From a virus: 64,000 bases of DNA. Below are positions 1 through 64,000 of this stretch, in pieces. The position numbers and the translations under genes were made by a program. The DNA lies in IMG/VR virus record IMGVR_UViG_3300032236_000765, positions 1-64,000 of that record. One strand, given 5' to 3'. Every line of letters begins with the position of its first letter. Position 1 is the stretch's first letter. Under the pieces are notes generated by a model. That model searched no databases, was not told the DNA's origin, and was given only the letters and a program-made list of their open reading frames with translations.

Positions 1-1
1 A

Positions 2-736
2 TTAGCAGGAGTATCCATAGGTTCAGGAATCACACTAGGAGCTGGTATTGGTATTAATACAAGTATAGTTCAATCTGGCTTGTTATTGAATTTTGATGCT
101 GCAACTTATTCAGGATCAGGCGATTGGATAGATGGTCATGCAGGGGTTCATGCAACTCCCTATAATAACCCGATATGGAGTTCAGCTAATGGGGGAACGT
201 TTGTATTAAGTGCTCCGTCAGTACAGTATTTCACTGTGCCCTGGCCTACATTCCAACCTACATACACTATAGATATTTGGTTCAATTATACGGGTAATCA
301 ACCAGGAGCAGCCTGTTTAATATCAGATGAATTCATCGGGGCTCCGTTTAATTTTGCCATACAAGCTGCTAGTAATGGAATAAAAACAGGCTGGTATACG
401 ACTAACTGGGACGGGCAATGGGTTCCTAATAATACTTATACACAATATCCGATCGATGGATCTACGTGGTATAACATTATCATGTCCGTAGGCACTACAG
501 AATACAATGACTATCTTAATGGCGCATTAAGCTATGGCCCGGGTAGATACGGTATTGAAATTAATGGGGCACCTAACGGTAGTAGCCCTACTCAGCGATT
601 CTTTATAGGACATCGATGGGATTTACCAGACACAGTAAATGCTAAAATCGCCGTAGTTAACATCTATGATCGTGCTTTGTCACAAGCTGAAGTGATGCAA
701 AACTTTAATTATTATCGCAGAAGGTTCAACGTATGA
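2..736 (+). CDS. LamG/concanavalin A-like lectin protein (5' end outside window)
   Basis: The reading frame is open to the left edge, so the true start lies outside; 244 codons are visible. After a Gly/Ile-rich stretch, residues from about 30 on have the beta-rich, aromatic-rich make-up of the LamG/ConA-like jelly-roll fold (patterns such as YTIDIWFNYTG, RFFIGHRWD and a terminal IAVVNIYDRALSQAEV). That terminal pattern is typical of phage fibre lectin domains, so a glycan-binding role on the virion is inferred. The stop overlaps the start of the protease gene by 4 bp (ATGA), so the two are probably translationally coupled. Confidence 0.7.
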   Translation, partial: LAGVSIGSGITLGAGIGINTSIVQSGLLLNFDAATYSGSGDWIDGHAGVHATPYNNPIWSSANGGTFVLSAPSVQYFTVPWPTFQPTYTIDIWFNYTGNQPGAACLISDEFIGAPFNFAIQAASNGIKTGWYTTNWDGQWVPNNTYTQYPIDGSTWYNIIMSVGTTEYNDYLNGALSYGPGRYGIEINGAPNGSSPTQRFFIGHRWDLPDTVNAKIAVVNIYDRALSQAEVMQNFNYYRRRFNV

Positions 737-1569
737 TTAAACAACCATATATCGATGAGACTCAAGATCCAGGTGTATCACATAAAATCACACCCACACC
801 TAGCAATCCTACTATTAGTATTCCTAAATATCATTGGGTAACAGATAAACCTGATTCACGCGATTATGCATATGTACCAAATGCTATCACCCCACCTTCA
901 GTAGTTGATCTCAGGAGTCTATATGGTACTCCTGTAGAAAATCAAGGAAATCTAGGAAGCTGCACTGGTAATGCTATCGCAGAAGCAATCGAAATGATTG
1001 ATCGAAAGAACGGTAAGAACACTGAAGTCAGCAGACTGTTCATCTACTATTATGAACGCCTGCTAGAGGGCACAGTGAGCTATGACAGCGGTGCTTATAT
1101 CAGAGACGGTATCAAAGCATGTTACACCTACGGTGCGCCCCTAGAGTCATTGTGGCCATACAATATATCTAGATTCAGAACTCCTCCTTCAAGTGCAGCA
1201 GTGCAAGATGCTGCTAGACGCAAGGTAACGCTCTATGAACGTGCAGCAGATTTTAATGCATGTATCAATGCTTTAGCTAACGGATACCCTGTTGTCATCG
1301 GCTTTACGGTTTACAGCAGCTTTGAAAGCGGCAATTGGTGGTACACATCTGCTAACATGCCCTATCCTAATACACGTACTGAAAGGATCCTAGGAGGACA
1401 TGCTGTGCTTCTAGTGGGATATAACAACAATACACAAAGATTCATCGTGAAGAACAGTTGGGGAACTAACTGGGGAGATAATGGATACTTTTACATGCCG
1501 TACCAGGTGATTCAGAATACTAACATGAGTAGTGACTTCTGGGTGATAAAGAATGTCAATAACCCATAA
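733..1569 (+). CDS. Papain-like (C1A) cysteine protease
   Basis: 278 residues. The C1 peptidase landmarks are in the right order: the oxyanion Gln plus catalytic Cys in QGNLGSCTGNAIAEAIE (about residues 70-86), the catalytic His in GGHAVLLVGY, and the Asn in KNSWGTNWGDNGY. The N-terminal 60 residues resemble a propeptide or linker (PKYHWVTDKPDSRDY is typical of bacterial and phage C1A proteins). The gene overlaps the lectin gene by 4 bp and is followed by a terminator. Co-translation with a lectin suggests a virion-associated or secreted protease acting on host surface proteins. That role is inferred, whereas the family assignment is firm. Confidence 0.88.
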   Translation: MIKQPYIDETQDPGVSHKITPTPSNPTISIPKYHWVTDKPDSRDYAYVPNAITPPSVVDLRSLYGTPVENQGNLGSCTGNAIAEAIEMIDRKNGKNTEVSRLFIYYYERLLEGTVSYDSGAYIRDGIKACYTYGAPLESLWPYNISRFRTPPSSAAVQDAARRKVTLYERAADFNACINALANGYPVVIGFTVYSSFESGNWWYTSANMPYPNTRTERILGGHAVLLVGYNNNTQRFIVKNSWGTNWGDNGYFYMPYQVIQNTNMSSDFWVIKNVNNP

Positions 1570-1576
1570 CGCTTAT

Positions 1577-1607
1577 GAAAAAGTCCCCATTGCAGGGGAC
1601 TTTTTTT
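1577..1607. terminator. Bidirectional intrinsic terminator
   Basis: AAGTCCCC (1581-1588) pairs with GGGGACTT (1595-1602), with a 6-nt loop, A residues on one side and a T tract on the other. It lies between the + strand protease gene and the convergent - strand gene ending at 1606, so it can serve both. Confidence 0.85.
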
Positions 1608-1806
1608 ATTCTTTTGGAATTGTTTCGATTTCTTGTAACATAGTCAAGACCTCAGTCAATTCTTTTGCAACGAGTTTGACCCTAGTCCATTCATCAGTCA
1701 CATCACGACCGGTCACCTCTACCATGTAGGCGTTATCATAGAAATAGATAGTGACAGAATCAGCTACCTTTACCACCTTATCGCCGAATTTAGTAATCTT
1801 AGCCAT
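1606..1806 (-). CDS. Small hypothetical protein (66 aa)
   Basis: Family not recognised. The protein is soluble, Lys/Val/Thr-rich and mixed alpha/beta (KVVKVADSVTIYFYDNAYMVEV, then a helical C-terminus). Its start overlaps the end of the upstream gene by 8 bp, so it is the second gene of a two-gene operon driven from the promoter at 2202-2230. It ends at the shared terminator. Confidence 0.6.
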   Translation of the reverse strand: MAKITKFGDKVVKVADSVTIYFYDNAYMVEVTGRDVTDEWTRVKLVAKELTEVLTMLQEIETIPKE

Positions 1807-2161
1807 TCACAGCCTCAAGCACATCTTCTACCGTGATGTCCTTGCGAGCGCGAGACTTGATTTCCTCAAGCGATAGCTTGGCTTTGACACGAACCTGACC
1901 CTTGCTAGCTTCATATTCCTTATCAACTAGCGTATCTTCAATGGTAGCTTGATCCGCAGCAGATGAGTATTCCTTGCAAGTAAGCATATACTTGAGAGCT
2001 TCGATCTTGGTCATCTCATTCGGCAACTCAATGAAATCACACCGAGTAGCTCCACCCTTTGTAAACTGCTTTACACGGCGAACCATGTCATCAGTAAAAC
2101 GAACCTTAGCATTTCCATTATGGACAGTAATACCAACAACCTTAAAAGTCTGTGCAGTCAT
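1799..2161 (-). CDS. Hypothetical protein (120 aa)
   Basis: The start was set at the ATG at 2161 (MTAQTFKVVG) because AAGGAG lies just upstream. An in-frame extension of 20 residues to 2221 would run into the promoter. The protein is predicted soluble, with Lys/Glu-rich helices at the C-terminus. Function not recognised. It is the first gene of an early-type operon with the 66-residue gene. Confidence 0.65.
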   Translation of the reverse strand: MTAQTFKVVGITVHNGNAKVRFTDDMVRRVKQFTKGGATRCDFIELPNEMTKIEALKYMLTCKEYSSAADQATIEDTLVDKEYEASKGQVRVKAKLSLEEIKSRARKDITVEDVLEAVNG

Positions 2162-2201
2162 AATAGTCTCCTTTAAACAACGTGCGAAATTGCACAATAA
2201 C

Positions 2202-2230
2202 AATATAGCAAAAGCGGGCACCTAAGTCAA
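2202..2230 (-). promoter_or_regulatory. Sigma-70 type promoter
   Basis: On the minus strand, TTGACT (-35, 2225-2230), a 17-bp spacer and TATATT (-10, 2202-2207). It points at the gene starting at 2161, leaving a leader of about 35 nt that contains the Shine-Dalgarno sequence. Confidence 0.8.
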
Positions 2231-2252
2231 AGACTTAGATACCCTAACCGCT

Positions 2253-2399
2253 TTAGCAGGCGTTTGCCCCTTCAGAAATCAAAGCCGAACCGTATATAGC
2301 TCGTGCTTGCTGATACGCAATAAAAGGATTCGGTGCTTGGATAGTTACCTTCATAGGATATCCACCCGAATTCTTAATAAAGACCCAATACATATTCAT
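2253..2399 (-). CDS. Small hypothetical protein (48 aa)
   Basis: A short frame from the ATG at 2399 preceded by AAGGAG at good spacing (GGAGAAACACG). The product starts MNMYWVFIKNSGGYP and ends SEGANAC. Its C-terminal part (PNPFIAYQQARAIYG) looks like a single helix. It lies 11 nt after the 117-residue gene and is probably its operon partner. Family not recognised. The second ATG at 2393 is a less likely start. Confidence 0.55.
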   Translation of the reverse strand: MNMYWVFIKNSGGYPMKVTIQAPNPFIAYQQARAIYGSALISEGANAC

Positions 2400-2410
2400 C
2401 GTGTTTCTCC

Positions 2411-2764
2411 TTACTTTGCTTCGACGACATAGTGGTTATTCCACTTACCAATGTTGACATCAACATAGTAAGCGATATCAAAATAATCAATCTCAGAGCG
2501 GGTATTGTTGTACCAACCAGCGCTCCTGAGAGCAGCAAACGCTTCGGTCAGGAAGTCCTTAGCGACACCTTCGTAGTGTTCGTGGAACCAGTAGGGGTTG
2601 ACCTGGTCACGAGTAGAACCAAAGTCAATCTTGCCTGACTTGAGAGTCAGAACGATAACAGAATTATCCCGAACCCGAAGGGTGCCCTTGACACCGTACT
2701 TCTTGAGGACCGGCTTCAGATTAGCCGCGATGATCGACTTGCGCTCTTGATCCATATAAGCCAT
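2411..2764 (-). CDS. Hypothetical protein, possibly LPD29-like
   Basis: 117 residues, soluble. It has a basic helical N-terminus (residues 1-25), a beta pair around RVRDNSVIVLTLKSG, and an aromatic C-terminal segment DYFDIAYYVDVNIGKWNNHY. The overall pattern (LK..L...GVK..VR..SVIV, then ...YYV.VNIGKWN) resembles the LPD29-type domain found in phage and plasmid polyvalent proteins, but this is from memory of the family pattern and is weak. It has its own promoter at 2797 and a GGAG ribosome-binding site. Confidence 0.6.
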   Translation of the reverse strand: MAYMDQERKSIIAANLKPVLKKYGVKGTLRVRDNSVIVLTLKSGKIDFGSTRDQVNPYWFHEHYEGVAKDFLTEAFAALRSAGWYNNTRSEIDYFDIAYYVDVNIGKWNNHYVVEAK

Positions 2765-2796
2765 TTTGTGTCTCCGTTGATTCAGTTTATGTTTGT

Positions 2797-2825
2797 AATG
2801 TAGCGGAAAGGGTATCCGAAGTCAA
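2797..2825 (-). promoter_or_regulatory. Sigma-70 type promoter
   Basis: TTGACT (2820-2825), 17-bp spacer, TACATT (2797-2802) on the minus strand, upstream of the gene starting at 2764. The spacer begins TCGGWTACCC, like the promoters at 3308 and 22302. Confidence 0.65.
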
Positions 2826-2840
2826 CCGGTTTTTTACCGA

Positions 2841-3275
2841 TTATGCTGCCTTTTCCATATATTCGCAGACATAATCTTCACGCCCGCCGTTCAAAAGCAT
2901 AGTGTATCCTTCATGCTTACCTTCATAGCCCGGCTGCCAGTAATCCTCAGCCTTCACGTACCGCTTGGCGGTCCACTTGCCGTCTACATAAGCCAGTTCG
3001 AACGGGGTCTCCCACTCTTCGCCGGCTTGGGCATCGTCCTCAACCACGCGGTAATCGACAATATATTCCTTAGAATAGTCGCTGCTGTATTCGAGCAGAC
3101 CGGTGAGGGTAGGAATACCATCCCGTTCAATACGGGCCTGCTGAGCAGGAGTAATGCCGGGGACAACATAGGTGCTGCCGCCCTTGAACTTCCAACGCTG
3201 CGGGCATTCGTCCTTACCGTCCCAAGTATGAGCGCCGTAGTTTTCGCAGTACTGAGTGTCGATCACGAGCTTCAT
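2841..3275 (-). CDS. Hypothetical early protein (144 aa)
   Basis: Acidic soluble protein, rich in Tyr, Trp and Glu. It starts MKLVIDTQYCENYG after a GGAG site. There are no membrane segments and no recognised catalytic motif. It sits alone behind the strong promoter at 3308. Many T4-like phages carry such single-gene, strongly promoted early proteins that modify the host. That role here is only a suggestion. Confidence 0.6.
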   Translation of the reverse strand: MKLVIDTQYCENYGAHTWDGKDECPQRWKFKGGSTYVVPGITPAQQARIERDGIPTLTGLLEYSSDYSKEYIVDYRVVEDDAQAGEEWETPFELAYVDGKWTAKRYVKAEDYWQPGYEGKHEGYTMLLNGGREDYVCEYMEKAA

Positions 3276-3307
3276 AGTTTTGTCTCCGTTTCATCAGCTT
3301 ATGATTC

Positions 3308-3336
3308 ATAATAGCGGAATGGGTAACCGAAGTCAA
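3308..3336 (-). promoter_or_regulatory. Sigma-70 type promoter
   Basis: TTGACT (3331-3336), 17-bp spacer, TATTAT (3308-3313), driving the 144-residue gene. The spacer TCGGTTACCCATTCCGC is almost identical to that of the promoter at 22302. Confidence 0.85.
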
Positions 3337-3384
3337 TCCTTTTTTTGCCAAAAAATCATTTTTCTTTCCAGGCTTTCCATAGGA

Positions 3385-3415
3385 ATCTCCCGATTCAGAG
3401 ACTGAATCGGGAGAT
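3385..3415. terminator. Strong hairpin, possible terminator
   Basis: A perfect 14-bp stem (ATCTCCCGATTCAG with CTGAATCGGGAGAT) and a 3-nt loop lie 24 nt past the end of the cell-wall hydrolase gene. The T tract is on the + strand side. Read in the direction of the hydrolase transcript there is no U run, so it may stabilise the 3' end or protect from + strand transcription rather than act as a classical terminator. Confidence 0.55.
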
Positions 3416-3438
3416 ATTTTTATATGGATTTTACGTGT

Positions 3439-4077
3439 TTATATACTCACGTAAAAGATATGAGCCCCAATACGGGCTAAACGCTCAACGTGTCTCCAAT
3501 GAGGATTTACGTAATCTGCGTGATAGTAGAGAGCATCTTCCATTCCCTTGACACGTTTGCCATTTAACATATCAAGTGCGATCTGTTTGGCTTTTCTCCA
3601 TTCAGGTCCGCTTGGAATTGACCATCTGATATCCTGATCGTTAGCCCAAGAAAATTGATTTTCGGCTAACACAACATCACAGATGCTACCTTCAAACTTA
3701 GGATCTTTTGTTCGGTTAAGAGTAACCTGCGCAACAGCATATCTACCCTTTATCGGTTCGGAGCCCGCTTCATGGTAAATATTTTTTGCTAAACAAAATA
3801 AGTCTGTTTTTTTATAATTAATTTTTTCTCCGGTATCGACAACTTCTAAGAATTTAGCCTTATCATATGCTATCTTTAGTTGTTGTTCTCTAGTGAGAAC
3901 CGGAGTACTCGTAATTGGTTTTTTTACGATTCTAATCTCAGGGTTGGCTTTCGGTGAAACGTTAGCATGAGTCCCTGTTGTTACTACATCCCATATAAAA
4001 ACCATAAAAAGAATTACGGATAAGACTTTCCATGTCTTGGATACTATATTGGTATCCATCAAATGAGAATTATACAT
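3439..4077 (-). CDS. SleB-family cell wall hydrolase with N-terminal membrane anchor
   Basis: 212 residues. Residues about 14-33 form a hydrophobic segment (WKVLSVILFMVFIWDVV), a signal anchor or SAR-type segment. From about residue 92 to the end the sequence matches the SleB/CwlJ Hydrolase_2 family: LAKNIYHEAGSEP holds the catalytic Glu, followed by GRYAVAQVTLNR, FSW and YYHADYVNPHW. The family cleaves peptidoglycan glycan strands. A membrane-anchored form suggests a lysis or lysis-accessory enzyme, additional to the GH19 endolysin at 50503. Confidence 0.85.
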   Translation of the reverse strand: MYNSHLMDTNIVSKTWKVLSVILFMVFIWDVVTTGTHANVSPKANPEIRIVKKPITSTPVLTREQQLKIAYDKAKFLEVVDTGEKINYKKTDLFCLAKNIYHEAGSEPIKGRYAVAQVTLNRTKDPKFEGSICDVVLAENQFSWANDQDIRWSIPSGPEWRKAKQIALDMLNGKRVKGMEDALYYHADYVNPHWRHVERLARIGAHIFYVSI

Positions 4078-4379
4078 TTTATTTCCTTAATTAGGCCGCC
4101 TCACGATTCTCTAAGTAGTGTTGCCTCAAGATTGAGATACTTAGAAATCTGCTAAAGTAGCACTTCCGATAAAATGCTCTTAAAAGGAAAAACCGCAAGT
4201 GAATGCGGTTCACGTTTCTTTTGATTGCATACTATCAGCAATTAACTGAAATATCAGTTAATAAAGACCTTCAGTGAGCAAGCTCAAATCTGATCTCTTT
4301 TGTCAGAATTCTCACAACTGACAATGTATTTAGCAAGGAATGACCCTGCAAAAATACTTATATTTAAAACCTCAATTCG
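4078..4379. other. Noncoding stretch with two hairpins
   Basis: About 300 bp without a credible gene. It contains AACCGCA/TGCGGTT (4191-4210, followed on the + strand by a T-rich run) and a 9-bp stem ATTAACTGA/TCAGTTAAT (4241-4262). These could end transcripts from either side. The AAGGAAATAAA just before the start at 4077 is the ribosome-binding site of the hydrolase. No clear promoter was seen. Confidence 0.4.
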
Positions 4380-4658
4380 TTACATCGTAAATTCTACACG
4401 ATTCACCGAACGAAGCGTGAAGCTACGCCAAGCCTTTGCTTCCAGATCATATACAGCTATAATATTATCATTGGTTGCTTTCTTGCGTTTGGATTCCGTG
4501 CCCTCTGAGATAGGAGTCGGAGGAAGCATATCTGGATTCAATGTACAATTCATGATCCGTTCAGTACCATCCTTCTTAGTGAAAGTGACGGTCACTGTCC
4601 CGAGCTTTAGTGTGTCCTTCAACCAAGGACCGAATGCTTCCCAATCCTTTTCAGTCAT
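4380..4658 (-). CDS. DUF2693-like small protein
   Basis: 92 residues from the ATG at 4658, which follows the upstream stop codon by one base (TAACATG), suggesting coupled translation. An ATG at 4679 inside the upstream gene is an alternative. The pattern VTVTFTKKDGTERIMNCTLN, then an acidic/Pro linker and NIIAVYDLEAKAWRSFTLRSV, matches the small SH3-like DUF2693 proteins common in T4-like phages. Their function is unknown. Confidence 0.65.
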   Translation of the reverse strand: MTEKDWEAFGPWLKDTLKLGTVTVTFTKKDGTERIMNCTLNPDMLPPTPISEGTESKRKKATNDNIIAVYDLEAKAWRSFTLRSVNRVEFTM

Positions 4659-4659
4659 G

Positions 4660-4980
4660 TTAGTCTTTAGCTGGTTCATTGATTTGTTCTTCCCAAATTG
4701 TAAAAAAGTTTTTGATCTTCTTTTCTTCAGACCAAATTGCACCATATTCGTTGAGTTCATCACAAAGGGCAAGAGCTTCTTCCTTAGACACCACACGGTG
4801 ACTGAGGACAATATCAGTAGGACGTAAGTGTTCCTGACTGAATTCTTTAGCCTCTTCCATTGCAATACTGTCTAGTGCATATTCAGTTTTACCTTTAGGC
4901 ACTTCTACTACATAGCTTATTTTGAATTGAGAGAGGGTTTCAACTAATACCCATTCAGTTTCTTCAGTTTGTGCTTCCAT
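4660..4980 (-). CDS. Hypothetical protein (106 aa)
   Basis: Acidic, mostly helical C-terminus (SKEEALALCDELNEYG) after an N-terminal beta-like part. Not recognised. It is directly upstream of the DUF2693-like gene with a 1-nt gap. Confidence 0.55.
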   Translation of the reverse strand: MEAQTEETEWVLVETLSQFKISYVVEVPKGKTEYALDSIAMEEAKEFSQEHLRPTDIVLSHRVVSKEEALALCDELNEYGAIWSEEKKIKNFFTIWEEQINEPAKD

Positions 4981-5008
4981 ATCTCAGTATCCTAACAAAA
5001 GTGATCTT

Positions 5009-5302
5009 TTACATCGAATGCTTGAAAAAGTCGTGGTTGATTTCTGCCAAGGTGTCATCAATGCTGAACTTGTAAACATACCTAAACATTAGATATAGAA
5101 TCGGTAGTTGTACAAACACATAGAATATCATATAGAAAGCATACAATGCACAAATCCACCAGGCCCATCCTACCACAGAAACCAAAGTGCCTTCGATAAA
5201 AATCTTAGCCCAAAGAACATTATGCATGGCTTCACTGATTATAAACACTGTGATCAAAAGACACAGCAAAGATAAGCAGAAATGTTGAATGATTGATTTC
5301 AC
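5009..5302 (-). CDS. Small membrane protein with two to three TM segments
   Basis: 97 residues. Hydrophobic segments lie at about 7-25 (HFCLSLLCLLITVFIISEA), 40-62 and 63-75, with a charged C-terminus (DDTLAEINHDFFKHSM). It overlaps the upstream gene by 4 bp (ATGA). No family was recognised. Inner-membrane location is predicted from the hydrophobicity only. Confidence 0.6.
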   Translation of the reverse strand: MKSIIQHFCLSLLCLLITVFIISEAMHNVLWAKIFIEGTLVSVVGWAWWICALYAFYMIFYVFVQLPILYLMFRYVYKFSIDDTLAEINHDFFKHSM

Positions 5303-5748
5303 GGCTTATCTCCAGGCGTTAAGCGGACATAGAGAGGTTCAATACGACAATCTGTCATGACTTCTGCAATCTCCTCAGCACGGTGCAGACTATCGACTAC
5401 ATCCGTTCCCTCTCGACCTTCATAGATACCAGTGACACGGTACCCGGCAATCTCAAATCCATCAAGGTTATTACATTCAGCAAGCTGGGCCTCAAGCTGA
5501 TTGACCCGCGCTCTGAAGGCGTAGTGCGTGTCGATTTTGTTGAACCGCATGCGGTCTTCGGTCTCGCCAAGCTGGGCAGTCAGGCGGGCGACCTCCTCGC
5601 GGTAGGCATTGACCACGCGCTCAGCCTTTATGGGGCCAAGGCGGAAGCACCGGCACCCGCCGTTGGTGTGCATCCCCGGTCGGACATAGACCTTGCAGTT
5701 GCCGTCCCCGCAGCCACCAATCTGTTCTAGGTGTTCGTTTAAGGTCAT
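5299..5748 (-). CDS. Hypothetical protein with coiled coil
   Basis: 149 residues. An N-terminal part has four Cys (CGDGNC, CRCF) that may bind metal, followed by a coiled coil (about 45-90, ERVVNAYREEVARLTAQL) and a small C-terminal domain. It overlaps genes on both sides by 4 bp. GC content is clearly higher than the surrounding sequence, suggesting recent acquisition. Confidence 0.6.
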   Translation of the reverse strand: MTLNEHLEQIGGCGDGNCKVYVRPGMHTNGGCRCFRLGPIKAERVVNAYREEVARLTAQLGETEDRMRFNKIDTHYAFRARVNQLEAQLAECNNLDGFEIAGYRVTGIYEGREGTDVVDSLHRAEEIAEVMTDCRIEPLYVRLTPGDKP

Positions 5749-6008
5749 TCTGTACCTCCAAGGGCACGGCGGGCGACGCTGTAGGCGTTTGTGACAGGTG
5801 CCGGATAATCCTCGCCGGGAACGCCAAGTTCGTTCATCACTATGGTCAGCGCCTCCCGCAGCCTTGCGTTCTCAGCCTCTGCTTCACGGAGAGCGTCGAT
5901 GAGCTGCCCAATAAGTGCCCCACATTTGTTCATGCCCGTGGTTTCATCAGGGTCCATCATGAATGCTGCGACTTTAGTGGCGTCAGCAATAAGTTCTTCG
6001 TTAGTCAT
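5745..6008 (-). CDS. Hypothetical helical protein (87 aa)
   Basis: Predicted all-helical with a leucine-heptad region (LIGQLIDALREAEAENARLREAL). It resembles the coiled-coil parts of Ead/Ea22-like phage proteins, but only by composition. It is the first gene of the three-gene overlapping operon starting at the promoter at 6036. Confidence 0.55.
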   Translation of the reverse strand: MTNEELIADATKVAAFMMDPDETTGMNKCGALIGQLIDALREAEAENARLREALTIVMNELGVPGEDYPAPVTNAYSVARRALGGTE

Positions 6009-6035
6009 TGCATGTTTCCTCCGTTTTCGTAATTT

Positions 6036-6063
6036 ATAATAGCATATTCGCTATCGATGTCAA
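6036..6063 (-). promoter_or_regulatory. Sigma-70 type promoter
   Basis: TTGACA (6058-6063), 16-bp spacer, TATTAT (6036-6041) on the minus strand upstream of the operon beginning at 6008. Confidence 0.65.
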
Positions 6064-6081
6064 CCGAAATATATTGATTTC

Positions 6082-6684
6082 TTACATTGCAACCGGACCG
6101 TTGCCGTTTCTAAAACCAACTTTACCGCCCTGTTCTTCAATTCGCTTGATAACTTCTTCGAATAGAATAGGCTTGAAGTCAGTGTGCTCAACACACACTG
6201 AGAAATAGTCAGGATCGATTTTGTCACTGTATAGTATTTCTCCGGTCTCATCATCAACACCGCATATCAAACGAACACGATTACCATGAGTATGACCGTG
6301 AATATTGCACCCGAAACGGGCGATACTGTCCTTGCTCACAGGAATGTGAGACAGGATACATCCGTTCATGACATGGTACGCACGGATATCACGGAAGTAC
6401 TTCATGTAGTCAGCCAAGCTAAAGATATCATGATTGCCCTTGATCAGGACTTTGTCACCATTCAGCCGGTCTAGGATTTGTAGGCTCTTGCGGTTGATGA
6501 CAACATCACCGAGATGGTAGACCTTGTCCTTAGGACCGACAGTCTCGTTCCATCGCTTCACCATTTCTTCATCCATCTCTTCAACATCATCCCATGGACG
6601 TACAGGAGTTCCATCATAATTGGTGAACTTGCAGATATTAGCGTGACCGAAATGGGTATCACTTGTTAGAAAAACGGATGGCAT
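6082..6684 (-). CDS. Calcineurin-like metallophosphoesterase
   Basis: 200 residues from the ATG at 6684, chosen because AAGGAG lies 8 nt upstream. The metallophosphatase motifs are complete and ordered: SDTHFGH (D-x-H), GDVV, GNHD (about residue 84), a His in the ILSHIP segment and HGHTHGN. This is the pattern of the YfcE/phage Pph-type phosphodiesterase family, which binds two metals. Substrate not determinable. It has its own promoter. Confidence 0.85.
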   Translation of the reverse strand: MPSVFLTSDTHFGHANICKFTNYDGTPVRPWDDVEEMDEEMVKRWNETVGPKDKVYHLGDVVINRKSLQILDRLNGDKVLIKGNHDIFSLADYMKYFRDIRAYHVMNGCILSHIPVSKDSIARFGCNIHGHTHGNRVRLICGVDDETGEILYSDKIDPDYFSVCVEHTDFKPILFEEVIKRIEEQGGKVGFRNGNGPVAM

Positions 6685-6703
6685 ACAAAACTCCTTATGT
6701 TTC

Positions 6704-6732
6704 ATATTATATATATCTTGAATAATTGTCAA
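6704..6732 (-). promoter_or_regulatory. Sigma-70 type promoter
   Basis: TTGACA (6727-6732), 17-bp spacer, TAATAT (6704-6709). An alternative TATAAT two bases upstream would give a 15-bp spacer. It drives the metallophosphoesterase. Confidence 0.65.
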
Positions 6733-6742
6733 GTGTTTTCTG

Positions 6743-6750
6743 CATAAATA
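6743..6750 (+). promoter_or_regulatory. Late-type promoter CATAAATA, leaderless geometry
   Basis: CATAAATA ends 5 nt before the ATG at 6756. In T4 the TATAAATA element occupies about -13 to -6, so +1 would be the A of the ATG. No Shine-Dalgarno sequence is present. Confidence 0.5.
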
Positions 6751-6755
6751 TTTGA

Positions 6756-7196
6756 ATGATGAGATTGATTACCTTTGAACAAATCTATCCCATATGGGCA
6801 AATCATCTATGGCCTGATAGAAAGAGTGAGATCACGCCTAACAGCGCAATGTGCTTTCTAGAAGGATATGACCTAGTCAATATGGAAATGACTCCTATAT
6901 TCTTCGCGTACCTGATCGACGGGGAGATTGCAGGAGTCAATAGCGGTCATATGTGCAAGGACCTCGAATACCGCTCAAGAGGTCTATTTGTGTTCGAACA
7001 GTTTAGGGGAATGGGAATTGGTAAAGCATTGCTTCTTGCAACGATAGATCAAGCAAGGCAAGAGGATGCTAAATTCTGTTGGAGCTATCCAAGAGAGACA
7101 AGCTGGAAGACATATGAGAGTGCAGGGTTCTTTTTAGTATCTGACTTCAAGCCCGATGAGAATGGCAATAATGCCTTCTGCAAGATTAATCTTTAG
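6756..7196 (+). CDS. GNAT-family N-acetyltransferase
   Basis: 146 residues. The acetyl-CoA loop FRGMGIGKALLLATI (about 87-101) is the R-x-x-G-x-G motif of the GNAT fold. It is preceded by a beta strand (GLFVFEQ) and followed by SWKTYESAGF, the family's motif B region. The acetyl acceptor is unknown. A + strand singleton between - strand genes, it overlaps the stop of the convergent gene at 7193 by 4 bp. The second codon is also ATG. Confidence 0.8.
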   Translation: MMRLITFEQIYPIWANHLWPDRKSEITPNSAMCFLEGYDLVNMEMTPIFFAYLIDGEIAGVNSGHMCKDLEYRSRGLFVFEQFRGMGIGKALLLATIDQARQEDAKFCWSYPRETSWKTYESAGFFLVSDFKPDENGNNAFCKINL

Positions 7197-7681
7197 TACC
7201 AGATACCTTCGAATCTCATTCGCTTGATGAATGAGAGATAATTGCTGATCACTCCGTAGCAACGAAACTTCACTGTACTCAGCAATCCTCTATCTGGATT
7301 CTCAGGAATAAACATGATACTGTTCGTGTCGATAGGCACATTACCTGGTACAATGGTTTGCCCACCGCTTGTAGTAGGAGTGTTTGATTCAGTATCGTTA
7401 GAAAATTGGAAATAGTTCGGATATGATTTAAGAGGTTGACCCTGCAACCATGTATACATATCATCATTTCTAGCATTGATCCAAAAGCGATTGCCTTGCA
7501 AATATACATCTGTCACCGGTGTGACAGGTTCATCATTTCCTAGATAGATTTGACCATTGATACGCCATGCATCAACCATACATGAAAAGCCGTGGTTGAA
7601 TGCAGTCCCGATTTGGTCAGGGGTGTTGGCACCTTGAAAATTTGTGCCATCATAGATTCCTCTGTACGATATGTAGATCAT
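7193..7681 (-). CDS. Possible GDPD/PLC-like or virion-associated protein
   Basis: 162 residues. The N-terminus (ISYRGIYDGTN...NTPDQIGTAFNHGFSCMVDAWRINGQIYLGND) resembles the start of glycerophosphodiester-phosphodiesterase-like proteins (HRG..., N.P..I..A...G...E.DVW). However, the catalytic His and Glu are replaced or absent (S-Y-R-G, V-D-A-W). It may be an inactive or diverged member. The start has no ribosome-binding site but has a late-type box 4 nt upstream. Confidence 0.5.
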   Translation of the reverse strand: MIYISYRGIYDGTNFQGANTPDQIGTAFNHGFSCMVDAWRINGQIYLGNDEPVTPVTDVYLQGNRFWINARNDDMYTWLQGQPLKSYPNYFQFSNDTESNTPTTSGGQTIVPGNVPIDTNSIMFIPENPDRGLLSTVKFRCYGVISNYLSFIKRMRFEGIWY

Positions 7682-7685
7682 AACG

Positions 7686-7693
7686 TATTTATC
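7686..7693 (-). promoter_or_regulatory. Late-type promoter GATAAATA, leaderless geometry
   Basis: GATAAATA (minus strand) followed by 4 nt and the ATG at 7681. No ribosome-binding site. Confidence 0.4.
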
Positions 7694-7811
7694 TTATAGA
7701 CGCATGAGTCCTGCAAAGCTGGATAGGCATTTATCGGTTTTACCAGCAGTTCATCATGCATAACACTATATGCCGTCCCCGGATTATTCCATATAATGTT
7801 GTCTATAACTT

Positions 7812-7885
7812 TGGAGCGGATAACGAGAATCGAACTCGTGCGTAAACCTTGGCAAGGTTTCAGGCTACCATTACATCATATCCGC
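7812..7885 (-). tRNA. tRNA-Gly(GCC)
   Basis: Acceptor GCGGATA/TATCCGC, anticodon loop TTGCCAA on stem AAACC/GGTTT, T-loop TTCGATT, encoded CCA. Reads GGC/GGU. Last of three tRNAs behind the promoter at 8064. Confidence 0.95.
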
Positions 7886-7893
7886 ATTAATTT

Positions 7894-7967
7894 TGGAGCG
7901 GCATAAGGGAATCGAACCCTTCTAATCAGCTTGGAAGGCTGGAGCATTACCACTATGCTAATGCCGC
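7894..7967 (-). tRNA. tRNA-Gly(TCC)
   Basis: Acceptor GCGGCAT/ATGCCGC, anticodon loop CTTCCAA, T-arm AAGGG/CCCTT, encoded CCA. Reads GGA and, by wobble, GGG. Confidence 0.95.
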
Positions 7968-7974
7968 ATTTAAC

Positions 7975-8052
7975 TGGGAGCAGGGGATGGATTTGAACCA
8001 CCGTCCTCTTGGGTATGAACCAAGCAAGCTGACCTAACTGCTCCACCCTGCT
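7975..8052 (-). tRNA. tRNA-Met(CAT), initiator-like D arm
   Basis: Acceptor AGCAGGG/CCCTGCT, anticodon loop TTCATAC on CTTGG/CCAAG. The TGGAGCAG D-arm start looks like bacterial initiator tRNA, but position 1:72 is an A-T pair rather than the mismatch of bacterial tRNA-fMet, and the three G-C pairs of the initiator anticodon stem are incomplete. Whether it initiates or elongates is open. First tRNA after the promoter at 8064. Confidence 0.9.
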
Positions 8053-8063
8053 ACTATTTTCTT

Positions 8064-8092
8064 ACTATATATAGTCCTTTATACAATGTCAA
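8064..8092 (-). promoter_or_regulatory. Sigma-70 promoter for tRNAs Met-Gly-Gly
   Basis: TTGACA (8087-8092), 17-bp spacer, TATAGT (8064-8069). Transcription would start about 5 nt before the tRNA at 8052. Confidence 0.85.
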
Positions 8093-8118
8093 GAACTTTT
8101 TGTTTATTCTCAAAATAT

Positions 8119-8194
8119 TGGCGACTCCTACGGGTTTCGATCCCGTTGCCTCTGACGTGACAGGCCAGTGTTCTCCCGATTGAACTAAGGAGCC
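8119..8194 (-). tRNA. tRNA-Asp(GTC)
   Basis: Acceptor GGCTCCT/AGGAGTC, anticodon loop CTGTCAC on CTGGC/GTCAG, discriminator G, encoded CCA. Reads GAC/GAU. Confidence 0.93.
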
Positions 8195-8199
8195 GTTAT

Positions 8200-8276
8200 T
8201 GGTAGCAGCAAGAGGATTCGAACCTCTGACATCCAGAATATGAGTCTAGTGCTCTAACCAGCTGAGCTATGCTGCC
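8200..8276 (-). tRNA. tRNA with CAT anticodon (elongator Met or lysidine-Ile)
   Basis: Acceptor GGCAGCA/TGCTGCT with G1-U72, D arm GCTC/GAGC, anticodon loop CTCATAT. Both elongator Met and Ile2 (lysidine, AUA) tRNAs carry CAT, and sequence alone does not separate them. One of three CAT tRNAs here. Confidence 0.9.
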
Positions 8277-8283
8277 TCAATAA

Positions 8284-8679
8284 TCAATTCAAATGGTTGA
8301 TTAGTGCTTCCTTGCGACAGTCTACGCTTTCGCTATAGTACCCGTTTGAGGTACCGTAAAAACGAATAGTCACATATCCCTTGTATGTTGCGAAGTTGTA
8401 GAAGGTCCATGTATAGCTATCTTCACTTTCACTCAGCGGGTCTTCGTCTGCATTATGGACTTCATTAGCGATCAGCAACGGCCAACCTTCTAAATCTTCC
8501 AGGTCACCTGTGATATCCTCTACATATACACTTTCACAACAATCTCGCCGATGATAAAGTACATACCGTACCTCATCATTTTCAAAGATGACTTCATCTT
8601 TTTCTTCTGTCATCCAGACACGTTTGAAAGTCTGGCCGAACATTTCTGATACTTCAACATGTGTGTCTTGCCAACCCAT
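8284..8679 (-). CDS. DUF7448-like protein
   Basis: 131 residues, acidic. The central and C-terminal pattern CCESVYVEDITGDLEDLEG..L..ANE, then YTWTFYNFATYKGYVTIRFYGTSNGYYSESVDC matches the phage family known as DUF7448, whose function is unknown. It sits inside the tRNA array between two CAT tRNAs and is transcribed with them from the promoter at 8893. Confidence 0.75.
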   Translation of the reverse strand: MGWQDTHVEVSEMFGQTFKRVWMTEEKDEVIFENDEVRYVLYHRRDCCESVYVEDITGDLEDLEGWPLLIANEVHNADEDPLSESEDSYTWTFYNFATYKGYVTIRFYGTSNGYYSESVDCRKEALINHLN

Positions 8680-8701
8680 CGTCTTTACTCTTGCTAGTGT
8701 T

Positions 8702-8777
8702 TGGTAGGCGAAGCCGGACTCGAACCGACAACTATTCTGTTATGAGCAGAAGGTTCCACCAATTGAACTATTCGCCT
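8702..8777 (-). tRNA. tRNA with CAT anticodon (elongator Met or lysidine-Ile)
   Basis: Acceptor AGGCGAA/TTCGCCT, D arm GTTC/GAAC, anticodon loop CTCATAA on TTCTG/CAGAA, encoded CCA. Together with the tRNA at 8200 it probably forms a Met/Ile2 pair, but which is which is not resolved. Confidence 0.9.
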
Positions 8778-8783
8778 TTAATT

Positions 8784-8874
8784 TGGAGCACCAGGTAGGA
8801 TTCGAACCTACGATTCGCCTTTTGGGCTTAACGGATTTGCAGTCCGCTGCATTTGGCCACTCTGCCACCGGTGC
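8784..8874 (-). tRNA. tRNA-Cys(GCA) with long variable arm
   Basis: 91 nt. Acceptor GCACCGG/CTGGTGC, anticodon loop CTGCAAA on GCGGA/TCCGT, T arm GTAGG-TTCGAAT-CCTAC, encoded CCA. The variable region is 19 nt with a GCC/GGC stem, class II-like, whereas standard Cys tRNAs have 4-5 nt. Discriminator U, as needed for CysRS. First gene after the promoter at 8893. Confidence 0.9.
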
Positions 8875-8892
8875 GTTAAACTTCATATAGTG

Positions 8893-8921
8893 AATATAAC
8901 AATAAGATGGCTGAATGTCAA
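8893..8921 (-). promoter_or_regulatory. Sigma-70 promoter for the Cys-CAT-DUF7448-CAT-Asp unit
   Basis: TTGACA (8916-8921), 17-bp spacer, TATATT (8893-8898), start predicted about 12 nt before the Cys tRNA. Confidence 0.88.
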
Positions 8922-8953
8922 CCTTTATCTTCCGTAGAAAATCAATAATTTTA

Positions 8954-9466
8954 TCAGGCGACTTTATCTTCTGCTTGATCGGCTAAATCCTTCGGATCAA
9001 TTCCGTATTTTTCCATCTTCTCTCGACTACTGAATAGGTTGTCTGTTAATCTTTTAGAATTAAAGTCTGCCAACATTTTGACTTGAGAATCATTGAGTTT
9101 ACCTTCATCCTTCAAGTCAACAATAGCTGTAAAATAATCTCCAATCGTGGAGTTGTTATCTAATCCTGCATACTTACATATTTTTGTAGCGAGATTTTCT
9201 GCTTCCGGAGAAGCTCCTACACTTTCATTTCTATTTTTATCATTAAGCTGAAGTAAACCTAAGATAACAAGAGGTAATCCAAAAACAATAGGTAAAATTA
9301 CTCCAGGAGCACATATTCCTGTCAATCTTACTCCCCACCCCACAATAGCAGTCCCACTTAGTGCTATAAGCAATCTATCCTGCATATCTCTTAGGTCTTC
9401 ATTTGTTTGACCATGCTCAACTGCTTCTAAGAGATTGATAAGCTTTCTAATCTGATCTGAACTCAC
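8954..9466 (-). CDS. Membrane protein with two TM segments, paralogue family
   Basis: 170 residues with a GTG start, because the GTG at 9466 follows AAAGGAT. The helical N-terminus is followed by two hydrophobic segments at about 33-52 and 55-75 (LIALSGTAIVGWGVRLT, VILPIVFGLPLVILGLL) and a helical C-terminal domain (STIGDYFTAIVDLKDEGKLND). The same N-coiled/2TM/C-helical plan occurs in the genes at 18934 and 19559, so three paralogues flank the tRNA array. Function unknown. A GATAAATA box lies about 30 nt upstream. Confidence 0.7.
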   Translation of the reverse strand: MSSDQIRKLINLLEAVEHGQTNEDLRDMQDRLLIALSGTAIVGWGVRLTGICAPGVILPIVFGLPLVILGLLQLNDKNRNESVGASPEAENLATKICKYAGLDNNSTIGDYFTAIVDLKDEGKLNDSQVKMLADFNSKRLTDNLFSSREKMEKYGIDPKDLADQAEDKVA

Positions 9467-9534
9467 TGTAAATATCCTTTATTGTTTGATATTTTTATTT
9501 ATCATTGTTCTCAAATTATTTGTCTTTAAATAGT

Positions 9535-9624
9535 TGGCGGTGAGAGTGGGATTCGAACCCACGGTACCCTTTCGAGTACGACGATTTAGCAAACCGTTGC
9601 TTTAGGCCGCTCAGCCATCTCACC
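9535..9624 (-). tRNA. tRNA-Ser(GCT)
   Basis: Class II, 90 nt. Acceptor GGTGAGA/TCTCACC, anticodon loop TTGCTAA, long variable arm, discriminator G, CCA. Reads AGC/AGU. Confidence 0.95.
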
Positions 9625-9625
9625 T

Positions 9626-10027
9626 TTATCCGGCATATGGATCAGTTTGTTCAGGTCTTAGATTCTCATAATAGTCATATACTAAATCGAAAAGACTGTT
9701 TATCTCTGCTGAAGTTAGTCCGCTAACTGCGGCCTCTCCTTCGACAGCATCAACAATAGCTGAGTCGCTAGGATTATCCCCTAGAAAGCTGACAATATCC
9801 CGTGCAATACGGGCTAGTGTTCTACCACTATGCCAATCACTTTCTTTAATAGTTTTTACCTTCTCAGCCCGTCGAACACTTTCTGATGCACCTACAAGAT
9901 CACCAACCCTTGCCGGGCGTTTCATGTTACCTTTTAGTTGTCCTGCTGGTCCTAGCTTGTTCTTTTTTGAACCCGCAAACGCACTCTTGGGAAGCATTGA
10001 TTCTGAGATTATTTCATTTATTCGCAT
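9626..10027 (-). CDS. Hypothetical protein with capsid-targeting-like N-terminus
   Basis: 133 residues. It begins MRINEIISES, with I-S-E at residues 7-9. This matches T4-type capsid targeting peptides (M-K/R...I/L-x-E), which are cleaved by the prohead protease. A basic linker (KNKLGPAGQLKGNMKRPARVGD) and a helical C-terminal domain follow. Function not recognised. It is preceded by CGGGAG and a late-type box at 10061, fitting a late virion protein. Confidence 0.65.
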   Translation of the reverse strand: MRINEIISESMLPKSAFAGSKKNKLGPAGQLKGNMKRPARVGDLVGASESVRRAEKVKTIKESDWHSGRTLARIARDIVSFLGDNPSDSAIVDAVEGEAAVSGLTSAEINSLFDLVYDYYENLRPEQTDPYAG

Positions 10028-10060
10028 TATACTAAACTCCCGAAAATCACGTTCCCTAAG

Positions 10061-10068
10061 TATTTATA
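10061..10068 (-). promoter_or_regulatory. T4-late-type promoter TATAAATA
   Basis: Exact TATAAATA on the minus strand, 33 bp before the start at 10027, in the 44-bp gap after the upstream gene. Confidence 0.6.
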
Positions 10069-10071
10069 TTT

Positions 10072-10455
10072 TTATATTTCCAGATGCTTCCTAGCATTTT
10101 CAATATATGAAATAATGCGTTCTTTACCTGCAGGATTCATAGAATGAACAACATACTTGGGAAACTTGCGCCCGTTCTGATGACAGTATTCTACCAACCA
10201 CTTAGCTGCATCAAAACCCGTCTTTTCATTACCATAATCGATCTGACGACCTTCTGATTCTGCGAGCATAGCTTCATAATGCTGGTCTGCGAGATCATGA
10301 TCAAAGCAGACAAATGCAGGTATACCGGACAGTTTGATCTGCGCTACAAAGCTATCGTAGTCACGCAGAATGAACGTGACCAAATCACGCGGAAATCGTT
10401 CCCACGTAACTTGGTCTGGATGACGTACATCGTCTAAAAATAAAAGATATGACAC
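10072..10455 (-). CDS. Cyclic-phosphate-processing receiver domain (cpRec) protein
   Basis: 127 residues. The LFLDDVRHP (paired Asp), VCFDHDLAD, KTGFDAAKWLVEYC and YVVHSMNPAGKERI motifs are those of the stand-alone receiver-like domain called cpRec. That family was named from its predicted role in processing cyclic phosphate ends or cyclic nucleotides; the activity has not been shown for this protein. It is driven by its own sigma-70 promoter at 10482, so early expression is expected. Confidence 0.8.
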   Translation of the reverse strand: MSYLLFLDDVRHPDQVTWERFPRDLVTFILRDYDSFVAQIKLSGIPAFVCFDHDLADQHYEAMLAESEGRQIDYGNEKTGFDAAKWLVEYCHQNGRKFPKYVVHSMNPAGKERIISYIENARKHLEI

Positions 10456-10481
10456 CTTTTGCTCCTATTTCTTAATTTATG

Positions 10482-10510
10482 AATATAGCAAATATGAAGG
10501 TGCTTGTCAA
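10482..10510 (-). promoter_or_regulatory. Sigma-70 type promoter
   Basis: TTGACA (10505-10510), 17-bp spacer, TATATT (10482-10487) upstream of the cpRec gene. Confidence 0.88.
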
Positions 10511-10516
10511 CTATTT

Positions 10517-10777
10517 TTATGCGTAGTGATGATGGTGATGATGACCTGGACGATTGATAGCTTCGCTGAACTCTTCTAGCAATTCATCGAATGGATTATA
10601 TACCTTAACTTCATGACCGTATGTCTTGTGTTTTTCTTTTGCAAATTCGACAGCTTCGGCATGAGAATCAAAAGTGAATGATCCTACGTATAGTTCACCG
10701 TCTTGCCAACCGCGCACTCTCACAGTGTGTGGCTTTGGTGAACTATGGCGATTAAATTCTCCGTGGTAGTGTGTCAT
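10517..10777 (-). CDS. Hypothetical small protein with natural C-terminal His run
   Basis: 86 residues. A beta-alpha domain (VRVRGWQDGELYVGSFTFDSHAEAVEFAKEK) is followed by a helix and ends GHHHHHHYA. The six His use mixed CAT/CAC codons and two more residues follow, so this is native sequence and not a tag. A metal-binding tail is possible. Good AGGAG site upstream. Confidence 0.65.
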   Translation of the reverse strand: MTHYHGEFNRHSSPKPHTVRVRGWQDGELYVGSFTFDSHAEAVEFAKEKHKTYGHEVKVYNPFDELLEEFSEAINRPGHHHHHHYA

Positions 10778-10795
10778 TGATTTCTCCTGTTTGCA

Positions 10796-11851
10796 TTAAC
10801 GACTGAACCACTTGTACCAAATGAGCGCAGTCTTGCTTGTATATTTAGTCAAACTTTTCTGATTTAGCTTGACGTTGAGCCAAGGAAGGCGATATGCAAA
10901 CTCAAGCTCATCTCTGATACGGTCACTATCAGTCGGGTCTGACTTTCCCATCTTCAACCAAGGAATTTCAGAAGTACCGATCAAGGGAACGCCTTGACTG
11001 ATCAAATCAGCTCCTACGATGTTGAATGTCTCACTGAAGTTACACTGCATACCGAGGTCCATCTTAGCACAGGTCTTGAGGAATTCCTCTCTAGGAGCCC
11101 ATGTATGATTCACTAGGCGATGGCCTCTTTCATATAGATGGGTGAAAAACGCTGTTACGTTTTGCGCAACAGGTTGCCCTTGCATTTCAATTCTGCCTGA
11201 ATTGATATGAAAGCGCACTCGCTTATTCTGACTCTCTGCAAAATCTACCGCTGCAATAGCTTGAAGCAAGTGATTCTTCAACGGACGAACTGCACCGAAG
11301 CAACCGATATCGATATAGTCCTTGTTACGATTTAACTTCTTTCGTTGATATTCTTGTGGATAGTAATTCGGTAGATAAATCACTTTTTGATTTACCTGCT
11401 TTTCGGTCCAGCCATGCATGGATTTTAGATAGACCTGTGTTTCACGTAGCATTCTAGGTGCATTGACTGCAATTACAACTTTGTCCTGTCGTGAATATTC
11501 CCCGATCCAGTTCATTGCCGAACCTTCACCAGCCATGAATGGCATTTCACTATGTAGACGGATGATCCAGGTTACATCAGGATGCAACTTTCTTAGGATA
11601 TTAAACTTAGTAGGAACGACCCATAGTGCTTCAACAATGGCATGTGTGGGTCTATATTTTGTAACTACTCTATCAATACAATTATTATCTATTACGACTT
11701 CTAGATGGGATTCGATTCCCATGTCATTTAGCATATGATGCACGAATGAAGCAGAATTATATAGACCTGTACTCAGCCCTATATGACTGCTATCTCTTGC
11801 AATGTTGTAGTCATCTTTTCTTTTTAATATAAACAATACACGTGTTTTCAC
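10796..11851 (-). CDS. GT-B type glycosyltransferase (GT4-like)
   Basis: 351 residues. The N-terminal Rossmann-like half carries VLFILKR and ATHAIVEALWVVP-type strands. The C-terminal half has YIDIGCFGAVRPLKNHLLQAIA and the donor-site pattern FNIVGADLISQGVPLIGTSEIPW, characteristic of GT4 enzymes. It may glycosylate phage DNA, a phage protein or host surface glycans. No acceptor can be inferred. It lies next to a tRNA-Ser. Confidence 0.75.
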   Translation of the reverse strand: MKTRVLFILKRKDDYNIARDSSHIGLSTGLYNSASFVHHMLNDMGIESHLEVVIDNNCIDRVVTKYRPTHAIVEALWVVPTKFNILRKLHPDVTWIIRLHSEMPFMAGEGSAMNWIGEYSRQDKVVIAVNAPRMLRETQVYLKSMHGWTEKQVNQKVIYLPNYYPQEYQRKKLNRNKDYIDIGCFGAVRPLKNHLLQAIAAVDFAESQNKRVRFHINSGRIEMQGQPVAQNVTAFFTHLYERGHRLVNHTWAPREEFLKTCAKMDLGMQCNFSETFNIVGADLISQGVPLIGTSEIPWLKMGKSDPTDSDRIRDELEFAYRLPWLNVKLNQKSLTKYTSKTALIWYKWFSR

Positions 11852-11876
11852 CGGTGGGCCCTTGAGTTAATGTGTG

Positions 11877-11967
11877 TGGCGGAAGCGGTGAGATTCGAAC
11901 TCACGGTACCCTTCCAGGTACGTCGCATTTCAAGTGCGGTGCCATAAACCAACTCGACCACGCTTCC
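11877..11967 (-). tRNA. tRNA-Ser(TGA)
   Basis: Class II, 91 nt. Acceptor GGAAGCG/CGCTTCC, anticodon loop CTTGAAA, discriminator G, CCA. Reads UCA and related UCN codons. Confidence 0.95.
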
Positions 11968-11977
11968 ATATAAATAT

Positions 11978-12478
11978 TTATGAAACTAGTTTGGTAACAG
12001 ATTTTTTCTGTCTATACTCTCGGTCATAGTCTCTTCCTTTACCTCTATTTTTGCTCTTAAAGGTAGGTAATTGAGCATCACAGTTGCAACAGACTAATCT
12101 AAAGTTTTCAATTCTATTATCTGTACTGTCACCTGAAATATGATCACACACTAACGGTACAGGTTCACCCATCCATTCAGTAATACCACATCGACTACAT
12201 GCATTACCGGTAGTTTCAATTAAATATGCTCTAGCATATCGTCTAGCAACTACTTCGCAATACTGACCCAATTTACCATTTTCAACTATGTCTTTTCTAC
12301 GAGAAGAAATCTTGTCTGCATCATGCTTTCCCTTATTCCAAGTCACGTTACCTTTTTGTGCACCAGCTTTCGGTGAACGCTTGTGTGTTATTCTATTTGG
12401 GTTATCCTTACAACTCATTTGATGAGCAGTTAAAGATCCTTTATTTTTTATTTCTCTATTACAGTATACACAATTCAT
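11978..12478 (-). CDS. HNH homing-type endonuclease with zinc finger
   Basis: 166 residues. The N-terminal Cys2-His-Cys finger (CVYCNREIKNKGSLTAHQMSC) and an NUMOD-like basic middle (NVTWNKGKHDADKISSRR) precede the HNH core (CSRCGITEW..VPLVCDHISGDSTDNRIENFRLVCCNC). The invariant DH plus N plus paired Cys indicate an active betabetaalpha-metal nuclease. It is a free-standing homing-type enzyme sitting between tRNA genes. A (C)ATAAATA box and GAGGAG precede the ATG. Confidence 0.85.
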   Translation of the reverse strand: MNCVYCNREIKNKGSLTAHQMSCKDNPNRITHKRSPKAGAQKGNVTWNKGKHDADKISSRRKDIVENGKLGQYCEVVARRYARAYLIETTGNACSRCGITEWMGEPVPLVCDHISGDSTDNRIENFRLVCCNCDAQLPTFKSKNRGKGRDYDREYRQKKSVTKLVS

Positions 12479-12549
12479 AGTAATGACTCCTCATTACTAT
12501 TTATGCTTTATCGCAGAAATTCACAGAATAAATGCAATAAGTCAAGAAT

Positions 12550-12624
12550 TGGTGCGCCCGGGAGGATTTGAACCTCCGACCCTCGCGTTATCAGCACGAT
12601 GCTCTTCCCCTGAGCTACAAGCGC
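12550..12624 (-). tRNA. tRNA-Ile(GAT)
   Basis: Acceptor GCGCTTG/CGGGCGC, D arm GCTC/GAGC, anticodon loop CTGATAA, CCA. Reads AUC/AUU. Confidence 0.95.
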
Positions 12625-12631
12625 ATGAGAT

Positions 12632-12716
12632 TGGTGGGGCATCCCGGGATCGAACCAGGCGTGTCATAAGACGGCGGATTTACAGTCCGCTGCATCACCG
12701 TTGATGCTTCTACCCC
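12632..12716 (-). tRNA. tRNA-Tyr(GTA)
   Basis: Class II, 85 nt. Anticodon stem GCGGA/TCCGC with loop CTGTAAA, long variable arm, discriminator A, CCA. The first acceptor base pairs (GGGG/CCCC) are strong and 7:66 is a mismatch. Confidence 0.93.
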
Positions 12717-12724
12717 GTTAATCT

Positions 12725-12931
12725 TTACTTAAACTTGTTGAACCACCCATCTGCAAACTTCTGAACAACTTCGTCTGCATCAAAATAATGATCCTTGTTA
12801 AGAATTGCATCCTGAACATCAAGGACATCATCTTCATCCAAACCGATCTCTCGCAGATAATTTAGATATATGGCAAGTCCGTCGTCATGTGGATTCTTCT
12901 TAGCGAAGTTTACGTGAATAACTTGTCCCAT
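12725..12931 (-). CDS. Small acidic hypothetical protein (68 aa)
   Basis: Asp-rich and helical (LREIGLDEDDVLDVQDAI). Soluble, no recognised domain. AAGGACATCATC upstream gives a usable ribosome-binding site. Confidence 0.55.
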   Translation of the reverse strand: MGQVIHVNFAKKNPHDDGLAIYLNYLREIGLDEDDVLDVQDAILNKDHYFDADEVVQKFADGWFNKFK

Positions 12932-12958
12932 TGATGATGTCCTTTTTGTTCGGGTTAA

Positions 12959-13141
12959 TTACGGTTGTACAGTATGAGTACCGGTGTCACGGACACTTCC
13001 GTTACCGACACTACGAGGTTCGACTACATTATCAGCCGCAGTCGTATTATCCATGGCAGGTGCAGCAGGAGTAGGCTTTTGGCTACATGCAGCAAGAGCA
13101 AGTACGCTAGCTAGGCTAGCAAGTGTGATAATCTTCATCAT
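12959..13141 (-). CDS. Small secreted lipoprotein (60 aa)
   Basis: A signal peptide of about 18 residues ends in the lipobox LALAAC, with Cys19 as the lipidation site (no Asp at +2, so outer-membrane sorting is expected). The mature part is a 41-residue, Pro/Ala/Thr-rich, disordered peptide. Size and composition recall o-spanins (Rz1), but no i-spanin partner is adjacent, so lysis function is only one possibility. Start at 13141 after AAAGGAG. Confidence 0.75.
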   Translation of the reverse strand: MMKIITLASLASVLALAACSQKPTPAAPAMDNTTAADNVVEPRSVGNGSVRDTGTHTVQP

Positions 13142-13166
13142 TTAGTTTCTCCTTTGTAAATGAACT

Positions 13167-13243
13167 TGGTACACCCGACGTGTGTCGATCCCGTTCCTCC
13201 GCCTTGAAAGGGCAGTGATCTAGCCATCGTAATCTATGGGTGC
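13167..13243 (-). tRNA. tRNA-Glu(TTC), diverged
   Basis: Anticodon loop CTTTCAA on CTGCC/GGCGG is canonical for Glu. The acceptor has a G1-U72 pair and an A7-C66 mismatch. The T loop is ATCGACA instead of TTCRAAT and its stem contains a G-A mismatch. It may be functional but weakened. Confidence 0.8.
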
Positions 13244-13249
13244 GTATAT

Positions 13250-13333
13250 TGGTGCGGGCAGTCGGACTCGAACCGACACGGAATACTCCGAGGGATTTTA
13301 AATCCCTTGCGTCTACCATTTCGCCATGCCCGC
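13250..13333 (-). tRNA. tRNA-Leu(TAA)
   Basis: Class II, 84 nt. Acceptor GCGGGCA/TGCCCGC, anticodon loop TTTAAAA on AGGGA/TCCCT, CCA. Reads UUA/UUG. First gene after the promoter at 13354. Confidence 0.95.
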
Positions 13334-13353
13334 ATAACAAACTTCATGTATGT

Positions 13354-13382
13354 AATATACTAAAGCTACAAACGAATGTCAA
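13354..13382 (-). promoter_or_regulatory. Sigma-70 promoter for Leu-Glu tRNAs and downstream genes
   Basis: TTGACA (13377-13382), 17-bp spacer, TATATT (13354-13359), start about 14 nt before the Leu tRNA. Confidence 0.88.
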
Positions 13383-13405
13383 CCGAATTTTTTAAAAAAC
13401 TCAGA

Positions 13406-13479
13406 TGGCACCAGTGCAGGGAGTTGAACCCCGGCTTGCGGTTTTGGAGACCGTCGTGCTACCGTAACACTTCACTGGT
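13406..13479 (-). tRNA. tRNA-Trp(CCA)
   Basis: Acceptor ACCAGTG/CACTGGT, D arm GTGT/GCAC, anticodon loop CTCCAAA, discriminator G, CCA. Reads UGG. It begins 2 nt after the stop of the decarboxylase-like gene. Confidence 0.94.
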
Positions 13480-13480
13480 A

Positions 13481-13921
13481 TTATTCGTCGTCAAACTCAG
13501 CAGGAACAGGAAGATCGATTAGATCGTGTTCACGATCAAGATACTTCATGTCAATATGAATCGGGTCCATTTCCTTGAGCGACTCTACCACATCATATGG
13601 GTCTAGAGGACCGCATGTATAGACATCCAACTGTACCATTGCAGGTTCGTCCTCATCCCAGATGTGCATCACGATGTGACTAGTTTCGATAATTGTAGCA
13701 CATGTAAGACCACGATTACCTTCCATTTCGCTATAGACAGCATAGGGTCCCATAAGGATCTTCATACCAATGCGCTCAATCAGCGCGGGCATCCACTCTT
13801 TGGATACCTTATCCGGACAAACCAGAGGATTCCTTACCTCGGCACGGACAATAAGATGTTTGTGAAATAGAGCCAACTCATAAATTCCCTTTGTTAAAAG
13901 CCGACATAAGAGTCGGATCAT
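13481..13921 (-). CDS. S-adenosylmethionine decarboxylase-like protein
   Basis: 146 residues from the ATG at 13921; a TTG at 13876 behind AAGGGA is a strong alternative start (product then begins near the FHKHLIV strand). The core IIETSHIVMHIWDEDEP, then LDVYTCGPLDPYDVVESL, corresponds to the SpeD/SpeH family. That family autocleaves before the Ser of the SH pair to form the pyruvoyl cofactor and uses the Cys of the TCG motif. The Glu before Ser is Thr here (T-S-H rather than E-S-H), so activity is uncertain. It would make decarboxylated AdoMet for spermidine synthesis. A 14-bp near-perfect hairpin spans the proposed start. Confidence 0.75.
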   Translation of the reverse strand: MIRLLCRLLTKGIYELALFHKHLIVRAEVRNPLVCPDKVSKEWMPALIERIGMKILMGPYAVYSEMEGNRGLTCATIIETSHIVMHIWDEDEPAMVQLDVYTCGPLDPYDVVESLKEMDPIHIDMKYLDREHDLIDLPVPAEFDDE

Positions 13922-13944
13922 ATATTTATCATATGACCCGACTC
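13910..13944. other. Hairpin over the decarboxylase start region
   Basis: GAGTCGGATCATAT pairs with ATATGACCCGACTC (one mismatch) around ATTTATC. On the minus-strand transcript it would bury the ATG at 13921. It could control initiation or process the tRNA-Val 3' end just upstream. Confidence 0.5.
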
Positions 13945-13955
13945 CTGTTGAAAAA

Positions 13956-14030
13956 TGGTACTCGGGGCCAGGATCGAACTGGCGACCTTCGCTGTGTAAA
14001 AGCGTTGCGCTACCGCTGCGCCACCCGAGC
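13956..14030 (-). tRNA. tRNA-Val(TAC)
   Basis: Acceptor GCTCGGG/CCCGAGT (G1-U72), anticodon loop TTTACAC on ACGCT/AGCGA, discriminator A, CCA. Its 5' part overlaps the last codons of the HNH gene ending at 14010. Confidence 0.94.
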
Positions 14031-14540
14031 ATTATTTTTATATTCTCTCAGATATGCATTACGCTTAGTATGCTTTTTATAGCGATTACCTTTGCCTGCA
14101 TTACCGAAAGTTTCAGTTTGAGTGTGACAATTAGGACAAAGCAGTCTAAGATTGCTCAAATCGTTATTATCACTATTACCGTCTATGTGATCTAATTGTA
14201 GACTAAGCGGCTTGTTATTCCAAGTACTTTCTTGTCCACATTCAGAACATTTATCTCCTACTTTTTCTTTAAGATATCTCTTAAAATTTCCTCCCAATCC
14301 TTGTTCAATGCGAGGAATTGAAATGTATTCCCAAGTGTATTTAGATGAACAATCAACTGAACAAAACTTATTTTTAGTTCCTGCACTCGTGCGAAACTCT
14401 ATTCCGCAGTACATGCATTCACACAACGGTTTTTTTGTTCGTGAGACTGAATATCTGCCTTCCGGACGATGAACACTCTTATGTCCATTCAACTTTCTGA
14501 CTGAATCAAACTCTTTACCGCATTCACATTTATACATCAT
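14010..14540 (-). CDS. HNH endonuclease with zinc-finger modules
   Basis: 176 residues. Two Cys/His modules (CECGKEFDSVRKLNGHKSVH and CMYCGIEF...FCSVDCSSKY) are followed by the HNH core CSECGQE...LQLDHIDGNSDNNDLSNLRLLCPNCHTQTETFG. The DHIDG-N-N-L..LCPNCH pattern is a complete active site. The C-terminus runs 21 bp into the tRNA-Val gene. A TATAAATA box (14561-14568) and AAAAGGAA lie upstream. A homing-type nuclease is inferred. Confidence 0.87.
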   Translation of the reverse strand: MMYKCECGKEFDSVRKLNGHKSVHRPEGRYSVSRTKKPLCECMYCGIEFRTSAGTKNKFCSVDCSSKYTWEYISIPRIEQGLGGNFKRYLKEKVGDKCSECGQESTWNNKPLSLQLDHIDGNSDNNDLSNLRLLCPNCHTQTETFGNAGKGNRYKKHTKRNAYLREYKNNARVAQR

Positions 14541-14560
14541 AAGTTCCTTTTGCTCAACTG

Positions 14561-14568
14561 TATTTATA
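14561..14568 (-). promoter_or_regulatory. T4-late-type promoter TATAAATA
   Basis: Exact TATAAATA about 20 nt upstream of the HNH start at 14540. Confidence 0.5.
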
Positions 14569-14615
14569 CCAGTTGCACAAAAAGCACTCTTTACCTGAGC
14601 TAACCGGGCATAAAA

Positions 14616-14692
14616 TGGTCGGAGTACTAGGATTCGAACCTAGGACCCTCTGCTCCCAAAGCAGATGCGCTACCAGACTGCGCTATACTCCG
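14616..14692 (-). tRNA. tRNA-Pro(TGG)
   Basis: Acceptor CGGAGTA/TACTCCG, anticodon loop TTTGGGA on TCTGC/GCAGA, discriminator A, CCA. Reads CCN. Confidence 0.95.
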
Positions 14693-14700
14693 TCATATGT

Positions 14701-14774
14701 TGGTGGAGATGAAGGGAATCGAACCCTTAAGTGCGCCTTGCAAAGGCGCCAGTTTACCGTTAGCTTACATCCCC
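14701..14774 (-). tRNA. tRNA-Ala(TGC)
   Basis: Acceptor GGGGATG/CATCTCC, including the G3-U70 pair that marks alanine tRNAs, anticodon loop TTTGCAA on GCGCC/GGCGC, CCA. Reads GCN. Confidence 0.95.
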
Positions 14775-14822
14775 GAAAACTTTATTATACTTATCACCTT
14801 CTTGTACTAGACAATTATATTT

Positions 14823-14899
14823 TGGCGTCCCCAGAGGGACTTGAACCCCCGACCCACAGATTAGAAGTCTGTTGCTCTATCCAACTGAGCTATGGAGAC
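14823..14899 (-). tRNA. tRNA-Arg(TCT)
   Basis: Acceptor GTCTCCA/TGGGGAC, anticodon loop CTTCTAA on ACAGA/TCTGT, discriminator G, CCA. Reads AGA/AGG. Confidence 0.95.
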
Positions 14900-14968
14900 A
14901 TTACTTTCTGAATATAGCTATGAATAAAAAAGAAAGCAAGAGTTTTGGGTGACCCTTGCCTTCAATCC

Positions 14969-15361
14969 TTACAATTCTGCTTTAGTCACAACTTCTACGT
15001 TATCAACCGGAACAGATACCGGTGTGGTAATTTGACTTGCTTGCGCCTTCAAATCAGAAGTATGCGCAACCACAGCAGATTTAAATTTGATCAAGTCTTC
15101 TTCAGCAGACTTGATAGCTGTATTTGCAGCATCAATAGCTTGTTGATGGAGATCGCGTGATCTAGCAAGCGCATCCTGCAAGTCTGCTTTAAGCTTGTTT
15201 ACTGTTGCGTTGCCTACCAAAGCTGCTGCCTTAGCTTGCTCAAAAATAGTTTTTACATCTGATACAATCTCTTGCTCAAGTTGCACAAACTTTTGTCCTA
15301 CCTGTTCTACTTGTACTACTTCGTCTATGAACATTTTCTTAATAGTTTCTAGAAACCCCAT
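14969..15361 (-). CDS. Helical hypothetical protein (130 aa)
   Basis: Nearly all-helical with heptad-like spacing (residues about 20-105, Ala/Lys/Glu/Asp-rich, VEQVGQKFVQLEQEIVSDV), no Cys, and a Pro/Val C-terminal tail. No recognised family. A late-type GATAAATA box (15393-15400) and AAAGGAG precede the ATG, so late expression as a structural or scaffold-type protein is possible. Confidence 0.55.
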   Translation of the reverse strand: MGFLETIKKMFIDEVVQVEQVGQKFVQLEQEIVSDVKTIFEQAKAAALVGNATVNKLKADLQDALARSRDLHQQAIDAANTAIKSAEEDLIKFKSAVVAHTSDLKAQASQITTPVSVPVDNVEVVTKAEL

Positions 15362-15392
15362 ACGGTTCTCCTTTGTCTGTATGTGATAATAT

Positions 15393-15400
15393 TATTTATC
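15393..15400 (-). promoter_or_regulatory. Late-type promoter GATAAATA
   Basis: GATAAATA 31 bp upstream of the start at 15361, with a normal Shine-Dalgarno sequence between. Confidence 0.45.
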
Positions 15401-15408
15401 AACTGAAC

Positions 15409-15484
15409 TGGTGCTCTAAGCGAGAATCGAACTCACTATCTCCGGGTTACAAATCCGGCGCATCGCCAGCAATGCTTTTAGAGC
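15409..15484 (-). tRNA. tRNA-Thr(TGT)
   Basis: Acceptor GCTCTAA/TTAGAGC, anticodon loop TTTGTAA. The CCGGA/CCCGG stem has an A31-C39 mismatch. CCA encoded. Reads ACA/ACN. Confidence 0.92.
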
Positions 15485-15490
15485 AATAAT

Positions 15491-15566
15491 TGGCTCCCCA
15501 GGTTCGATTCGAACGAACGACATTTCGGTTAACAGCCGAACGCAACTACCACTGTGCTACTGGGGA
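15491..15566 (-). tRNA. tRNA-Asn(GTT)
   Basis: Acceptor TCCCCAG/CTGGGGA, anticodon loop CTGTTAA on TTCGG/CCGAA, discriminator G, CCA. Reads AAC/AAU. Confidence 0.95.
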
Positions 15567-15619
15567 ATAAAATCATTATCGATGATATTTAATGTTCGAA
15601 AAAGAGTCGGATTATTTTC

Positions 15620-16180
15620 CTAATTAAGGTCAATAATCCGACTATGCTTAGGAACACCTGTGAGCAAGTATTCCATCTGATCTGCGAGAATGTGACGATT
15701 CTGCAAGATCAAGTTTTCGAAGTGATTAGGTTCATACGGAACATAGAGAAGTTCCATACCTGCTTGTCTCAAAGTCTTGCAACCCTTTTTCTGATTGCAA
15801 TCAAAGCAAGCTGTGACTACGTTAGTCCATTCATCAAGACCGCCGTGGAATCTAGAAATGATATGGTCTCTGCTCAACTTTGAATGTCCAAAGTGACCAC
15901 CACAGTAAGCACAGATATTACGATCACGTGCAAACAATGTTCTATTGGTCAACACGACACGGTTGTGTCGCGTGAAATCAAAGCCGGATCCCCGAACAGC
16001 AATGATGCTGGGTGTTTCAAGATAGCTTTGCCGTCCGTCTTTTTGAATCCCCCCGCGATATTTAGCGATGACATCACCTAGGGTCCAGACAACTAAGTTT
16101 TTAGCATGATAGCTAATTGCTTCGTCATTGGTAATCCATGATCTTGGAGTACCCGCAACGTCTAAGGCTAATACCGCCAT
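15620..16180 (-). CDS. HNH endonuclease (bacterial RRXRR-free type)
   Basis: 186 residues. CAYCGGHF, then LSRDHIISRFHGGLDEWTNVVTACFDCNQKKGCKTLRQAGMELLYVPYEPN and a terminal NRHILADQMEYLL match a well-populated bacterial and phage HNH family. In that family DH, H and N form the active site and two CxxC pairs bind zinc. The N-terminal 75 residues (LALDVAGTPRSWITNDEAISYHAKNLVVW) form the usual companion domain. TAGGAG upstream. Role probably homing-type or in DNA processing. Confidence 0.87.
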   Translation of the reverse strand: MAVLALDVAGTPRSWITNDEAISYHAKNLVVWTLGDVIAKYRGGIQKDGRQSYLETPSIIAVRGSGFDFTRHNRVVLTNRTLFARDRNICAYCGGHFGHSKLSRDHIISRFHGGLDEWTNVVTACFDCNQKKGCKTLRQAGMELLYVPYEPNHFENLILQNRHILADQMEYLLTGVPKHSRIIDLN

Positions 16181-16304
16181 AGTTTACTCCTATTTCTATT
16201 CATATTTAGACTCTAAAACATTATACATTAGAAATGCTCTTTGTGCATTGGGTAATGTATAAATACAGAATCATCCTTGACTAATATAGTAAAGGATTCA
16301 AGAT

Positions 16305-16398
16305 TGGTAGTCCCGCCCGGATTCGAACCGAGATCGTGCGCTAATCTGGCGCTTACACGAGGTATAAGCTCGTCGCTCTACCGTTGAGCTACAGGACC
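16305..16398 (-). tRNA. tRNA-Ile(TAT) with long variable arm
   Basis: 94 nt. Acceptor GGTCCTG/CGGGACT, D arm GCTC/GAGC, anticodon loop CTTATAC on ACGAG/CTCGT, T arm CTCGG-TTCGAAT-CCGGG, discriminator A, CCA. The variable region is 24 nt and contains a GCGC/GCGC stem. Class II architecture with an isoleucine UAU anticodon (AUA) is unusual. Confidence 0.88.
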
Positions 16399-16409
16399 GT
16401 AAATTTTAT

Positions 16410-16483
16410 TGGTGCCCTATGACAGAATCGAACTGCCGCTCACTGATTACGAAACAGTTGTTCTACCATTTAACTAATCATGG
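16410..16483 (-). tRNA. tRNA-Thr(CGT), degenerate
   Basis: D arm, T arm (CGGCAG...CTGTC) and encoded CCA are recognisable. The anticodon loop TTCGTAA reads ACG. The acceptor halves (CCATGAT and ATAGGGC) pair poorly, and the anticodon stem closes with a U-U mismatch. It is probably decayed, or requires repair/editing of the acceptor. Confidence 0.6.
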
Positions 16484-16504
16484 TTCAATATAATTGATGC
16501 GAAA

Positions 16505-16581
16505 TGGTGGGTTATCTGGGAATCGAACCCAGTCCATAATACGATTAAAAGTCGTATGCTCAGCCGGAGAGCCTATAACCC
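16505..16581 (-). tRNA. tRNA-Lys(TTT)
   Basis: Acceptor GGGTTAT/ATAACCC, anticodon loop CTTTTAA on TACGA/TCGTA, position 8 is A instead of U, CCA. Reads AAA/AAG. Confidence 0.94.
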
Positions 16582-16588
16582 GTATAAT

Positions 16589-16672
16589 TGGTGCCCCAAG
16601 CCGGACTCGAACCAGCACGCCTCGCGGCAGTAGATTTTGAGTCTACCGCGTCTACCATTCCACCATTGGGGC
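16589..16672 (-). tRNA. tRNA-Leu(CAA)
   Basis: Class II, 84 nt. Acceptor GCCCCAA/TTGGGGC, anticodon loop CTCAAAA on GTAGA/TCTAC, CCA. Reads UUG. Confidence 0.95.
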
Positions 16673-16677
16673 ATTAA

Positions 16678-16851
16678 CTAGAATAAAGGGTTTAGAACGA
16701 ATTTTCCAATTGGTTCATTGTCGAACAAAAACGTCACTGTGATTTGATCGGGATTTCCACCGAACAAATTATCAGGAAGTTGTTCAAGAGTGATCGTCAA
16801 TTTTTCTTTCAATGCTGTCTTTAGCATTTCGTCGAATGTAGCTTGGTCCAT
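16678..16851 (-). CDS. Small hypothetical protein (57 aa)
   Basis: ATG at 16851 behind ATAGGAG. The product starts MDQATFDEMLKTALKEKL and ends EPIGKFVLNPLF. A helix followed by beta strands, soluble. No family recognised. It lies between two Leu tRNAs and is co-transcribed with them. Confidence 0.6.
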   Translation of the reverse strand: MDQATFDEMLKTALKEKLTITLEQLPDNLFGGNPDQITVTFLFDNEPIGKFVLNPLF

Positions 16852-16895
16852 TGTATTCTCCTATGAGAGTATTCACTTGTTACTCTTGATAATAA

Positions 16896-16980
16896 TGGTG
16901 CGGATGAAGGGACTCGAACCCCCACACCTTTCGGTACTGGTACCTAAAACCAGGGCGTCTACCAATTCCGCCACATCCGC
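16896..16980 (-). tRNA. tRNA-Leu(TAG)
   Basis: Class II, 85 nt. Acceptor GCGGATG/CATCCGC, anticodon loop TTTAGGT on CTGGT/ACCAG, CCA. Reads CUA/CUN. Directly downstream of the structured RNA at 16986. Confidence 0.95.
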
Positions 16981-16985
16981 ATGTT

Positions 16986-17109
16986 CTGATATTCTTAGGA
17001 AGAGAGTTTGGAAGAATTGCACTTCCCTAGGATACTGACCTATCCTCTTTGCACTGGTCAGAGTGCAGAGTTCGCCACTTAACAGGAACTCCCTACCTAA
17101 GAATATCAG
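16986..17109 (-). ncRNA. Structured RNA with four hairpins and kissing loops
   Basis: Minus strand 5' to 3': a perfect 14-bp closing stem (CTGATATTCTTAGG at 17109-17096 with its complement at 16999-16986) encloses four hairpins. These are GAGTTC/GAACTC with a 12-nt loop (17091-17068); TGCACT/AGTGCA with loop CTGACC (17067-17050); AGGATA/TATCCT with loop GGTCAG (17046-17029); and GGAAG/CTTCC with loop TGCAATT (17026-17010). The loops of hairpins 2 and 3 are perfect 6-nt reverse complements, so a kissing interaction is predicted. The element lies about 150 nt inside a transcript begun at the promoter at 17259 and 5 nt before tRNA-Leu. It resembles no RNA family I can name. Confidence 0.75.
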
Positions 17110-17258
17110 GTATAGATTTAGAATCTAAACTGCGACGGTGAGAACCGGCTTCGTCTTTAATCTTGTGCACCAGGAAACGACACAAGAACCGCTAGACCTA
17201 ATATTTTCTAACAATGTCAAAGAACAAGAGCGTCTTTCGTCGCTCTCTCTATGTTCTA
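17110..17258 (-). other. Leader between promoter and structured RNA
   Basis: No gene. It holds several further stems: AGAGCG/CGCTCT with an 8-nt loop near the 5' end of the transcript (about 17227-17246), CTTGTG/CACAAG (about 17162-17186), CGGT/ACCG around TCTC (about 17135-17146) and TAGATT/AATCTA (17113-17127). The whole 270-nt leader looks like one folded RNA. Confidence 0.5.
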
Positions 17259-17287
17259 AATATAGCGCAGGTCCAATTCAGAGTCAA
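17259..17287 (-). promoter_or_regulatory. Sigma-70 promoter of the structured RNA-tRNA unit
   Basis: TTGACT (17282-17287), 17-bp spacer, TATATT (17259-17264). Predicted start near 17252. Confidence 0.85.
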
Positions 17288-17323
17288 CCGAAAAACGACC
17301 TAGATGCGAAATATTTTTTAATA

Positions 17324-17398
<75 letters not shown>

Positions 17399-17611
17399 AA
17401 AATACGGTTTTTATCTACTTCACGAAGACTCGGGCGAATAGCGTATGCAACTCAATCATGCCTTACTCGCTTGCTCTTGGTAGCCCGGGCGTAACCGAAA
17501 ACCGGTAAATTGCTAGCCTAATACAAGACTAGCAAACTGAAAATATTTATATAGGTATGCCAGCGAAAGATAATCTTTCATCCTTAATATGAGTAAGGAT
17601 CTTTCGCTGGC
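17399..17611 (-). ncRNA. Structured noncoding stretch
   Basis: No gene. Nested complementarity: CGGTTTT (about 17404-17410) with AAAACCG (17499-17505) enclosing GGGC/GCCC; a 7-bp hairpin TTGCTAG/CTAGCAA (about 17509-17534); and a 13-bp perfect stem GCCAGCGAAAGAT (17559-17571) with its complement at 17599-17611 that encloses a second stem CCTTA/TAAGG. The last hairpin also directly follows the stop at 17611 and may end that transcript. Confidence 0.5.
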
Positions 17612-17799
17612 TATATACCGATGATCTTTACTATGAGATTGAAAGGCCAAACATGTTCCCACAGAAAATGCTCTAGTGGATAGCTGATTGTTATACCTAT
17701 CCAGAACCTATAATCAGTGATTAGATTAGTACAATGATTGTAACATGTGGTCAAGAAGCCTGTTCTACTATAATGGTAGTGTGGTTCATTATTTTTCAT
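17611..17799 (-). CDS. Small membrane-associated protein (62 aa)
   Basis: Start set at the ATG at 17799 (MKNNEPHYHYSRTG) with AGAGAG upstream. Upstream in-frame codons would overlap tRNA-Val. A hydrophobic stretch (about 32-45, FWIGITISYPLEHFLW) and a terminal hydrophobic segment suggest membrane association. The EHFLWEHVWPF pattern recurs in short phage and bacterial membrane proteins of unknown role. Confidence 0.6.
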   Translation of the reverse strand: MKNNEPHYHYSRTGFLTTCYNHCTNLITDYRFWIGITISYPLEHFLWEHVWPFNLIVKIIGI

Positions 17800-17900
17800 G
17801 TTTTCTCTCTTTTTAATAGATGGCGGCCCTGATGATTTTTCTCTCGTTGACACACTACCCATGATTGGAAGATGGTGGTGCGAGACAGGGCCATAAACTT

Positions 17901-17975
17901 TGGTGCGCGATGCAGGAGTTGAACCTACCACCTCTTCCATGTCAAGGAAGCGTTCTACCGATGAACTAATCGCGC
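17901..17975 (-). tRNA. tRNA-Val(GAC)
   Basis: Acceptor GCGCGAT/ATCGCGC, anticodon loop TTGACAT on CTTCC/GGAAG, CCA. Reads GUC/GUU, complementing Val(TAC). Confidence 0.94.
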
Positions 17976-17981
17976 ATTGTC

Positions 17982-18057
17982 TGGTACTAGGTATTGGATT
18001 CGAACCAATCCACTGAGTTCCACAAACTCATGTGCTGACCGCTAACACTAACCTAGC
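17982..18057 (-). tRNA. tRNA-His(GTG)
   Basis: Anticodon loop TTGTGGA on TGAGT/ACTCA. Acceptor GCTAGGT/ACCTAGT has a G1-U72 pair and discriminator A; an extra 5' G-1, usual for His tRNAs, is not evident (base -1 is U). CCA encoded. Reads CAC/CAU. Confidence 0.9.
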
Positions 18058-18061
18058 ATGA

Positions 18062-18106
18062 ATTGCGGTAAAGGATATGGATCAAGCCTTTGAGGCTTTG
18101 TTACCG
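18062..18106. terminator. Hairpin after the exported nuclease gene
   Basis: CGGTAA/TTACCG encloses AAGCC-TTTGA-GGCTT. It lies about 20 nt past the end of the gene at 18125 in transcript direction and has no clear U tract, so it may act as a processing or stabilising hairpin. Confidence 0.4.
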
Positions 18107-18124
18107 ACACTATATATTAAGTGT

Positions 18125-18595
18125 TTAGTTCTTCACATACTTGTTGTATGCAGCGATCCAATCAGTTGAGATTTCTTTCTGAGCAGTTGCCATATCGATC
18201 TGACCTGAACAAATCATCTTGTGTAACTTGTTTTCTAATGCATCTTTCAAGTGTGCATTATAAGGAGATGATGTGTATGACTGTGGCCAGAGATTCTTGA
18301 CATCATTTGCACCGCCTAGTTCAAGTGAGATCAAGTGATCTATCTCAAACTTGTCAGACTTAGGATCGATCTTGTATTCAGCAAAAACTTGCTTCTTCAC
18401 AGATTCAGGTACGTTACGGACCTTCTTGCCCTGTGCGTCTGTGCCGCTGGTGTAATTCGGTACACATACTACTGCTTTTGTTGCAGCAGGATTGACTACA
18501 CCAGGGGTCAACACAGGATCAGGCTTCTGAGGAATGTCAGCAGCATATGCAGAAACAGAAATTGATAGTAAAGCTAATGTTAATAATTTTTTCAT
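18125..18595 (-). CDS. Exported HNH-type nuclease
   Basis: 156 residues with a signal peptide of about 18 residues (MKKLLTLALLSISVSAYA, cut before ADIP). The mature part has two Cys (VVCVPNY, MICSG), which could form a disulfide. It also has the nuclease core FEIDHLISLELGGANDVKNLWPQSY..NAHLKDALENKLHKMICSG and a terminal EISTDWIAAYNKY. This is a known family of secreted/periplasmic HNH-like nucleases. Export of a phage nuclease suggests action in the periplasm, for example against incoming phage DNA or extracellular DNA (inference). A GATAAATA box and AAAGGATG lie upstream. Confidence 0.82.
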   Translation of the reverse strand: MKKLLTLALLSISVSAYAADIPQKPDPVLTPGVVNPAATKAVVCVPNYTSGTDAQGKKVRNVPESVKKQVFAEYKIDPKSDKFEIDHLISLELGGANDVKNLWPQSYTSSPYNAHLKDALENKLHKMICSGQIDMATAQKEISTDWIAAYNKYVKN

Positions 18596-18612
18596 GATTA
18601 CATCCTTTACTA

Positions 18613-18620
18613 TATTTATC
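18613..18620 (-). promoter_or_regulatory. Late-type promoter GATAAATA
   Basis: GATAAATA 17 bp before the ATG at 18595, with a ribosome-binding site between. Confidence 0.45.
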
Positions 18621-18621
18621 T

Positions 18622-18699
18622 TGGCAGCTCCTGAGGGATTCGAACCCCCGACTTCTACGTTCGAAGCGTAGCACTCTAAATCCGCTGAGTTAAGGAGCC
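18622..18699 (-). tRNA. tRNA-Arg(TCG)
   Basis: Acceptor GGCTCCT/AGGAGCT (G1-U72), anticodon loop CTTCGAA on CTACG/CGTAG, discriminator G, CCA. Reads CGA/CGN. Confidence 0.93.
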
Positions 18700-18702
18700 T
18701 AA

Positions 18703-18776
18703 TGGCTGGGGAACTAGGACTCGAACCTAGAATAACGGTACCAAAAACCGCTGTGTTACCATTACACCATTCCCCA
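18703..18776 (-). tRNA. tRNA-Gln(TTG)
   Basis: Acceptor TGGGGAA/TTCCCCA, D arm GTGT/ACAC, anticodon loop TTTTGGT on GCGGT/ACCGT, discriminator G, CCA. Reads CAA/CAG. Confidence 0.95.
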
Positions 18777-18782
18777 ATGAAA

Positions 18783-18858
18783 TGGTGCCGCTTGCAGGAT
18801 TCGAACCTGCCACCTACTGATTACTAATCAGTTGCTCTACCAAATGAGCTAAAGCGGC
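18783..18858 (-). tRNA. tRNA-Thr(AGT)
   Basis: Acceptor GCCGCTT/AAGCGGC, D arm GCTC/GAGC, anticodon loop TTAGTAA on ACTGA/TCAGT, CCA. A34 is unusual for bacterial Thr tRNAs and might be deaminated to inosine. First tRNA of the array in transcript order. Confidence 0.92.
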
Positions 18859-18933
18859 ATTAAAACATATGTGTATTTATTTCGTGAAAAATTTTAATTA
18901 AGAATAAATAAGATATAACAAGGGATTATTAAA

Positions 18934-19533
18934 ATGAGAAGCAGAATATACAACAGAATTCATCGTGTTCAAAACATGATTGTTATGATTGAAAATGAAG
19001 TGAAGACGATCAAGAGAATGCAACGTCGTTTACTTGAATCTGTTAAACAAGTTCCTCCCGAGGAAGATCGAAGAACATCAGATGTTGAATTTATCATAGC
19101 ACAGATGCCTTTAATTTTAGGAGGTTCATTACTCTTAGGTGCTTTGGAATATCTGTTAGATGTCGTTCAAAGAGGAGGAATTCATCACAGTGCAGCATTC
19201 TGGGCAGTTCACTCTTTTCTAGGTGAACTTATTGCATTGCCAATTATAGTACTTTTCATTTTTGTGGAAGAAAGTGAAGGGAGCGAAGGAAATGCTCGCT
19301 TAAGTGAAAATGCTAACAAAATTAAAAAGTTTGCTGATGATCATGAAATGGATCCAAAGAAAAACAACATAGGAGACCTCATTATTGCTCTCCTCAATGA
19401 TACTAAAAACGGAAATTATACGGTTGTCCAAGGAAAAAATATGTTTTCCAGGATTATACAGAATCTTAAACATAGCCATGATCCTAGAGTCCAAGCTGCA
19501 ATAAACAAGGAAAAGCGAAAGATAGCAGCATAA
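18934..19533 (+). CDS. Membrane protein with two TM segments (paralogue A)
   Basis: 199 residues. N-terminal coiled coil (about 1-40, RIHRVQNMIVMIENEVKTIKRM), hydrophobic segments at about 60-76 and 97-113 (GELIALPIIVLFIFVEE), then a helical C-terminal domain (NNIGDLIIALLNDTKNGNYTV). It is a tandem paralogue of the next gene and shares the domain plan with 8954. AAGGGATTATTAAA upstream, plus an AATAAATA box. Function unknown; an inner-membrane complex is plausible. Confidence 0.68.
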   Translation: MRSRIYNRIHRVQNMIVMIENEVKTIKRMQRRLLESVKQVPPEEDRRTSDVEFIIAQMPLILGGSLLLGALEYLLDVVQRGGIHHSAAFWAVHSFLGELIALPIIVLFIFVEESEGSEGNARLSENANKIKKFADDHEMDPKKNNIGDLIIALLNDTKNGNYTVVQGKNMFSRIIQNLKHSHDPRVQAAINKEKRKIAA

Positions 19534-19558
19534 AACATATTATATAAGAAAATATAAA

Positions 19559-20104
19559 ATGAATCAGATGCCGCATAACAAACTTCGTAAAATCCAAAAC
19601 AAGATCACAATGCTTGAATATGAAATAAGAACAATCAAGCAAGTGCAGCAACAATTGTATGAGGCAAAAAAAGTTGGAAATGCATTAAAAGTTAATCGTC
19701 CTAGAGTAACACCTAGAAAAATATTAATGTTACTTTCTGCTATAGTGTCGGCTGCTTCCATGGTAGGTGCTGCTACCGCAGTTGTTCCAGGTTTAGCTAT
19801 TTTTTCAAATTTATTTGTTAGAATTTTTATGAGTATTGCTATTAATGTTCCAGCACTCAATGAGCTTAGAAATGAAGTACAACATAATAAAAAGCTCAAA
19901 GATATTATTGATAAAATAGATCCTAATGCTTTGAAAATGAATATGTTAGATTTCTTAACCAAATTCCAAGAAGCAATTGATGCTAAAACACTAACCCCAG
20001 AAGAAATAGAGTATTTAAAAGTGGCAATAGGAAATTCCAAAGATTTCCAAAATGCTATCAAGCAAGCAGATAAACAGACCAAGCAACAATCAACTGCACA
20101 ATGA
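19559..20104 (+). CDS. Membrane protein with two TM segments (paralogue B)
   Basis: 181 residues, 26 nt after paralogue A. Its coiled-coil start (LRKIQNKITMLEYEIRTIKQVQQQL) aligns directly with that of A. Hydrophobic segments lie at about 53-72 and 75-95 and a helical C-terminal domain ends in a Lys/Gln-rich tail. No ribosome-binding site is obvious; the region before the ATG is A-rich. Confidence 0.65.
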   Translation: MNQMPHNKLRKIQNKITMLEYEIRTIKQVQQQLYEAKKVGNALKVNRPRVTPRKILMLLSAIVSAASMVGAATAVVPGLAIFSNLFVRIFMSIAINVPALNELRNEVQHNKKLKDIIDKIDPNALKMNMLDFLTKFQEAIDAKTLTPEEIEYLKVAIGNSKDFQNAIKQADKQTKQQSTAQ

Positions 20105-20550
20105 TCATAAAATAAATAGATAGCCTTTTGTTTTGACAAGCGAGGCTATGTTATCCGGCATTTCGGACTTGCCCGCTTGTGAGGAATATTCCTCACTGCT
20201 AGATTTTACTCTCTGCGTTATCGCCGCAGATTTCATCCCTAACACCGCCCCTTCTTTTTTTATAGTGCTTTGCAGGCTCGTTCCGACATGCACTTCTAAA
20301 TGGAAAACCCCGAGAGTCTTTTGATTCCCAGGGCCTAAATAAACTAGTTATGATCTATGTTTACTTTTGCCCGGGCTCCAATGGTTGAATAAATTTGCCG
20401 CGGTTTGTTGGATATGCTGCCAACATTAATACCAAAGAGGTTTCTATTCCCCAATTCGTGGTATCATGTCTCAGCAATGTCGAACAATTAGTAATCATAA
20501 CAAGTTTATTTAGTCCTGCGAATAATTAATCTCTTTTTCTCATCATGTTT
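20105..20550 (-). ncRNA. Candidate structured noncoding RNA
   Basis: About 440 bp without a credible gene, but with its own minus-strand promoter at 20554 and much internal pairing. There is an 18-bp perfect palindrome GTGAGGAATATTCCTCAC (20179-20196). ACAAGCG pairs with CGCTTGT (about 20143-20176) and encloses TCCG/CGGA. TCTGCG/CGCAGA lies near 20212-20230 and TGTTGG/CCAACA near 20407-20426. Two short frames (62-63 aa, one per strand) overlap here but lack ribosome-binding sites. No known RNA family was recognised. Confidence 0.45.
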
Positions 20551-20553
20551 TTC

Positions 20554-20582
20554 ATTCTATATGCAGTAGAAAAGAATGTCAA
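20554..20582 (-). promoter_or_regulatory. Sigma-70 type promoter into the noncoding stretch
   Basis: TTGACA (20577-20582), 17-bp spacer, TAGAAT (20554-20559) on the minus strand. No gene starts downstream until past 20105, which is why an RNA product is suggested. Confidence 0.65.
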
Positions 20583-20594
20583 GAACTTTTTTCC

Positions 20595-20602
20595 TATAAA
20601 TA
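20595..20602 (+). promoter_or_regulatory. T4-late-type promoter TATAAATA, leaderless geometry
   Basis: Exact TATAAATA, 5 nt (AAATC), then the ATG at 20608. No ribosome-binding site, so the mRNA is predicted to start at the ATG. Confidence 0.65.
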
Positions 20603-20607
20603 AAATC

Positions 20608-21168
20608 ATGGACTTCGACGCATTCTCTCATGGACAAATCCAAAGCAAGTTGTGGCTTTGCAAAGAACTTGAACGATTCATATACGCGAACATCAAGATC
20701 GTCATACTAGGAAGCTGGTATAACGTTCTTGCGTTTATGCTTCTTACACGAAACGCAGACCGATATCAACATATTTTGGGTGTAGACCTTGATCCGGAAG
20801 CAAAAGAGATTGCTGATAAAATCACTAATGCCTGGCGTATTGGTAAAGATTACAAGGTCGAGAACAAGATAGCTGATGCAAACCTTGAAAATTTGGATGG
20901 CTACGACCTTGTAATCAATTGCTCACCTGAGCATATGGAAGGTAATGATTGGTTTGAGAATCTTGAATACGGTACGATGGTGTGTATTCAATCTAGCAAC
21001 GTGCAGACTAAAGATGATGATGTTTGGAAATGTGTCAATCCAAACGAATCATTAGAGGATTTGGCAATAAAATACCCGTTATCAAAGTATCTTTACTCTG
21101 GGGAGAAAGAGATCAGATACAGTGATGATAACGGGTATAAACGTTTTATGATAATCGGAATCAAGTAA
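20608..21168 (+). CDS. SAM-dependent methyltransferase-like protein
   Basis: 186 residues from the ATG at 20608 (MDFDAFSHGQIQSK). Rossmann-type motif I IKVVILGSWYN is modified (GSW in place of GxGxG), motif II is the acidic HILGVDLDPEAKEIA, and a NCSPEHMEGNDWF segment resembles the NPPY-position motif IV. This plan is typical of phage class I methyltransferase-like proteins. Target unknown. Upstream in-frame codons to 20545 would cover the promoter, so the shorter start is preferred. Confidence 0.65.
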   Translation: MDFDAFSHGQIQSKLWLCKELERFIYANIKIVILGSWYNVLAFMLLTRNADRYQHILGVDLDPEAKEIADKITNAWRIGKDYKVENKIADANLENLDGYDLVINCSPEHMEGNDWFENLEYGTMVCIQSSNVQTKDDDVWKCVNPNESLEDLAIKYPLSKYLYSGEKEIRYSDDNGYKRFMIIGIK

Positions 21169-21682
21169 CTTTGATTATAGATGCAATAACAGCAGCAATG
21201 TTAGCAATATCTTGCACCTGTGCATCAGTATAATCTTTGCTCTTTATCATCTCTACTAGTGCAAATGCTCGACTGTGCTGAAGCACTATAGCAGCAGCAA
21301 ATGCATACATAGCAGTCTTGCCTGTCGCATCCTCTATGATAGGTTCAAACTTTTCTAGCTTATATGGAGGATTTCCTACAGATGCTTTATACGTCGCATC
21401 CAGATATCCTAGATACACGGTGTCTATGGCGATGCCGGTTACAGCTTGAGACACTAGTTCACGTTCTGATCTGCCGAACAGTGGGCCATTCATTGAGATT
21501 TCAAATGCGAGTTCCGAATTACCGGATGCAGTTGCTGCTGCTAATGCACAGGCGTGTGCATCAATCTCATCTAATTGATGCTGCGTCATCACAATCTGAA
21601 GATTTTTTTCTAGGTAGGATAGATGCTCAGGTAGGCTATTCTTAACAGCATCTATCCAATTGGTAGTTCCAAATTTATTCAT
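21161..21682 (-). CDS. Helical hypothetical protein, possibly AhpD-fold
   Basis: 173 residues, Ala-rich and helical throughout. Segments such as LDEIDAHACALAAATASGNSELAFEIS and TGIAIDTVYLGYLDATY recall carboxymuconolactone decarboxylase/AhpD-like bundles. No CxxC active site is present, so redox function is doubtful. It overlaps the convergent methyltransferase end by 8 bp. Confidence 0.5.
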   Translation of the reverse strand: MNKFGTTNWIDAVKNSLPEHLSYLEKNLQIVMTQHQLDEIDAHACALAAATASGNSELAFEISMNGPLFGRSERELVSQAVTGIAIDTVYLGYLDATYKASVGNPPYKLEKFEPIIEDATGKTAMYAFAAAIVLQHSRAFALVEMIKSKDYTDAQVQDIANIAAVIASIIKVT

Positions 21683-21729
21683 TTTGTTTTCTCTATACTA
21701 ATATATGTATGTAACAGATGAAATACAAC

Positions 21730-21900
21730 TCAAGATTTTTTTACTGCCACGTAACGATTCTTTTGGTAATCCTTGCGAATATCGTACAGGCTTTTGATGA
21801 CCTGTATAGTTTTGAGGCTATCACCTTCTGTACGGCTGATGCCTTCAATATCGCGGATCTTGTCGATAAGATCAGCCGGAGTTTTCGCAGTGATGATCAT
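21730..21900 (-). CDS. Small hypothetical protein (56 aa)
   Basis: ATG at 21900 follows GAGGAGACTACGT. Helical product, starts MIITAKTPADLIDKIRD and ends in a basic tail (DYQKNRYVAVKKS). Soluble; could bind nucleic acid, but no motif supports that. It follows the gene at 21919 by 18 nt in the same operon. Confidence 0.6.
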   Translation of the reverse strand: MIITAKTPADLIDKIRDIEGISRTEGDSLKTIQVIKSLYDIRKDYQKNRYVAVKKS

Positions 21901-21918
21901 ACGTAGTCTCCTCGAATA

Positions 21919-22266
21919 CTATGCAGCGAGAGTGTTGCAGGCGCATTGGCCCCGCCGGATCATCATCTGAAGACCAGCTTGAGTCTGGGGCAGACCGCGC
22001 TCCTTCAGCCACTTCTTGATGTGCGGCAGAAGATAGCCCTTGGTCTCGGCGATGCGAAGCGGAGCCATTCCCGCATCCTGCATTGCAAAATATTCTTCGA
22101 CGGTGAAGTTCTTGATCAGGAAAGTGATGAACGTAGCCTTACCGCCACCGCGCTTGGAAAAGTTCGCAACGAACTTGCGCTCTGCATGAGGGGTAGACCA
22201 GCCTTGCGGGGCATACGAGAGCCAACCGTTAGAGTCGATGAGAGTTTCTTTCGTGAACTTAGTCAT
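21919..22266 (-). CDS. Hypothetical protein (115 aa), GC-rich
   Basis: Basic protein with helical C-terminal half (PHIKKWLKERGLPQTQAGLQMMIRR) and a terminal CAC. Not recognised. GC content is higher than in neighbouring genes. The strong promoter at 22302 and a CGGAG site precede it. Confidence 0.6.
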   Translation of the reverse strand: MTKFTKETLIDSNGWLSYAPQGWSTPHAERKFVANFSKRGGGKATFITFLIKNFTVEEYFAMQDAGMAPLRIAETKGYLLPHIKKWLKERGLPQTQAGLQMMIRRGQCACNTLAA

Positions 22267-22301
22267 GTGTATCTCCGTTCGCTCGTTTCTGTCTATGATT
22301 C

Positions 22302-22330
22302 AATATAGCAAAATGGGTAACCGAAGTCAA
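22302..22330 (-). promoter_or_regulatory. Sigma-70 type promoter
   Basis: TTGACT (22325-22330), 17-bp spacer beginning TCGGTTACCCATTTTGC, TATATT (22302-22307). Near-identical to 3308. Confidence 0.88.
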
Positions 22331-22334
22331 GCCT

Positions 22335-22520
22335 TTATTTCGGATAAATCACATATTGTTCATCGATATAGATGGTGTTACCGTCTTCATCGCGGATGAC
22401 GATATCCTGAATGTACTCCTCAGGGTCATCCGTGCGGAACATGAAAGTTCCAGTGACGAGTTCGTCCTCGCCCCGAGCGTTGACAACGTAACCCTGAACA
22501 ATTTCGCCGACCTTGAACAT
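22335..22520 (-). CDS. Small beta-rich hypothetical protein (61 aa)
   Basis: Acidic, beta-rich product (GEIVQGYVVNARGEDELVTG, then IQDIVIRDEDGNTIYIDEQ), possibly a small SH3/OB-like barrel. It is a single-gene unit under the promoter at 22552. Confidence 0.55.
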   Translation of the reverse strand: MFKVGEIVQGYVVNARGEDELVTGTFMFRTDDPEEYIQDIVIRDEDGNTIYIDEQYVIYPK

Positions 22521-22551
22521 GATGTCTCTCTCGCTCGCTGCTTACATTGTT

Positions 22552-22580
22552 AATATAGCGGAATGGGTAACTCATGTCAA
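22552..22580 (-). promoter_or_regulatory. Sigma-70 type promoter
   Basis: TTGACA (22575-22580), 17-bp spacer, TATATT (22552-22557). It overlaps the last codon of the gene at 22577. Confidence 0.85.
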
Positions 22581-23593
22581 CCTTTTTGTACCAAAAAAAG
22601 CGGTCCGTCGATAAATTTATTTCTATCCTGATTCATCATTCCAGCTTGCATTTCTTTGATCATCTCAGGAGTCAGATGTCTAGCTCTCATCTGTGAATCA
22701 TGAAAGAATATATGAACTTCTACAAAAGCATCACCCTCTAACCGTTGGATAGCTATCATACGATGACGCCCTTCATGTCCTGTGACCCTAGCAGGTTGGA
22801 TGAAGTCTCCGTCTTCCCACTGAGCAGGAATCTTAACAATCAAGAAAGGGGCGCCCAGCCCGCCACCATTTTGTAGATGGTCGATGATATCATTTATCGT
22901 TTTTTGATTAGGATGTTTAATTGGTGCAGCTAATTGGAAGAATGTCGAAGGACGCATCAGCACACGCAATCCTAGGTAGTCTACGTTTTCATTGTTTGGA
23001 GTCTGTCCCCATCCATTCGCGTTGTCTACCTTGTATTCATCTAGCTCATTTTCTCTAGATGTAACAGCGAGTTTGTTCTTTATTCCTTCATCAACTGGAC
23101 TCTTGCTGATAGGAACTTTCTTACGATTGGTGAGAAAATAGGTATTGAACCAAGCTGTGCTTTCAACATCCCATTTACTCATAAACGTATTATTCCGGCG
23201 TTCCATGCCCTCTGGATTATGATGTATAGCATCATAATCTTTCTCTAACAATTGCCAGGGCATCTTAGTGAATAATTCTGCAGGATCTTTGATTTGGACA
23301 CCATATTTTCTAGCAATCATCATGGCATCACTGTCTGTGTTAATGACTAGTATTCGTGCACCTGGTCTGACATCCATCAATGTGCCTTCATCACTTACCC
23401 ATTCAGGCATCTCACCATAACACCAGTCTACCCAATCACTCGTATAACCATTCTTGACTTTTATAGCAGTGCTAGTCCATAACGCAGCATCAGGCTTCAG
23501 TGATGCTTCATTAGTCTTTACAGGACGTGGAACATATAACTGCGGACCTAAACTCACATTTTTGTCCTCAGCTACTAAATCAGATGCTCTCAT
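22577..23593 (-). CDS. Probable packaged effector-like protein with GHEGRHR domain
   Basis: 338 residues. It begins MRASDLVAEDK, a capsid-targeting-like peptide ending V-A-E. The N-terminal half (LWTSTAIKVKNGYTSDWVDWC..PEWVSDEGTLMDVRPGARILVINTDSDAM) looks like a compact enzyme or toxin-like domain; an ADP-ribosyltransferase-type fold is possible but unproven. The C-terminal part carries ARVTGHEGRHRMIAIQRLEGD, a pattern shared with ParB/Srx-like phage proteins, and LTPEMIKEMQ. It overlaps the next gene by 4 bp and closes a four-gene cassette of similarly headed proteins. Confidence 0.65.
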   Translation of the reverse strand: MRASDLVAEDKNVSLGPQLYVPRPVKTNEASLKPDAALWTSTAIKVKNGYTSDWVDWCYGEMPEWVSDEGTLMDVRPGARILVINTDSDAMMIARKYGVQIKDPAELFTKMPWQLLEKDYDAIHHNPEGMERRNNTFMSKWDVESTAWFNTYFLTNRKKVPISKSPVDEGIKNKLAVTSRENELDEYKVDNANGWGQTPNNENVDYLGLRVLMRPSTFFQLAAPIKHPNQKTINDIIDHLQNGGGLGAPFLIVKIPAQWEDGDFIQPARVTGHEGRHRMIAIQRLEGDAFVEVHIFFHDSQMRARHLTPEMIKEMQAGMMNQDRNKFIDGPLFLVQKG

Positions 23594-24879
23594 TTTGTCA
23601 CCCTATATGCAGCCCACTTGTCACGACCTTTCCTCATGCCGATATGTCTATCTATATAAAAAGACATACCGTGGTCACTTTCTCGTTTTGACGGGAATTC
23701 ATTCCCTACATTTATAGAAATAGCTTTTGGCAGATAGCTCAAATCATCACCGGAATCCATACCAAATTCCGGGGATAGCAATCCTTTTATAGTTTTAACA
23801 GTTGGACGGATAGCTTCATTCATATCAATCCTAAATCTGCGAGCTTCATCATTCCAGTTTAAATAATCATCCTTATTTTCGACTGCTTTATCCCAATCAA
23901 TATCACCATGTTCATCGGTGTATTTCTCTTGCATCTGTTGATAGTAGTACTCATCATTTATTTCCCATTCGGATAATACTTCCCAAAGATATTCTTCAGC
24001 AAGGTCTGCGATCTGGTTAATATAATTTTGCAATTCTTCATCAGGACACATGATAATCATGTCTTTAGTTTCAGGTTCATTTTGCAAAAAGAATTCATAT
24101 AGTTCTGGAAATCTCTTAGTGAGCAGGACATATAGATTTATCTCTTCATCCTCTTCATTCATGAATTGTCCCGAAGGGAAATGTAATTGATACTTCTCAC
24201 CTTCATGCCGTGGCTTCTTGGGAATGAGAATATACATCTTACCCTGATTGTTGTAGTAGTCGAAATAGTTTTTTCCTTGAGTAGCAGCAGTACACCAACG
24301 AGTACCCCTACCGTATCGACAAGCAGCAGCCTCATCTTCTGGTACGACAACTAATACGTTGCCATCTTCATAGACTTTTGAGGCTTTGCCTTTTTCTTCT
24401 TCTTTTTTCTTATCCCCACCTTCGATCTTATCTAGATCATATTGGTTGATCATAGTGTCTTCAAAGTCTTTATAAGTCTTGAATCGATTAATATCATTAT
24501 GCTCAGACTTGATCATTCTGCGTCTTTTACCGATATCATATATTCCGAGAAGATTTCTACGATTCATATCTTCCATCTTAAGGCCGCCCTTGGCATATAC
24601 TTTTGCTAACCAAGGAGTGTACGCTTTGTTTGGAGTAGGGTCCTTTTCTTCAATTGCACTTAATATCTTATCAATCATCTCTGCTCGTTGTGCAGGTGTG
24701 ATCACTGCATTTATCTGTTCAGGTGTTGCATTTGCTAGCAGTCGGAGCCTTGTCCAGATATTTGCCAATCCATATGCAGTGGCCCCTCTATCTTGAGCAA
24801 AAGCCGTTAATAAACGATTACCAACTTGATTGGCTGTGATCTGTCTATTATACTCAAGGAGAAATTCTCTGGCTCGCAT
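23590..24879 (-). CDS. Probable packaged protein with GxGTRWCTA domain (A)
   Basis: 429 residues. The targeting-like start is MRAREFLLEY (L-L-E at 7-9). A helical N-terminal third is followed by a core domain (about 175-265): VLVVVPEDEAAACRYGRGTRWCTA, YFDYYNNQGKMYILIPKK and QLHFPSGQFMNEEDEEI. The acidic helical C-terminus follows. The Cys/Trp motif with downstream Tyr/Asn is shared with the next gene, so the two are paralogues. The biochemical function is not known to me. Confidence 0.65.
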   Translation of the reverse strand: MRAREFLLEYNRQITANQVGNRLLTAFAQDRGATAYGLANIWTRLRLLANATPEQINAVITPAQRAEMIDKILSAIEEKDPTPNKAYTPWLAKVYAKGGLKMEDMNRRNLLGIYDIGKRRRMIKSEHNDINRFKTYKDFEDTMINQYDLDKIEGGDKKKEEEKGKASKVYEDGNVLVVVPEDEAAACRYGRGTRWCTAATQGKNYFDYYNNQGKMYILIPKKPRHEGEKYQLHFPSGQFMNEEDEEINLYVLLTKRFPELYEFFLQNEPETKDMIIMCPDEELQNYINQIADLAEEYLWEVLSEWEINDEYYYQQMQEKYTDEHGDIDWDKAVENKDDYLNWNDEARRFRIDMNEAIRPTVKTIKGLLSPEFGMDSGDDLSYLPKAISINVGNEFPSKRESDHGMSFYIDRHIGMRKGRDKWAAYRVTK

Positions 24880-24888
24880 GGCTAATAA

Positions 24889-25884
24889 TTAGCCTCTATC
24901 ACGACCGAAAAGATGATTCATTTCTTCATCACTAGCAACATCTTCACTATGATATGCAGTAGGATAAAGTCTCTTGATTCGTGCTACTTCTTCTGGAATG
25001 TTCCAGCCGCCGCGGGAAATTCCCATATCAATAGAAGCATTTTTTAATTCTTCAGAACGGCTTTCAAGTTCAGATACAATATGTTTCATCAGTCCAGGAA
25101 ATAACTTAGTGAATTGTTCTTCACCTACGTTATAGTCCTGTGTTGCATTCTTTAACTGGCGGGTAGCTGAGTGCATCTGCCACTTGCCGTTTTTATTATT
25201 CATATTTTGTTTATCGATAATGCTAACGATAGGACCGTCTGATGAATAACGGTTGAACCAGTTCAACCCGCTACTACTTCCAGTACAGAATTGACCTTGA
25301 TGTCCTTCTGCGTTATTGAATGTATAGCAAGAGCCATAGTTTAATGGAACAATGACATAATATCTATCATTGTCAATAAGCACGATCTGTTTTGCATTCT
25401 TCTTCATTGCTGCTAGTTTTTCAGCATCAGCAATCTTTCTCAATGCATCACGATATTTGTCTTTGCGTATAACTTTTTGTAATTTTTCGATTGAAGAAAA
25501 TTTATTAAAGTCCTGATCATTAGGATCTAACAAACCACGAACACTAAGTGCTTTCCAAGAACCTAATGCATCTCCCCCTTCACCGTTGATTTCTTCATAA
25601 TTATTGATATGATTGACATACAGTTTTGTTAACCAAGCATCAAACTTGCCGTCTCTTGATAAGTCACCGTAGTTAGTAAGAGCCAGTGTACGGTCGATCA
25701 ATTTACTCCATAGCTTAACCACATCTTCATCACTTGGCTTAGGGCCTAGACTTGCTAGTGCTGGTGCCGGAAAGGTTGAATCATGTTTTACAGCCAAAGC
25801 CAGCATTTTAGTCATTCTTGGATCTTTAAGAATCTTTTCTGCATGGTTTGCTTCTGTTAATCTAGTTTTTATTAAGCGTCTCAT
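24889..25884 (-). CDS. Probable packaged protein with GxGTRWCTA-type domain (B)
   Basis: 331 residues. Start MRRLIKTRLTEAN (L-T-E at 9-11, targeting-like). The core (about 165-260) repeats the plan of the upstream paralogue with altered motifs: YVIVPLNYGSCYTFN..GQFCTGSSSGLNWFNRYSSDGPIVSII, then GKWQMHSATRQ. It has 9 bp spacing to the upstream gene. Same unknown function expected. Confidence 0.62.
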   Translation of the reverse strand: MRRLIKTRLTEANHAEKILKDPRMTKMLALAVKHDSTFPAPALASLGPKPSDEDVVKLWSKLIDRTLALTNYGDLSRDGKFDAWLTKLYVNHINNYEEINGEGGDALGSWKALSVRGLLDPNDQDFNKFSSIEKLQKVIRKDKYRDALRKIADAEKLAAMKKNAKQIVLIDNDRYYVIVPLNYGSCYTFNNAEGHQGQFCTGSSSGLNWFNRYSSDGPIVSIIDKQNMNNKNGKWQMHSATRQLKNATQDYNVGEEQFTKLFPGLMKHIVSELESRSEELKNASIDMGISRGGWNIPEEVARIKRLYPTAYHSEDVASDEEMNHLFGRDRG

Positions 25885-25895
25885 GATTGTCCTTC

Positions 25896-26888
25896 TTATA
25901 GGTGTAATAGTACGTGTTTTAAATAGTTCATCAGTGTGACTAATTTATTTTGGTCACCGTTTGCAATATCAGCGACGACTTTTTTCATGCCCTCACTTCT
26001 ATCAGGTGAGTTAGAACGATAGCCACTACCTAAAGTGAAATTGCCGGTATCATCTGGGTAGTAATGACTTGCGGTCATATATAGCGCAGGTCTTAATCTT
26101 GACTTTAACTCAGCAGGCACTGATGCAGGATCATCGATGAGTCTTTCTCTGATATCACTCAATTTTTTTAATATCTGTAGCTTAATTTCTACTTTATTGT
26201 AAGCATCATTCTTTAGGGCTATACCACTAACACCTTTAACATCAGCGATTGCTTGATCGACGTATTTTAAAAATAATGGACGTAATTTATTATATATTGC
26301 TTCTAGATTCGTACTCATACTAGCAGTTGGGTCTAGCATAGTAGGATTATCAATCCTTCTAGCGCGTTCACGTTCATCACGCTTTTTCTCGACTTCACCT
26401 CTTGAACTTCTGCCATAGCCACCGGTACCTACAGAAGACCAATACCCCATGACTTTTCCTAAGTCTTCTTTCATATCACCTACTAGTGCGTTGATACTAC
26501 TTGAACGGAGTTTGCGAATTCCGTTACCGGTCGCAACCATTGCACGCCATTCAGAACCATCCCATTTTATTGCAGCGGTTCCTCTACTACCAGCAATCAA
26601 CACATAGTTAGGAGAACGCTCTTTAATATCCTTCCATGTTATTTTAGTTTCAGGCTTCCATTGTACATTATCCGGAATAGAAAGTTCACTATGGACATGT
26701 TGAATGAGCAAATCTGCATATGGGCTATTACGAACAGTCGAACTGATTGATGAGTCCTCATCTAGAATCTCATGCAAAACGTGGGATATAGCCTTATGAA
26801 ACATCTTACGTGCCGGATCATTGTTAGAACGTCTTGACGGTTGTAATGGTATGAATCTATTTTCTTTAAGTAGGTCTGATCTTCTCAT
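25896..26888 (-). CDS. Probable packaged protein, family unknown
   Basis: 330 residues from the ATG at 26888, giving MRRSDLLKENR (L-K-E at 7-9), which matches the leader of its neighbours. Longer in-frame starts overlap the Dps-like gene. A globular beta part (YVLIAGSRGTAAIKWDGSEWRAM) contains a small-residue strand like those of the two preceding paralogues' cores; the rest is helical. Not recognised. Confidence 0.6.
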   Translation of the reverse strand: MRRSDLLKENRFIPLQPSRRSNNDPARKMFHKAISHVLHEILDEDSSISSTVRNSPYADLLIQHVHSELSIPDNVQWKPETKITWKDIKERSPNYVLIAGSRGTAAIKWDGSEWRAMVATGNGIRKLRSSSINALVGDMKEDLGKVMGYWSSVGTGGYGRSSRGEVEKKRDERERARRIDNPTMLDPTASMSTNLEAIYNKLRPLFLKYVDQAIADVKGVSGIALKNDAYNKVEIKLQILKKLSDIRERLIDDPASVPAELKSRLRPALYMTASHYYPDDTGNFTLGSGYRSNSPDRSEGMKKVVADIANGDQNKLVTLMNYLKHVLLHL

Positions 26889-26890
26889 TA

Positions 26891-27334
26891 TTATGCTCTT
26901 GTTGTCTTTAGAATGCTTCTGAGCATCCAATTGTGTTTGCCGTGAGCATCAATACGCTCTGCAATAAAGTTAGCGATTCCCTGTTCATCTGCTTCTTCTG
27001 CGACATGAAAAGCCTGTTTCCACATATGCAAAATCTTTAGATTATCATCGTATAGTTCTTGCATCATGAGTTCAGCACGAGGAACTTTAAGTTGATCTTC
27101 AACATGACTTAGTTCTGAGAGACGGGCGAGACTGCCTGGAGTATATACATCAAGTTGACGAATTATCTCAGCAGTACGATCAATTGTATTTCCGTAAACT
27201 TCTTCATAAAGATTACCTAAAAATTCATGGTATTGAGGGAAATCCGGGCCTTCGACATTCCAATGGAAATATTGCGTCTTAATTGAAAACGCATATACGG
27301 TGGCCAACATTGTCTTAAGAGTATCTGCTAACAT
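26891..27334 (-). CDS. Dps-like ferritin family protein
   Basis: 147 residues, four-helix bundle. The N-terminal helix carries KTQYFHWNVEGPDFPQYHEFLGNLYEEVYGNTIDRTAEIIRQLD, the Dps signature whose His and Asp/Glu form the inter-subunit ferroxidase site. In bacteria, Dps binds DNA and detoxifies iron and H2O2. A phage copy next to packaged-cargo genes could protect or condense DNA. A late-type box (27353) and AGGAT precede it. Confidence 0.82.
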   Translation of the reverse strand: MLADTLKTMLATVYAFSIKTQYFHWNVEGPDFPQYHEFLGNLYEEVYGNTIDRTAEIIRQLDVYTPGSLARLSELSHVEDQLKVPRAELMMQELYDDNLKILHMWKQAFHVAEEADEQGIANFIAERIDAHGKHNWMLRSILKTTRA

Positions 27335-27351
27335 TTAAAATATCCTATGAA

Positions 27352-27720
27352 CTATTTATCGTTTTTACTATTATTTGGTTTCTTATTTTTATACAGATGT
27401 CTTAATATAACCGAATCAGTATCTTCGTAAGTCATTGCAGTTATTCTACGAGGACCCTTGCGTTTGAACATACCGTACTCTTGTTCATAAGTAGTTGGTC
27501 CGCCGACCATAGAACCACCGCTATTACCAGCAGAGCCACCTCCCTGGCCAGTACTAGCGGTTTCTACGATACCTTCTGCTTGCAACTCACGCATAGCTTG
27601 CACTAACGGATGCACAAAAGGTTCGGGTTCAGTGATTTCTTCCGCAATGGAGTCTGATGCTTCTAGCATCCTCATTTTCTCTATGAGTGTGCTAATTTCA
27701 TCCACATACATTTTTGCCAC
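27352..27720 (-). CDS. Hypothetical protein with Gly/Ser linker
   Basis: 122 residues. A helical N-terminus with L-I-E and M-L-E near residues 12-20 (possible prohead-protease sites), a Gly/Ser-rich linker (about 58-75) and a basic C-terminus. Composition fits a virion-internal protein; no family recognised. Confidence 0.55.
   Translation of the reverse strand: MAKMYVDEISTLIEKMRMLEASDSIAEEITEPEPFVHPLVQAMRELQAEGIVETASTGQGGGSAGNSGGSMVGGPTTYEQEYGMFKRKGPRRITAMTYEDTDSVILRHLYKNKKPNNSKNDK
27353..27360 (-). promoter_or_regulatory. Late-type promoter GATAAATA
   Basis: GATAAATA, 18 nt, then the Dps-like ATG at 27334. It overlaps the end of the upstream gene. Confidence 0.45.
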
Positions 27721-27751
27721 TTTTCCCTAATAAACCTTACTATCTCAAAAA

Positions 27752-30208
27752 TTATTTTTTCTTTTTGGTTACAAAGTCAGCAAGAGCCTTTGTGAATGTT
27801 GCGAGTGTCATACCGCCGGCGCCAACAAATGCACCTGCTGCTACCAACCCTTGAAAAAATTGAAACCATTCGTCAGGTCTCATATAAGGTATAAGCTGGG
27901 TCCAAGGAATTGATTCATCTAACATTTCTTCATTAGTTGTACCAGCCATCTTTGGCTTGAACTTGCGATATGATTGACCTGCATTTCCACCTTGACCCAT
28001 ACCGCTTGCATAAGCAGTGTCTTCAAATGTTCTGCGATCTCTCCAACCACCTGGTTGAGTTCCTACCGGTCCTGAAGTGTCTGGCATCTCTCGCATGACA
28101 CCTCTATTTGTGCGTGACATTGAACTGTTGTATGAACCTTTTGTGGGAATGCGTGAAGGTTTATAATTCATATTTTCAGCGACTTTTTTCGTTTTTAAAC
28201 TATTTGCATACTTTAGTATTTCATCTATTACACCGACTACTTTTTTTAATGGTACCTTTGACGCAAAAACTGTCTGTATGAATTTCATTACATTAGGATT
28301 TTTGCTTTTAACGGCTGCTTCCATCACATACTGCTTCATTGAACTTCTAGATATAGAATATTCTTCATTCAAGCCTATTGCATTGCCTAATGTATTCTTT
28401 ATAAATTTCAATAAGTTTATGAAGTTGTCTCCTTGACCCAAGGCTATGATTGCTGAAGCTGCAACAGCTCCCAATACTGGAGTTACTTTTTCTTTTATAA
28501 AGTTTTTAAGTTTTTCCCCTGTGCTAAAATCTGTCTTATCAGGATGAAACTCTCCGTATTCTCTCAATCTAGCTTCTTTCACTTTATTCTTTATTTGTCC
28601 ACGACGCTGGACCCCTGAATTCATAGTAGACTTCGTGGATTTGGGATTCTTACTTTCTCTATACATTGTGTTAGTCTCTTTCCTTCTAATTGTTTTTCTA
28701 CTGTCAGATCGGGATTCAAACTGATCAGTTCCTGGTATAGGGTGAACGATTGGATGGCATCCCTGCCAATACTCATGATCAAGTGCAGGTGTCCATGCCA
28801 TGAATTGAGCAGTGTCACCCTCTGTGCATTGCCTGCTTCTCCAGCCCATTTGACTTGATACTCTTTTGACTAATAATTGATAAAGTTTTCGTCTGCTTTC
28901 ACCGCTACCTGTAAATGTAACCCAGGTAGTATTAGAATTTTTAACAAAGTTAACAACATGGTGCATCACTGTGGCCAATACTTGAGCAGCCGCAGGCCCT
29001 AGATCACCTGTTAGATCATATTCACTCTCATTATCATTTACCCAGCGACTAAAACTTATTATTAGACCATGATTTTTATGTTGTTTAATAAAGCTAGCCA
29101 TACGTGTTGGAGAAATTATTTCGTCATAATAATATATGTTACGGTTATTACTATATAGAATTGCTAGTTCATAATCATGAACTACTTCTTTACCGGTGTT
29201 AGGATCAGTTACAGTTATTGCAAAATCTCCTTGTTGACCGTCTCTGAAACGGGTCCATTTGATCGGCAAAGGTTTGTCAAACAATTCGTTCAGTTGGTTT
29301 TCTTTTACATGCTTAGGCTTTTGGTGATGTTTTTTCATATTGATAGCGATTGCAGCTTGTTGTGCTGCATTTGCTGCTTCTTTTACACTCTCACTCTTAG
29401 TGCCCCAGTTCTTTGCACCCTTCTTACGGCATTGAACTAACGCACCACTAGCATATGCGCTTGGCCATACCTTGTAGCGACTTTTGACTTTGTAGTAGCA
29501 GGCATCTTGCTTCTCATTGATCATCGATTCAGGATACATACTGCCACCACATTCTGGACATTTCTGTCTATCTTCATTTTTCTTTCGGCCAGCACAATGT
29601 GCTTTCTGACTGAAGCCTTTTGGGTGTGAGCAATCAATACTACGCTTGTATTTTTCACTCCATTTTTCTTCTAACTCTTGTCCTTCATTTTTTACACAGT
29701 TAGGAACAGTCTTGCCGAACATCTTCTTGTTACCCTCTTTGTGATAACCCTTCCAGCAATTCTCATCCATCTGTTCTTCATTAGTCTTTTTCTTGGTAGC
29801 AACATTCTTTGCTGCACCGCGACGATCAGGATTTGGGTCTTCTCTGCGCTTCTTACTAGCAGCATATTTGCGACCCTTCTTACCTAAGTTCTGTGCTTTC
29901 TTTTGCGGCAAGCATTTTGGTTTACCTTCACTGTCACTACCCCTTGCACAAGCACCACGAATCTTTCCGTCTGGGCCAAAACGAACCCACTTCTCTTTGA
30001 ACCACTTGTGAAGATTTTCGTCTAGTTCGACCTCTTCATGTGTTTCAGTTCTGAGTTCGATTTCTTTTCTTGGAAATTTTTTCTTCATCTGTCTAAGAGC
30101 ATCTTCTGCTTCTTTAGGATCGACATATTTTGTTGCAGCTACACCGTCGATATACAGAACAAGTACCTGCTCAGATTCGTCAACAATGCCTTTCATGATA
30201 CTTGACAT
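27752..30208 (-). CDS. Modular internal-head-type polyprotein
   Basis: 818 residues. Modules in order: a 45-residue beta unit (ESEQVLVLYIDGVAATKY) also found twice in the next gene; a highly basic DUF5872-like region (LHKWFKEKWVRFGPDGKIRG to about residue 145); Cys-containing basic parts with a CPECGG zinc-type motif and YYKVKSRYKVWPSAYASGALVQCRKKG; a globular domain (about 310-500); and a C-terminal hydrophobic segment (GLVAAGAFVGAGGMTLATF). Many (L/I/M)-x-E sites fall at module borders (LDE, LEE, LNE, LRE), suggesting maturation by the prohead protease. Basic modules would suit DNA packaged in the head. The domain naming is from known family patterns; processing is inferred. Confidence 0.65.
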   Translation of the reverse strand: MSSIMKGIVDESEQVLVLYIDGVAATKYVDPKEAEDALRQMKKKFPRKEIELRTETHEEVELDENLHKWFKEKWVRFGPDGKIRGACARGSDSEGKPKCLPQKKAQNLGKKGRKYAASKKRREDPNPDRRGAAKNVATKKKTNEEQMDENCWKGYHKEGNKKMFGKTVPNCVKNEGQELEEKWSEKYKRSIDCSHPKGFSQKAHCAGRKKNEDRQKCPECGGSMYPESMINEKQDACYYKVKSRYKVWPSAYASGALVQCRKKGAKNWGTKSESVKEAANAAQQAAIAINMKKHHQKPKHVKENQLNELFDKPLPIKWTRFRDGQQGDFAITVTDPNTGKEVVHDYELAILYSNNRNIYYYDEIISPTRMASFIKQHKNHGLIISFSRWVNDNESEYDLTGDLGPAAAQVLATVMHHVVNFVKNSNTTWVTFTGSGESRRKLYQLLVKRVSSQMGWRSRQCTEGDTAQFMAWTPALDHEYWQGCHPIVHPIPGTDQFESRSDSRKTIRRKETNTMYRESKNPKSTKSTMNSGVQRRGQIKNKVKEARLREYGEFHPDKTDFSTGEKLKNFIKEKVTPVLGAVAASAIIALGQGDNFINLLKFIKNTLGNAIGLNEEYSISRSSMKQYVMEAAVKSKNPNVMKFIQTVFASKVPLKKVVGVIDEILKYANSLKTKKVAENMNYKPSRIPTKGSYNSSMSRTNRGVMREMPDTSGPVGTQPGGWRDRRTFEDTAYASGMGQGGNAGQSYRKFKPKMAGTTNEEMLDESIPWTQLIPYMRPDEWFQFFQGLVAAGAFVGAGGMTLATFTKALADFVTKKKK

Positions 30209-31369
30209 TTATCTGTTCCTTAATCTGCGGTAGTTCTTATTATATAATTGTGCTTCATTTAACATTTTATTCCAAAAACGTTTTAAGCTTTCAGCAGTGA
30301 ATGATGGATAATCATCACCGTACATTACTTTCGTGTCTCTAGCTATAAAAGTCTTTATTTGACGTAGAACCGCATCCTCATCACCGCGCATACGAATCAA
30401 AAGTTGTAGTGTTAAAATAGGATCAAGAGGAACTGGGGCTTCGTTACGAATATAATAGTAAAGATTTGGAGCAAATTCTTTTATTTGTTGATAAGCATCA
30501 TCATGCTCGGAAGTGATAAATCCACCGGTTTGGTTCACGTTTGTGTTAGTATCACTGATTCTATGAGAATGACTTTCACCTACACCGCCACCTGCGATTA
30601 CACCTTCATGTGCATTATTATTTTCTTGTGCACTGATGAGATATTCAGTGACTCCGGTCATCATACCCTTGATCTGCCCGATCTTTTCTGAGACCCATTC
30701 AGGAAAATGATCACTGTTCTCTAATCTATTATGTAGCTCTTTGGCATTGCGAGCGATAGTTCTTAGGCTATTCTTTAGAGTCTCACCCTCGCGGTCTGAT
30801 TTATCTGGGTCAAATGAATGGAAGCCAGTCTTTAATCTACGACCTTGTCCTGGTACAAGAATCAATTCGTCTTCTTCTAGACGAGCTTCATGTACTTCTT
30901 TTTTGATTTCACACTTACTATTAGGATGCTTATTCTGCATGATTGTTACTTGATCTTGTGCATCTTTTATATTCACGGACTTAGTTACTGGCTTACCATT
31001 AATATAGACAACATAAACTTGTTCGCTCTCTTTCAAGCGTTGAGCTTCATGTACTTCTTTTTTGATTTCATACTTACGGTCAGGATGCTCTTTCCTCATT
31101 ATAGAAATCTGTTCTTGTGCATCTTTTTCAGTCGTAGATTTAGTTGCTGGTTTACCATTAATATATATTACGTGAACCTCTTCGCTTTCTTTCAAGCTAT
31201 TAACAAACGGCTTACTTGTCTTCTTACCGGTAAATAGATTACCGACTTTCTTACCACTGTACACACCTTTACCCACAGCAGAACGCTTCATTGGTCCTCC
31301 GTTCATAGGAGCTGCTACAGTAGCGACACTACCGGATGTTGTTGACTCACAGATTTCAGTAATTCTCAT
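30209..31369 (-). CDS. Capsid-targeted protein with duplicated 53-residue module
   Basis: 386 residues. Start MRITEICEST (I-C-E). Two tandem 53-residue units (YINGKPATKSTTEKDAQEQI and YINGKPVTKSVNIKDAQDQV) are separated by LKESE and followed by LEED, i.e. bordered by L-x-E. A third copy opens the neighbouring 818-residue protein. The rest is helical with an Asn/Gly linker. Adjacent to its partner with no gap (stop next to start). Probably a head-internal protein. Confidence 0.65.
   Translation of the reverse strand: MRITEICESTTSGSVATVAAPMNGGPMKRSAVGKGVYSGKKVGNLFTGKKTSKPFVNSLKESEEVHVIYINGKPATKSTTEKDAQEQISIMRKEHPDRKYEIKKEVHEAQRLKESEQVYVVYINGKPVTKSVNIKDAQDQVTIMQNKHPNSKCEIKKEVHEARLEEDELILVPGQGRRLKTGFHSFDPDKSDREGETLKNSLRTIARNAKELHNRLENSDHFPEWVSEKIGQIKGMMTGVTEYLISAQENNNAHEGVIAGGGVGESHSHRISDTNTNVNQTGGFITSEHDDAYQQIKEFAPNLYYYIRNEAPVPLDPILTLQLLIRMRGDEDAVLRQIKTFIARDTKVMYGDDYPSFTAESLKRFWNKMLNEAQLYNKNYRRLRNR
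30883..31201 (-). repeat. In-gene direct duplication, 159-bp period
   Basis: Two copies of about 159 bp (53 codons) lie in tandem; for example GAGCTTCATGTACTTCTT occurs at 30883 and 31042 on the + strand. The period is an exact codon multiple, and both copies keep the LxE borders. Confidence 0.75.
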
Positions 31370-31398
31370 AAATAATCATCCATTTATTTTATATAGAG

Positions 31399-31406
31399 TA
31401 TTTATC
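31399..31406 (-). promoter_or_regulatory. Late-type promoter GATAAATA
   Basis: GATAAATA 29 nt before the start at 31369, directly after the terminator at 31420: a new late transcript begins here. Confidence 0.6.
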
Positions 31407-31415
31407 TCAACAAAT

Positions 31416-31443
31416 AAAAAGAGGTCCCATTTCTGGGACCTCT
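31416..31443 (-). terminator. Intrinsic terminator of the glycosyltransferase gene
   Basis: AGAGGTCCCA/TGGGACCTCT (31420-31443) with a TTTC (GAAA on the transcript) loop and a T tract on the minus strand. Confidence 0.88.
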
Positions 31444-31468
31444 GGATGTTTCAAAAAGAAACTTCCTT

Positions 31469-32374
31469 TTATTGAGCAGAACCTTCAGGTGGTTGATTTT
31501 CTGCTGCTGCCTTAGCTGCTTGAGCTTCAACATACATCGGACCAACAGTGCTGAGAAGATGCTCTTGATTCTCCATGCAGAACACATAAGAACCGGAGTG
31601 ACGTAGAAGAACACGCTTATCGATCCAAATCTTACCACCAAGGTCACGCCAGTTTTCACAGAACGTCCAGTCTTCTGAGTAATAACGATTCTGACGAACT
31701 GCTGTGTCGAAGTAAGTCTTCAAGTATTGATCGTACTTCGGATCAAGACCAATGTCGTTCTTGTACTGCTTGACTGCTGGATGAGCATTCATCTTTTCAA
31801 AGACATGCTTCTTCATGAGAAGGAAGCCGGTGCCTGCCTTCGAAACTTCTTGAAGACCGTCTGGACCTTCTTCAGCACCATCAAAGCCGTTGACAACCCA
31901 CTTGATCGGCATCGTCTTCATCGGATACAAACCACCGATAACATCAACGTCTCTATTCAAGAGAACTAGCAAGTGCCAGGGTTCCCAACCGATATCAGCG
32001 TCAACGAAGAACAAGTGTGTTGCTTCAGGCATGTCAAGGAACTTAGCGGTGAGCGTATTTCTAGCTCTGCTGATTAGTGATTCATTCACCATTGTTTCAA
32101 GAGTCCAATCAATGCCCAACTGACGAGCAGTGTTTGCCCACTTGATGAAACTCATAAATGTAGATTCAGTCAACATACCGCCGTAGCAAGGCATTGCGAT
32201 ATGAACCTTAGTAGTACGTAGATAGTCTACGTTAACTTGAACTTGGTTCTGCTGCGGTTGTTGTTCTTGTGCTTCCTGTTCATTGATTTCTTGAACAGCC
32301 TCTTGCACTGCTTCGACTGGGATAGTTGCTTCTTCAGTTGAAGCAGTAGTATTCTTTGATTTCTTAGTTGCCAT
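31469..32374 (-). CDS. GT-A fold glycosyltransferase (GT2-like)
   Basis: 301 residues. After a Gln/Glu-rich, low-complexity N-terminus (about 1-50), the GT-A core begins KVHIAMPCYGGMLTESTF. It contains NESLISRARNTLTAKFL, the DxD in HLFFVDADIGWEP (about 135), GTGFLLMKK and a late acidic SEDWTFCENWRD, all usual GT2 positions. Target may be a phage protein, DNA base or host glycan. Terminated at 31420. Confidence 0.82.
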   Translation of the reverse strand: MATKKSKNTTASTEEATIPVEAVQEAVQEINEQEAQEQQPQQNQVQVNVDYLRTTKVHIAMPCYGGMLTESTFMSFIKWANTARQLGIDWTLETMVNESLISRARNTLTAKFLDMPEATHLFFVDADIGWEPWHLLVLLNRDVDVIGGLYPMKTMPIKWVVNGFDGAEEGPDGLQEVSKAGTGFLLMKKHVFEKMNAHPAVKQYKNDIGLDPKYDQYLKTYFDTAVRQNRYYSEDWTFCENWRDLGGKIWIDKRVLLRHSGSYVFCMENQEHLLSTVGPMYVEAQAAKAAAENQPPEGSAQ

Positions 32375-32436
32375 ACAGTCCTCTTTTTGTGTAAACTAAC
32401 TAGTAGTAATATTTACACGGAAGAAGGGTAGTGGAA

Positions 32437-35400
32437 TTATTTTTCTTCTAAGTAATCTGTATTTTCGGATAATTTTTTAGTTACTTGTTTCTTTATCCAT
32501 TTATCCGGAATCATATGATGCTTCTTAACAAAATCATCATGCAGTTTGTCACCAGTCAAGTGGTATTCTTTGCAGATCAATTGCATCATCTTATCGATCT
32601 TATCATAATTGAGCTTTATACCTCGATCTTTAGCTTTCAATAATGCTTTCTCTAGTTGTTCAACACTACCGGATTTTTCTTTACCAGTAACATGTGTTGG
32701 CTTCATCTTACCTTTTAGTTTAACTTTCGCTTCACTTAGTAATCTGACAAACTTAGCTTTTTGCCTTAGAGTAGCTTCTCCCAGCAGAGGTTTAATACGA
32801 TCAATGAACTCTTTGATTTCTTGTTGCTTCATACCTGCTGCGGCAGTATTCATCAATGTCTTGACCCAGTCGATACCTAATTTTTTAGTGTCAAATGCCT
32901 TTGACCATAGATTTAATTTATCATGTTCACTGGCATTTGGATCCTTCAGAATATCACGGAGCATAGTGAAACTAATACCAGTACCACCTTTGTCTGCTTC
33001 ACGTTCTGTTCTGACAGTCTCGAAGTCTACTTGATCTTGTGTACCGCCATACTTAGCAACAGCTTCCGGATCCTTCATTCTCTTTGAGAGAGAATCCATC
33101 CACTTCTTCATGCTTTCGTAGCGATCACTTCCTACAAGAAGAATGATCTTATTGTAAGGACTGTTTTCTGGAATAACAAGTTCCTTTTCGATCTTCTTCA
33201 TTGGAGTTCCACCTGGATTCCATATCTGTATATTATTGCTATAGTCAGGATATAGCTTACGAAGTGTCTTTAACTTCATATCAGGTGGAATAGGATCGTC
33301 TGGTCCAACTACAGGGCTAACAAAAATATAAGGGTCACCCTTTACACTATTTGCAAGAGCAATAGTTTGATTGATTAATTGTTGATGTCCTCTGTGACCA
33401 ACAAAGCTACCGATAGTCACAACAGCAGGTTTGGTACGATTGCTTGCTACTGTGCTGCTGGCTGTTTTCTTTGCAGCCATTTTATCTTTCATATCGCTGC
33501 TTGTTACTTTAACAAGCATACCGTTGGGTAGATTAATCACGAGACCTTCGATTATCTTACCTAACTGATCCTTGCCTTCTAGCCTTGGGCTATTGATAAT
33601 AGCATCACTTAATTCTTTACGAGCGTGGGTTAAAATCTCTTTTGCTTTAGCCTTTTGTGCAGACTCACCGCGTGACTTCACAGCAGCTAGTAATGCATCA
33701 GCATTATTAACGATAGGATCTACAATAGAACTCACATCTAGATCACGTTGCTTCAATTGATTATTAACAATCTTGATTTCTTTGGTGCTATCTCTTAACA
33801 ATTCATATTTGATCTTAGCTGCGTCGGGTCTTGGTTCACCAGTGCTATAAGTTTTCACACTGAATGGAACCAAAGTCATGATCGTACCTAGCTTCTTTTG
33901 ATCATATGGAATATTAACAAATACGATACCGTTATCAGATCGTTTACCCATAGGCATGAATAACATTTCTGCTTGTACGATAGTATCATTCGGTAATCGC
34001 TTGATGAAGTCAGAAGTCACGATAGTCTTCAAGGCTTCGTCATATAATTTTGTGAAAGAAAGGCGCTCGGGGTCTTGCCCCATGCTACGGCCATATTTTT
34101 CAAAGTCGCCGTAATTCTCAGCATACTTAGGATCAGTTACCTTTGAAGTCATGAAGAATGGCTTGCCTTGTTCATCCTTACCGAAACGAACGCCTGCACC
34201 GTCTACCTTGAGATTGATAGGAGCACCATCAAGTTTACCGCCCATACCTGCAATCTCTTGGCACATACGAATGAAGTCAGCATCCTTCATCTCAACACTG
34301 CTGCCTGGACTATAGATATGCGGAATTCCCTTGCGTTTATAATCAGGTGCAGCTTCGTCAAGTGCTCTCTTTGCCATATTCTTGACGATCTCATTAGTGT
34401 TTTCACTATCATCTGTCGATGTCATCTTGTATCCAGCATAATAATCCTTCATCATCTGATCAAGATTACTAGGCTTAGGCATCTTTAGCATATTAAACAT
34501 ATGATTGATAGCTGTAGTTTTTTCTGCTCGGTCTTTACCGGGGTTATTCTTATACATTCCCTGAGCACCTGGACCAACTACTTTCAACAAGAATGCATGT
34601 ACAACGTGCTGTTTTTCTTCAGGTGAAAGTAGATGGTTCATTACATCAAGCAAGCCGGAGAATGACCAGAATTTATTTGATATCTCTCGTGCTTGCTTTG
34701 GGTCTAATCTCTTACCGAGAATAGTTTGAAAAATCTTACCGATATCTTGAATATAACCCGAGGTCGGTGCTGCTCGCATGACTGGTTTACCATCTTTATA
34801 TTCTGGTTTTCCAGTCATTCCATCCATAACAGGTTCATACTTTGCTCTTAATCCACCGCCTTCTTTAGACGATACTGCAAAGCTATACATATTGTCTACT
34901 GTGAGTACATCTTCTTCTTTTCGTGCTTTACCACGACCGACCAACTTACGCAAGTAAAATTCTTGACGAGTCAAAGAGGTAAATGCTTGAATCAATAGTT
35001 TATGGAATACACCTTTGACTCCTGATTGCAAATCATCCCAAGATGAGCTATGGCTGAATCTTGCCCAATCAGTTGGTTTATTATTTACGAATTCTACAAA
35101 CTCAAAGTCAATCTGAACTTTTATAGGAGGATCCTGTAGTTCCCACAAAGAACTGAACTGTTCATTGCCGCGTTGAAATCCGCGAAGAATTGAAGGGCCG
35201 ATCTGCTTATCTTCATTCTCGGTTAGGAATTCTCTTAATTCTAATTCTAATTCTTTGTCTACCATCGTATCCATATCGCCGACGGTTGGCTTCTTGGCTA
35301 CGAATGTTTCGTCAGGAATACCCTTGACATTGAAGAAGTGCAAACTAGAACCACTCAGGAATTCTCCGCTACTTAATAATTCAGGACTCCATAATGGTTT

Positions 35401-35583
35401 TCTAAATTTTCTAGCAAATGCAGCATCAATGGACATGAGCAGGTTATTGAGAATAGGTACGATATATTTTCTATTCGTTACCTTAAGATCGAGGTGTTGC
35501 GCCTCATGGCCGCGAATAGCGAGATTGCCACCTTCTAGCAAACGACGTTTACGATTTTCTGCAATACCCCTTGAAGTCTTCAT
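32437..35583 (-). CDS. Multidomain nucleotidyltransferase / ligase-like / HIGH-nucleotidylyltransferase protein
   Basis: 1048 residues. The N-terminus MKTSRGIAEN (I-A-E) is targeting-like. Domain 1 (about 90-220) has GDMDTMVD and a later IDFEFVEF, like nucleotidyltransferase (NTase) acidic pairs. Domain 2 (about 440-690) has LKVDGAGVRFG near 459 (K-x-D-G, motif I of covalent nucleotidyltransferases/ligases) and KIIEGLVINLP near 679 with MLVKVTS (motifs IV-V). Domain 3 (about 718-900) has TIGSFVGHRGHQQLI (H-x-G-H) and ISFTMLRDIL, the cytidylyl/NMN-adenylyltransferase pattern. A helical tail has further L-x-E sites. Such a fusion may join or repair nucleic acid ends or modify nucleotides. Individual domain calls rest on motifs only. 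Confidence 0.7.
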   Translation of the reverse strand: MKTSRGIAENRKRRLLEGGNLAIRGHEAQHLDLKVTNRKYIVPILNNLLMSIDAAFARKFRKPLWSPELLSSGEFLSGSSLHFFNVKGIPDETFVAKKPTVGDMDTMVDKELELELREFLTENEDKQIGPSILRGFQRGNEQFSSLWELQDPPIKVQIDFEFVEFVNNKPTDWARFSHSSSWDDLQSGVKGVFHKLLIQAFTSLTRQEFYLRKLVGRGKARKEEDVLTVDNMYSFAVSSKEGGGLRAKYEPVMDGMTGKPEYKDGKPVMRAAPTSGYIQDIGKIFQTILGKRLDPKQAREISNKFWSFSGLLDVMNHLLSPEEKQHVVHAFLLKVVGPGAQGMYKNNPGKDRAEKTTAINHMFNMLKMPKPSNLDQMMKDYYAGYKMTSTDDSENTNEIVKNMAKRALDEAAPDYKRKGIPHIYSPGSSVEMKDADFIRMCQEIAGMGGKLDGAPINLKVDGAGVRFGKDEQGKPFFMTSKVTDPKYAENYGDFEKYGRSMGQDPERLSFTKLYDEALKTIVTSDFIKRLPNDTIVQAEMLFMPMGKRSDNGIVFVNIPYDQKKLGTIMTLVPFSVKTYSTGEPRPDAAKIKYELLRDSTKEIKIVNNQLKQRDLDVSSIVDPIVNNADALLAAVKSRGESAQKAKAKEILTHARKELSDAIINSPRLEGKDQLGKIIEGLVINLPNGMLVKVTSSDMKDKMAAKKTASSTVASNRTKPAVVTIGSFVGHRGHQQLINQTIALANSVKGDPYIFVSPVVGPDDPIPPDMKLKTLRKLYPDYSNNIQIWNPGGTPMKKIEKELVIPENSPYNKIILLVGSDRYESMKKWMDSLSKRMKDPEAVAKYGGTQDQVDFETVRTEREADKGGTGISFTMLRDILKDPNASEHDKLNLWSKAFDTKKLGIDWVKTLMNTAAAGMKQQEIKEFIDRIKPLLGEATLRQKAKFVRLLSEAKVKLKGKMKPTHVTGKEKSGSVEQLEKALLKAKDRGIKLNYDKIDKMMQLICKEYHLTGDKLHDDFVKKHHMIPDKWIKKQVTKKLSENTDYLEEK

Positions 35584-35585
35584 GA

Positions 35586-35972
35586 TTAATAACTAAGCTT
35601 TACGTAATTAACTCCGCCGTTTTGGAAATCTACAATTTTAGCTCTCATATAAACGAAGTTACCTTCAATGTTGGTATACATTGAAGCATTGGATGCGATC
35701 TGTGGGGCAGAATTAGCAGGAGCATATGCATTAGCATCTAGCTCATATACTTTAAACCAATCAGTATCTGCTGGAGTAGTAGCTAATGTAGCTTCGATCA
35801 CGATATTACCTACACAGCTTGTTAGACTGATGTTTACAGTCTGCAAGTCTCTGTTGCCTAGATAATATGCTGCGGCAGGTTGTGAATTACCTACGACTGT
35901 GTAGGGTGCACCGTTGCCTGGATTATTATACGCTGTTTGCGGAAGAAGGATCAGAGTAGTACCTTGAGACAT
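35586..35972 (-). CDS. Beta-rich virion protein (128 aa)
   Basis: Beta-rich, Asn/Ala/Tyr-rich (TVNISLTSCVGNIVIEATLATTPADTDWFKVYELDA), low in Lys: typical of small tail or decoration proteins. Its ATG overlaps the stop of the preceding 54-residue gene by one base (ATAATG). Exact position in the virion unknown. Confidence 0.6.
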   Translation of the reverse strand: MSQGTTLILLPQTAYNNPGNGAPYTVVGNSQPAAAYYLGNRDLQTVNISLTSCVGNIVIEATLATTPADTDWFKVYELDANAYAPANSAPQIASNASMYTNIEGNFVYMRAKIVDFQNGGVNYVKLSY

Positions 35973-36136
35973 TATGCTCTCTCGACCTCTACTAAGACAC
36001 CTTCTCCTGCGAGTTCTTGTGCTACCTGCTCTAATGCAGCTTGCACATCTTCTGTGACAATTGCATCTGTCGGATCGTTGTCCTTTACAAGTTTCGACAA
36101 CTTGATGACAACCACATCCTCAATCATTTTAGCCAT
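35972..36136 (-). CDS. Small acidic hypothetical protein (54 aa)
   Basis: ATG at 36136 after AACGGAG and a late-type box at 36159. Product MAKMIEDVVVIKLSKLVKD... ends EGVLVEVERA. Soluble helix-strand protein, coupled to the structural gene behind it. Confidence 0.65.
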   Translation of the reverse strand: MAKMIEDVVVIKLSKLVKDNDPTDAIVTEDVQAALEQVAQELAGEGVLVEVERA

Positions 36137-36158
36137 AAAATACTCCGTTATTACAGAG

Positions 36159-36166
36159 TATTTATC
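36159..36166 (-). promoter_or_regulatory. Late-type promoter GATAAATA
   Basis: GATAAATA, 22 nt, then the ATG at 36136, with a Shine-Dalgarno sequence between. Fits a late promoter for the following structural genes. Confidence 0.6.
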
Positions 36167-36172
36167 TTAGTC

Positions 36173-36853
36173 CTATTTCTTTTCTAATTTGTAGGATTTG
36201 CCAAGTATCCCCGGAAACATCAGATGCATCATAGTCAAGTTCTTCTCATCATTGTAGTTGAAATACTGACCAGTATGAAACCATGCCTTCTTGAATTCTC
36301 TACGCAGCGCCATTTTAAGTGCATCGCTAGGAGAAACATCAGGAGTACGGTTTAGATAATCAAGAATATCTTTTCTGATTGATCCTTCTCTATTTACATT
36401 CCTACAATAAACCCTATATACGGCAGGAGGATCCTTTTTAAAATAGATCACTCCTGCCGGCATGGGTGTTACATGGGTAATCGTAGCAGCAGGATAAAAG
36501 GATAGCAGTTCGTTTATAATACTGATATCATTCGTGAATACACCAGCACTGTCTCGTTCATGCCGCAGACAAACCCTACTATCATTCTTATACTTGTTTC
36601 GGAAATTAATATATTTCTCAATCAGATCATAATTTATTTTAGCTACGTTTATTTTTCTACCTTCATACCATCTAGGATTCTCAGCTTCTTCCTCAATACG
36701 AGCCTTGATACGTTCATTGTATCCTTGAAAATCACTCACATAAGAAGCCCAGTACAACTCTGGAATTTCCAGAGTTGCTCTATAAGCGAACTTCTTATAG
36801 AAGAGTGTTAATCTGTCTTTGCTCTTAATTTTCGAGTTGGATAATGCCGTCAT
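36173..36853 (-). CDS. Hypothetical protein (226 aa)
   Basis: Basic, helical and Tyr/Arg-rich (LTLFYKKFAYRATLEIPELYW..., C-terminal KNLTMMHLMFPGILGKSYKLEKK). Not recognised. Start chosen at the ATG at 36853; it overlaps the ClpA end by 29 bp, so translation is likely coupled. Confidence 0.6.
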   Translation of the reverse strand: MTALSNSKIKSKDRLTLFYKKFAYRATLEIPELYWASYVSDFQGYNERIKARIEEEAENPRWYEGRKINVAKINYDLIEKYINFRNKYKNDSRVCLRHERDSAGVFTNDISIINELLSFYPAATITHVTPMPAGVIYFKKDPPAVYRVYCRNVNREGSIRKDILDYLNRTPDVSPSDALKMALRREFKKAWFHTGQYFNYNDEKNLTMMHLMFPGILGKSYKLEKK

Positions 36854-39095
36854 CACCGATCCTTGCAGCCTGTTTTTGAGTCACATTAAATACAATCTCA
36901 CCGTTTTCCATAACTGCCATGATATTTGCGTTATTGATACGTTCAAACAAAATCTTCTTAGAGAGCGGCACACGAACAACCTCATCGATCTTTCGTGCTA
37001 GAGGACGTGCACCCATCTTGCTATCATATCCAATTTCTGCAAGGTGATCAACCACTGACTCAGCTAGATTGAGAGTGATATTATGCTTGTCTAGTAGCGG
37101 CTTCTTGAGTTCTTCCACAAACTTGATAACAATCTTCTTGATAGAAAGATGATCCAGCTTGTTGAACTTGCAGACCATATCAAGGCGATTTCGGAACTCA
37201 GGCTTGAAGAACTGCTTGAGAGCCTTATCATCTTCACCTGTTCGTTCAAGGCTACCGAATCCGATATTGTTTCGTTCGTTGTCAGCCGAACCTAGATTTG
37301 AAGTCAGGATGATGAGGGTATTCTTCATCGAAACCTGCTTACCATTCGATCCAGTGATGACACCTTCATCCAACATCTGCAAGAAGATGTTAAAGATATC
37401 TGGGTGAGCCTTTTCAACTTCATCGAACAGCAGGATTGAGTGCGGGTTCTTGCTCAGGTCTGAAATTAGGCGTCCACCTTGTACTTGTGAATCACCAAAG
37501 CCCACATAACCCGGGGGAGGACCAATCAAGCTGCTTACGCTATGCTTCTCACTGTACTCAGACATATCGTACTTGAGAAGCGGCATATCCAAATTCTTAG
37601 ACAGCAGCTTGGCCAATTCTGTTTTACCCGTGCCCGTCGGGCCCAAGAACAAGAAGCTCGCAATCGGTTTCTTATCGTTACCGATTCCCGCAAACGAGAC
37701 ATACACACGTTCAAGAACCTTATCCACAGTCTCATCCTGACCGTAGAGCTTGTTCTTGACATTCATTTCAAGGTGATTGATGCGATCATAATTATCACCG
37801 CTCAACTTGTCAGCAGGAACACCAGTGAACTTCTCCACCTGTTCATGAATGAGTTCTTTGGTGATCATCGCATCCTTGTTTTCGAGCACCCGCTGCTTTG
37901 CACATGCAGCATCGATCAGGTCAATAGACTTGTCAGGATTCTTACGATCATGAATATAACGATCTGCATTGTCAACCGCAGCTTCGATTGCTTCCTCAGT
38001 GATGTTCACTTCATGGAATTCGCTCAGACGAGCTGCGAGACCATTGAGAATGCGAATCGTAGAATCACGAGAAGGTTCATCAATCGTTACCTTGTAGAAT
38101 CGACGCATCAATGCACGATCCTTCTCAAACGATTCATAGAACTCTTCCCAAGTTGTAGAAGCAATCACCTTGAGATTACCCTTAGTAATAGCAGGCTTCA
38201 ACATGTTTGCGAAGTCTGTTCCACCGCCGTTACCTGTATTGCCTGCACCCTGCATTGTATGTGCTTCGTCGATGAACAGAATCGCTTTCTTCTTTACAGA
38301 AAGTGCTTCAAGGACATTCTTGACCTTTTCTTCAAAGTCACCGCGATAGCGAGACCCTGCTAGCAGCGAACCAATCTCAAGTGAATAGAGTTCGTAGCCT
38401 GATAAGAATTCAGGAACTTCATCATCCACGATTGCATTAGCGATTCCTTCTGCGATTGCAGTCTTACCGACACCCGGGTCACCGACCATCAATACGTTGG
38501 ACTTGAAACGCTTTGCGAGAACATTAATGATATCATTGATCTCTGACGCACGACCAATGACCGGCTCAAGCTTGCCCTTACGAGCAAGGTCGGTGAGATT
38601 GATCGTGTATTCTTCGAGGATCTCGTCAGCTTGATTATCAGAAATATTACCAACAAAGTCACCGCCCTTGTAATGGCGCTGCCAGTGAACGAGGAACTCA
38701 CTTTTGGTGACACCATACTTCAGAAGGAAGTAATGACCGTGGCTGTTATTCTCATGGATGATGCTCATATACAAGTCAATCGTTGTGACTTGTCGGCGAC
38801 CGCTGAACAGAACCTGCGTGACACTGCGATTCATCACACGTTCAAGCGTGTTGGTTCGCTTAGGAAGGATATTAGGATCCTTGCTTTCGATAGCATGGAG
38901 ACCATTCAAGTATGCTTCTACTTCTTGAATCATTAGTTCGATTTCAACACCGAAACTATTCAGGCATTTCTTGAACGGTGGGTGAGAGATGAGTGACCAT
39001 AGTAGATGTTCTACTGTGCAATATTCATGCTGGCGTTCCTTTGCAGAACCTATTGCACGTTCAATGATATTTTCAATCTCAGGGGAAGGTTGCAA
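36825..39095 (-). CDS. clpA: ClpA-type AAA+ unfoldase
   Basis: 756 residues, the usual ClpA length. N-domain (1-150) with the Clp N repeats, AAA1 Walker A GDPGVGKTA near 204 and Walker B ILFIDEAH, AAA2 Walker A GPTGTGKT near 484 with LLFDEVEKAH, and a C-terminal sensor-2 ARPLARKI. No ClpB-type middle coiled coil is present. A NNIGFGS loop in AAA2 matches the IGF/L loop that docks ClpP, so the phage unfoldase may feed host ClpP. No clpP gene was found here. DnaJ is directly upstream. Confidence 0.92.
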   Translation of the reverse strand: MQPSPEIENIIERAIGSAKERQHEYCTVEHLLWSLISHPPFKKCLNSFGVEIELMIQEVEAYLNGLHAIESKDPNILPKRTNTLERVMNRSVTQVLFSGRRQVTTIDLYMSIIHENNSHGHYFLLKYGVTKSEFLVHWQRHYKGGDFVGNISDNQADEILEEYTINLTDLARKGKLEPVIGRASEINDIINVLAKRFKSNVLMVGDPGVGKTAIAEGIANAIVDDEVPEFLSGYELYSLEIGSLLAGSRYRGDFEEKVKNVLEALSVKKKAILFIDEAHTMQGAGNTGNGGGTDFANMLKPAITKGNLKVIASTTWEEFYESFEKDRALMRRFYKVTIDEPSRDSTIRILNGLAARLSEFHEVNITEEAIEAAVDNADRYIHDRKNPDKSIDLIDAACAKQRVLENKDAMITKELIHEQVEKFTGVPADKLSGDNYDRINHLEMNVKNKLYGQDETVDKVLERVYVSFAGIGNDKKPIASFLFLGPTGTGKTELAKLLSKNLDMPLLKYDMSEYSEKHSVSSLIGPPPGYVGFGDSQVQGGRLISDLSKNPHSILLFDEVEKAHPDIFNIFLQMLDEGVITGSNGKQVSMKNTLIILTSNLGSADNERNNIGFGSLERTGEDDKALKQFFKPEFRNRLDMVCKFNKLDHLSIKKIVIKFVEELKKPLLDKHNITLNLAESVVDHLAEIGYDSKMGARPLARKIDEVVRVPLSKKILFERINNANIMAVMENGEIVFNVTQKQAARIGDDGIIQLEN

Positions 39096-39119
39096 TCTTT
39101 AAATCCTTTTCAATTTTAT

Positions 39120-39926
39120 TTAGTTTGAGGTATTCTGATGTTGCTTGATAGTATCTATGATGTCAGAGTTTATATTAGCAGGGATGAATGGCTTAAGCAA
39201 GAGTATTTGGTCTCCTCGCATACCATTTCCTGCAGGCATACCATATCCACCTAATCTAATCTGTTGATATGGTTGCGTTCCTGCAGGTATGTTGACTTCT
39301 AAGGTACTTCCACTTAATGTCGTAAATTCTACCTTAGTACCTACAATCAAATCAAGCACCGATATAGAGACATTTGAATATAGATTATCGCCTTCACGGT
39401 TAAACTTGAGATCAGGCTGGATAACAAATTCGATTATGAGTGAAGCTTCATCCAATACATTATCATAACGCACGTTTTGACCTGATTGAATTCCTTCAGG
39501 TATCTTTATGGTAATCGCTTTCATACCCATAGGGGTACCTAGCTGTAGTATCTGTTCTGCCCCATTATAAACATCAAGCAATGATATGGATACGCGGGTG
39601 CGATAAACCTGTCGCTGTGAGGTTTGAGATTGGTGAAATGGATTGTTTTGTCCAAATGCTTGAGAGAACAATCCATTTAAATCAAATCCATTAATATTAA
39701 ATGAAAAACCTCCCGGATGATTCATAAATTGTTGTGGAGCAGGATTATCATACGCAGCACGTTTCTGAGGATCGCTCAGTGTATCATATGCTGTTTGGAT
39801 TTCTTGGAATTTGTTTTGATCGCCGCCCCTATCAGGATGGTGCTGCATCGCAAGTTTGCGATATGCTTTTTTGATTTCTTCTGCTGAGGCGGTACGCTGT
39901 ATGCCTAGAGTATTATAATGATCCAT
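39120..39926 (-). CDS. DnaJ/CbpA-type J-domain co-chaperone
   Basis: 268 residues from the ATG at 39926. J domain ([34 protein letters not shown]) contains the essential HPD, followed by a Gly/Phe/Asn-rich linker and two C-terminal beta domains ([42 protein letters not shown]). The zinc finger is missing, so it is a type II/CbpA-like protein that would stimulate DnaK. The earlier in-frame ATG at 39932 abuts the -10 box, so 39926 is the likely start of a leaderless mRNA. Confidence 0.92.
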
Positions 39927-39932
39927 TGTCAT

Positions 39933-39961
39933 AATATAACACCCAGAGAATTATTTGTCAA
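39933..39961 (-). promoter_or_regulatory. Sigma-70 promoter, leaderless DnaJ mRNA
   Basis: TTGACA (39956-39961), 17-bp spacer, TATATT (39933-39938), then 6 nt and the ATG at 39926: +1 coincides with the start codon. No Shine-Dalgarno sequence. Confidence 0.8.
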
Positions 39962-39965
39962 GTGT

Positions 39966-40535
39966 TTACTTACCTGGAACTGCCGCCCCTACCGCAGTCG
40001 ATACTGTTGATGCACCTTGAATCTTCTCTTGAGTACGACCATATGCAGCAATACCTAAAACAGCACCCATTGCGATATGGAATAGACCAGCACCCTGAAG
40101 TGATAGTGGTTGCCATGGTGTAGTGACACTACCCTTGCTCATTGCTTGAAGTACAGACCAAGCGACAGGGAAAATGATAAAGTCACATACACAAACTGCC
40201 ATGTACATCCAACCCATCATTGGGCGCCACTTCTTATTGATGAAGTCTTCATTTGTATTTGCGACTAGTACATCTGCACCTTGTGCAGCATTGCTTCCGG
40301 CTTGGGTTAATGCGGCATTATTAAGATTCATCAACTGATTTGCTTGTTCATTTTTTTGTTGCATATCTTTATAAAACTCCTTATCAGTTACCATACTTTG
40401 TGTATGCTCGTCATTCTTACCTATGACTTGTAATTCAGGACTAGCATTCTTTTCTGGAAGAATCAAGGTAGTACTGGATGCAGTGTTATCGGTTGAGGAG
40501 ACATCATTATCGTCGTTGTCAGTATCGTCCGCCAT
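39966..40535 (-). CDS. Holin of the 3-TM superfamily
   Basis: 189 residues. A long acidic/Asn-rich N-terminus (1-105) precedes NKKWRPMMGWMYMAVCVCDFIIFPVAWSVL and TTPWQPLSLQGAGLFHIAMGAVLGIAAYGR. This R-W-R-P...TPWQPL.LQGAGL..IAMGA pattern is the conserved core of the Holin_3TM family. It would form the lysis lesion that releases the endolysin. It lies directly beside DnaJ rather than the endolysin. Confidence 0.85.
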   Translation of the reverse strand: MADDTDNDDNDVSSTDNTASSTTLILPEKNASPELQVIGKNDEHTQSMVTDKEFYKDMQQKNEQANQLMNLNNAALTQAGSNAAQGADVLVANTNEDFINKKWRPMMGWMYMAVCVCDFIIFPVAWSVLQAMSKGSVTTPWQPLSLQGAGLFHIAMGAVLGIAAYGRTQEKIQGASTVSTAVGAAVPGK

Positions 40536-40538
40536 AAA

Positions 40539-41081
40539 TTAAATCCTTGCCATGTCTTTTATATTTTTGATATACTCATCTTCTGAATAAGTTGGTTTAG
40601 TTTTCAACCCTGCAATAGTGCGAAATTCATTGAGTTCTTCTTCTGATTCTTTTCTAGCTTTATATTCATTTGGGTTAAGAATCATATTCTTTGCGATGAT
40701 AATCGGATCAGCCGGAACTACTGTACCTTCGATATTTATTTTCCAATTTTTTAATTTTATTCCAGTCAATGTTTCTAGATCAGAGAGTAAATCACAGATA
40801 CGTGTTGGAACTTTAGAACGACGATCCATTTCAACGAATACTAGATATTTTCCTGGTTCCAATTCACCGTCACTGATGCTCGCATCTAGTACCCAGTCAT
40901 AACCTCTCTCAAACCATGTAACTAAATCTGTTCCTGCTAGCTTAGAATTTACCATGAAAGTTAAGGTGACTATATCCTTATCGGGGCCCATCTTAGCTGC
41001 ATATTCATCAACTGTGATTGTATTCTTCAGTTGATCTTTCATATCCATATATTCAAGGCCTTCGTTTAATGTTCTCATCAT
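40539..41081 (-). CDS. Probable internal virion protein
   Basis: 180 residues. Start MMRTLNEGLEYM; the second ATG (41078) gives MRTLNEGLE with L-N-E and G-L-E, like the targeting leaders elsewhere. Mixed alpha/beta domain (DIVTLTFMVNSKLAGTDLVTWFERGYDWVLDASISDGELEPGKYLVFVEM). Function unknown; it sits between holin and a structural gene, 3 nt from the next start. Confidence 0.6.
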   Translation of the reverse strand: MMRTLNEGLEYMDMKDQLKNTITVDEYAAKMGPDKDIVTLTFMVNSKLAGTDLVTWFERGYDWVLDASISDGELEPGKYLVFVEMDRRSKVPTRICDLLSDLETLTGIKLKNWKINIEGTVVPADPIIIAKNMILNPNEYKARKESEEELNEFRTIAGLKTKPTYSEDEYIKNIKDMARI

Positions 41082-41086
41082 TGCAC

Positions 41087-41677
41087 CTATATTTGTAAGC
41101 CCTGGCCTGCTGGGTTAGGTTGACCTTGTGCTACATTTGGATTCTGATCACCTGTCTTAGTTGTATCATCCAAATCTTCATTGTATGCATCTTCGATTTC
41201 ACTTAGGTCAATCGTAGCATCAGCAATATCAATACTACCTTCTTTGATATCATCCATGAGTTCTAGCGGAATCTCGATTTCAACAAACCATACTTTACGT
41301 TTTTGCATCTTAGGATATCTAGTGCTTGGAACAAAATCTTCATAATCTTTTACTTCGACCGGAACCTCAAGTTCTGATTTTCCAAAACGTACATTGCATC
41401 CTATATTTGTCAAGCGCAATGCTCCCTTAGGATCAGGCATTAGCTTATATGGCCACATGAATATACATTTACAAGAATATCGTCCTAAGACAGGACCTTG
41501 TACTAGTTCTCCTATTATCCAGTTTTTATATGCATACAAATCTGCTTCATCAAGAACACGCTCGAAATCAAGCAAGCTGGAAATAGACCCGTCACTCATA
41601 TAGACGCCTCGGATGGTATCTACGATGCTGACGAAGTTAATATCATTAAAGAATGAATCTGCTGGTAAACTTTTCAT
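41087..41677 (-). CDS. Hypothetical virion-associated protein
   Basis: 196 residues from the ATG at 41677 (MKSLPADSFFNDINFVSIVD). The 25 upstream in-frame residues would cover the late box. Beta-rich core (LGRYSCKCIFMWPYKLMPDPKGALRLTNIGCNVRFGKSELEVPVEV) then an acidic tail (IDIADATIDLSEIEDAYNEDLDD) and a Gln/Asn/Pro end. Not recognised. Confidence 0.6.
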   Translation of the reverse strand: MKSLPADSFFNDINFVSIVDTIRGVYMSDGSISSLLDFERVLDEADLYAYKNWIIGELVQGPVLGRYSCKCIFMWPYKLMPDPKGALRLTNIGCNVRFGKSELEVPVEVKDYEDFVPSTRYPKMQKRKVWFVEIEIPLELMDDIKEGSIDIADATIDLSEIEDAYNEDLDDTTKTGDQNPNVAQGQPNPAGQGLQI

Positions 41678-41682
41678 GATTG

Positions 41683-41690
41683 TATTTATC
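41683..41690 (-). promoter_or_regulatory. Late-type promoter GATAAATA, leaderless geometry
   Basis: GATAAATA, 5 nt (CAATC), ATG at 41677. No Shine-Dalgarno sequence. Confidence 0.6.
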
Positions 41691-41857
41691 TTTGGTAAGA
41701 CCAAAATGAGGAAAGGGTTAAACTTCCAGTAATCAAGTACTGTATTTATCACCGGAAACTATTTAACACGTACTCATAGATTACTCAATATGCCGTTTTT
41801 AAATACATCTGAGAACAAAAGTTCTCCAGTAAAATATAATATCTTAGGAGATCAAAC

Positions 41858-42637
41858 TTGCCTAAAAGAAGATCAAACGCACAACCAAGAGACAGAGACA
41901 GAGAATATAACAGAAAGAGATATTCAGACGAGAAGACGTTCTACATGAAAGAGTCCAAGACAATCGACTTTAATCAAACCCAACCCAAGAAAGTCCGAAA
42001 ACCAGTCGAGCTAGTGCCTCAGAGCATAAATCAGGAAAAATACATCATCGCATTGACCGACCCTGAAACAGATATCGTAGTGGTAAGTGGACCTGCGGGA
42101 ACAGGTAAGACATATCTAGCAATGCTAGCAGCCATCAAAGCGATGAGACAAGGAGACTGTAATAAAATTTTACTAACAAGACCGGCCGTAGCCGTCGATG
42201 ATGAGAAGCATGGATTCTTACCTGGCGACCTAAATTCTAAAATGGAACCGTGGGTAAGACCTCTATTCGACGTACTAAAAGAGTTCTATACTACAACAGA
42301 ACTCGAATATATGGTCAAAGAACAAGTTATCGAAATTGTTCCACTAGCATTCTGCCGTGGACGCAATTTTAAACATAGTTGGATCATACTAGATGAAGCT
42401 CAGAACGCTACACCTAGCCAGATGAAAATGTTGATGACTAGAATCGGTGAAGGGAGTAAGATAGTCATTACTGGAGATGTGGAACAGACTGATCGTAGAA
42501 CACCTGAAAATGGACTTTTGGACCTAAAGTACAAGATTGAAAATTATCGTGTACCTGGAATGAAAGCGTGTGAGTTTGACGTTAAGGATATTAGAAGACA
42601 TGAAATTATCGAACATGTCTTGAAAATGTATTCATGA
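41858..42637 (+). CDS. phoH: PhoH-family ATPase
   Basis: 259 residues. TTG start at 41858 with a strong TTAGGAG; basic disordered N-terminus, then VSGPAGTGKTYLAMLAAI (Walker A near 77), RPAVAVDDEKHGFLPGDLNSKMEPW, GRNFKHSWIILDEAQNATPSQMKMLMTRIGEGSKIVITGDVEQTD. This is the complete PhoH core, a probable RNA/nucleotide-dependent ATPase common in marine and T4-like phages. A + strand singleton; a hairpin GAGAAC/GTTCTC (41811-41826) and a TATAAT (41835-41840) lie upstream. Confidence 0.92.
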   Translation: MPKRRSNAQPRDRDREYNRKRYSDEKTFYMKESKTIDFNQTQPKKVRKPVELVPQSINQEKYIIALTDPETDIVVVSGPAGTGKTYLAMLAAIKAMRQGDCNKILLTRPAVAVDDEKHGFLPGDLNSKMEPWVRPLFDVLKEFYTTTELEYMVKEQVIEIVPLAFCRGRNFKHSWIILDEAQNATPSQMKMLMTRIGEGSKIVITGDVEQTDRRTPENGLLDLKYKIENYRVPGMKACEFDVKDIRRHEIIEHVLKMYS

Positions 42638-42644
42638 GAATACG

Positions 42645-42676
42645 GTAAACGGGGCTAATGCCCCGTTTACTTTTTT
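42645..42676. terminator. Bidirectional intrinsic terminator
   Basis: GTAAACGGGGC/GCCCCGTTTAC (11 bp) with loop TAAT, then TTTTTT on the + strand. It ends PhoH and overlaps the convergent gene's stop at 42667. Confidence 0.9.
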
Positions 42677-42969
42677 AGCGTCTGTTGTAGACTAGCACGT
42701 TGTTTCTCTACTGTAGCAGTGAGCGGAGCTTCACGCTCTAACTGTTCCACTAGTGTAGGATAAACCTTAGCATAATAGTCACGCATTAGTTCAAATGTAG
42801 TAGGATGTTCCTTACCTTCAATGACACATTTGACTACCTTATTCTCAGCAAAGTCAAGAATAACACTATGCGAGTTCATATCAGAGGTGCGAACTCGCTT
42901 ACCGACAGTGACCATTTCGTCAATCTGTCCATTTTCTTTTCTAGCAAAAGTGATCAATAGGTATCTCAT
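42667..42969 (-). CDS. Hypothetical protein (100 aa)
   Basis: N-terminal beta hairpins (RYLLITFARKENGQIDEMVTVGKRVR, SHSVILDFAENKVVKCVIEG) then a helical C-terminus. Conserved-looking and small, in the clamp-loader operon (overlap of 4 bp with the upstream gene). Not recognised. Confidence 0.6.
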   Translation of the reverse strand: MRYLLITFARKENGQIDEMVTVGKRVRTSDMNSHSVILDFAENKVVKCVIEGKEHPTTFELMRDYYAKVYPTLVEQLEREAPLTATVEKQRASLQQTLKK

Positions 42970-43424
42970 TCATGTTCCTCCCAATCATTATATTCAACTT
43001 CAAACTGTTCTTTGAATCTATCTCTATAAATTTCTTTAGCGTGTTCTAAAAAAGTTTCATACAAATCATTTATATAATCTTCTTTGCTCATAAAATTCAA
43101 AGGATCAATTGCTTGCGTAAAGCAAATATTAGATGCATAAGTGAAATAGCTGTATTCTAATTTACTTTCTCTATCATAAATCTCATCAACTATAGATTTT
43201 TGAATAGGATTGTTTTTAGCATATTCTGATTTGACTTTTTTATCTTCTTGTTCAACTTCTTGACAGTAGATTTTATATTCAGCTAAAGTCATCTTTGAAA
43301 TCATTTCCTCAGTTTCGATTATGATGTCAGGAAGCTTTAGTTCTTTAAATCGTTTTACTCTCTGCTTTCTTTCTTCTTGAAATTTTTTATTTCTAGTAAT
43401 AGTATCTTCAATAATTTCAGTCAT
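42966..43424 (-). CDS. Hypothetical helical protein (152 aa)
   Basis: Highly charged, helical, coiled-coil-like N-terminus (KKFQEERKQRVKRFKELKLPDIIIETEEM) and an acidic C-terminus. It overlaps the next gene by 4 bp and follows the clamp loader by 19 nt, so replication-associated by position only. Confidence 0.6.
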   Translation of the reverse strand: MTEIIEDTITRNKKFQEERKQRVKRFKELKLPDIIIETEEMISKMTLAEYKIYCQEVEQEDKKVKSEYAKNNPIQKSIVDEIYDRESKLEYSYFTYASNICFTQAIDPLNFMSKEDYINDLYETFLEHAKEIYRDRFKEQFEVEYNDWEEHE

Positions 43425-43443
43425 TTTTCAACTCCAAAATAGA

Positions 43444-44367
43444 TCATGACGTTAGTTCAACTAGTGTTGCTGCAAGACTGATTTCAGGGATACCGACGAG
43501 CGGCAGATTCGCAAGACCATTACGAATGATAATGATTGCAGCATCCTTCTTCTCTTGCGACTTGCCCCAGAGATCAAGATTGTCATACATGAATCGATAA
43601 CAATCTTCGATGCGGGTTGGATACAAACTGATGTACTGCATCAACTGCTGACGCCCTTCAAGAATATTTCCTGCTTTGAAAAGCTCAGTAGCAGCGATAA
43701 GAATCTCGTCCTCACTGGAACCTTGTGCTTGTGCAGGATGCAACTTGCCTGAAGTTGAGTTATGTTGTAACTGATTTAGGCACTTGCGAAGATCAGGATA
43801 AGTTGCACGAACATATGTGTCAAGGTCATCCAACTCAAATTCGATATTCTCTGTGATTAGCACCGTGGCTGCACGAGCAGTGAAGTCAGTCATATCAGGC
43901 TTTGCGATATGAAACTCATGGCAGCGAGACTTGAGTGCTGGAATGATCTTATGCTGATAGTTACAAGTCAGAATGTATCGCACCGTCTGATGATACGCTT
44001 CCATATCATTACGCAATGCTGCCTGAGCTGGCTGAGTCAGATAGTCAGCTTCGTCTAGAAGAACTACCTTGAACTTACCAAACGGCATAGTCTGAACGAA
44101 GCTATTGATACGTTCACGCAGATTGTCGATGCCATTCTCACGTGAAGCATTGATCTCTAGAACATCGAATTCTTCTACTCCCAGCTCATGAATGAGAACC
44201 TTAGCGAGCGTAGTCTTACCTGTACCCGGATCACCGCTCAACAGAAGATGGGGAATAGAACCATCACGAATCCAGAACTCGACTTGTTCCTTCTGACGGT
44301 CATTCACGAATACGTAGTCGCTCACCTTTTTAGGGCGATGCGCTTCTACCCAGAGTTTATTTTTCAC
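43444..44367 (-). CDS. Sliding-clamp loader large subunit (T4 gp44-like)
   Basis: 307 residues. AAA+ core: HRPKKVSDYVF, LLSGDPGTGKTTLAKVL (Walker A near 44), VVLLDEADYLT (Walker B), the arginine-finger SRC motif in IIPALKSRCHEFHI, and a C-terminal helical collar. Length and motifs fit T4 gp44, which with gp62 loads the gp45 clamp. No gp62/gp45 was recognised in this window. Confidence 0.9.
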   Translation of the reverse strand: MKNKLWVEAHRPKKVSDYVFVNDRQKEQVEFWIRDGSIPHLLLSGDPGTGKTTLAKVLIHELGVEEFDVLEINASRENGIDNLRERINSFVQTMPFGKFKVVLLDEADYLTQPAQAALRNDMEAYHQTVRYILTCNYQHKIIPALKSRCHEFHIAKPDMTDFTARAATVLITENIEFELDDLDTYVRATYPDLRKCLNQLQHNSTSGKLHPAQAQGSSEDEILIAATELFKAGNILEGRQQLMQYISLYPTRIEDCYRFMYDNLDLWGKSQEKKDAAIIIIRNGLANLPLVGIPEISLAATLVELTS

Positions 44368-44370
44368 AGC

Positions 44371-44547
44371 TTAATCCTTCGGTTCATCAAACATCATTTT
44401 TAGCATAGGATCATCATTTGTGTCAACGTCTAATTTGTCCGATTGCTTGACTTCTTTATACATGGAATAGGCTAATGCGCCCATACCGATAAAGCCCATT
44501 ATGAATGGAATAGCCTTGACGAATCTATGCTTAAAATCTTCGTTCAT
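44371..44547 (-). CDS. Small membrane protein (58 aa)
   Basis: One hydrophobic segment (about 11-30, FVKAIPFIMGFIGMGALAYSMYK), basic N-terminus, acidic C-terminal tail ending FDEPKD. The ATG at 44547 is 5-6 nt below the -10 box, so its mRNA is probably leaderless. It is followed 3 nt later by the clamp loader. Confidence 0.65.
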   Translation of the reverse strand: MNEDFKHRFVKAIPFIMGFIGMGALAYSMYKEVKQSDKLDVDTNDDPMLKMMFDEPKD

Positions 44548-44552
44548 GATGA

Positions 44553-44581
44553 ATTGTAGCTTTCTGAAGGGTAGGAGTCAA
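44553..44581 (-). promoter_or_regulatory. Sigma-70 promoter of the clamp-loader operon, leaderless
   Basis: TTGACT (44576-44581), 17-bp spacer, TACAAT (44553-44558), then TCATC and the ATG. Confidence 0.78.
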
Positions 44582-44589
44582 GATAAAAG

Positions 44590-44613
44590 TTGAGGGGAAT
44601 TTCTTCCCCTCAA
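44590..44613 (-). terminator. Intrinsic terminator of the GroES-like gene
   Basis: TTGAGGGGAA/TTCCCCTCAA (10 bp) with a GAAA-type loop on the transcript and a following CTTTTATC. It lies directly upstream of the promoter at 44553. Confidence 0.85.
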
Positions 44614-44618
44614 CCCAT

Positions 44619-44984
44619 TTAACTTACTTTGTCACTCATTGTATAATCGTTTACTTTTTCGTCACTTATTAATAAAATATCATTTGGATCTACCTTACGG
44701 ATTACTTTCTCGCCTTCATCGTCTTCAATAGTTTGTCCACGACTCCAACGACCGTGTGCTATCATAATATATTGACCAACTTCAACATCTTTTACATCAG
44801 GACCGATTGCATAGACTTGTGCCCAGCGCGGACGGATACCTGAACTTTTCATGTCATCATCGGGAAGTATAAGTCCACCCCGACTCAGACGCTCCTTAAA
44901 TTCCATTCCGTGGACTAGAATGGTATCCTTTAATGGTCTAATCTTTTTTACGCTAGTTACTGTTAAGTTTCGTCTATTTGACAT
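44619..44984 (-). CDS. GroES-like co-chaperonin (functional counterpart of T4 gp31)
   Basis: 121 residues. The Cpn10 barrel pattern is clear: IRPLKDTILVHGMEFKERLSRGGLILPDD (with the mobile-loop GGLILP), VYAIGPDVKDVEVGQYIMI and NDILLISDE. Length is slightly above bacterial GroES, like phage co-chaperonins. It would cap host GroEL to fold phage proteins. Confidence 0.85.
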   Translation of the reverse strand: MSNRRNLTVTSVKKIRPLKDTILVHGMEFKERLSRGGLILPDDDMKSSGIRPRWAQVYAIGPDVKDVEVGQYIMIAHGRWSRGQTIEDDEGEKVIRKVDPNDILLISDEKVNDYTMSDKVS

Positions 44985-44986
44985 GT

Positions 44987-45391
44987 TTATTTAGTTTTCT
45001 TAGTTTGTTCATCCGGGATCACGAAATCAGGAGCTTCACTCGCAGGTTTGACTACTACCTTTTGTGCTTCTGCTGCCTTGATCATTTCAATCTCTGCATC
45101 AGCATGATCGTCTTCCAATTCTAACTCATCTGGATGGAGTTCTTCATTGGATACTGAATCGACCGTTGCTACATTTTCAGGTTTCATCACATTAGTAGCA
45201 CGATTAGATACTGTGCGTTGATATCCTTCTCCTACCTTTCTAGTCACAGGAACTATAACCTTTCCTTGACTATCAATGGTATCACCGCGAGCGTTGACTT
45301 TCATATTTCCTACTGCGCGTACATTTTCATTTTTTGAAGCTAGCTTGGTCATATCGACCATCTTGCCTAGTGCTGAACGATACTGTGGCAT
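44987..45391 (-). CDS. Hypothetical protein with acidic C-terminus
   Basis: 134 residues. A basic N-terminal part (SALGKMVDMTKLASKNENVRAVG, DSQGKVIVPVTRKVGEGYQRTV) and an acidic, disordered C-terminus. Resembles short conserved proteins of T4-like phages; function unknown. 2 nt upstream of the co-chaperonin, so it is an operon partner. Confidence 0.6.
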   Translation of the reverse strand: MPQYRSALGKMVDMTKLASKNENVRAVGNMKVNARGDTIDSQGKVIVPVTRKVGEGYQRTVSNRATNVMKPENVATVDSVSNEELHPDELELEDDHADAEIEMIKAAEAQKVVVKPASEAPDFVIPDEQTKKTK

Positions 45392-45411
45392 ATTGTTCTC
45401 CTTTATTCTTC

Positions 45412-45419
45412 TATTTATA
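45412..45419 (-). promoter_or_regulatory. T4-late-type promoter TATAAATA
   Basis: Exact TATAAATA, then a 20-nt leader with AAAGGAGAAC before the ATG at 45391. Confidence 0.6.
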
Positions 45420-45434
45420 CTCGTATAACATCGA

Positions 45435-45944
45435 CTATTTTAAAAATTCATCAATAGACAGATCATAATAGAGCGAGTTAATACGATGTATTCCGATTAG
45501 GTACAATACGAAACTGCTAACACTGCTTCCCCTACCTACTCCCCAGATGATATTATGTTTTCGCATAATATCAACTAGGTATTTAAGGTATTTCAATAGC
45601 ATGAACATATCACGTTCTTGAAATAAGAGTAATTCTTCTCCGGCTCTTTGTAGTTCTGCTTCAGATTTACATTGATCTAGAACAAATTTAGCGATATCAA
45701 AATCTAGATATTCTTCGGGGAGGTACCAATTTTCTTTGCATTTAGTATCAAATTCTTCAACCGTCAAATCCTCATTGATTACATACTGAATCAGTTTTGG
45801 TATTTCATTTAGATTTAGAGATGGATCGAAGTTTACCCTATCATGGATAAGTACATTCTTTAGTACAATGTTAGGATTTTTCAGATATAGATCACACAAA
45901 TCTTTTTCTGAATATATTTGCTGTCCATACTTATCTGTAATCAT
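45435..45944 (-). CDS. Short protein with DNA polymerase III alpha-like motif
   Basis: 169 residues. The C-terminal third (IIWGVGRGSSVSSFVLYLIGIHRINSLYYDL-type segment) is the nucleotide-binding palm signature of bacterial DnaE/PolC (G-R-G-S-S...YLLGIT.IDPL). The PHP and most of the palm/fingers are absent, so it is not a full polymerase. It may be a remnant, a regulator or part of a split enzyme. Leaderless-type promoter at 45951. Confidence 0.7.
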   Translation of the reverse strand: MITDKYGQQIYSEKDLCDLYLKNPNIVLKNVLIHDRVNFDPSLNLNEIPKLIQYVINEDLTVEEFDTKCKENWYLPEEYLDFDIAKFVLDQCKSEAELQRAGEELLLFQERDMFMLLKYLKYLVDIMRKHNIIWGVGRGSSVSSFVLYLIGIHRINSLYYDLSIDEFLK

Positions 45945-45950
45945 CTATAT

Positions 45951-45979
45951 ACTATGTCATGAAATAAAGAAATTGTCAA
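45951..45979 (-). promoter_or_regulatory. Sigma-70 promoter, leaderless geometry
   Basis: TTGACA (45974-45979), 17-bp spacer, CATAGT (45951-45956), 6 nt, then the ATG at 45944. The same geometry as for DnaJ. Confidence 0.65.
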
Positions 45980-46539
45980 TTTATTTGGATATTTTTTTCT
46001 TTCCAAGCAAGTCCTAATTCAGTCCAACTATTATCATCAAACAGTTTTACTACATTATCACGTTTTTTCACAGAGACATGTTCTTTACAGATGCCAATGC
46101 AGGGTCTGTTCCACCAGTGATCTCCGCTCATCACGTTCTCAGAAACTTCAGCTACGATATGATATCTTATTCCTTCACTCATCAACGATCCCATAGTCAT
46201 ATCTGTGATGACTATCCTATTTTCCATGATCGCATTTAATTTTTGTAATATCACCATAGCGATGATTTGATCAACGGGTTCTTGTGGAAGCTCGCAAATT
46301 TTGATTCCTGCTTTTTTGTATTTCTTGATGCTAGCTGTTTCAGCATCATGTATCAATAGTGAGTTTTGCAAGATTGATTCAAGGAAATGATTGATTCTCT
46401 CTAATGCGATTGATTGTTCTCTGACGGAGGCGGTCTCGACTAGCATAGATGCAGTTGCCTCATAGGTATTCACATAGAAATTGCCATTGAGATGAACGGC
46501 TGCTTGAAAGAAAAAGTCTTTATCAATTCTTGTGGTCAT
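45976..46539 (-). CDS. Hypothetical protein (187 aa)
   Basis: Mixed alpha/beta protein: helical segments (MLVETASVREQSIALERINHFLES) and a C-terminal beta-rich part with HWWNRPCIGICKEHVSVKKRDNV. No motif recognised. It overlaps the preceding gene by 17 bp. The pol III-like promoter lies over its 3' end. Confidence 0.6.
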   Translation of the reverse strand: MTTRIDKDFFFQAAVHLNGNFYVNTYEATASMLVETASVREQSIALERINHFLESILQNSLLIHDAETASIKKYKKAGIKICELPQEPVDQIIAMVILQKLNAIMENRIVITDMTMGSLMSEGIRYHIVAEVSENVMSGDHWWNRPCIGICKEHVSVKKRDNVVKLFDDNSWTELGLAWKEKNIQIN

Positions 46540-46774
46540 TTTCAGATTGAATATTGATCTTGTTATTTAGTTTCTGCTTTTCAAATATCTCATCCATTTT
46601 TTTACGATACTGATTCTTATATGTTTCAAGAATCAATTGAAGCTGCTGAATCATTGGACCATTACCGGTTCTATACGCAAATGTTAATTTATTTGTTAGC
46701 TCAGAAACAGTCTCTTGTAATTCTTCTAGAGTTTTTTTATCTAGCTCAACTTTATTTACGAATGGATGTTCCAT
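46523..46774 (-). CDS. Coiled-coil hypothetical protein (83 aa)
   Basis: Helical with heptads (LDKKTLEELQETVSELTNKL), then a charged Lys/Asn-rich tail. It starts 1 nt after the tail-protein stop. Similar small coiled-coil proteins occur among T4-like structural genes; function unknown. Confidence 0.6.
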   Translation of the reverse strand: MEHPFVNKVELDKKTLEELQETVSELTNKLTFAYRTGNGPMIQQLQLILETYKNQYRKKMDEIFEKQKLNNKINIQSENDHKN

Positions 46775-46775
46775 A

Positions 46776-47816
46776 TTACCAACCGGTTAAGCTAACTCTA
46801 GTCCAGATATTAGAACCAATATATGCAGTTAATACAGCATTTACGTTAGATTTATTATTTGGAGTAAAAACTGCCCCTGCTGTACCGCCTGTTCTAGTCG
46901 TGCTAATCGTGATATTAGGCGATGAGATAGTCTTGATATAATACACAGTATTCGCTACTAGATTAGTATTAGCTGTATCAACACTACCGCTAAAGATTAT
47001 AGGAGCATTAGTTGCTAGACTGGTTGTATTGTTCAATGTGATGACATTGCCGGTCGCATATGTATTAATTACTGTCTTGTTATATACCGTAGAATTGAAT
47101 GAAGAGGTACAAACATAGAAGTAGTTTGCGTCAACTGCTACTGTACCTTCTACATCTCCAGGAAGTCCAGTAGGAGGAGGAGTTCTCTGTTGAATTTCAG
47201 TAGATTGAAAAGGACGATTGATTGGTTCTACTGTGATTGTGTTACCGCAATCAATCGTAGAGAACCGAAGCTCAATGATATTCACATTAGCCGGAGCACT
47301 AATCGTTGCAACTCCGCCTACGTTAGCATAATTTTCGAGTAGCGTGACTCCGAAATTGTTGTTAGAACTGATGCAACTACTAGGAAGGGAAATGTATGCA
47401 GGATTGCTATTTGCGAAAGTCAACCTCAGTACAACATTGCTCTGTGTGTTCGTAGGAGCCCAGTTACCGAACTGAAGCACGATGTTTCCTTGCAGCGCAC
47501 CGAATTGAACGTCTGCCCTGTTCACATCAACTAACACTGTACCAGCTAACGCATTACCTAGATTATATGTAGTCGCTCTGAATCCGCTCGTAGATGCATT
47601 ACTGATCAGAGCATTACCCATATCATTGTTGAGGTTGCTATTATTCAGCGCAGCCTTGAGAACTGCCTTAGATTGTAAGTCAGTGATTTCTCCTGCACCC
47701 GTGTTTAGCTGGGTTGCGATTTGAGCAAAATTATCTCTGAATCCCTGAGAACTATTATTCTGTCCCGGGATTGGATAGTTTACGTTGATTCCGTTTGTAT
47801 TGATCTGGCTAGTCAT
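46776..47816 (-). CDS. Tail or baseplate structural protein (346 aa)
   Basis: Asn/Thr/Ser-rich beta protein. The N-terminus (INTNGINVNYPIPGQNNSSQGFRDNFAQIATQLNTG) has the same helix-forming pattern as the start of the giant fibre (FQKVQENFTELYTGL) and would be a virion attachment domain. The C-terminus has repeats of about 50 residues. A tail-fibre or baseplate-attached protein is inferred. Confidence 0.68.
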   Translation of the reverse strand: MTSQINTNGINVNYPIPGQNNSSQGFRDNFAQIATQLNTGAGEITDLQSKAVLKAALNNSNLNNDMGNALISNASTSGFRATTYNLGNALAGTVLVDVNRADVQFGALQGNIVLQFGNWAPTNTQSNVVLRLTFANSNPAYISLPSSCISSNNNFGVTLLENYANVGGVATISAPANVNIIELRFSTIDCGNTITVEPINRPFQSTEIQQRTPPPTGLPGDVEGTVAVDANYFYVCTSSFNSTVYNKTVINTYATGNVITLNNTTSLATNAPIIFSGSVDTANTNLVANTVYYIKTISSPNITISTTRTGGTAGAVFTPNNKSNVNAVLTAYIGSNIWTRVSLTGW

Positions 47817-47838
47817 ATTTCCCTATTCCGTAATGTAT

Positions 47839-50490
47839 TTAGTATTGTGTAGTACCGGGCAAAATTGTTTGCTGTTCAAACAATACATAGAAATCTTTAG
47901 CATCGACTGGTGTGGGTGTTGGATCAGCACTAGGCAATGCAGTCCAAGCCGGAGGACTAAGGGTGTTATCAAAGTTATAAGTAGCACTCTTGTTCACGCT
48001 GAATCTGTCGATCTTAAAATTGATCAGATTTAATGCCTGCTTCTCGCCTATCGGATTTAACCAATTATTCTGAATCTGATACTGAATGTATTGCGCATAA
48101 CTCACTTCAGTTCCATCAGGTAATGTAGTCAATCCTGGCTTGCAATAAGCGATGACCCAAGCCGGAGTGAATCCTAATGTAGATCCATTTCTCTGTTGAC
48201 TCGTCATCCAGAGGGGCAATATTTCATAATTCTGATTTTGTCCTAATACATCTACAACTTGTTGGCGCATATTTGGAAGTGAGTTTGGATATACTGTTCT
48301 TACATAACCAGGTGTTCTACTAGTATAAAGCAATTCACCATTTGGAGTATTATTCCAAGAAGTAAAGATCGTATCTTCACTATCATACCAAGGACCTAAA
48401 TATAGGGGTATCGGGCGTTGCCAGTATATTTGTTTAGCGACGCTCTCACCTTGCGGAATGATAATATTAGACTGAGATTCATATTCATACTTACCCTCAA
48501 TCTCATTGTAGTTCACGAGATTATCATAGACTTCACTGTAAACAACTTCATACAAAATCTCTCCGGTATAATCATTACGTGCAATAGCAGTCTTGATCTC
48601 TCCTAAAGTGAGTTGTCTCCAATAATGATTCTTTGTGATAGCTGCAAGATACTGATCTATGCCACTCGCATTGATACCATATGCATGTTCATATATGACG
48701 CTAGTCGCTTTACCAAAGAAAATATCATCTGAACGATACAGATAATCAGGTGGAATAAGCGTATCATTATCCAGAAGTGTAGCAAGTAAGTTTCTATCTG
48801 CTATACTAGGAGTGCATTTGATATAGAGAATGTCAGTAGGATTTGGAAACTGTTGATACACAGTCAATGTAAATGTCTGTGATGATGAGATTGAAGCAAA
48901 TTGCGTCGAAAAAGCCTGAACTGTAAATGTAAAGGTTGCAGATGCATCTGGATTCTGAAAAGTATTCTCAGGTTGAAAGGCTACAATTCCTGATAATTCC
49001 CCGTTTGGTAATAGGGTTAGATTGGGAGGAAGTGTACCGGATGTCAATCTATATTGCAAGTCTATATCACTTGTTGCTTTTACATAAGCCATACTAGGTA
49101 AACCGTTAAAAACAGTTCCTAGGTCAGCAGGACTTATCCAAACGATGTCACCGTTTATATTAGTGATCACCCTGAATACAAAAGTAAAGGTGGGAGAAGA
49201 TATATTAGTCACTGTTCCTAATACGACTTTAGTTACTGATACGCTAAAAGTAAATTCACTAACTGTATTAGGACTGATGACAGGATTACCTGTGATCCAT
49301 CCAGTAGTAGCATTTCCTGTCAACCCTAGCGGCAAAGAACTAAAATTATATTGTAAGTCATTACCATCAAAATCATGACCTAATATACTAAAATTAAATT
49401 TATTATTGCTGCTTATAGTACCAATGAATGCAGGTTGATTAGGTGGATAAGTTGTTCCATTGCCGTTAGCTGGCAATACATAATATCCAAATTCTGTGAT
49501 ATTGCGATCTAGTTGAAAAGTCTCAGGGCGAGTATTATAGATTGCAGGAATTCTGGTATTTGGTCCGTATCCAGGACCACCCTGTTGTACTGGAGTATTT
49601 TGATTTACTACAGAGATAGAATAGCTTTGAATATCACTACCTAATGCACTATCTAATTTAAGCACGAAGTTAAAAGTTTTACTAGTAGGTTGTCCTTGGG
49701 TTATACTAGGTAATAGTATAGGCATATAACCTGAACTATCAATGAATGTAACGATCGGACCATTCACAGTATTTGATACAGTAAATTGTGTTCCGTTGAT
49801 CACAGAAGCAATATAGTATGTTTGATTGGGGACGATTCCTCCGAAGGAAGTACCTGAAAAAACGATAGGTCTTCCAGCAATAAAATTTGCCGTATTCAGA
49901 CAAGTGATAATGTTACTGCTGACTGCGGTAGCAACAGTAGATACAGGTGATAGATTCACGTTGACGAGAGGCGGCTGAGCATATCCCCTTATCAATCCAT
50001 ATTCATTTATTTCTAATCCGGGTGGTAGTTCACCCGCAACTACTCTAATTATGACAGGATTCGTAGAGATAGGATTGTTATACTCGATTGGAATCTCGAC
50101 CCAAGTACTATCTAGAAAACTATTAGGCTGTGTGTTAGACCATGGATTAGGATTAGGAATAGGACCCGGAGTTGTAGTGAAAGTAGGATGAGCGATGCCT
50201 GATATGGTCATACTAAATGTATTATCTCGAATATTCTGATAGTTATCAGTTGCTCGTACTACAAAGGTATATGTTGTTGCTGCGACTACCGCTGCTGGAA
50301 CTCCAGATATCAATCCATTGACATTCATCGTCACGCCTGAAGGTAAACCTCCGCTAATGATTTGATATGATATCGATACTGCTGGTAAAACCGCAGATGC
50401 AGATAATTGGAAAACAACAGGCTTCAATGAGTTTCCTGATGGAAACGATCCGATAGAGCCAGTTGGTGTATTCCAGATTGGTTGTGCCAT
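47839..50490 (-). CDS. Large tail-fibre-type protein with Ig-like (He_PIG) domains
   Basis: 883 residues. At least four Ig-like units recur: ISYQIISGGLPSGVTMNVNGLISGVP, VAGELPPGLEINEYGLIRGYA, YNFSSLPLGLTGNATTGWITG and LTSGTLPPNLTLLPNGELSG. The G-x-L-P-x-G-L...G-x-I-x-G signature is that of putative-Ig domains of surface proteins. The C-terminal third (residues about 570-880) has Tyr/Trp-rich beta structure. Probably a baseplate/tail protein binding host surface. Confidence 0.75.
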   Translation of the reverse strand: MAQPIWNTPTGSIGSFPSGNSLKPVVFQLSASAVLPAVSISYQIISGGLPSGVTMNVNGLISGVPAAVVAATTYTFVVRATDNYQNIRDNTFSMTISGIAHPTFTTTPGPIPNPNPWSNTQPNSFLDSTWVEIPIEYNNPISTNPVIIRVVAGELPPGLEINEYGLIRGYAQPPLVNVNLSPVSTVATAVSSNIITCLNTANFIAGRPIVFSGTSFGGIVPNQTYYIASVINGTQFTVSNTVNGPIVTFIDSSGYMPILLPSITQGQPTSKTFNFVLKLDSALGSDIQSYSISVVNQNTPVQQGGPGYGPNTRIPAIYNTRPETFQLDRNITEFGYYVLPANGNGTTYPPNQPAFIGTISSNNKFNFSILGHDFDGNDLQYNFSSLPLGLTGNATTGWITGNPVISPNTVSEFTFSVSVTKVVLGTVTNISSPTFTFVFRVITNINGDIVWISPADLGTVFNGLPSMAYVKATSDIDLQYRLTSGTLPPNLTLLPNGELSGIVAFQPENTFQNPDASATFTFTVQAFSTQFASISSSQTFTLTVYQQFPNPTDILYIKCTPSIADRNLLATLLDNDTLIPPDYLYRSDDIFFGKATSVIYEHAYGINASGIDQYLAAITKNHYWRQLTLGEIKTAIARNDYTGEILYEVVYSEVYDNLVNYNEIEGKYEYESQSNIIIPQGESVAKQIYWQRPIPLYLGPWYDSEDTIFTSWNNTPNGELLYTSRTPGYVRTVYPNSLPNMRQQVVDVLGQNQNYEILPLWMTSQQRNGSTLGFTPAWVIAYCKPGLTTLPDGTEVSYAQYIQYQIQNNWLNPIGEKQALNLINFKIDRFSVNKSATYNFDNTLSPPAWTALPSADPTPTPVDAKDFYVLFEQQTILPGTTQY

Positions 50491-50502
50491 AATATTTTTC
50501 TT

Positions 50503-51123
50503 TTAGCTAAGTGCTCTCAGTGCTATCGCATAGTGAGCTTTTCTATCTTCTAGTCCAATCGTACCGCCGTTGATGCGTTTAGTCAAACCTACAAAATCAT
50601 CCTTATCAGCGTATATACTTAATTTATTTGCATCCCAGAACCAACCGGCACTCGCAACAGCACCTTCGGGCGTCTCTAGGTAGGTTACTGCTTCATCAAG
50701 TGTCTTATGGATTGAGTTTGCAAACTTAGTGTAATTTGATTTACCAGTCAACTGTATCAAGCCACGACCACAAAACTTATAGCCATCTCCTGATGCTTCA
50801 TCACCATTACCCATACGATTTGCATATACCTTGTTTGCGATTTTCTGTGGATTGCGGGCATAAGGTTGTGCAGATGCTACTGTAGGAAAATACTTTTTGA
50901 ATATGCGATTCAATGCTTCTGCGCTATAATTAAGTCCTTCTTTAGTGAAGTTGAATCCACCTGATTCATGTGCTACTTGTGCAAGAAATGCAGCCATGCG
51001 TTTTGTGTTTTCATATAGACCGAAGTGCTCTCCTACAGTATTGAGGGGATCAACATACTTTTGAAGAATAGGTTGTTTGGTTGTTGGACAAAGATGTCTT
51101 AATAAATCTATAGTTACTTCCAT
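50503..51123 (-). CDS. GH19 endolysin (chitinase-like)
   Basis: 206 residues, single domain. LAQVAHESGGFNFTKEGLNYS carries the first catalytic Glu, and GYKFCGRGLIQLTGKSNYTKFA is the conserved substrate-groove motif with the second Glu region; RINGG follows. No signal peptide, so it depends on the holin for release. It cuts peptidoglycan glycan strands. Situated between fibre genes. Confidence 0.9.
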   Translation of the reverse strand: MEVTIDLLRHLCPTTKQPILQKYVDPLNTVGEHFGLYENTKRMAAFLAQVAHESGGFNFTKEGLNYSAEALNRIFKKYFPTVASAQPYARNPQKIANKVYANRMGNGDEASGDGYKFCGRGLIQLTGKSNYTKFANSIHKTLDEAVTYLETPEGAVASAGWFWDANKLSIYADKDDFVGLTKRINGGTIGLEDRKAHYAIALRALS

Positions 51124-51144
51124 GTATACTTCCTTTTTTATTTC

Positions 51145-54100
51145 TTATGCGTAAGTTGCGCCGACTGTATACCACTGACTTGTAGTTGGGGCAATGAATT
51201 GTAATGTTGCTCCTCCCGGAATAGATAGGGAAGAATTTGTAGCTAAAGAGTTGATTATTCCTCCTGAAGCCGGATAAACATTCAATGCATTGGCAGTAGT
51301 ATTTGTGATGTAAACTACAGCACCAGCTACTGCTGGTAATTGTACTCCATTAGCACCAGATGTCACTGTGCTTACCACATTGATTTCTTTAGTGAGAATA
51401 GTTGCTGTTCCTTGAGTAGAACCAGCTGCTGTGATACCTGTACCTGTAGAACGAATAACATAACTGCTAGCAGAAAAATTGTTAGCATACACATTTGACC
51501 ATCTATTACCTGAACCGCCTAATGTGACTGTGTTATCAACTAATGGGAATAAGTTTCCTGAACTATCTATAACTATTCTACCTGGAACACTAGTAGCACT
51601 AGTGGTATTAGTACCGGTACCAAATGTAATTCCACCTTGAACAGCACCATTAAACTGAATGAAGCCCATCCATGTACTGTCAACTTTTTGTTGTAAACGA
51701 CTACCGGCTGTTGTCCAATCAGCACCGGCAGCATACCTAGTGTTAGTTATTTCAAGATAGTCTGCATTACTATCTGTGCTATAATATGTAGTATGTAATA
51801 TTTGGTTTCCGACAGATGTTCCTAATGAACCGCCGGTTTGACTAAACTTAAAGCTGTTAACTTGTGAAGTACTACCTACAGCAACATAGCCACTAGACGA
51901 TGCTAAGTTACTAGTACCTGATATAGTCACTGCACTGAGTGTACCAACAGATGTGATATTTGGTTGAGAAGCAGTTGTTACTGTACCAGCATTAGTTGCG
52001 CTTGTTACAGCACCAGTTACATTACTACCTTGAATGTTACTCAAGTTATTACCTGAACCAATAAAGTAATTTGCAGTTACCGCATTACCTAAGTTAGCAT
52101 TTCCAGCAGTAATGTTACCAGTAGCAGTGAATATTCCATTTCCGAATGTAGTATTTGCGGTGGAATTTCCTACAATCAATGAAGTTAGATTGCCAACTGA
52201 TGTAATATTTGGTTGAGATGAGGAACCTGTAGTCAATGTACCTGCTAAGTATGAAGCTGATACTAGATTTGCACCAGACAACTGAGATGCAGCCCCGCTC
52301 ATAGTAATGGTGCCATTTGCTACAAATGTCAAGCCAGTAAATGAGCTACTCACCGATGTAATATTTGGTTGAGAAGCAGTTGTTAGAGTACCAGTCAAAT
52401 AAGTAGCACTCAACAAGTTACCACCTGTAATGTTACCTGCACTTGTTAGTATAATTATTCCATTTCCAAATGTAGCGTTTGCAGTAGCATTACCTACAGT
52501 CAAATTAGAGAGTGTACCAACTGATGTGATATTTGGTTGAGTTGAGGAACCTGTAGTCAGTGTACCTGCCAAGTAAGGAGCACTCAACAAGTTACCACCT
52601 GTAATGTTACCTGCACTTGGTAGCGTAATCGTTCCATTTCCAAATGTAGAATTTGCAGTAGTATTACCTACAACCAATGAAGTGAGTGTACCAACAGATG
52701 TGATATTTGGTTGAGAAGCAGTCGTTACTGTACCGGCAAAATTTGCAGTGTTAGAAGATGCTACAGTACCTGATACATTACCGCCTTGAATGTTGCTGAT
52801 ATTTCCACCTTCACCCTGCAACTGTCCTGCATTCACTTTATTAGTTACACTCAATGAACCGAGTGTACCTATAGAAGTAATATTTGGTTGAGATGAGGAA
52901 CCTGTAGTCAGTGTACCTGCTAAGTAAGTAGCTGATACTAGATTTGCACCAGACAACTGAGATGCGGCACCACTCATAGTAATGTTGCCATTTGCTACAA
53001 ATGTCAAGCCAGTAAATGAACTACTTACTGATGTAATATTTGATTGTGAACTTGCAGTTACTGTACCTGCTGTACCTGCGGTAGCTGCTGCCAAGTTAGC
53101 AACAGTCGTAGTCGAATACACGACTAATGGAGCACCCGTTGATGCAGTAGAAATTAGCTGTCCAGTTACGTTAGCATTACCAGCATTAACATTACCAGTA
53201 CCATTAACTACACCTGAACCAAAATTCAGATTACCTACGTTAGCATTACTGGTAACACCGAGATTACCGAGTGTACCTATAGAAGTGATGTTCGGCTGAG
53301 AAGCAGTCGTTAATGTACCGCCCAACAGTGTAGCATTTAGTGTACCTGATGCAACTGCTACGTTGATATTCGTGTTTGCAGCTATAGCGATATTGCCACT
53401 AGTAGCACTCATCAGTCCGAGATAATATGTTCCTGTGCTTGTAGCAGCAGTTACTGCATAATTTGCTACGTTAGCATTTGGTACCCAACCTGTTACATTA
53501 GCACCGACAATAGAACTTAGTCCATTGCCGTTACCAGAGAATATACCTGTATTAGCAATGATATTGGGTGCTGTGATATTTCCGCTCACTCCTAACGAAG
53601 TTAGCGTACCAACTGATGTGATATTTGCTTGAGAAGCAGTTGTTAGAGTACCAGTCAAGTAAGTAGCACTCAACAAGTTACCACCGGTGATAGTACCTGC
53701 ACTTGGTAGCGTAATCGTTCCATTTCCGAATGTAGTATTTGCAGTGGAATTTCCTACAGTCAAGTTAGAGAGTGTACCAACTGATGTAATATTTGATTGT
53801 GAACTTGCAGTTACTGTACCAGCAGTTGTTGCAGCACCACTCAATGCACCAACGAAAGTAGTTGCAGTGATAGAGTTGTTTGATAGGTTGGCACTAATAC
53901 CTGTATTGATTACTGCTGATGAATACCCGTTAGCTGCTGAAGTAGTAAATGTTGGATAAACTGTAGCAGCAGTTGAAGTATTTTGTAGTAGAGCAGCAGC
54001 ACTTGCAGCATAGTTTGCATTTGCTACAGCACCGGTTACACTGCTAGCTTGAAGATTACTCAAGTTGTTACCTGAACCAATGAAGTAATTTGCAGTTACC

Positions 54101-57100
54101 GCATTACCTAAGTTAGCATTACCACCAGTGATATTGCCAGTACCATTAACTACACCTGAACCAAAATTCAAATTACCTACGTTAGCATTACCGGTAACTG
54201 CTAGAGAACTGAGTGTACCAACTGATGTTAGATTCGAACTAATGACTGATGAATTAAGTGATGTACCAGTCAAGTTAGCAGCATTTGCTGTGATCACTGT
54301 ATTAGATGCTGATGTTAATTGACCCTGTGAGTTAACAGTAAATGTTGCAACACGGTCACCGCTACCATATGTACCAGAAGATACACCTGTATTGTTGATA
54401 TTGAATGTAGTTCCAGATAATGATAGTCCAGTTCCAGCAGTATATGTACCTGCTTGTGAGAACTGTGCGAAGTTTATTCCAGTTGTTCCGATGGTGATCG
54501 GAGCAGGAGTATTACATACCCAACCGGTATTAATATTTACTGTGCCTGTTTGCACCAGAACGAATGCGTTTACTAGATTAGATCCAGTATTAGCATCGGT
54601 CGAACGGGTTAATACAGTAGAACTCGTGTAGGTGTAGATGCCATTCCAAGCAGTATTTGCTTCGTTCTTGACAAGGATTCTAGTTCCTAAGGTAGCAATA
54701 TTAACACCATCTATAGAGAGATAAGTTCCGGTAGTCGTGAGAGTAGCTCCTACTCCACTTGTTCCGTTGTTATAAGTAACAGTACCGCTTGAAGTAGCAG
54801 CAAGGGTATCAGTCGTTGCTGCTGCGACCGGATTCAATACTTTCAATCCTTGTGCAACAGTATCAACATAATTTTTAGTTGCAGCGTCTTGTGCATTTAC
54901 TGGGTTAGAAACATTAGTGATATATGCACTGTTGGCATCGATATTACCGGTGCCATTTGGTTTCAAGTTAATATTTGTATTGGTTCCAGCTGAAGTGATT
55001 GTGAGTGCGCCGGTTTTACCTAGAATATTATCAGTGATAACATAGGATGATGATGTGATATTACCTGTCGCAGTAATCGAAGAAAAACTACCTGTCACAT
55101 TAGCAGCATTCAGTGAAGCTAGATTTGCGCCAGATAGACCTGCTGCAAATGTAGCAGATGCACCAACTAGTGAATTCCAAGTACCGACAGTCACAGTTCC
55201 TATATTTGAAATAGCATTTGTAACTGATACGGGAAGAGTTCCAGAAATATTGCCTGCTGGTATATAAGTTATTGCTTGACCGTTACCAATAATATTACCA
55301 CCGGTGATATTACCAGCAGCAGTGATTGTTCCATTTCCGAATGTAGTATTTGCAGTGGAATTTCCTACAGTCAAGTTAGAGAGTGTACCAACTGATGTAA
55401 TATTTGATTGTGAACTTGCAGTCACTGTACCAGCAATAGTTGCTGTATTGGCATAAGTTGCATTTGCCACAGCACCGGTTACACTGCTACCTTGAATGTT
55501 ACTTAAGTTATTACCTGAACCAATGAAGTAATTTGCAGTTGCTGCATTACCTAGGTTAGCATTGCCGGCAGTAATGTTACCAGTACCAGTGACTACACCT
55601 GAACCAAAATTCAGATTACCTACATTAGCATTGCCGGTAGTAGTGATTGTATTAGCTCCGGCTGCGATGATGCCGATAATATTACCACCAGTGATATTAC
55701 CAGCAGTAGTGATTGTTCCATTTCCGAATGTAGTATTTGCAGTGGAATTTCCTACAGTCAAGTTAGAGAGTGTACCAACCGATGTTAGATTTGATCCAAT
55801 GATCGATGAGTTAAGCGATGTACCAGTCAAATTAGCTGCGTTTGCTGCGCTAACAATAGAAGCCGCAAAAGTCAATTGACCTTGTGGGTTGACAGTGAAC
55901 TGTGCGATTCTATCGCTGTTACCGTACGTACCGGAAGATACACTCGTATTATTAATACTAAATGTAGTTCCAGATAGAGTTAATCCAGTTCCAGCAGCAT
56001 AGGATCCTGCTTGTGAGAACTGTGCGAAAGAAATCGAAGTAGAACCTAATGTGATTGGAGCAGGAGTATTACATACCCAACCGGTATTGATATTTACTGT
56101 GCCTCCTTGCACTAGGACGAATGCATTTACTAGATTAGATCCAGTATTAGCATCGGTCGAACGAGTGAGGGTCGTAGAATTAGTATAGGTATAAATACCA
56201 TTCCATGCACCGGTAGCTTCATTCTTGACAAGGATTCTAGTTCCTGCAGATGCTATATTAACACCATCAATAGTAGTAAATGTTCCGGTAGTAGTTAATG
56301 TTGCTCCTACACCAGAAGAACCGTTATTATAAGAAATCGTTCCGCCTGATGCAGTAGCAAGTGTTCCTGTTGTTGCTGCGGCAACTGGGCTCAATACTTT
56401 TAGACCCGAAGCTAATGAATCTACGTAACCTTTAGTTGCAGCGTCTTGTGCATTTACTGGGTTAGAAACATTGGTGATATATGCACTGTTGGCATCGATA
56501 TTACCGGTACCATTAGGCTTTAGATTGATATTTGTATTAGTTCCGGCTGAAGTGATAGTGAGTGCGCCGGTTCTACCTAAAATACTATCAGTGATAACAT
56601 AGGATGATGATGTGATATTACCCGATGAAATCAATGAGGTTAGTGTACCGACTGAAGTGATATTTGATTGTGAACTTGCAGTTACTGTACCTGCATTATT
56701 AGCATAAGTTGCATTTGCTACAGCACCAGTTACATTACTACCTTGAATGTTACTCAAGTTGTTACCTGAACCAGAGAAGAAGTTTGCAATTACCAAGTTA
56801 CCTAGGTTAGCATTGCCAGCAATGACATTGCCAGTTCCAGTGACTATGCCCGAACCAAAATTCAGATTACCTACGTTAGCATTTCCAGTAACTGCTAGAG
56901 AACTGAGTGTACCGACATTAGTGATGTTTGGTTGATTAGCTGTTGTCAATGTACCGGTAAGTAGTGAAGCTCCGATTGTTCCGCTGTTAGCATAAACATT
57001 ACCGGCAGTAATATTACCATTAACTGCTAGAGAAGTGAGTGTACCAACTGAAGTGATATTTGATTGTGCACTTGCGGTTACAGTACCGGCAGTAGTTGCA

Positions 57101-58449
57101 GAAGATGCAGTACCACTCAGCGCACCAACGAAAGTAGTTGCAGAGATAGACGCATTTGCTAAGTTAGCACTGATACCTGAATTGATTACTGCTTGTGAAT
57201 TACCATTAGCTGATGACGTAGTGAATGTCAGATAAGCTGTAGCAGCAGATGATGTATTTTGTAATAGAGCAGCAGCATTAGTTGCACTTGTTACAGTACC
57301 ACTGACATTAGAACCGGCTACTGAGTTTGCAGTCGTTGCATATGCAACAGCACCTGAGACATTAGAACCAGCTACTGAGTTTGCAGTAGCAGCATAGGTT
57401 ACTTGTCCACTGACATTAGAACCGGCTACTGAGTTTGCAACACTTGCATATGCAACAGCACCCGAGACATTAGAACCAGCTACTGAATTAGCAACGTTTG
57501 CATATGCAATAGCACCTGATACATTTGCCCCTGTAATATTGCTTAAGTTTCCACCATCACCCTTTACAGTTGTGAACACACCTGTAGCTGCACCGATATT
57601 ACCAACATTAGCATTACCATTTGCATTCAATGTGCCGGTAATATTAGCACCAGTTGAGGTTACAACGATTACATTAGAATTACCTGCAACTGAGACAGTA
57701 ACATTGCCGCCTGAACTAGCTATTTTAACATTTGAGGTACCATTAGAAATAGAGTTTCCGCCGCCACCTCCGGAAATTCCTGTAATGTTAGAACCATCAC
57801 CATACAAGTACTGTGCTTTGACTATTCCACTATTTGCATACACGTTTGCAGCAGTCACATCACCGCTATAAGCTCCATTACCTGCACTAACATTGCCTAA
57901 TGTCGCAGTTCCTGTTACGTTTAATGCACCGGTCAATACACCATTAGTTGCTCCGATGTTGCCAACATTAGCATTACCAGTAGCAGCAATTGCACCTGCA
58001 GTAGTTAGATTACCACCAGATATATTTCCTGTAGCAGTGATAGTATTAGATGAGTTGATATTTGTATTAGCAGTGACATAGTTCGCAACTACACCATTCG
58101 CTAAAGAAATATTATTAGAACCGGTGATGTTTGATGGCAAATCAATGAATAAAGTTTGAGTAGAACCGGTAAGTGTGGCATATTGAGCACCATTGGAATT
58201 AATACCAATGCTTAGTGTATTAGTATATACCTGCACATTAGAAATATTCGCATTAACAATGACATTCCCGTATGGAGAGTTGACAGTGATGCCTACTCCG
58301 GGAGTCTTATTAATCGAAGTTACGGTCTGTGCAGATAGACCGGTATATAATTCAGTAAAATTCTCTTGTACTTTTTGGAACGCTGTTCTAATTGCATCCG
58401 CATTTGGATCATTAGGAAACGTACCGAAATCGATATTTTGTTGTGCCAT
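51145..58449 (-). CDS. Giant repetitive tail fibre
   Basis: About 2434 residues from the ATG at 58449 (MAQQNIDFGTFPND). N-terminal attachment pattern (FPNDPNADAIRTAFQKVQENFTELYTGL), then many copies of a triple-beta-type unit built around N-I-T-S-V-G-T-L and G-N-x-x-x-G-N, two 250-residue modules with DAATKGYVDSLASGLKVL, and a C-terminal region GRIVIDSSGNLFPLVDNTVTLGG typical of a fibre tip chaperone-like domain. Asn/Thr/Gly-rich composition. It would be the host-binding fibre. The frame is intact throughout. Confidence 0.85.
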   Translation of the reverse strand: MAQQNIDFGTFPNDPNADAIRTAFQKVQENFTELYTGLSAQTVTSINKTPGVGITVNSPYGNVIVNANISNVQVYTNTLSIGINSNGAQYATLTGSTQTLFIDLPSNITGSNNISLANGVVANYVTANTNINSSNTITATGNISGGNLTTAGAIAATGNANVGNIGATNGVLTGALNVTGTATLGNVSAGNGAYSGDVTAANVYANSGIVKAQYLYGDGSNITGISGGGGGNSISNGTSNVKIASSGGNVTVSVAGNSNVIVVTSTGANITGTLNANGNANVGNIGAATGVFTTVKGDGGNLSNITGANVSGAIAYANVANSVAGSNVSGAVAYASVANSVAGSNVSGQVTYAATANSVAGSNVSGAVAYATTANSVAGSNVSGTVTSATNAAALLQNTSSAATAYLTFTTSSANGNSQAVINSGISANLANASISATTFVGALSGTASSATTAGTVTASAQSNITSVGTLTSLAVNGNITAGNVYANSGTIGASLLTGTLTTANQPNITNVGTLSSLAVTGNANVGNLNFGSGIVTGTGNVIAGNANLGNLVIANFFSGSGNNLSNIQGSNVTGAVANATYANNAGTVTASSQSNITSVGTLTSLISSGNITSSSYVITDSILGRTGALTITSAGTNTNINLKPNGTGNIDANSAYITNVSNPVNAQDAATKGYVDSLASGLKVLSPVAAATTGTLATASGGTISYNNGSSGVGATLTTTGTFTTIDGVNIASAGTRILVKNEATGAWNGIYTYTNSTTLTRSTDANTGSNLVNAFVLVQGGTVNINTGWVCNTPAPITLGSTSISFAQFSQAGSYAAGTGLTLSGTTFSINNTSVSSGTYGNSDRIAQFTVNPQGQLTFAASIVSAANAANLTGTSLNSSIIGSNLTSVGTLSNLTVGNSTANTTFGNGTITTAGNITGGNIIGIIAAGANTITTTGNANVGNLNFGSGVVTGTGNITAGNANLGNAATANYFIGSGNNLSNIQGSSVTGAVANATYANTATIAGTVTASSQSNITSVGTLSNLTVGNSTANTTFGNGTITAAGNITGGNIIGNGQAITYIPAGNISGTLPVSVTNAISNIGTVTVGTWNSLVGASATFAAGLSGANLASLNAANVTGSFSSITATGNITSSSYVITDNILGKTGALTITSAGTNTNINLKPNGTGNIDANSAYITNVSNPVNAQDAATKNYVDTVAQGLKVLNPVAAATTDTLAATSSGTVTYNNGTSGVGATLTTTGTYLSIDGVNIATLGTRILVKNEANTAWNGIYTYTSSTVLTRSTDANTGSNLVNAFVLVQTGTVNINTGWVCNTPAPITIGTTGINFAQFSQAGTYTAGTGLSLSGTTFNINNTGVSSGTYGSGDRVATFTVNSQGQLTSASNTVITANAANLTGTSLNSSVISSNLTSVGTLSSLAVTGNANVGNLNFGSGVVNGTGNITGGNANLGNAVTANYFIGSGNNLSNLQASSVTGAVANANYAASAAALLQNTSTAATVYPTFTTSAANGYSSAVINTGISANLSNNSITATTFVGALSGAATTAGTVTASSQSNITSVGTLSNLTVGNSTANTTFGNGTITLPSAGTITGGNLLSATYLTGTLTTASQANITSVGTLTSLGVSGNITAPNIIANTGIFSGNGNGLSSIVGANVTGWVPNANVANYAVTAATSTGTYYLGLMSATSGNIAIAANTNINVAVASGTLNATLLGGTLTTASQPNITSIGTLGNLGVTSNANVGNLNFGSGVVNGTGNVNAGNANVTGQLISTASTGAPLVVYSTTTVANLAAATAGTAGTVTASSQSNITSVSSSFTGLTFVANGNITMSGAASQLSGANLVSATYLAGTLTTGSSSQPNITSIGTLGSLSVTNKVNAGQLQGEGGNISNIQGGNVSGTVASSNTANFAGTVTTASQPNITSVGTLTSLVVGNTTANSTFGNGTITLPSAGNITGGNLLSAPYLAGTLTTGSSTQPNITSVGTLSNLTVGNATANATFGNGIIILTSAGNITGGNLLSATYLTGTLTTASQPNITSVSSSFTGLTFVANGTITMSGAASQLSGANLVSASYLAGTLTTGSSSQPNITSVGNLTSLIVGNSTANTTFGNGIFTATGNITAGNANLGNAVTANYFIGSGNNLSNIQGSNVTGAVTSATNAGTVTTASQPNITSVGTLSAVTISGTSNLASSSGYVAVGSTSQVNSFKFSQTGGSLGTSVGNQILHTTYYSTDSNADYLEITNTRYAAGADWTTAGSRLQQKVDSTWMGFIQFNGAVQGGITFGTGTNTTSATSVPGRIVIDSSGNLFPLVDNTVTLGGSGNRWSNVYANNFSASSYVIRSTGTGITAAGSTQGTATILTKEINVVSTVTSGANGVQLPAVAGAVVYITNTTANALNVYPASGGIINSLATNSSLSIPGGATLQFIAPTTSQWYTVGATYA
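54220..56610 (-). repeat. Two about 800-bp direct repeats inside the fibre gene
   Basis: The DAATK module region occurs twice at a spacing of about 1.56 kb (roughly 54.2-55.0 and 55.8-56.6 kb). Most changes are synonymous or conservative, and the frame is preserved. Recent internal duplication or gene conversion is likely. Confidence 0.7.
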
Positions 58450-58471
58450 CGTTATTATCACCCTATAACTG

Positions 58472-58479
58472 TATTTATC
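58472..58479 (-). promoter_or_regulatory. Late-type promoter GATAAATA
   Basis: GATAAATA, 22 nt with AGGGTGATAATAACG, then the giant fibre ATG at 58449. It lies just downstream of the terminator at 58508. Confidence 0.6.
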
Positions 58480-58502
58480 ATTTAGGATAAGATGTATTAG
58501 CC

Positions 58503-58533
58503 AAAAAAATAGCCGGGATTAATCCCGGCTATT
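58503..58533 (-). terminator. Intrinsic terminator of the 982-residue gene
   Basis: Perfect 13-bp palindrome AATAGCCGGGATT/AATCCCGGCTATT (58508-58533), with seven T on the minus strand after it. Confidence 0.9.
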
Positions 58534-58550
58534 ATAGTTATATGTCGAAA

Positions 58551-61499
58551 TTACTTTTTGATTCCTGCTAACTTCATCAAATCACTTACTGATTCATTGA
58601 TATCAGTCGTGTTTGGTGACATTAAGCGACCTCTTTCACCTGCAATGATCGGAGCAGTAGTCTGACCAGTTGACTTAGGCTTGTTTAATCCACCTGAAAT
58701 AGTCTTGGTCATGAAGTCAATATCTTGTTCAAATGTAGTATCTGATACTGAATTACCCGGACCTGCCTTGTTTGCCCACTCATCTATTTTTTTAGAATTA
58801 TCACACTTGCATTTATATGAGTGGCACTTGTTGCACTTTCCTTCAGCAACCTGATAAGTCATTTGATCTTCTGATTCTACTTCATCAAGCATACGATCTC
58901 TGCTGTTGTTGCAACCGCACTTTGATTCCATCATACCGCATTCATCACATCTTGCTTCTGACATTTCATCATCATGGCAAGCGCAAGGACTGTGTCCGCA
59001 TTCTTCGCAACTTCCTTCATCTTCATAATCAGATGCAGAACCTTCGATTCCTGATAGCTTCTTCATGAGACCCATCATGTCACCGTGATCTCCGACAACT
59101 TCAATTTCACCGGATGTTTTGATCGGAGATGAATTCTTCATTGCATGTAGATGCGGCATTGCTGATTCTTCATCACCGAATACTCCTAGACCAGCCTGCT
59201 TAGCTAGAGAAAGTAATTTATCGGCGTCAGCATCTGTTGCACTGATATTAACTGAATCAGGTGCATGTTGATTTCCCTTAGAAATAGAAACTGAAAATCC
59301 TTCGTTGAGTAGAGAATTTAATTGTCTATCCCATGCTTCAAATGCAAAGTCTGTTTCACTCAATGATGAATTGTAGCTTGAAGTATCTCTGTATGTTCTG
59401 CCGCCCAACTTGAATGTTCCGCCCTTTGGGGTTCTAGCAAGAGCAGCAGTGAAGGCATTACCCTCATCTACGTCTTGATCTCGTTGTCCAAAATCAGCAT
59501 CTCTATCATTCCAACCACCGTGAAGACCTGGTTGTGTCTCAGGGTCATATGGATTGGTTGTTCCTGGAACAACTGATCTATGCAAAATTCCTACACCGTG
59601 TGCGATTTCATGTCCGAACTCATCAAAAAAGCCTTCATCCAGATCACTGTTGAACATTTCATCAAGTGGCGTATCTAATGCATCTTGTGCCATAGTACGC
59701 GGTCTAGCTGGAACACGAGGTGCTCTGACTAAGCCTACGATCGGAGCCATACCGTGGCATTCGTCAAGGCCTTCTTTGTATCCATCGTGATATGCTCTGC
59801 ATTCTTCCATATCATCATAGTTTTTACCACAGTGCGGATGTCCCTTGAGACCGTGTGCTTTACCTTCTAGGCGAGCAGCTTGAATGCGAGAACTCATACT
59901 TTCTTTCAGTCTACCGCTGAATTTTCTGGATCTATTCATTCTTCTTTCTTTTACCGGCTTCTCATCTTCATCATCTTTATCTTTGACCTGTCTGAGTGCT
60001 GGGCCACCGGTAGCTTGTTTCATGCTATCATGCCAATCATCTTTACGCTGGAAAGCTGGTTCTTCTACATCTTGCCCCATCCAAGGTTCTAAGGCTTCAT
60101 GAACTTCATTCTTTTTGAACTTGTCTATAAATGCCTTAACTAATTCATCGATATTAGCAAGTCCTGCTCTCTTGCTTTGTTCACGGAAGTTTTGATCTCT
60201 ATTCCATAATGTTGTAGCTATATTTCTAACTACGAATTCACTGATACTTGATATAGGGCCCAACAATTTTCTGATTTGACTAAAAATTGTATCAGTTGGC
60301 GCTGCATCCCCGAATCCTTGTGCATCGCGTCCTTCAAATTCATAGCTTTCCAGTGTTCCAAGTTTCTCAGCCCATCCAGCTGCTCTGTGACCAATTTTGC
60401 GCTGTCTGGTTGCCTCTGGATCACGAGCATCTTCTTCTCTATCTCTTTCTCGTGCCCGCTTTAAACGTTCTTTTCCAGTTTCGTCCTTGAATGCGCCTTC
60501 ATAAAATTCATAATTTTCTCTCGTGGTCTTGCGAGTAGTACCGGCAAGCTTCTTTGGTTCTCTACGTGTTGTTGACATGTTATTCCTTTTATTTTCTAGA
60601 GTAGTCGCGCTACGACCGGCACCTAATCCTGCACCTCTGGTATCTATTCCAGAAGTAGGAGCAATGTCGCCTTCTTTAACTTTTTTCTTATTCTTGTTAT
60701 CTAGCATACCACGCTTATTCGCAGTAGCCCATGCAATGCTTTCAGCATCCTTCTTTGACTTTCCTGCTTCACGTTCAGACTTGGCAATGTGCTTGACCAT
60801 GCGATCAACCTTTGCACCTTCTTCTAGGGTATCATCATCACCGTGTAGCTTCTGCCACATGATTTTATATGCGGCATCTTTAGCTTGTCTAGCTCTCTTT
60901 TGCTTATGTGCATCACCTGGCTTAGCTCTGCCATATGCTCTGTCTAGCATATAATCAAGCTCTTGTGCATTATACTTATTGAATTTCTTCTCAGCTTCAT
61001 GACCGGTGTGTGCTTCTTCTAACTTGCCTTGCTTTGCCAACTTAGCACGAACTGCACCTGCTACTCGCTCACCTGCTTTTTTGGAACCATAACGCTTTGC
61101 TGCCGACTTAGCAATCTTAGCAAAGTTCTTGCCTGGCTTGCCCTCATCACGCTCATCAAGATCATCTTCTTTCATTGTTTGCTGTCCTTGAAGATTGTTA
61201 GATGCTCCTCCGCCAGTCGCTGTTGCGCCGCCTGAAGTTTGCTGCTGTGATTGTTGCGTTGGTTGTGATTGCTGTTGACCAGGTGCTTGAATGATCTGAA
61301 CATCCTTAGGATCAAGATTCTTTAGCATGTTTTGCACAGCAGGATTGTTGCTTGTTACAAAGCCCATACCTGCTTGCTGGTTTTGTGGATTTAATACTGG
61401 AAGAGGCTTTTGACCAGGTGCGATAGCTTCCTTGAGCACTCTTTTATTTTCGGTTGCAGACGATTCGATCTGGCTCAATTTGTTCAATAAGTCTTTCAT
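58551..61499 (-). CDS. Modular internal-head-type polyprotein (982 aa)
   Basis: Modules joined at L-x-E sites: residues 1-115 Gln/Pro-rich; a basic module after LDE (GKPGKNFAKIAKSAAKRYGSKK) ending GKLEE; a second basic module ending TLEE; VDRMVKHIAKSEREAGKSK; a central domain near LDECHG; an EFGHEIAHG segment recalling a zincin H-E-x-x-H motif (F-G-H-E-I-A-H); and a Cys-rich C-terminus with CEECGHSPCACH, CDECGMMESKCGC and CNKCHSYKCKC that would bind zinc. Compared with the 818-residue protein it has the same design. Maturation and packaging are inferred; the metalloprotease reading is tentative. Confidence 0.65.
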   Translation of the reverse strand: MKDLLNKLSQIESSATENKRVLKEAIAPGQKPLPVLNPQNQQAGMGFVTSNNPAVQNMLKNLDPKDVQIIQAPGQQQSQPTQQSQQQTSGGATATGGGASNNLQGQQTMKEDDLDERDEGKPGKNFAKIAKSAAKRYGSKKAGERVAGAVRAKLAKQGKLEEAHTGHEAEKKFNKYNAQELDYMLDRAYGRAKPGDAHKQKRARQAKDAAYKIMWQKLHGDDDTLEEGAKVDRMVKHIAKSEREAGKSKKDAESIAWATANKRGMLDNKNKKKVKEGDIAPTSGIDTRGAGLGAGRSATTLENKRNNMSTTRREPKKLAGTTRKTTRENYEFYEGAFKDETGKERLKRARERDREEDARDPEATRQRKIGHRAAGWAEKLGTLESYEFEGRDAQGFGDAAPTDTIFSQIRKLLGPISSISEFVVRNIATTLWNRDQNFREQSKRAGLANIDELVKAFIDKFKKNEVHEALEPWMGQDVEEPAFQRKDDWHDSMKQATGGPALRQVKDKDDEDEKPVKERRMNRSRKFSGRLKESMSSRIQAARLEGKAHGLKGHPHCGKNYDDMEECRAYHDGYKEGLDECHGMAPIVGLVRAPRVPARPRTMAQDALDTPLDEMFNSDLDEGFFDEFGHEIAHGVGILHRSVVPGTTNPYDPETQPGLHGGWNDRDADFGQRDQDVDEGNAFTAALARTPKGGTFKLGGRTYRDTSSYNSSLSETDFAFEAWDRQLNSLLNEGFSVSISKGNQHAPDSVNISATDADADKLLSLAKQAGLGVFGDEESAMPHLHAMKNSSPIKTSGEIEVVGDHGDMMGLMKKLSGIEGSASDYEDEGSCEECGHSPCACHDDEMSEARCDECGMMESKCGCNNSRDRMLDEVESEDQMTYQVAEGKCNKCHSYKCKCDNSKKIDEWANKAGPGNSVSDTTFEQDIDFMTKTISGGLNKPKSTGQTTAPIIAGERGRLMSPNTTDINESVSDLMKLAGIKK

Positions 61500-61501
61500 G
61501 A

Positions 61502-62128
61502 TTATCCTCTATGAGCGCCAGTCTGTGGTTTAGCAGGTCTGCTAATTTTTGACATTGGACTTTTATTGCCTAACTTTGCATCTTCTAGATGAGGCTTGAA
61601 TGGATCGAATGCTGCAGGAGTTTTTTTACCAGCATAAGGAATATCCATGATGTCATCTTTTGACTGTTCCTTGATGCTATCTAAATATTGATTACCATAT
61701 GCTTTCGATGCTGCCTTTGCACCCTTCTCTTCTTCCATCTCTTCATGGGTGAGAACAGGGCTATGATTCATTTGATTTTCGTAGCCTTCTAACTCATCGA
61801 CAATGCTATCATCATATGAAGTTTTAACAACACGAATAAAGTCTACGTTGTGCCCTAGTAACTGTGCCATTTGCTGAATCATTGGTTCAGTTGCTGGATA
61901 GCGAAATTTACCCTTGATGATTGTCACAGGTTGATTAGATAGATTCGGAAAGCCATAAGGAGCTTTCTGAATTGGTGTTGATTTTGGTTCTGAAATTTCA
62001 ATTGGATCAAACTTCTTAAGATTGAAGACGAAGAGTTCTAAGAAGTTCTTACTCACATCTCCAGCAACCTTAATCGTGTAATCATATGTATGAACACTTT
62101 CAGCAATATAATGTCTTAAACTACGCAT
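61502..62128 (-). CDS. Capsid-targeted protein with near-T4 targeting peptide
   Basis: 208 residues from the ATG at about 62128, giving MRSLRHYIAES: I-A-E at residues 8-10, matching the T4 leader M-K-T-Y-Q-E-F-I-A-E in spacing. The longer in-frame start (TTG, 62212) overlaps the next gene. The mature protein has a beta-rich domain (YDYTIKVAGDVSKNFLELFVFNLKKFDPIEIS) and a basic disordered tail. Late-type box about 26 nt upstream. Confidence 0.65.
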   Translation of the reverse strand: MRSLRHYIAESVHTYDYTIKVAGDVSKNFLELFVFNLKKFDPIEISEPKSTPIQKAPYGFPNLSNQPVTIIKGKFRYPATEPMIQQMAQLLGHNVDFIRVVKTSYDDSIVDELEGYENQMNHSPVLTHEEMEEEKGAKAASKAYGNQYLDSIKEQSKDDIMDIPYAGKKTPAAFDPFKPHLEDAKLGNKSPMSKISRPAKPQTGAHRG

Positions 62129-62153
62129 ATGGATCCCTGCCGTTCTTATAATA

Positions 62154-62161
62154 TATTTATC
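62154..62161 (-). promoter_or_regulatory. Late-type promoter GATAAATA
   Basis: GATAAATA on the minus strand about 26 nt before the start of the MRSLRHYIAES protein (plus or minus one base). Confidence 0.5.
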
Positions 62162-62645
62162 ATTCTTTATTATTTTTGTTGCTGAAGGCTTTAAGTAATT
62201 CATTGCGATCAAGAGATTGCCCTTCTCCTAATGGAAGATTATCAAGCTCTTCAACCTTTGCCGCATTCTTCATATCTAGCTGTGCCTTCTTCATCTGCAA
62301 ATCAAGCATCTTAAGTTTCTTGTTGATCTTAGCTGTTTTAGCAGTAATAGCATGACCTAACATGCTACTAGCAGAATTGAAGATTTCTGAACTAAAACGG
62401 GCTTCGACTTGCATACCAAGATCCATTAAGTCTTTATAGCTTGAGGTAGCCATTGCAGCAAGCTCATCCATTTCGACATCTGCTGCTTCCAGTCCTCTAA
62501 CCTGAGGTAATGCATTTTCGATTTTTTCTAAGGTAGTCAATGCAGTCTCAGTAACTTCCTGTGTTTGATCAGGAAGAGGTTCCATGAGTTCATTACTCTC
62601 AGATGAGGAAGCTAAATCAAATAATTCTTCAAGTTTTTTATTCAT
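62160..62645 (-). CDS. Likely small terminase subunit (gp16-like)
   Basis: 161 residues, close to T4 gp16 (164). An acidic N-terminus, then a helical core (YKDLMDLGMQVEARFSSEIFNSASSMLGHAITAKTAKINKKLKMLDLQMKKAQLD) with the spacing of the gp16 central coiled region. No DNA-binding motif visible. The large subunit gp17 is not in the window. The identification rests on pattern and position. CTAAATA lies 5 nt before the ATG. Confidence 0.6.
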   Translation of the reverse strand: MNKKLEELFDLASSSESNELMEPLPDQTQEVTETALTTLEKIENALPQVRGLEAADVEMDELAAMATSSYKDLMDLGMQVEARFSSEIFNSASSMLGHAITAKTAKINKKLKMLDLQMKKAQLDMKNAAKVEELDNLPLGEGQSLDRNELLKAFSNKNNKE

Positions 62646-62660
62646 GCAGATATTTAGTTT

Positions 62661-63095
62661 TTATCTGCGCCCATTATAAAACAAATCGTCTTCTGTGATT
62701 ACGCGAAAGGCAATCCCATGAGCTTTACAGTATGCATTAGCTGCGGCCCATTTAGCATGATTGATCGCTACGACTGCCCTATCTCTTGCGCTTGCTGTTT
62801 TGCTTTCGATAAGGCTTTGCTTTTTAGGTTTAATTTCTACTACTTCAGCAATCTGCTGTCCATGCTTGTTTTGATAGACTACTAGAAAGTCAGGAACATA
62901 CATAGTGGGTTTTCCAGTCAACGGATGGCGATATGGAATTCTGATTGATTCACTCGCCCATTGTAATACACTCTCATTGCAGTCACAGAAAGTCATAAAT
63001 GTCAACTCCCATCCTGAACGATACCTAGGTTTATGCTTACCTACATATTTTTGAGGATTCTTGGGAGTAAATATGCCCTGTGCCCACTTAGCCAT
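62661..63095 (-). CDS. Head-completion nuclease (T4 gp4-like, TnsA-type)
   Basis: 144 residues. RSGWELTFMTFCDCNESVLQWASESIRIPY, then VPDFLVVYQNK, and AEVVEIKPKKQ form the E...PD...E-x-K core of TnsA/restriction-type nucleases, as in T4 gp4 (head completion). The protein trims or seals DNA at the head vertex after packaging. It touches the next gene with no gap. Confidence 0.75.
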   Translation of the reverse strand: MAKWAQGIFTPKNPQKYVGKHKPRYRSGWELTFMTFCDCNESVLQWASESIRIPYRHPLTGKPTMYVPDFLVVYQNKHGQQIAEVVEIKPKKQSLIESKTASARDRAVVAINHAKWAAANAYCKAHGIAFRVITEDDLFYNGRR

Positions 63096-63452
63096 TTACA
63101 ATACTACATTTCGTTGCACTGCTTGATTAGGATTGGGAATCTGGCTTATACCATATAATGATACTTTTGACTTGAATGTGTTTAGATAATAGCACATCAC
63201 AGAATTCATCTGAAGTTTGTTATTGACTCCCTTCAAATTCTCTAACATATCAATGACATTATACTTACCTTCCTGTGCAATTCTAAAAAGAACTGCGGTG
63301 AAGTTAGCAGCGATATTAGGATTGTCACAGACTCCCTCAAAATATGAGTATACTACATCATATTCGGTTGCATTGACAACAAGGTTTATATTATAAAAAC
63401 TATCAAATACAAAGACAGTTTGATTTGTTGGGTTTGGTGTTATAGTAGCCAT
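63096..63452 (-). CDS. Conserved virion structural protein (118 aa)
   Basis: Asn/Val-rich, mixed alpha/beta (FVFDSFYNINLVVNATEYDVVYSYFEGVC, LFRIAQEGKYNVIDMLENLKG, ISQIPNPNQAVQRNVV). A small protein of this pattern accompanies T4-like head and neck genes. Its ATG has no Shine-Dalgarno sequence but a late-type box 5 nt upstream. Confidence 0.65.
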   Translation of the reverse strand: MATITPNPTNQTVFVFDSFYNINLVVNATEYDVVYSYFEGVCDNPNIAANFTAVLFRIAQEGKYNVIDMLENLKGVNNKLQMNSVMCYYLNTFKSKVSLYGISQIPNPNQAVQRNVVL

Positions 63453-63457
63453 AACAT

Positions 63458-63465
63458 TATTTATA
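63458..63465 (-). promoter_or_regulatory. T4-late-type promoter TATAAATA, leaderless geometry
   Basis: Exact TATAAATA, 5 nt, then the ATG at 63452. Confidence 0.65.
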
Positions 63466-63994
63466 CTATAGTTTGTTGCGGAGCAAAAGGATTATCTGCA
63501 GCCAGTCCAGTACCAAATGGAGCTATCAAGCTTTCTCCTGCATATTGTGATCCTACTGGAGTATTAATCTCATTTTGTTGTGTAGGATCAGGAGTAACGG
63601 GAGCACCTGCCGGAGTAGTAGCAGCATAATTTATATTATTAACAGTTGTTGTTGCTTGTGAATTAACTACTGGAGGAGCAGCTAATGCACCGATAGTAGG
63701 ACTTGATGCAAGTCCAGCAGAACTAGGTGTAGATGCTGCAACCGGAACATTAAACATAGTATTTCTATTAATGGGTGCAGTTTGAATAGAAGACCGCAAT
63801 AATGCATTCAGTGCTGTTGTTGCTATACCATTATTATTGATAGAAGCTGCTACCTCATTTATGGAGTTGTAAGCTGCACTTGCATTTGCTATTGCACCTA
63901 AGATATTTCCTTTCTCTAAGGAATTAATTGCTCCGCCTGCTGCATCTATGAGTCCGCCCCTGCCCAATACAGTACCATTCGCACCTGGATTCAT
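63461..63994 (-). CDS. Ala/Asn-rich structural protein, possibly 5'-truncated
   Basis: 177 visible residues from an ATG at 63994, but the frame stays open to the window edge, so the true start may lie outside. Gly/Ala/Asn-rich N-terminus, Pro/Thr/Ala-rich disordered C-terminus. A tail or baseplate-type composition. Not recognised. Confidence 0.5.
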   Translation of the reverse strand: MNPGANGTVLGRGGLIDAAGGAINSLEKGNILGAIANASAAYNSINEVAASINNNGIATTALNALLRSSIQTAPINRNTMFNVPVAASTPSSAGLASSPTIGALAAPPVVNSQATTTVNNINYAATTPAGAPVTPDPTQQNEINTPVGSQYAGESLIAPFGTGLAADNPFAPQQTIV

Positions 63995-64000
63995 GATAGG

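Follow-up and report, generated by a model that had tools for sequence, protein, structure and literature searches.

The tRNA array and its rRNA-type leader

The window analyzed here covers 64,000 nt of a virus record of 75,022 bases and belongs to a large phage that encodes a T4-type clamp loader and a head-closure protein; its 29 tRNA genes all lie on the minus strand. Two further Rfam tRNA matches on the same strand (12635-12716 and 16413-16483) were missed by ARAGORN and are perhaps degenerate or odd tRNAs. A structured, tRNA-like element directly precedes the tRNA-Leu(TAG) gene and is itself preceded by a leader containing a promoter, a hairpin, a boxA, and another structured cassette (Table 1). 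Upstream of tRNA-Phe, this array also contains a perfect inverted repeat of 13 bp whose arms are separated by 27 nt (17559-17611).

Table 1. Coordinates of the element, its leader, and a recurring cassette (window positions unless a contig is named)
Feature	Position	Strand	Basis or remark
Promoter TTGACT-17-TATATT	17259-17287	minus	Consensus scan; region conserved in relatives
Leader hairpin before boxA (boxB-like position)	17227-17248	minus	Inverted repeat; equivalent hairpin in relatives
boxA GTTCTTTGACATTGTTAG	17208-17225	minus	As in Sphingomonadales rRNA operon leaders
Another structured leader cassette (approximate limits)	17124-17196	minus	Sequence conserved between window and L240
Whole tRNA-like element	16986-17109	minus	Folding z score of -6.4 and homologs
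Outer helix, 5' strand	17087-17109	minus	Inner 7 nt GGGAGTT (17087-17093), acceptor-like part
D-loop-like AGTGGCG	17073-17079	minus	Invariant in 5/5; aligns with tRNA-Ser D-loop
Hairpin 2, anticodon-arm-like	17047-17070	minus	6-nt loop CTGACC (17056-17061); 8/10 pairs changed on both sides
Hairpin 3, variable-arm-like	17030-17045	minus	Loop GGTCAG (17035-17040); 4/5 pairs changed on both sides
T-arm-like hairpin GGAAG-TGCAATT-CTTCC	17010-17026	minus	Invariant in 5/5; aligns with tRNA-Ser T-arm
Outer helix, 3' strand	16986-17008	minus	AACTCTC (17002-17008), acceptor-like part; no CCA
tRNA-Leu(TAG)	16896-16980	minus	ARAGORN; immediately next to the element only in the window phage
Cassette ACTTRTTAGATGAA...TTCTTCTAAYAAGT	L212:721-879; L213:2017-2100; L219:1309-1423; L221:2091-2211; L236:7970-8083; L236:8094-8188; L240:6282-6410		Recurring; see text

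The sigma-70 promoter proposed for this leader in the first-pass annotation was recovered; promoter matches in the region are no more numerous than in shuffled sequences, and the support for this promoter comes from its conservation in relatives. The same 18-mer is found without any difference in 26 stretches of genome sequence, of which 19 come from Sphingomonadales, and the 16S gene starts 192 to 235 nt downstream of it in 10 stretches. Judged from these matches, a leader of the rRNA type (i.e., a promoter followed by a boxA matching that of host rrn leaders) heads the phage tRNA array. The likeness to Sphingomonadales rRNA operons, which share the promoter region, the subsequent boxA, and its identical 18-mer, concerns the leader and not the element, and the leader here heads a phage tRNA array instead. 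Because the window phage uses an rRNA-type leader shared with this order, its host is probably a freshwater sphingomonad or another member of the Sphingomonadales. A similar promoter, hairpin, and boxA also head the tRNA operons of other viral contigs (L212, L213, L218, L219, and L221 to L231), and the leader region of L227 contains an apparent intron within a tRNA-Leu gene. No boxA of the GTTCTTTGACATTGTTAG type was present in the tRNA regions of PA5oct and Phosso, and a literature search returned no paper on phage tRNAs with boxA antitermination.

Homologs and the conserved fold

Searches with a covariance model built from the single element sequence (R1), together with pattern scans, identified homologs on seven other viral contigs. 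With the window, these represent five distinct sequences of about 100 to 124 nt, the other four being L221 (identical to L223), L240 (L244), L236 (L239), and L253. Every homolog lies in a tRNA array, on the tRNA strand, and 110 to 310 nt behind the conserved promoter, hairpin, and boxA. The position directly before tRNA-Leu(TAG), reported in the first-pass annotation, holds in the window; tRNA-Phe follows the element in the other four variants, which thus show no fixed link to tRNA-Leu. L236 and L253 are >90% identical over much of the array, yet the 5' halves of their elements differ and only the 3' halves, from UAGGG onward, are shared (compared at L236:8281-8686), indicating recombination within the element. 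L236 looks like a recombinant whose 5' half is of the L221 type and whose 3' half is of the L253 type.

Further searches added no homologs. The element had no match in 399 Sphingomonadaceae genomes under strict filters, its core was absent from the scanned genome contigs, and blastn against a collection of isolated phages gave at most short chance matches. R1 detected no copy among 50 clamp-loader relatives, R2 (the model of the element itself) recovered only the known contigs from a second set, a looser pattern scan had nothing to add, and the use of neighboring proteins as bait led to phages without the element or to nothing. The pattern CTGACCAGTG..GGTCAG occurred in at least 119 stretches of the viral contigs, approximately the chance expectation, and was dropped.

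The RNA strand of the element is the minus strand, because all tRNAs and all homologs run in this direction and the stems contain seven G-U cells versus one A-C cell when read in this sense; the antisense strand was dropped on account of this asymmetry. A protein-coding function was also dropped, as the indels in hairpin 2 are nontriplet. The minimum free energies were -49.6 (plus) and -51.1 (minus) kcal/mol, with z scores of -7.2 and -6.4, respectively, and none of 200 shuffled sequences was as stable. The first-pass annotation described four hairpins enclosed by a perfect 14-bp stem. That inverted repeat (16986-16999 and 17096-17109) is present, and the helix continues beyond it through a U-U mismatch and eight further pairs, giving 23 positions per arm (91% complementarity). 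Three of the hairpins are well supported; the fourth (GAGTTC/GAACTC) would form in competition with the extended outer stem, contains mispairs in L221, and is lost in L253.

In an alignment of the five distinct sequences (A3), hairpins 2 and 3 have heavily altered stems that nonetheless remain paired, and the D-loop-like AGUGGCG and UAGGGAAGUGCAAUUCUUCCAA are invariant. Across the three hairpins and the loop-loop helix, 97.6% of cells are paired and 13 pairs are changed on both sides; neither value was reached in any of 500 shuffles, and sliding the partner columns by one to three positions reduced pairing to 34 to 49%. The fold is real and conserved. The outer helix is more variable: in the window, L221, and L240, 97.1% of its cells are paired, with two double changes, whereas a shorter stem replaces it in L253 and it is broken in L236. 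The long outer stem is thus retained by only three of the five variants.

The loops of hairpins 2 and 3, which close two adjacent hairpins, are exact complements in the window, as had been noted, and they are complementary in all five variants. A prediction that paired changes would be found in the two loops was borne out once, with CUGACC/GGUCAG in the window corresponding to CUAACC/GGUUAG in L253, a single compensatory change; in L240, loop 2 is CUGACU, which gives one G-U pair in the loop-loop helix. By a rough count, the chance that one random change in loop 3 restores the pairing lost through a given break in loop 2 is about 1 in 18. The variation in hairpin 3 is confined to L253 in this sample of five sequences, and the covariation between the loops, good as it appears from the alignment, comes from one event. 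Taken together, the loop pairing is probably under selection. The two loops also carry valine triplets, with an anticodon in one opposite a codon in the other (GAC and GUC in the window; AAC and GUU in L253); this may be a coincidence.

Relation to tRNA-Ser and to other RNAs

No Rfam family matched the element at E values up to 10, and no description of it was found in the open-licence literature. Known riboswitches, ribozymes, and the ROOL and GOLLD RNAs were dropped as candidates given the lack of an Rfam match, and a group I intron was dropped, as none is present at the element. (A group I intron does lie in the tRNA array of L240, at 2290-2475 on the minus strand; Rfam RF00028, 61.4 bits.) The absence of a described family, as the first-pass annotation had supposed, thus stands with respect to Rfam; the shape itself is that of a class II (long-variable-arm) tRNA with altered arms.

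With filters off, the best weak matches of R2 were tRNA genes, two of them tRNA-Ser, and we therefore built a covariance model from 12 phage tRNA-Ser genes with the element excluded (R3). This model matched all five elements over model positions 1 to 90 and on the correct strand. The match was strong for L253 (20.9 bits; E value of 0.0013 in 35 kb) and fair for the window (11.4 bits; E value of 0.0038 in 340 nt). Those for L221 (10.3 bits), L236 (7.9 bits), and L240 (7.6 bits) are weak on their own (E values of 0.8 to 3.7 in 35 kb) and draw their weight from falling exactly on the core. The arms map in the tRNA order. The acceptor is followed by the D-loop (AGUGGCG, of which AGUGG is shared with tRNA-Ser), then by hairpin 2 in the place of the anticodon arm, hairpin 3 in that of the variable arm, and a T-arm directly before the acceptor strand, the last corresponding to the T-arm-like TGCAATT loop that had been pointed out in the window. 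L253 additionally has a 7-position acceptor (GGUGCUC/AAGCAUC), the discriminator G73, and an encoded CCA, which is absent from the window, L221, L240, and L236. With relaxed thresholds, ARAGORN called a tRNA over the core in the window, L221, and L236 but not in L253. Of the three roles offered in the first-pass annotation, that of a tRNA mimic is the one supported, an independent tRNA-Ser model having matched every variant, and the comparison points to an element very probably of tRNA-Ser origin.

The element also departs from tRNA-Ser in several ways. In all five variants, the anticodon-like loop has 6 nt on a stem of 8 to 10 bp instead of the 7-nt loop and 5-bp stem of a tRNA, and position 55 of the T-loop is G and not U. 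In the window, the general tRNA model RF00005 gave no match up to an E value of 10 in 16981-17323. The anticodon-like loop is complementary to the variable-arm loop; six complementary bases between these loops were found in none of 50 genuine Leu, Ser, and Tyr tRNAs (at most four in 49 and five in one). In the window lineage, additional pairing caps the acceptor, which lacks CCA, so this RNA would hardly be charged or take part in decoding. The features retained and lost suggest that the element is probably nondecoding.

Two groups of phage RNAs offer partial parallels. ROOL and GOLLD are large RNAs that phages carry close to tRNA islands; kissing loops aid their assembly, and GOLLD members can exceed 800 nt (PMC12286853). 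The element resembles them as a structured phage RNA near tRNAs with kissing loops, here predicted from complementarity, but it is far smaller, matches no Rfam family, and would assemble only hypothetically. The phi29 prohead RNA, a part of the packaging motor, has two loops that pair between molecules through a 4-bp contact (PMC7357161). The element, also a small RNA of a phage, likewise has a pair of complementary loops, conserved in 5/5 variants with one double change; the prohead RNA differs in its 4-bp contact, its fold, its role in the packaging motor, and the lack of a link to tRNA arrays. The element is a member of none of these groups, and a comparable way of working would require its loops to pair between molecules. 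The sequences thus point to a real and conserved phage RNA that derives from tRNA-Ser and is unusual in the complementarity kept between its loops.

Other cassettes occur in these arrays. The cassette framed by ACTTRTTAGATGAA...TTCTTCTAAYAAGT, with one U-U mismatch in its outer stem, has very different interiors at its seven sites (Table 1), four of which contain a canonical T-loop (TTCRANN). Another, with an enclosing stem of approximately 20 bp (ACTTGTTACGCTATYACTGC...GCAGTRATAGCGTAACAAGT), combines a T-arm with tRNA-like parts and was found in L221 (about 6326-6486), L222 (about 8238-8396), and L224, its interior differing between L221 and L224. Their common theme is a long outer stem, and many also have a canonical T-arm close to its 3' strand; no complementary hairpin loops were seen in the neighboring cassettes on the sense strand.

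Possible roles of the element

The likeness to tRNA-Ser could also be that of a decaying pseudogene, a duplicate drifting in a fast-recombining array without a present function, and both the loss of CCA outside L253 and the apparently recombinant L236, which lacks the closing stem, are compatible with this origin. Drift would, however, be expected to break the features that are kept in all five variants (the D-loop, the T-arm, and the loop complementarity) and not to replace stems pair by pair, and we consider a pseudogene decidedly unlikely. A role in processing, in which the long stem would be an RNase III site for trimming the precursor of the next tRNA, is suggested by the 23-position helix five bases from tRNA-Leu and by the long stems that also frame the neighboring cassettes. 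As a conserved role, this proposal of the first-pass annotation is not supported, because the long outer stem is missing in two of the five variants (L253 and L236) and the next tRNA differs; since it also leaves the invariant core and loops unexplained, it is very unlikely.

The complementary loops themselves permit other readings. They could form an alternative hairpin that melts both arms and refolds the tRNA leader; in favor of such a switch, the alternative hairpin is just 0.8 to 6.3 kcal/mol less stable than the loops-open fold. However, no terminator or regulated gene is linked to the element, the following tRNA and the outer stem vary among the homologs, and both hairpin stems covary, making a conformational switch highly improbable. 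Pairing within one molecule would yield a compact pseudoknotted tRNA-like fold and would account for the constant order of the two loops in one RNA and for their similar stem lengths. Against this, stem 2, the kissing helix, and stem 3 would stack to about 60 Å, compared with a linker of about 1 nt, and such an intramolecular contact is unlikely. Because the hairpins are only about 1 nt apart, A-form geometry makes pairing between molecules likelier than pairing within one, and we regard intermolecular pairing as a serious possibility, if one on which we would not yet rely.

On balance, we lean towards the element being a phage-encoded tRNA-like RNA of class II descent (most likely from tRNA-Ser), in which the anticodon and variable loops are kept complementary, which is cotranscribed with the tRNA operon, and whose likeliest use would be as a decoy or scaffold. 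It would be transcribed with the operon from the rRNA-type promoter and boxA, the sequence of which suggests antitermination, and its fold would comprise a helix resembling an acceptor stem, the D-loop-like AGUGGCG, an anticodon arm that is elongated and ends in a 6-nt loop, a long variable arm, and a T-arm. In the window lineage, the capped acceptor without CCA would leave charging and decoding hardly possible; selection probably maintains the complementarity of the anticodon and variable-arm loops. A coaxial loop-loop helix of 6 bp would form most easily between two molecules and could thereby give rise to dimers or rings. The product, stable and shaped like a tRNA, might serve as a decoy or scaffold for an enzyme whose binding targets are tRNA elbows or long variable arms. 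Candidate partners are SerRS, an enzyme that modifies tRNAs, and a defense nuclease with which the host cuts tRNAs; this use is a speculative proposal that we hold with little confidence. Somewhat less doubtful, and still tentative, is the idea that the element represents a new class of phage RNAs (i.e., nondecoding tRNA-Ser derivatives that form dimers or rings via kissing of the anticodon and variable-arm loops), one of several exchanged tRNA-like cassettes with long capping stems in arrays organized in the style of rRNA operons.

The element suggests that tRNA genes of phage arrays have been turned into something other than decoding tRNAs, with apparent selection for a loop-loop contact seen in none of the 50 genuine tRNAs surveyed. 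If the contact is between molecules, the element would be a small RNA made by a phage for assembly and far easier to study than the large ROOL and GOLLD cages. It also offers an entry point to understanding why structured RNAs are placed by phages in their tRNA arrays.
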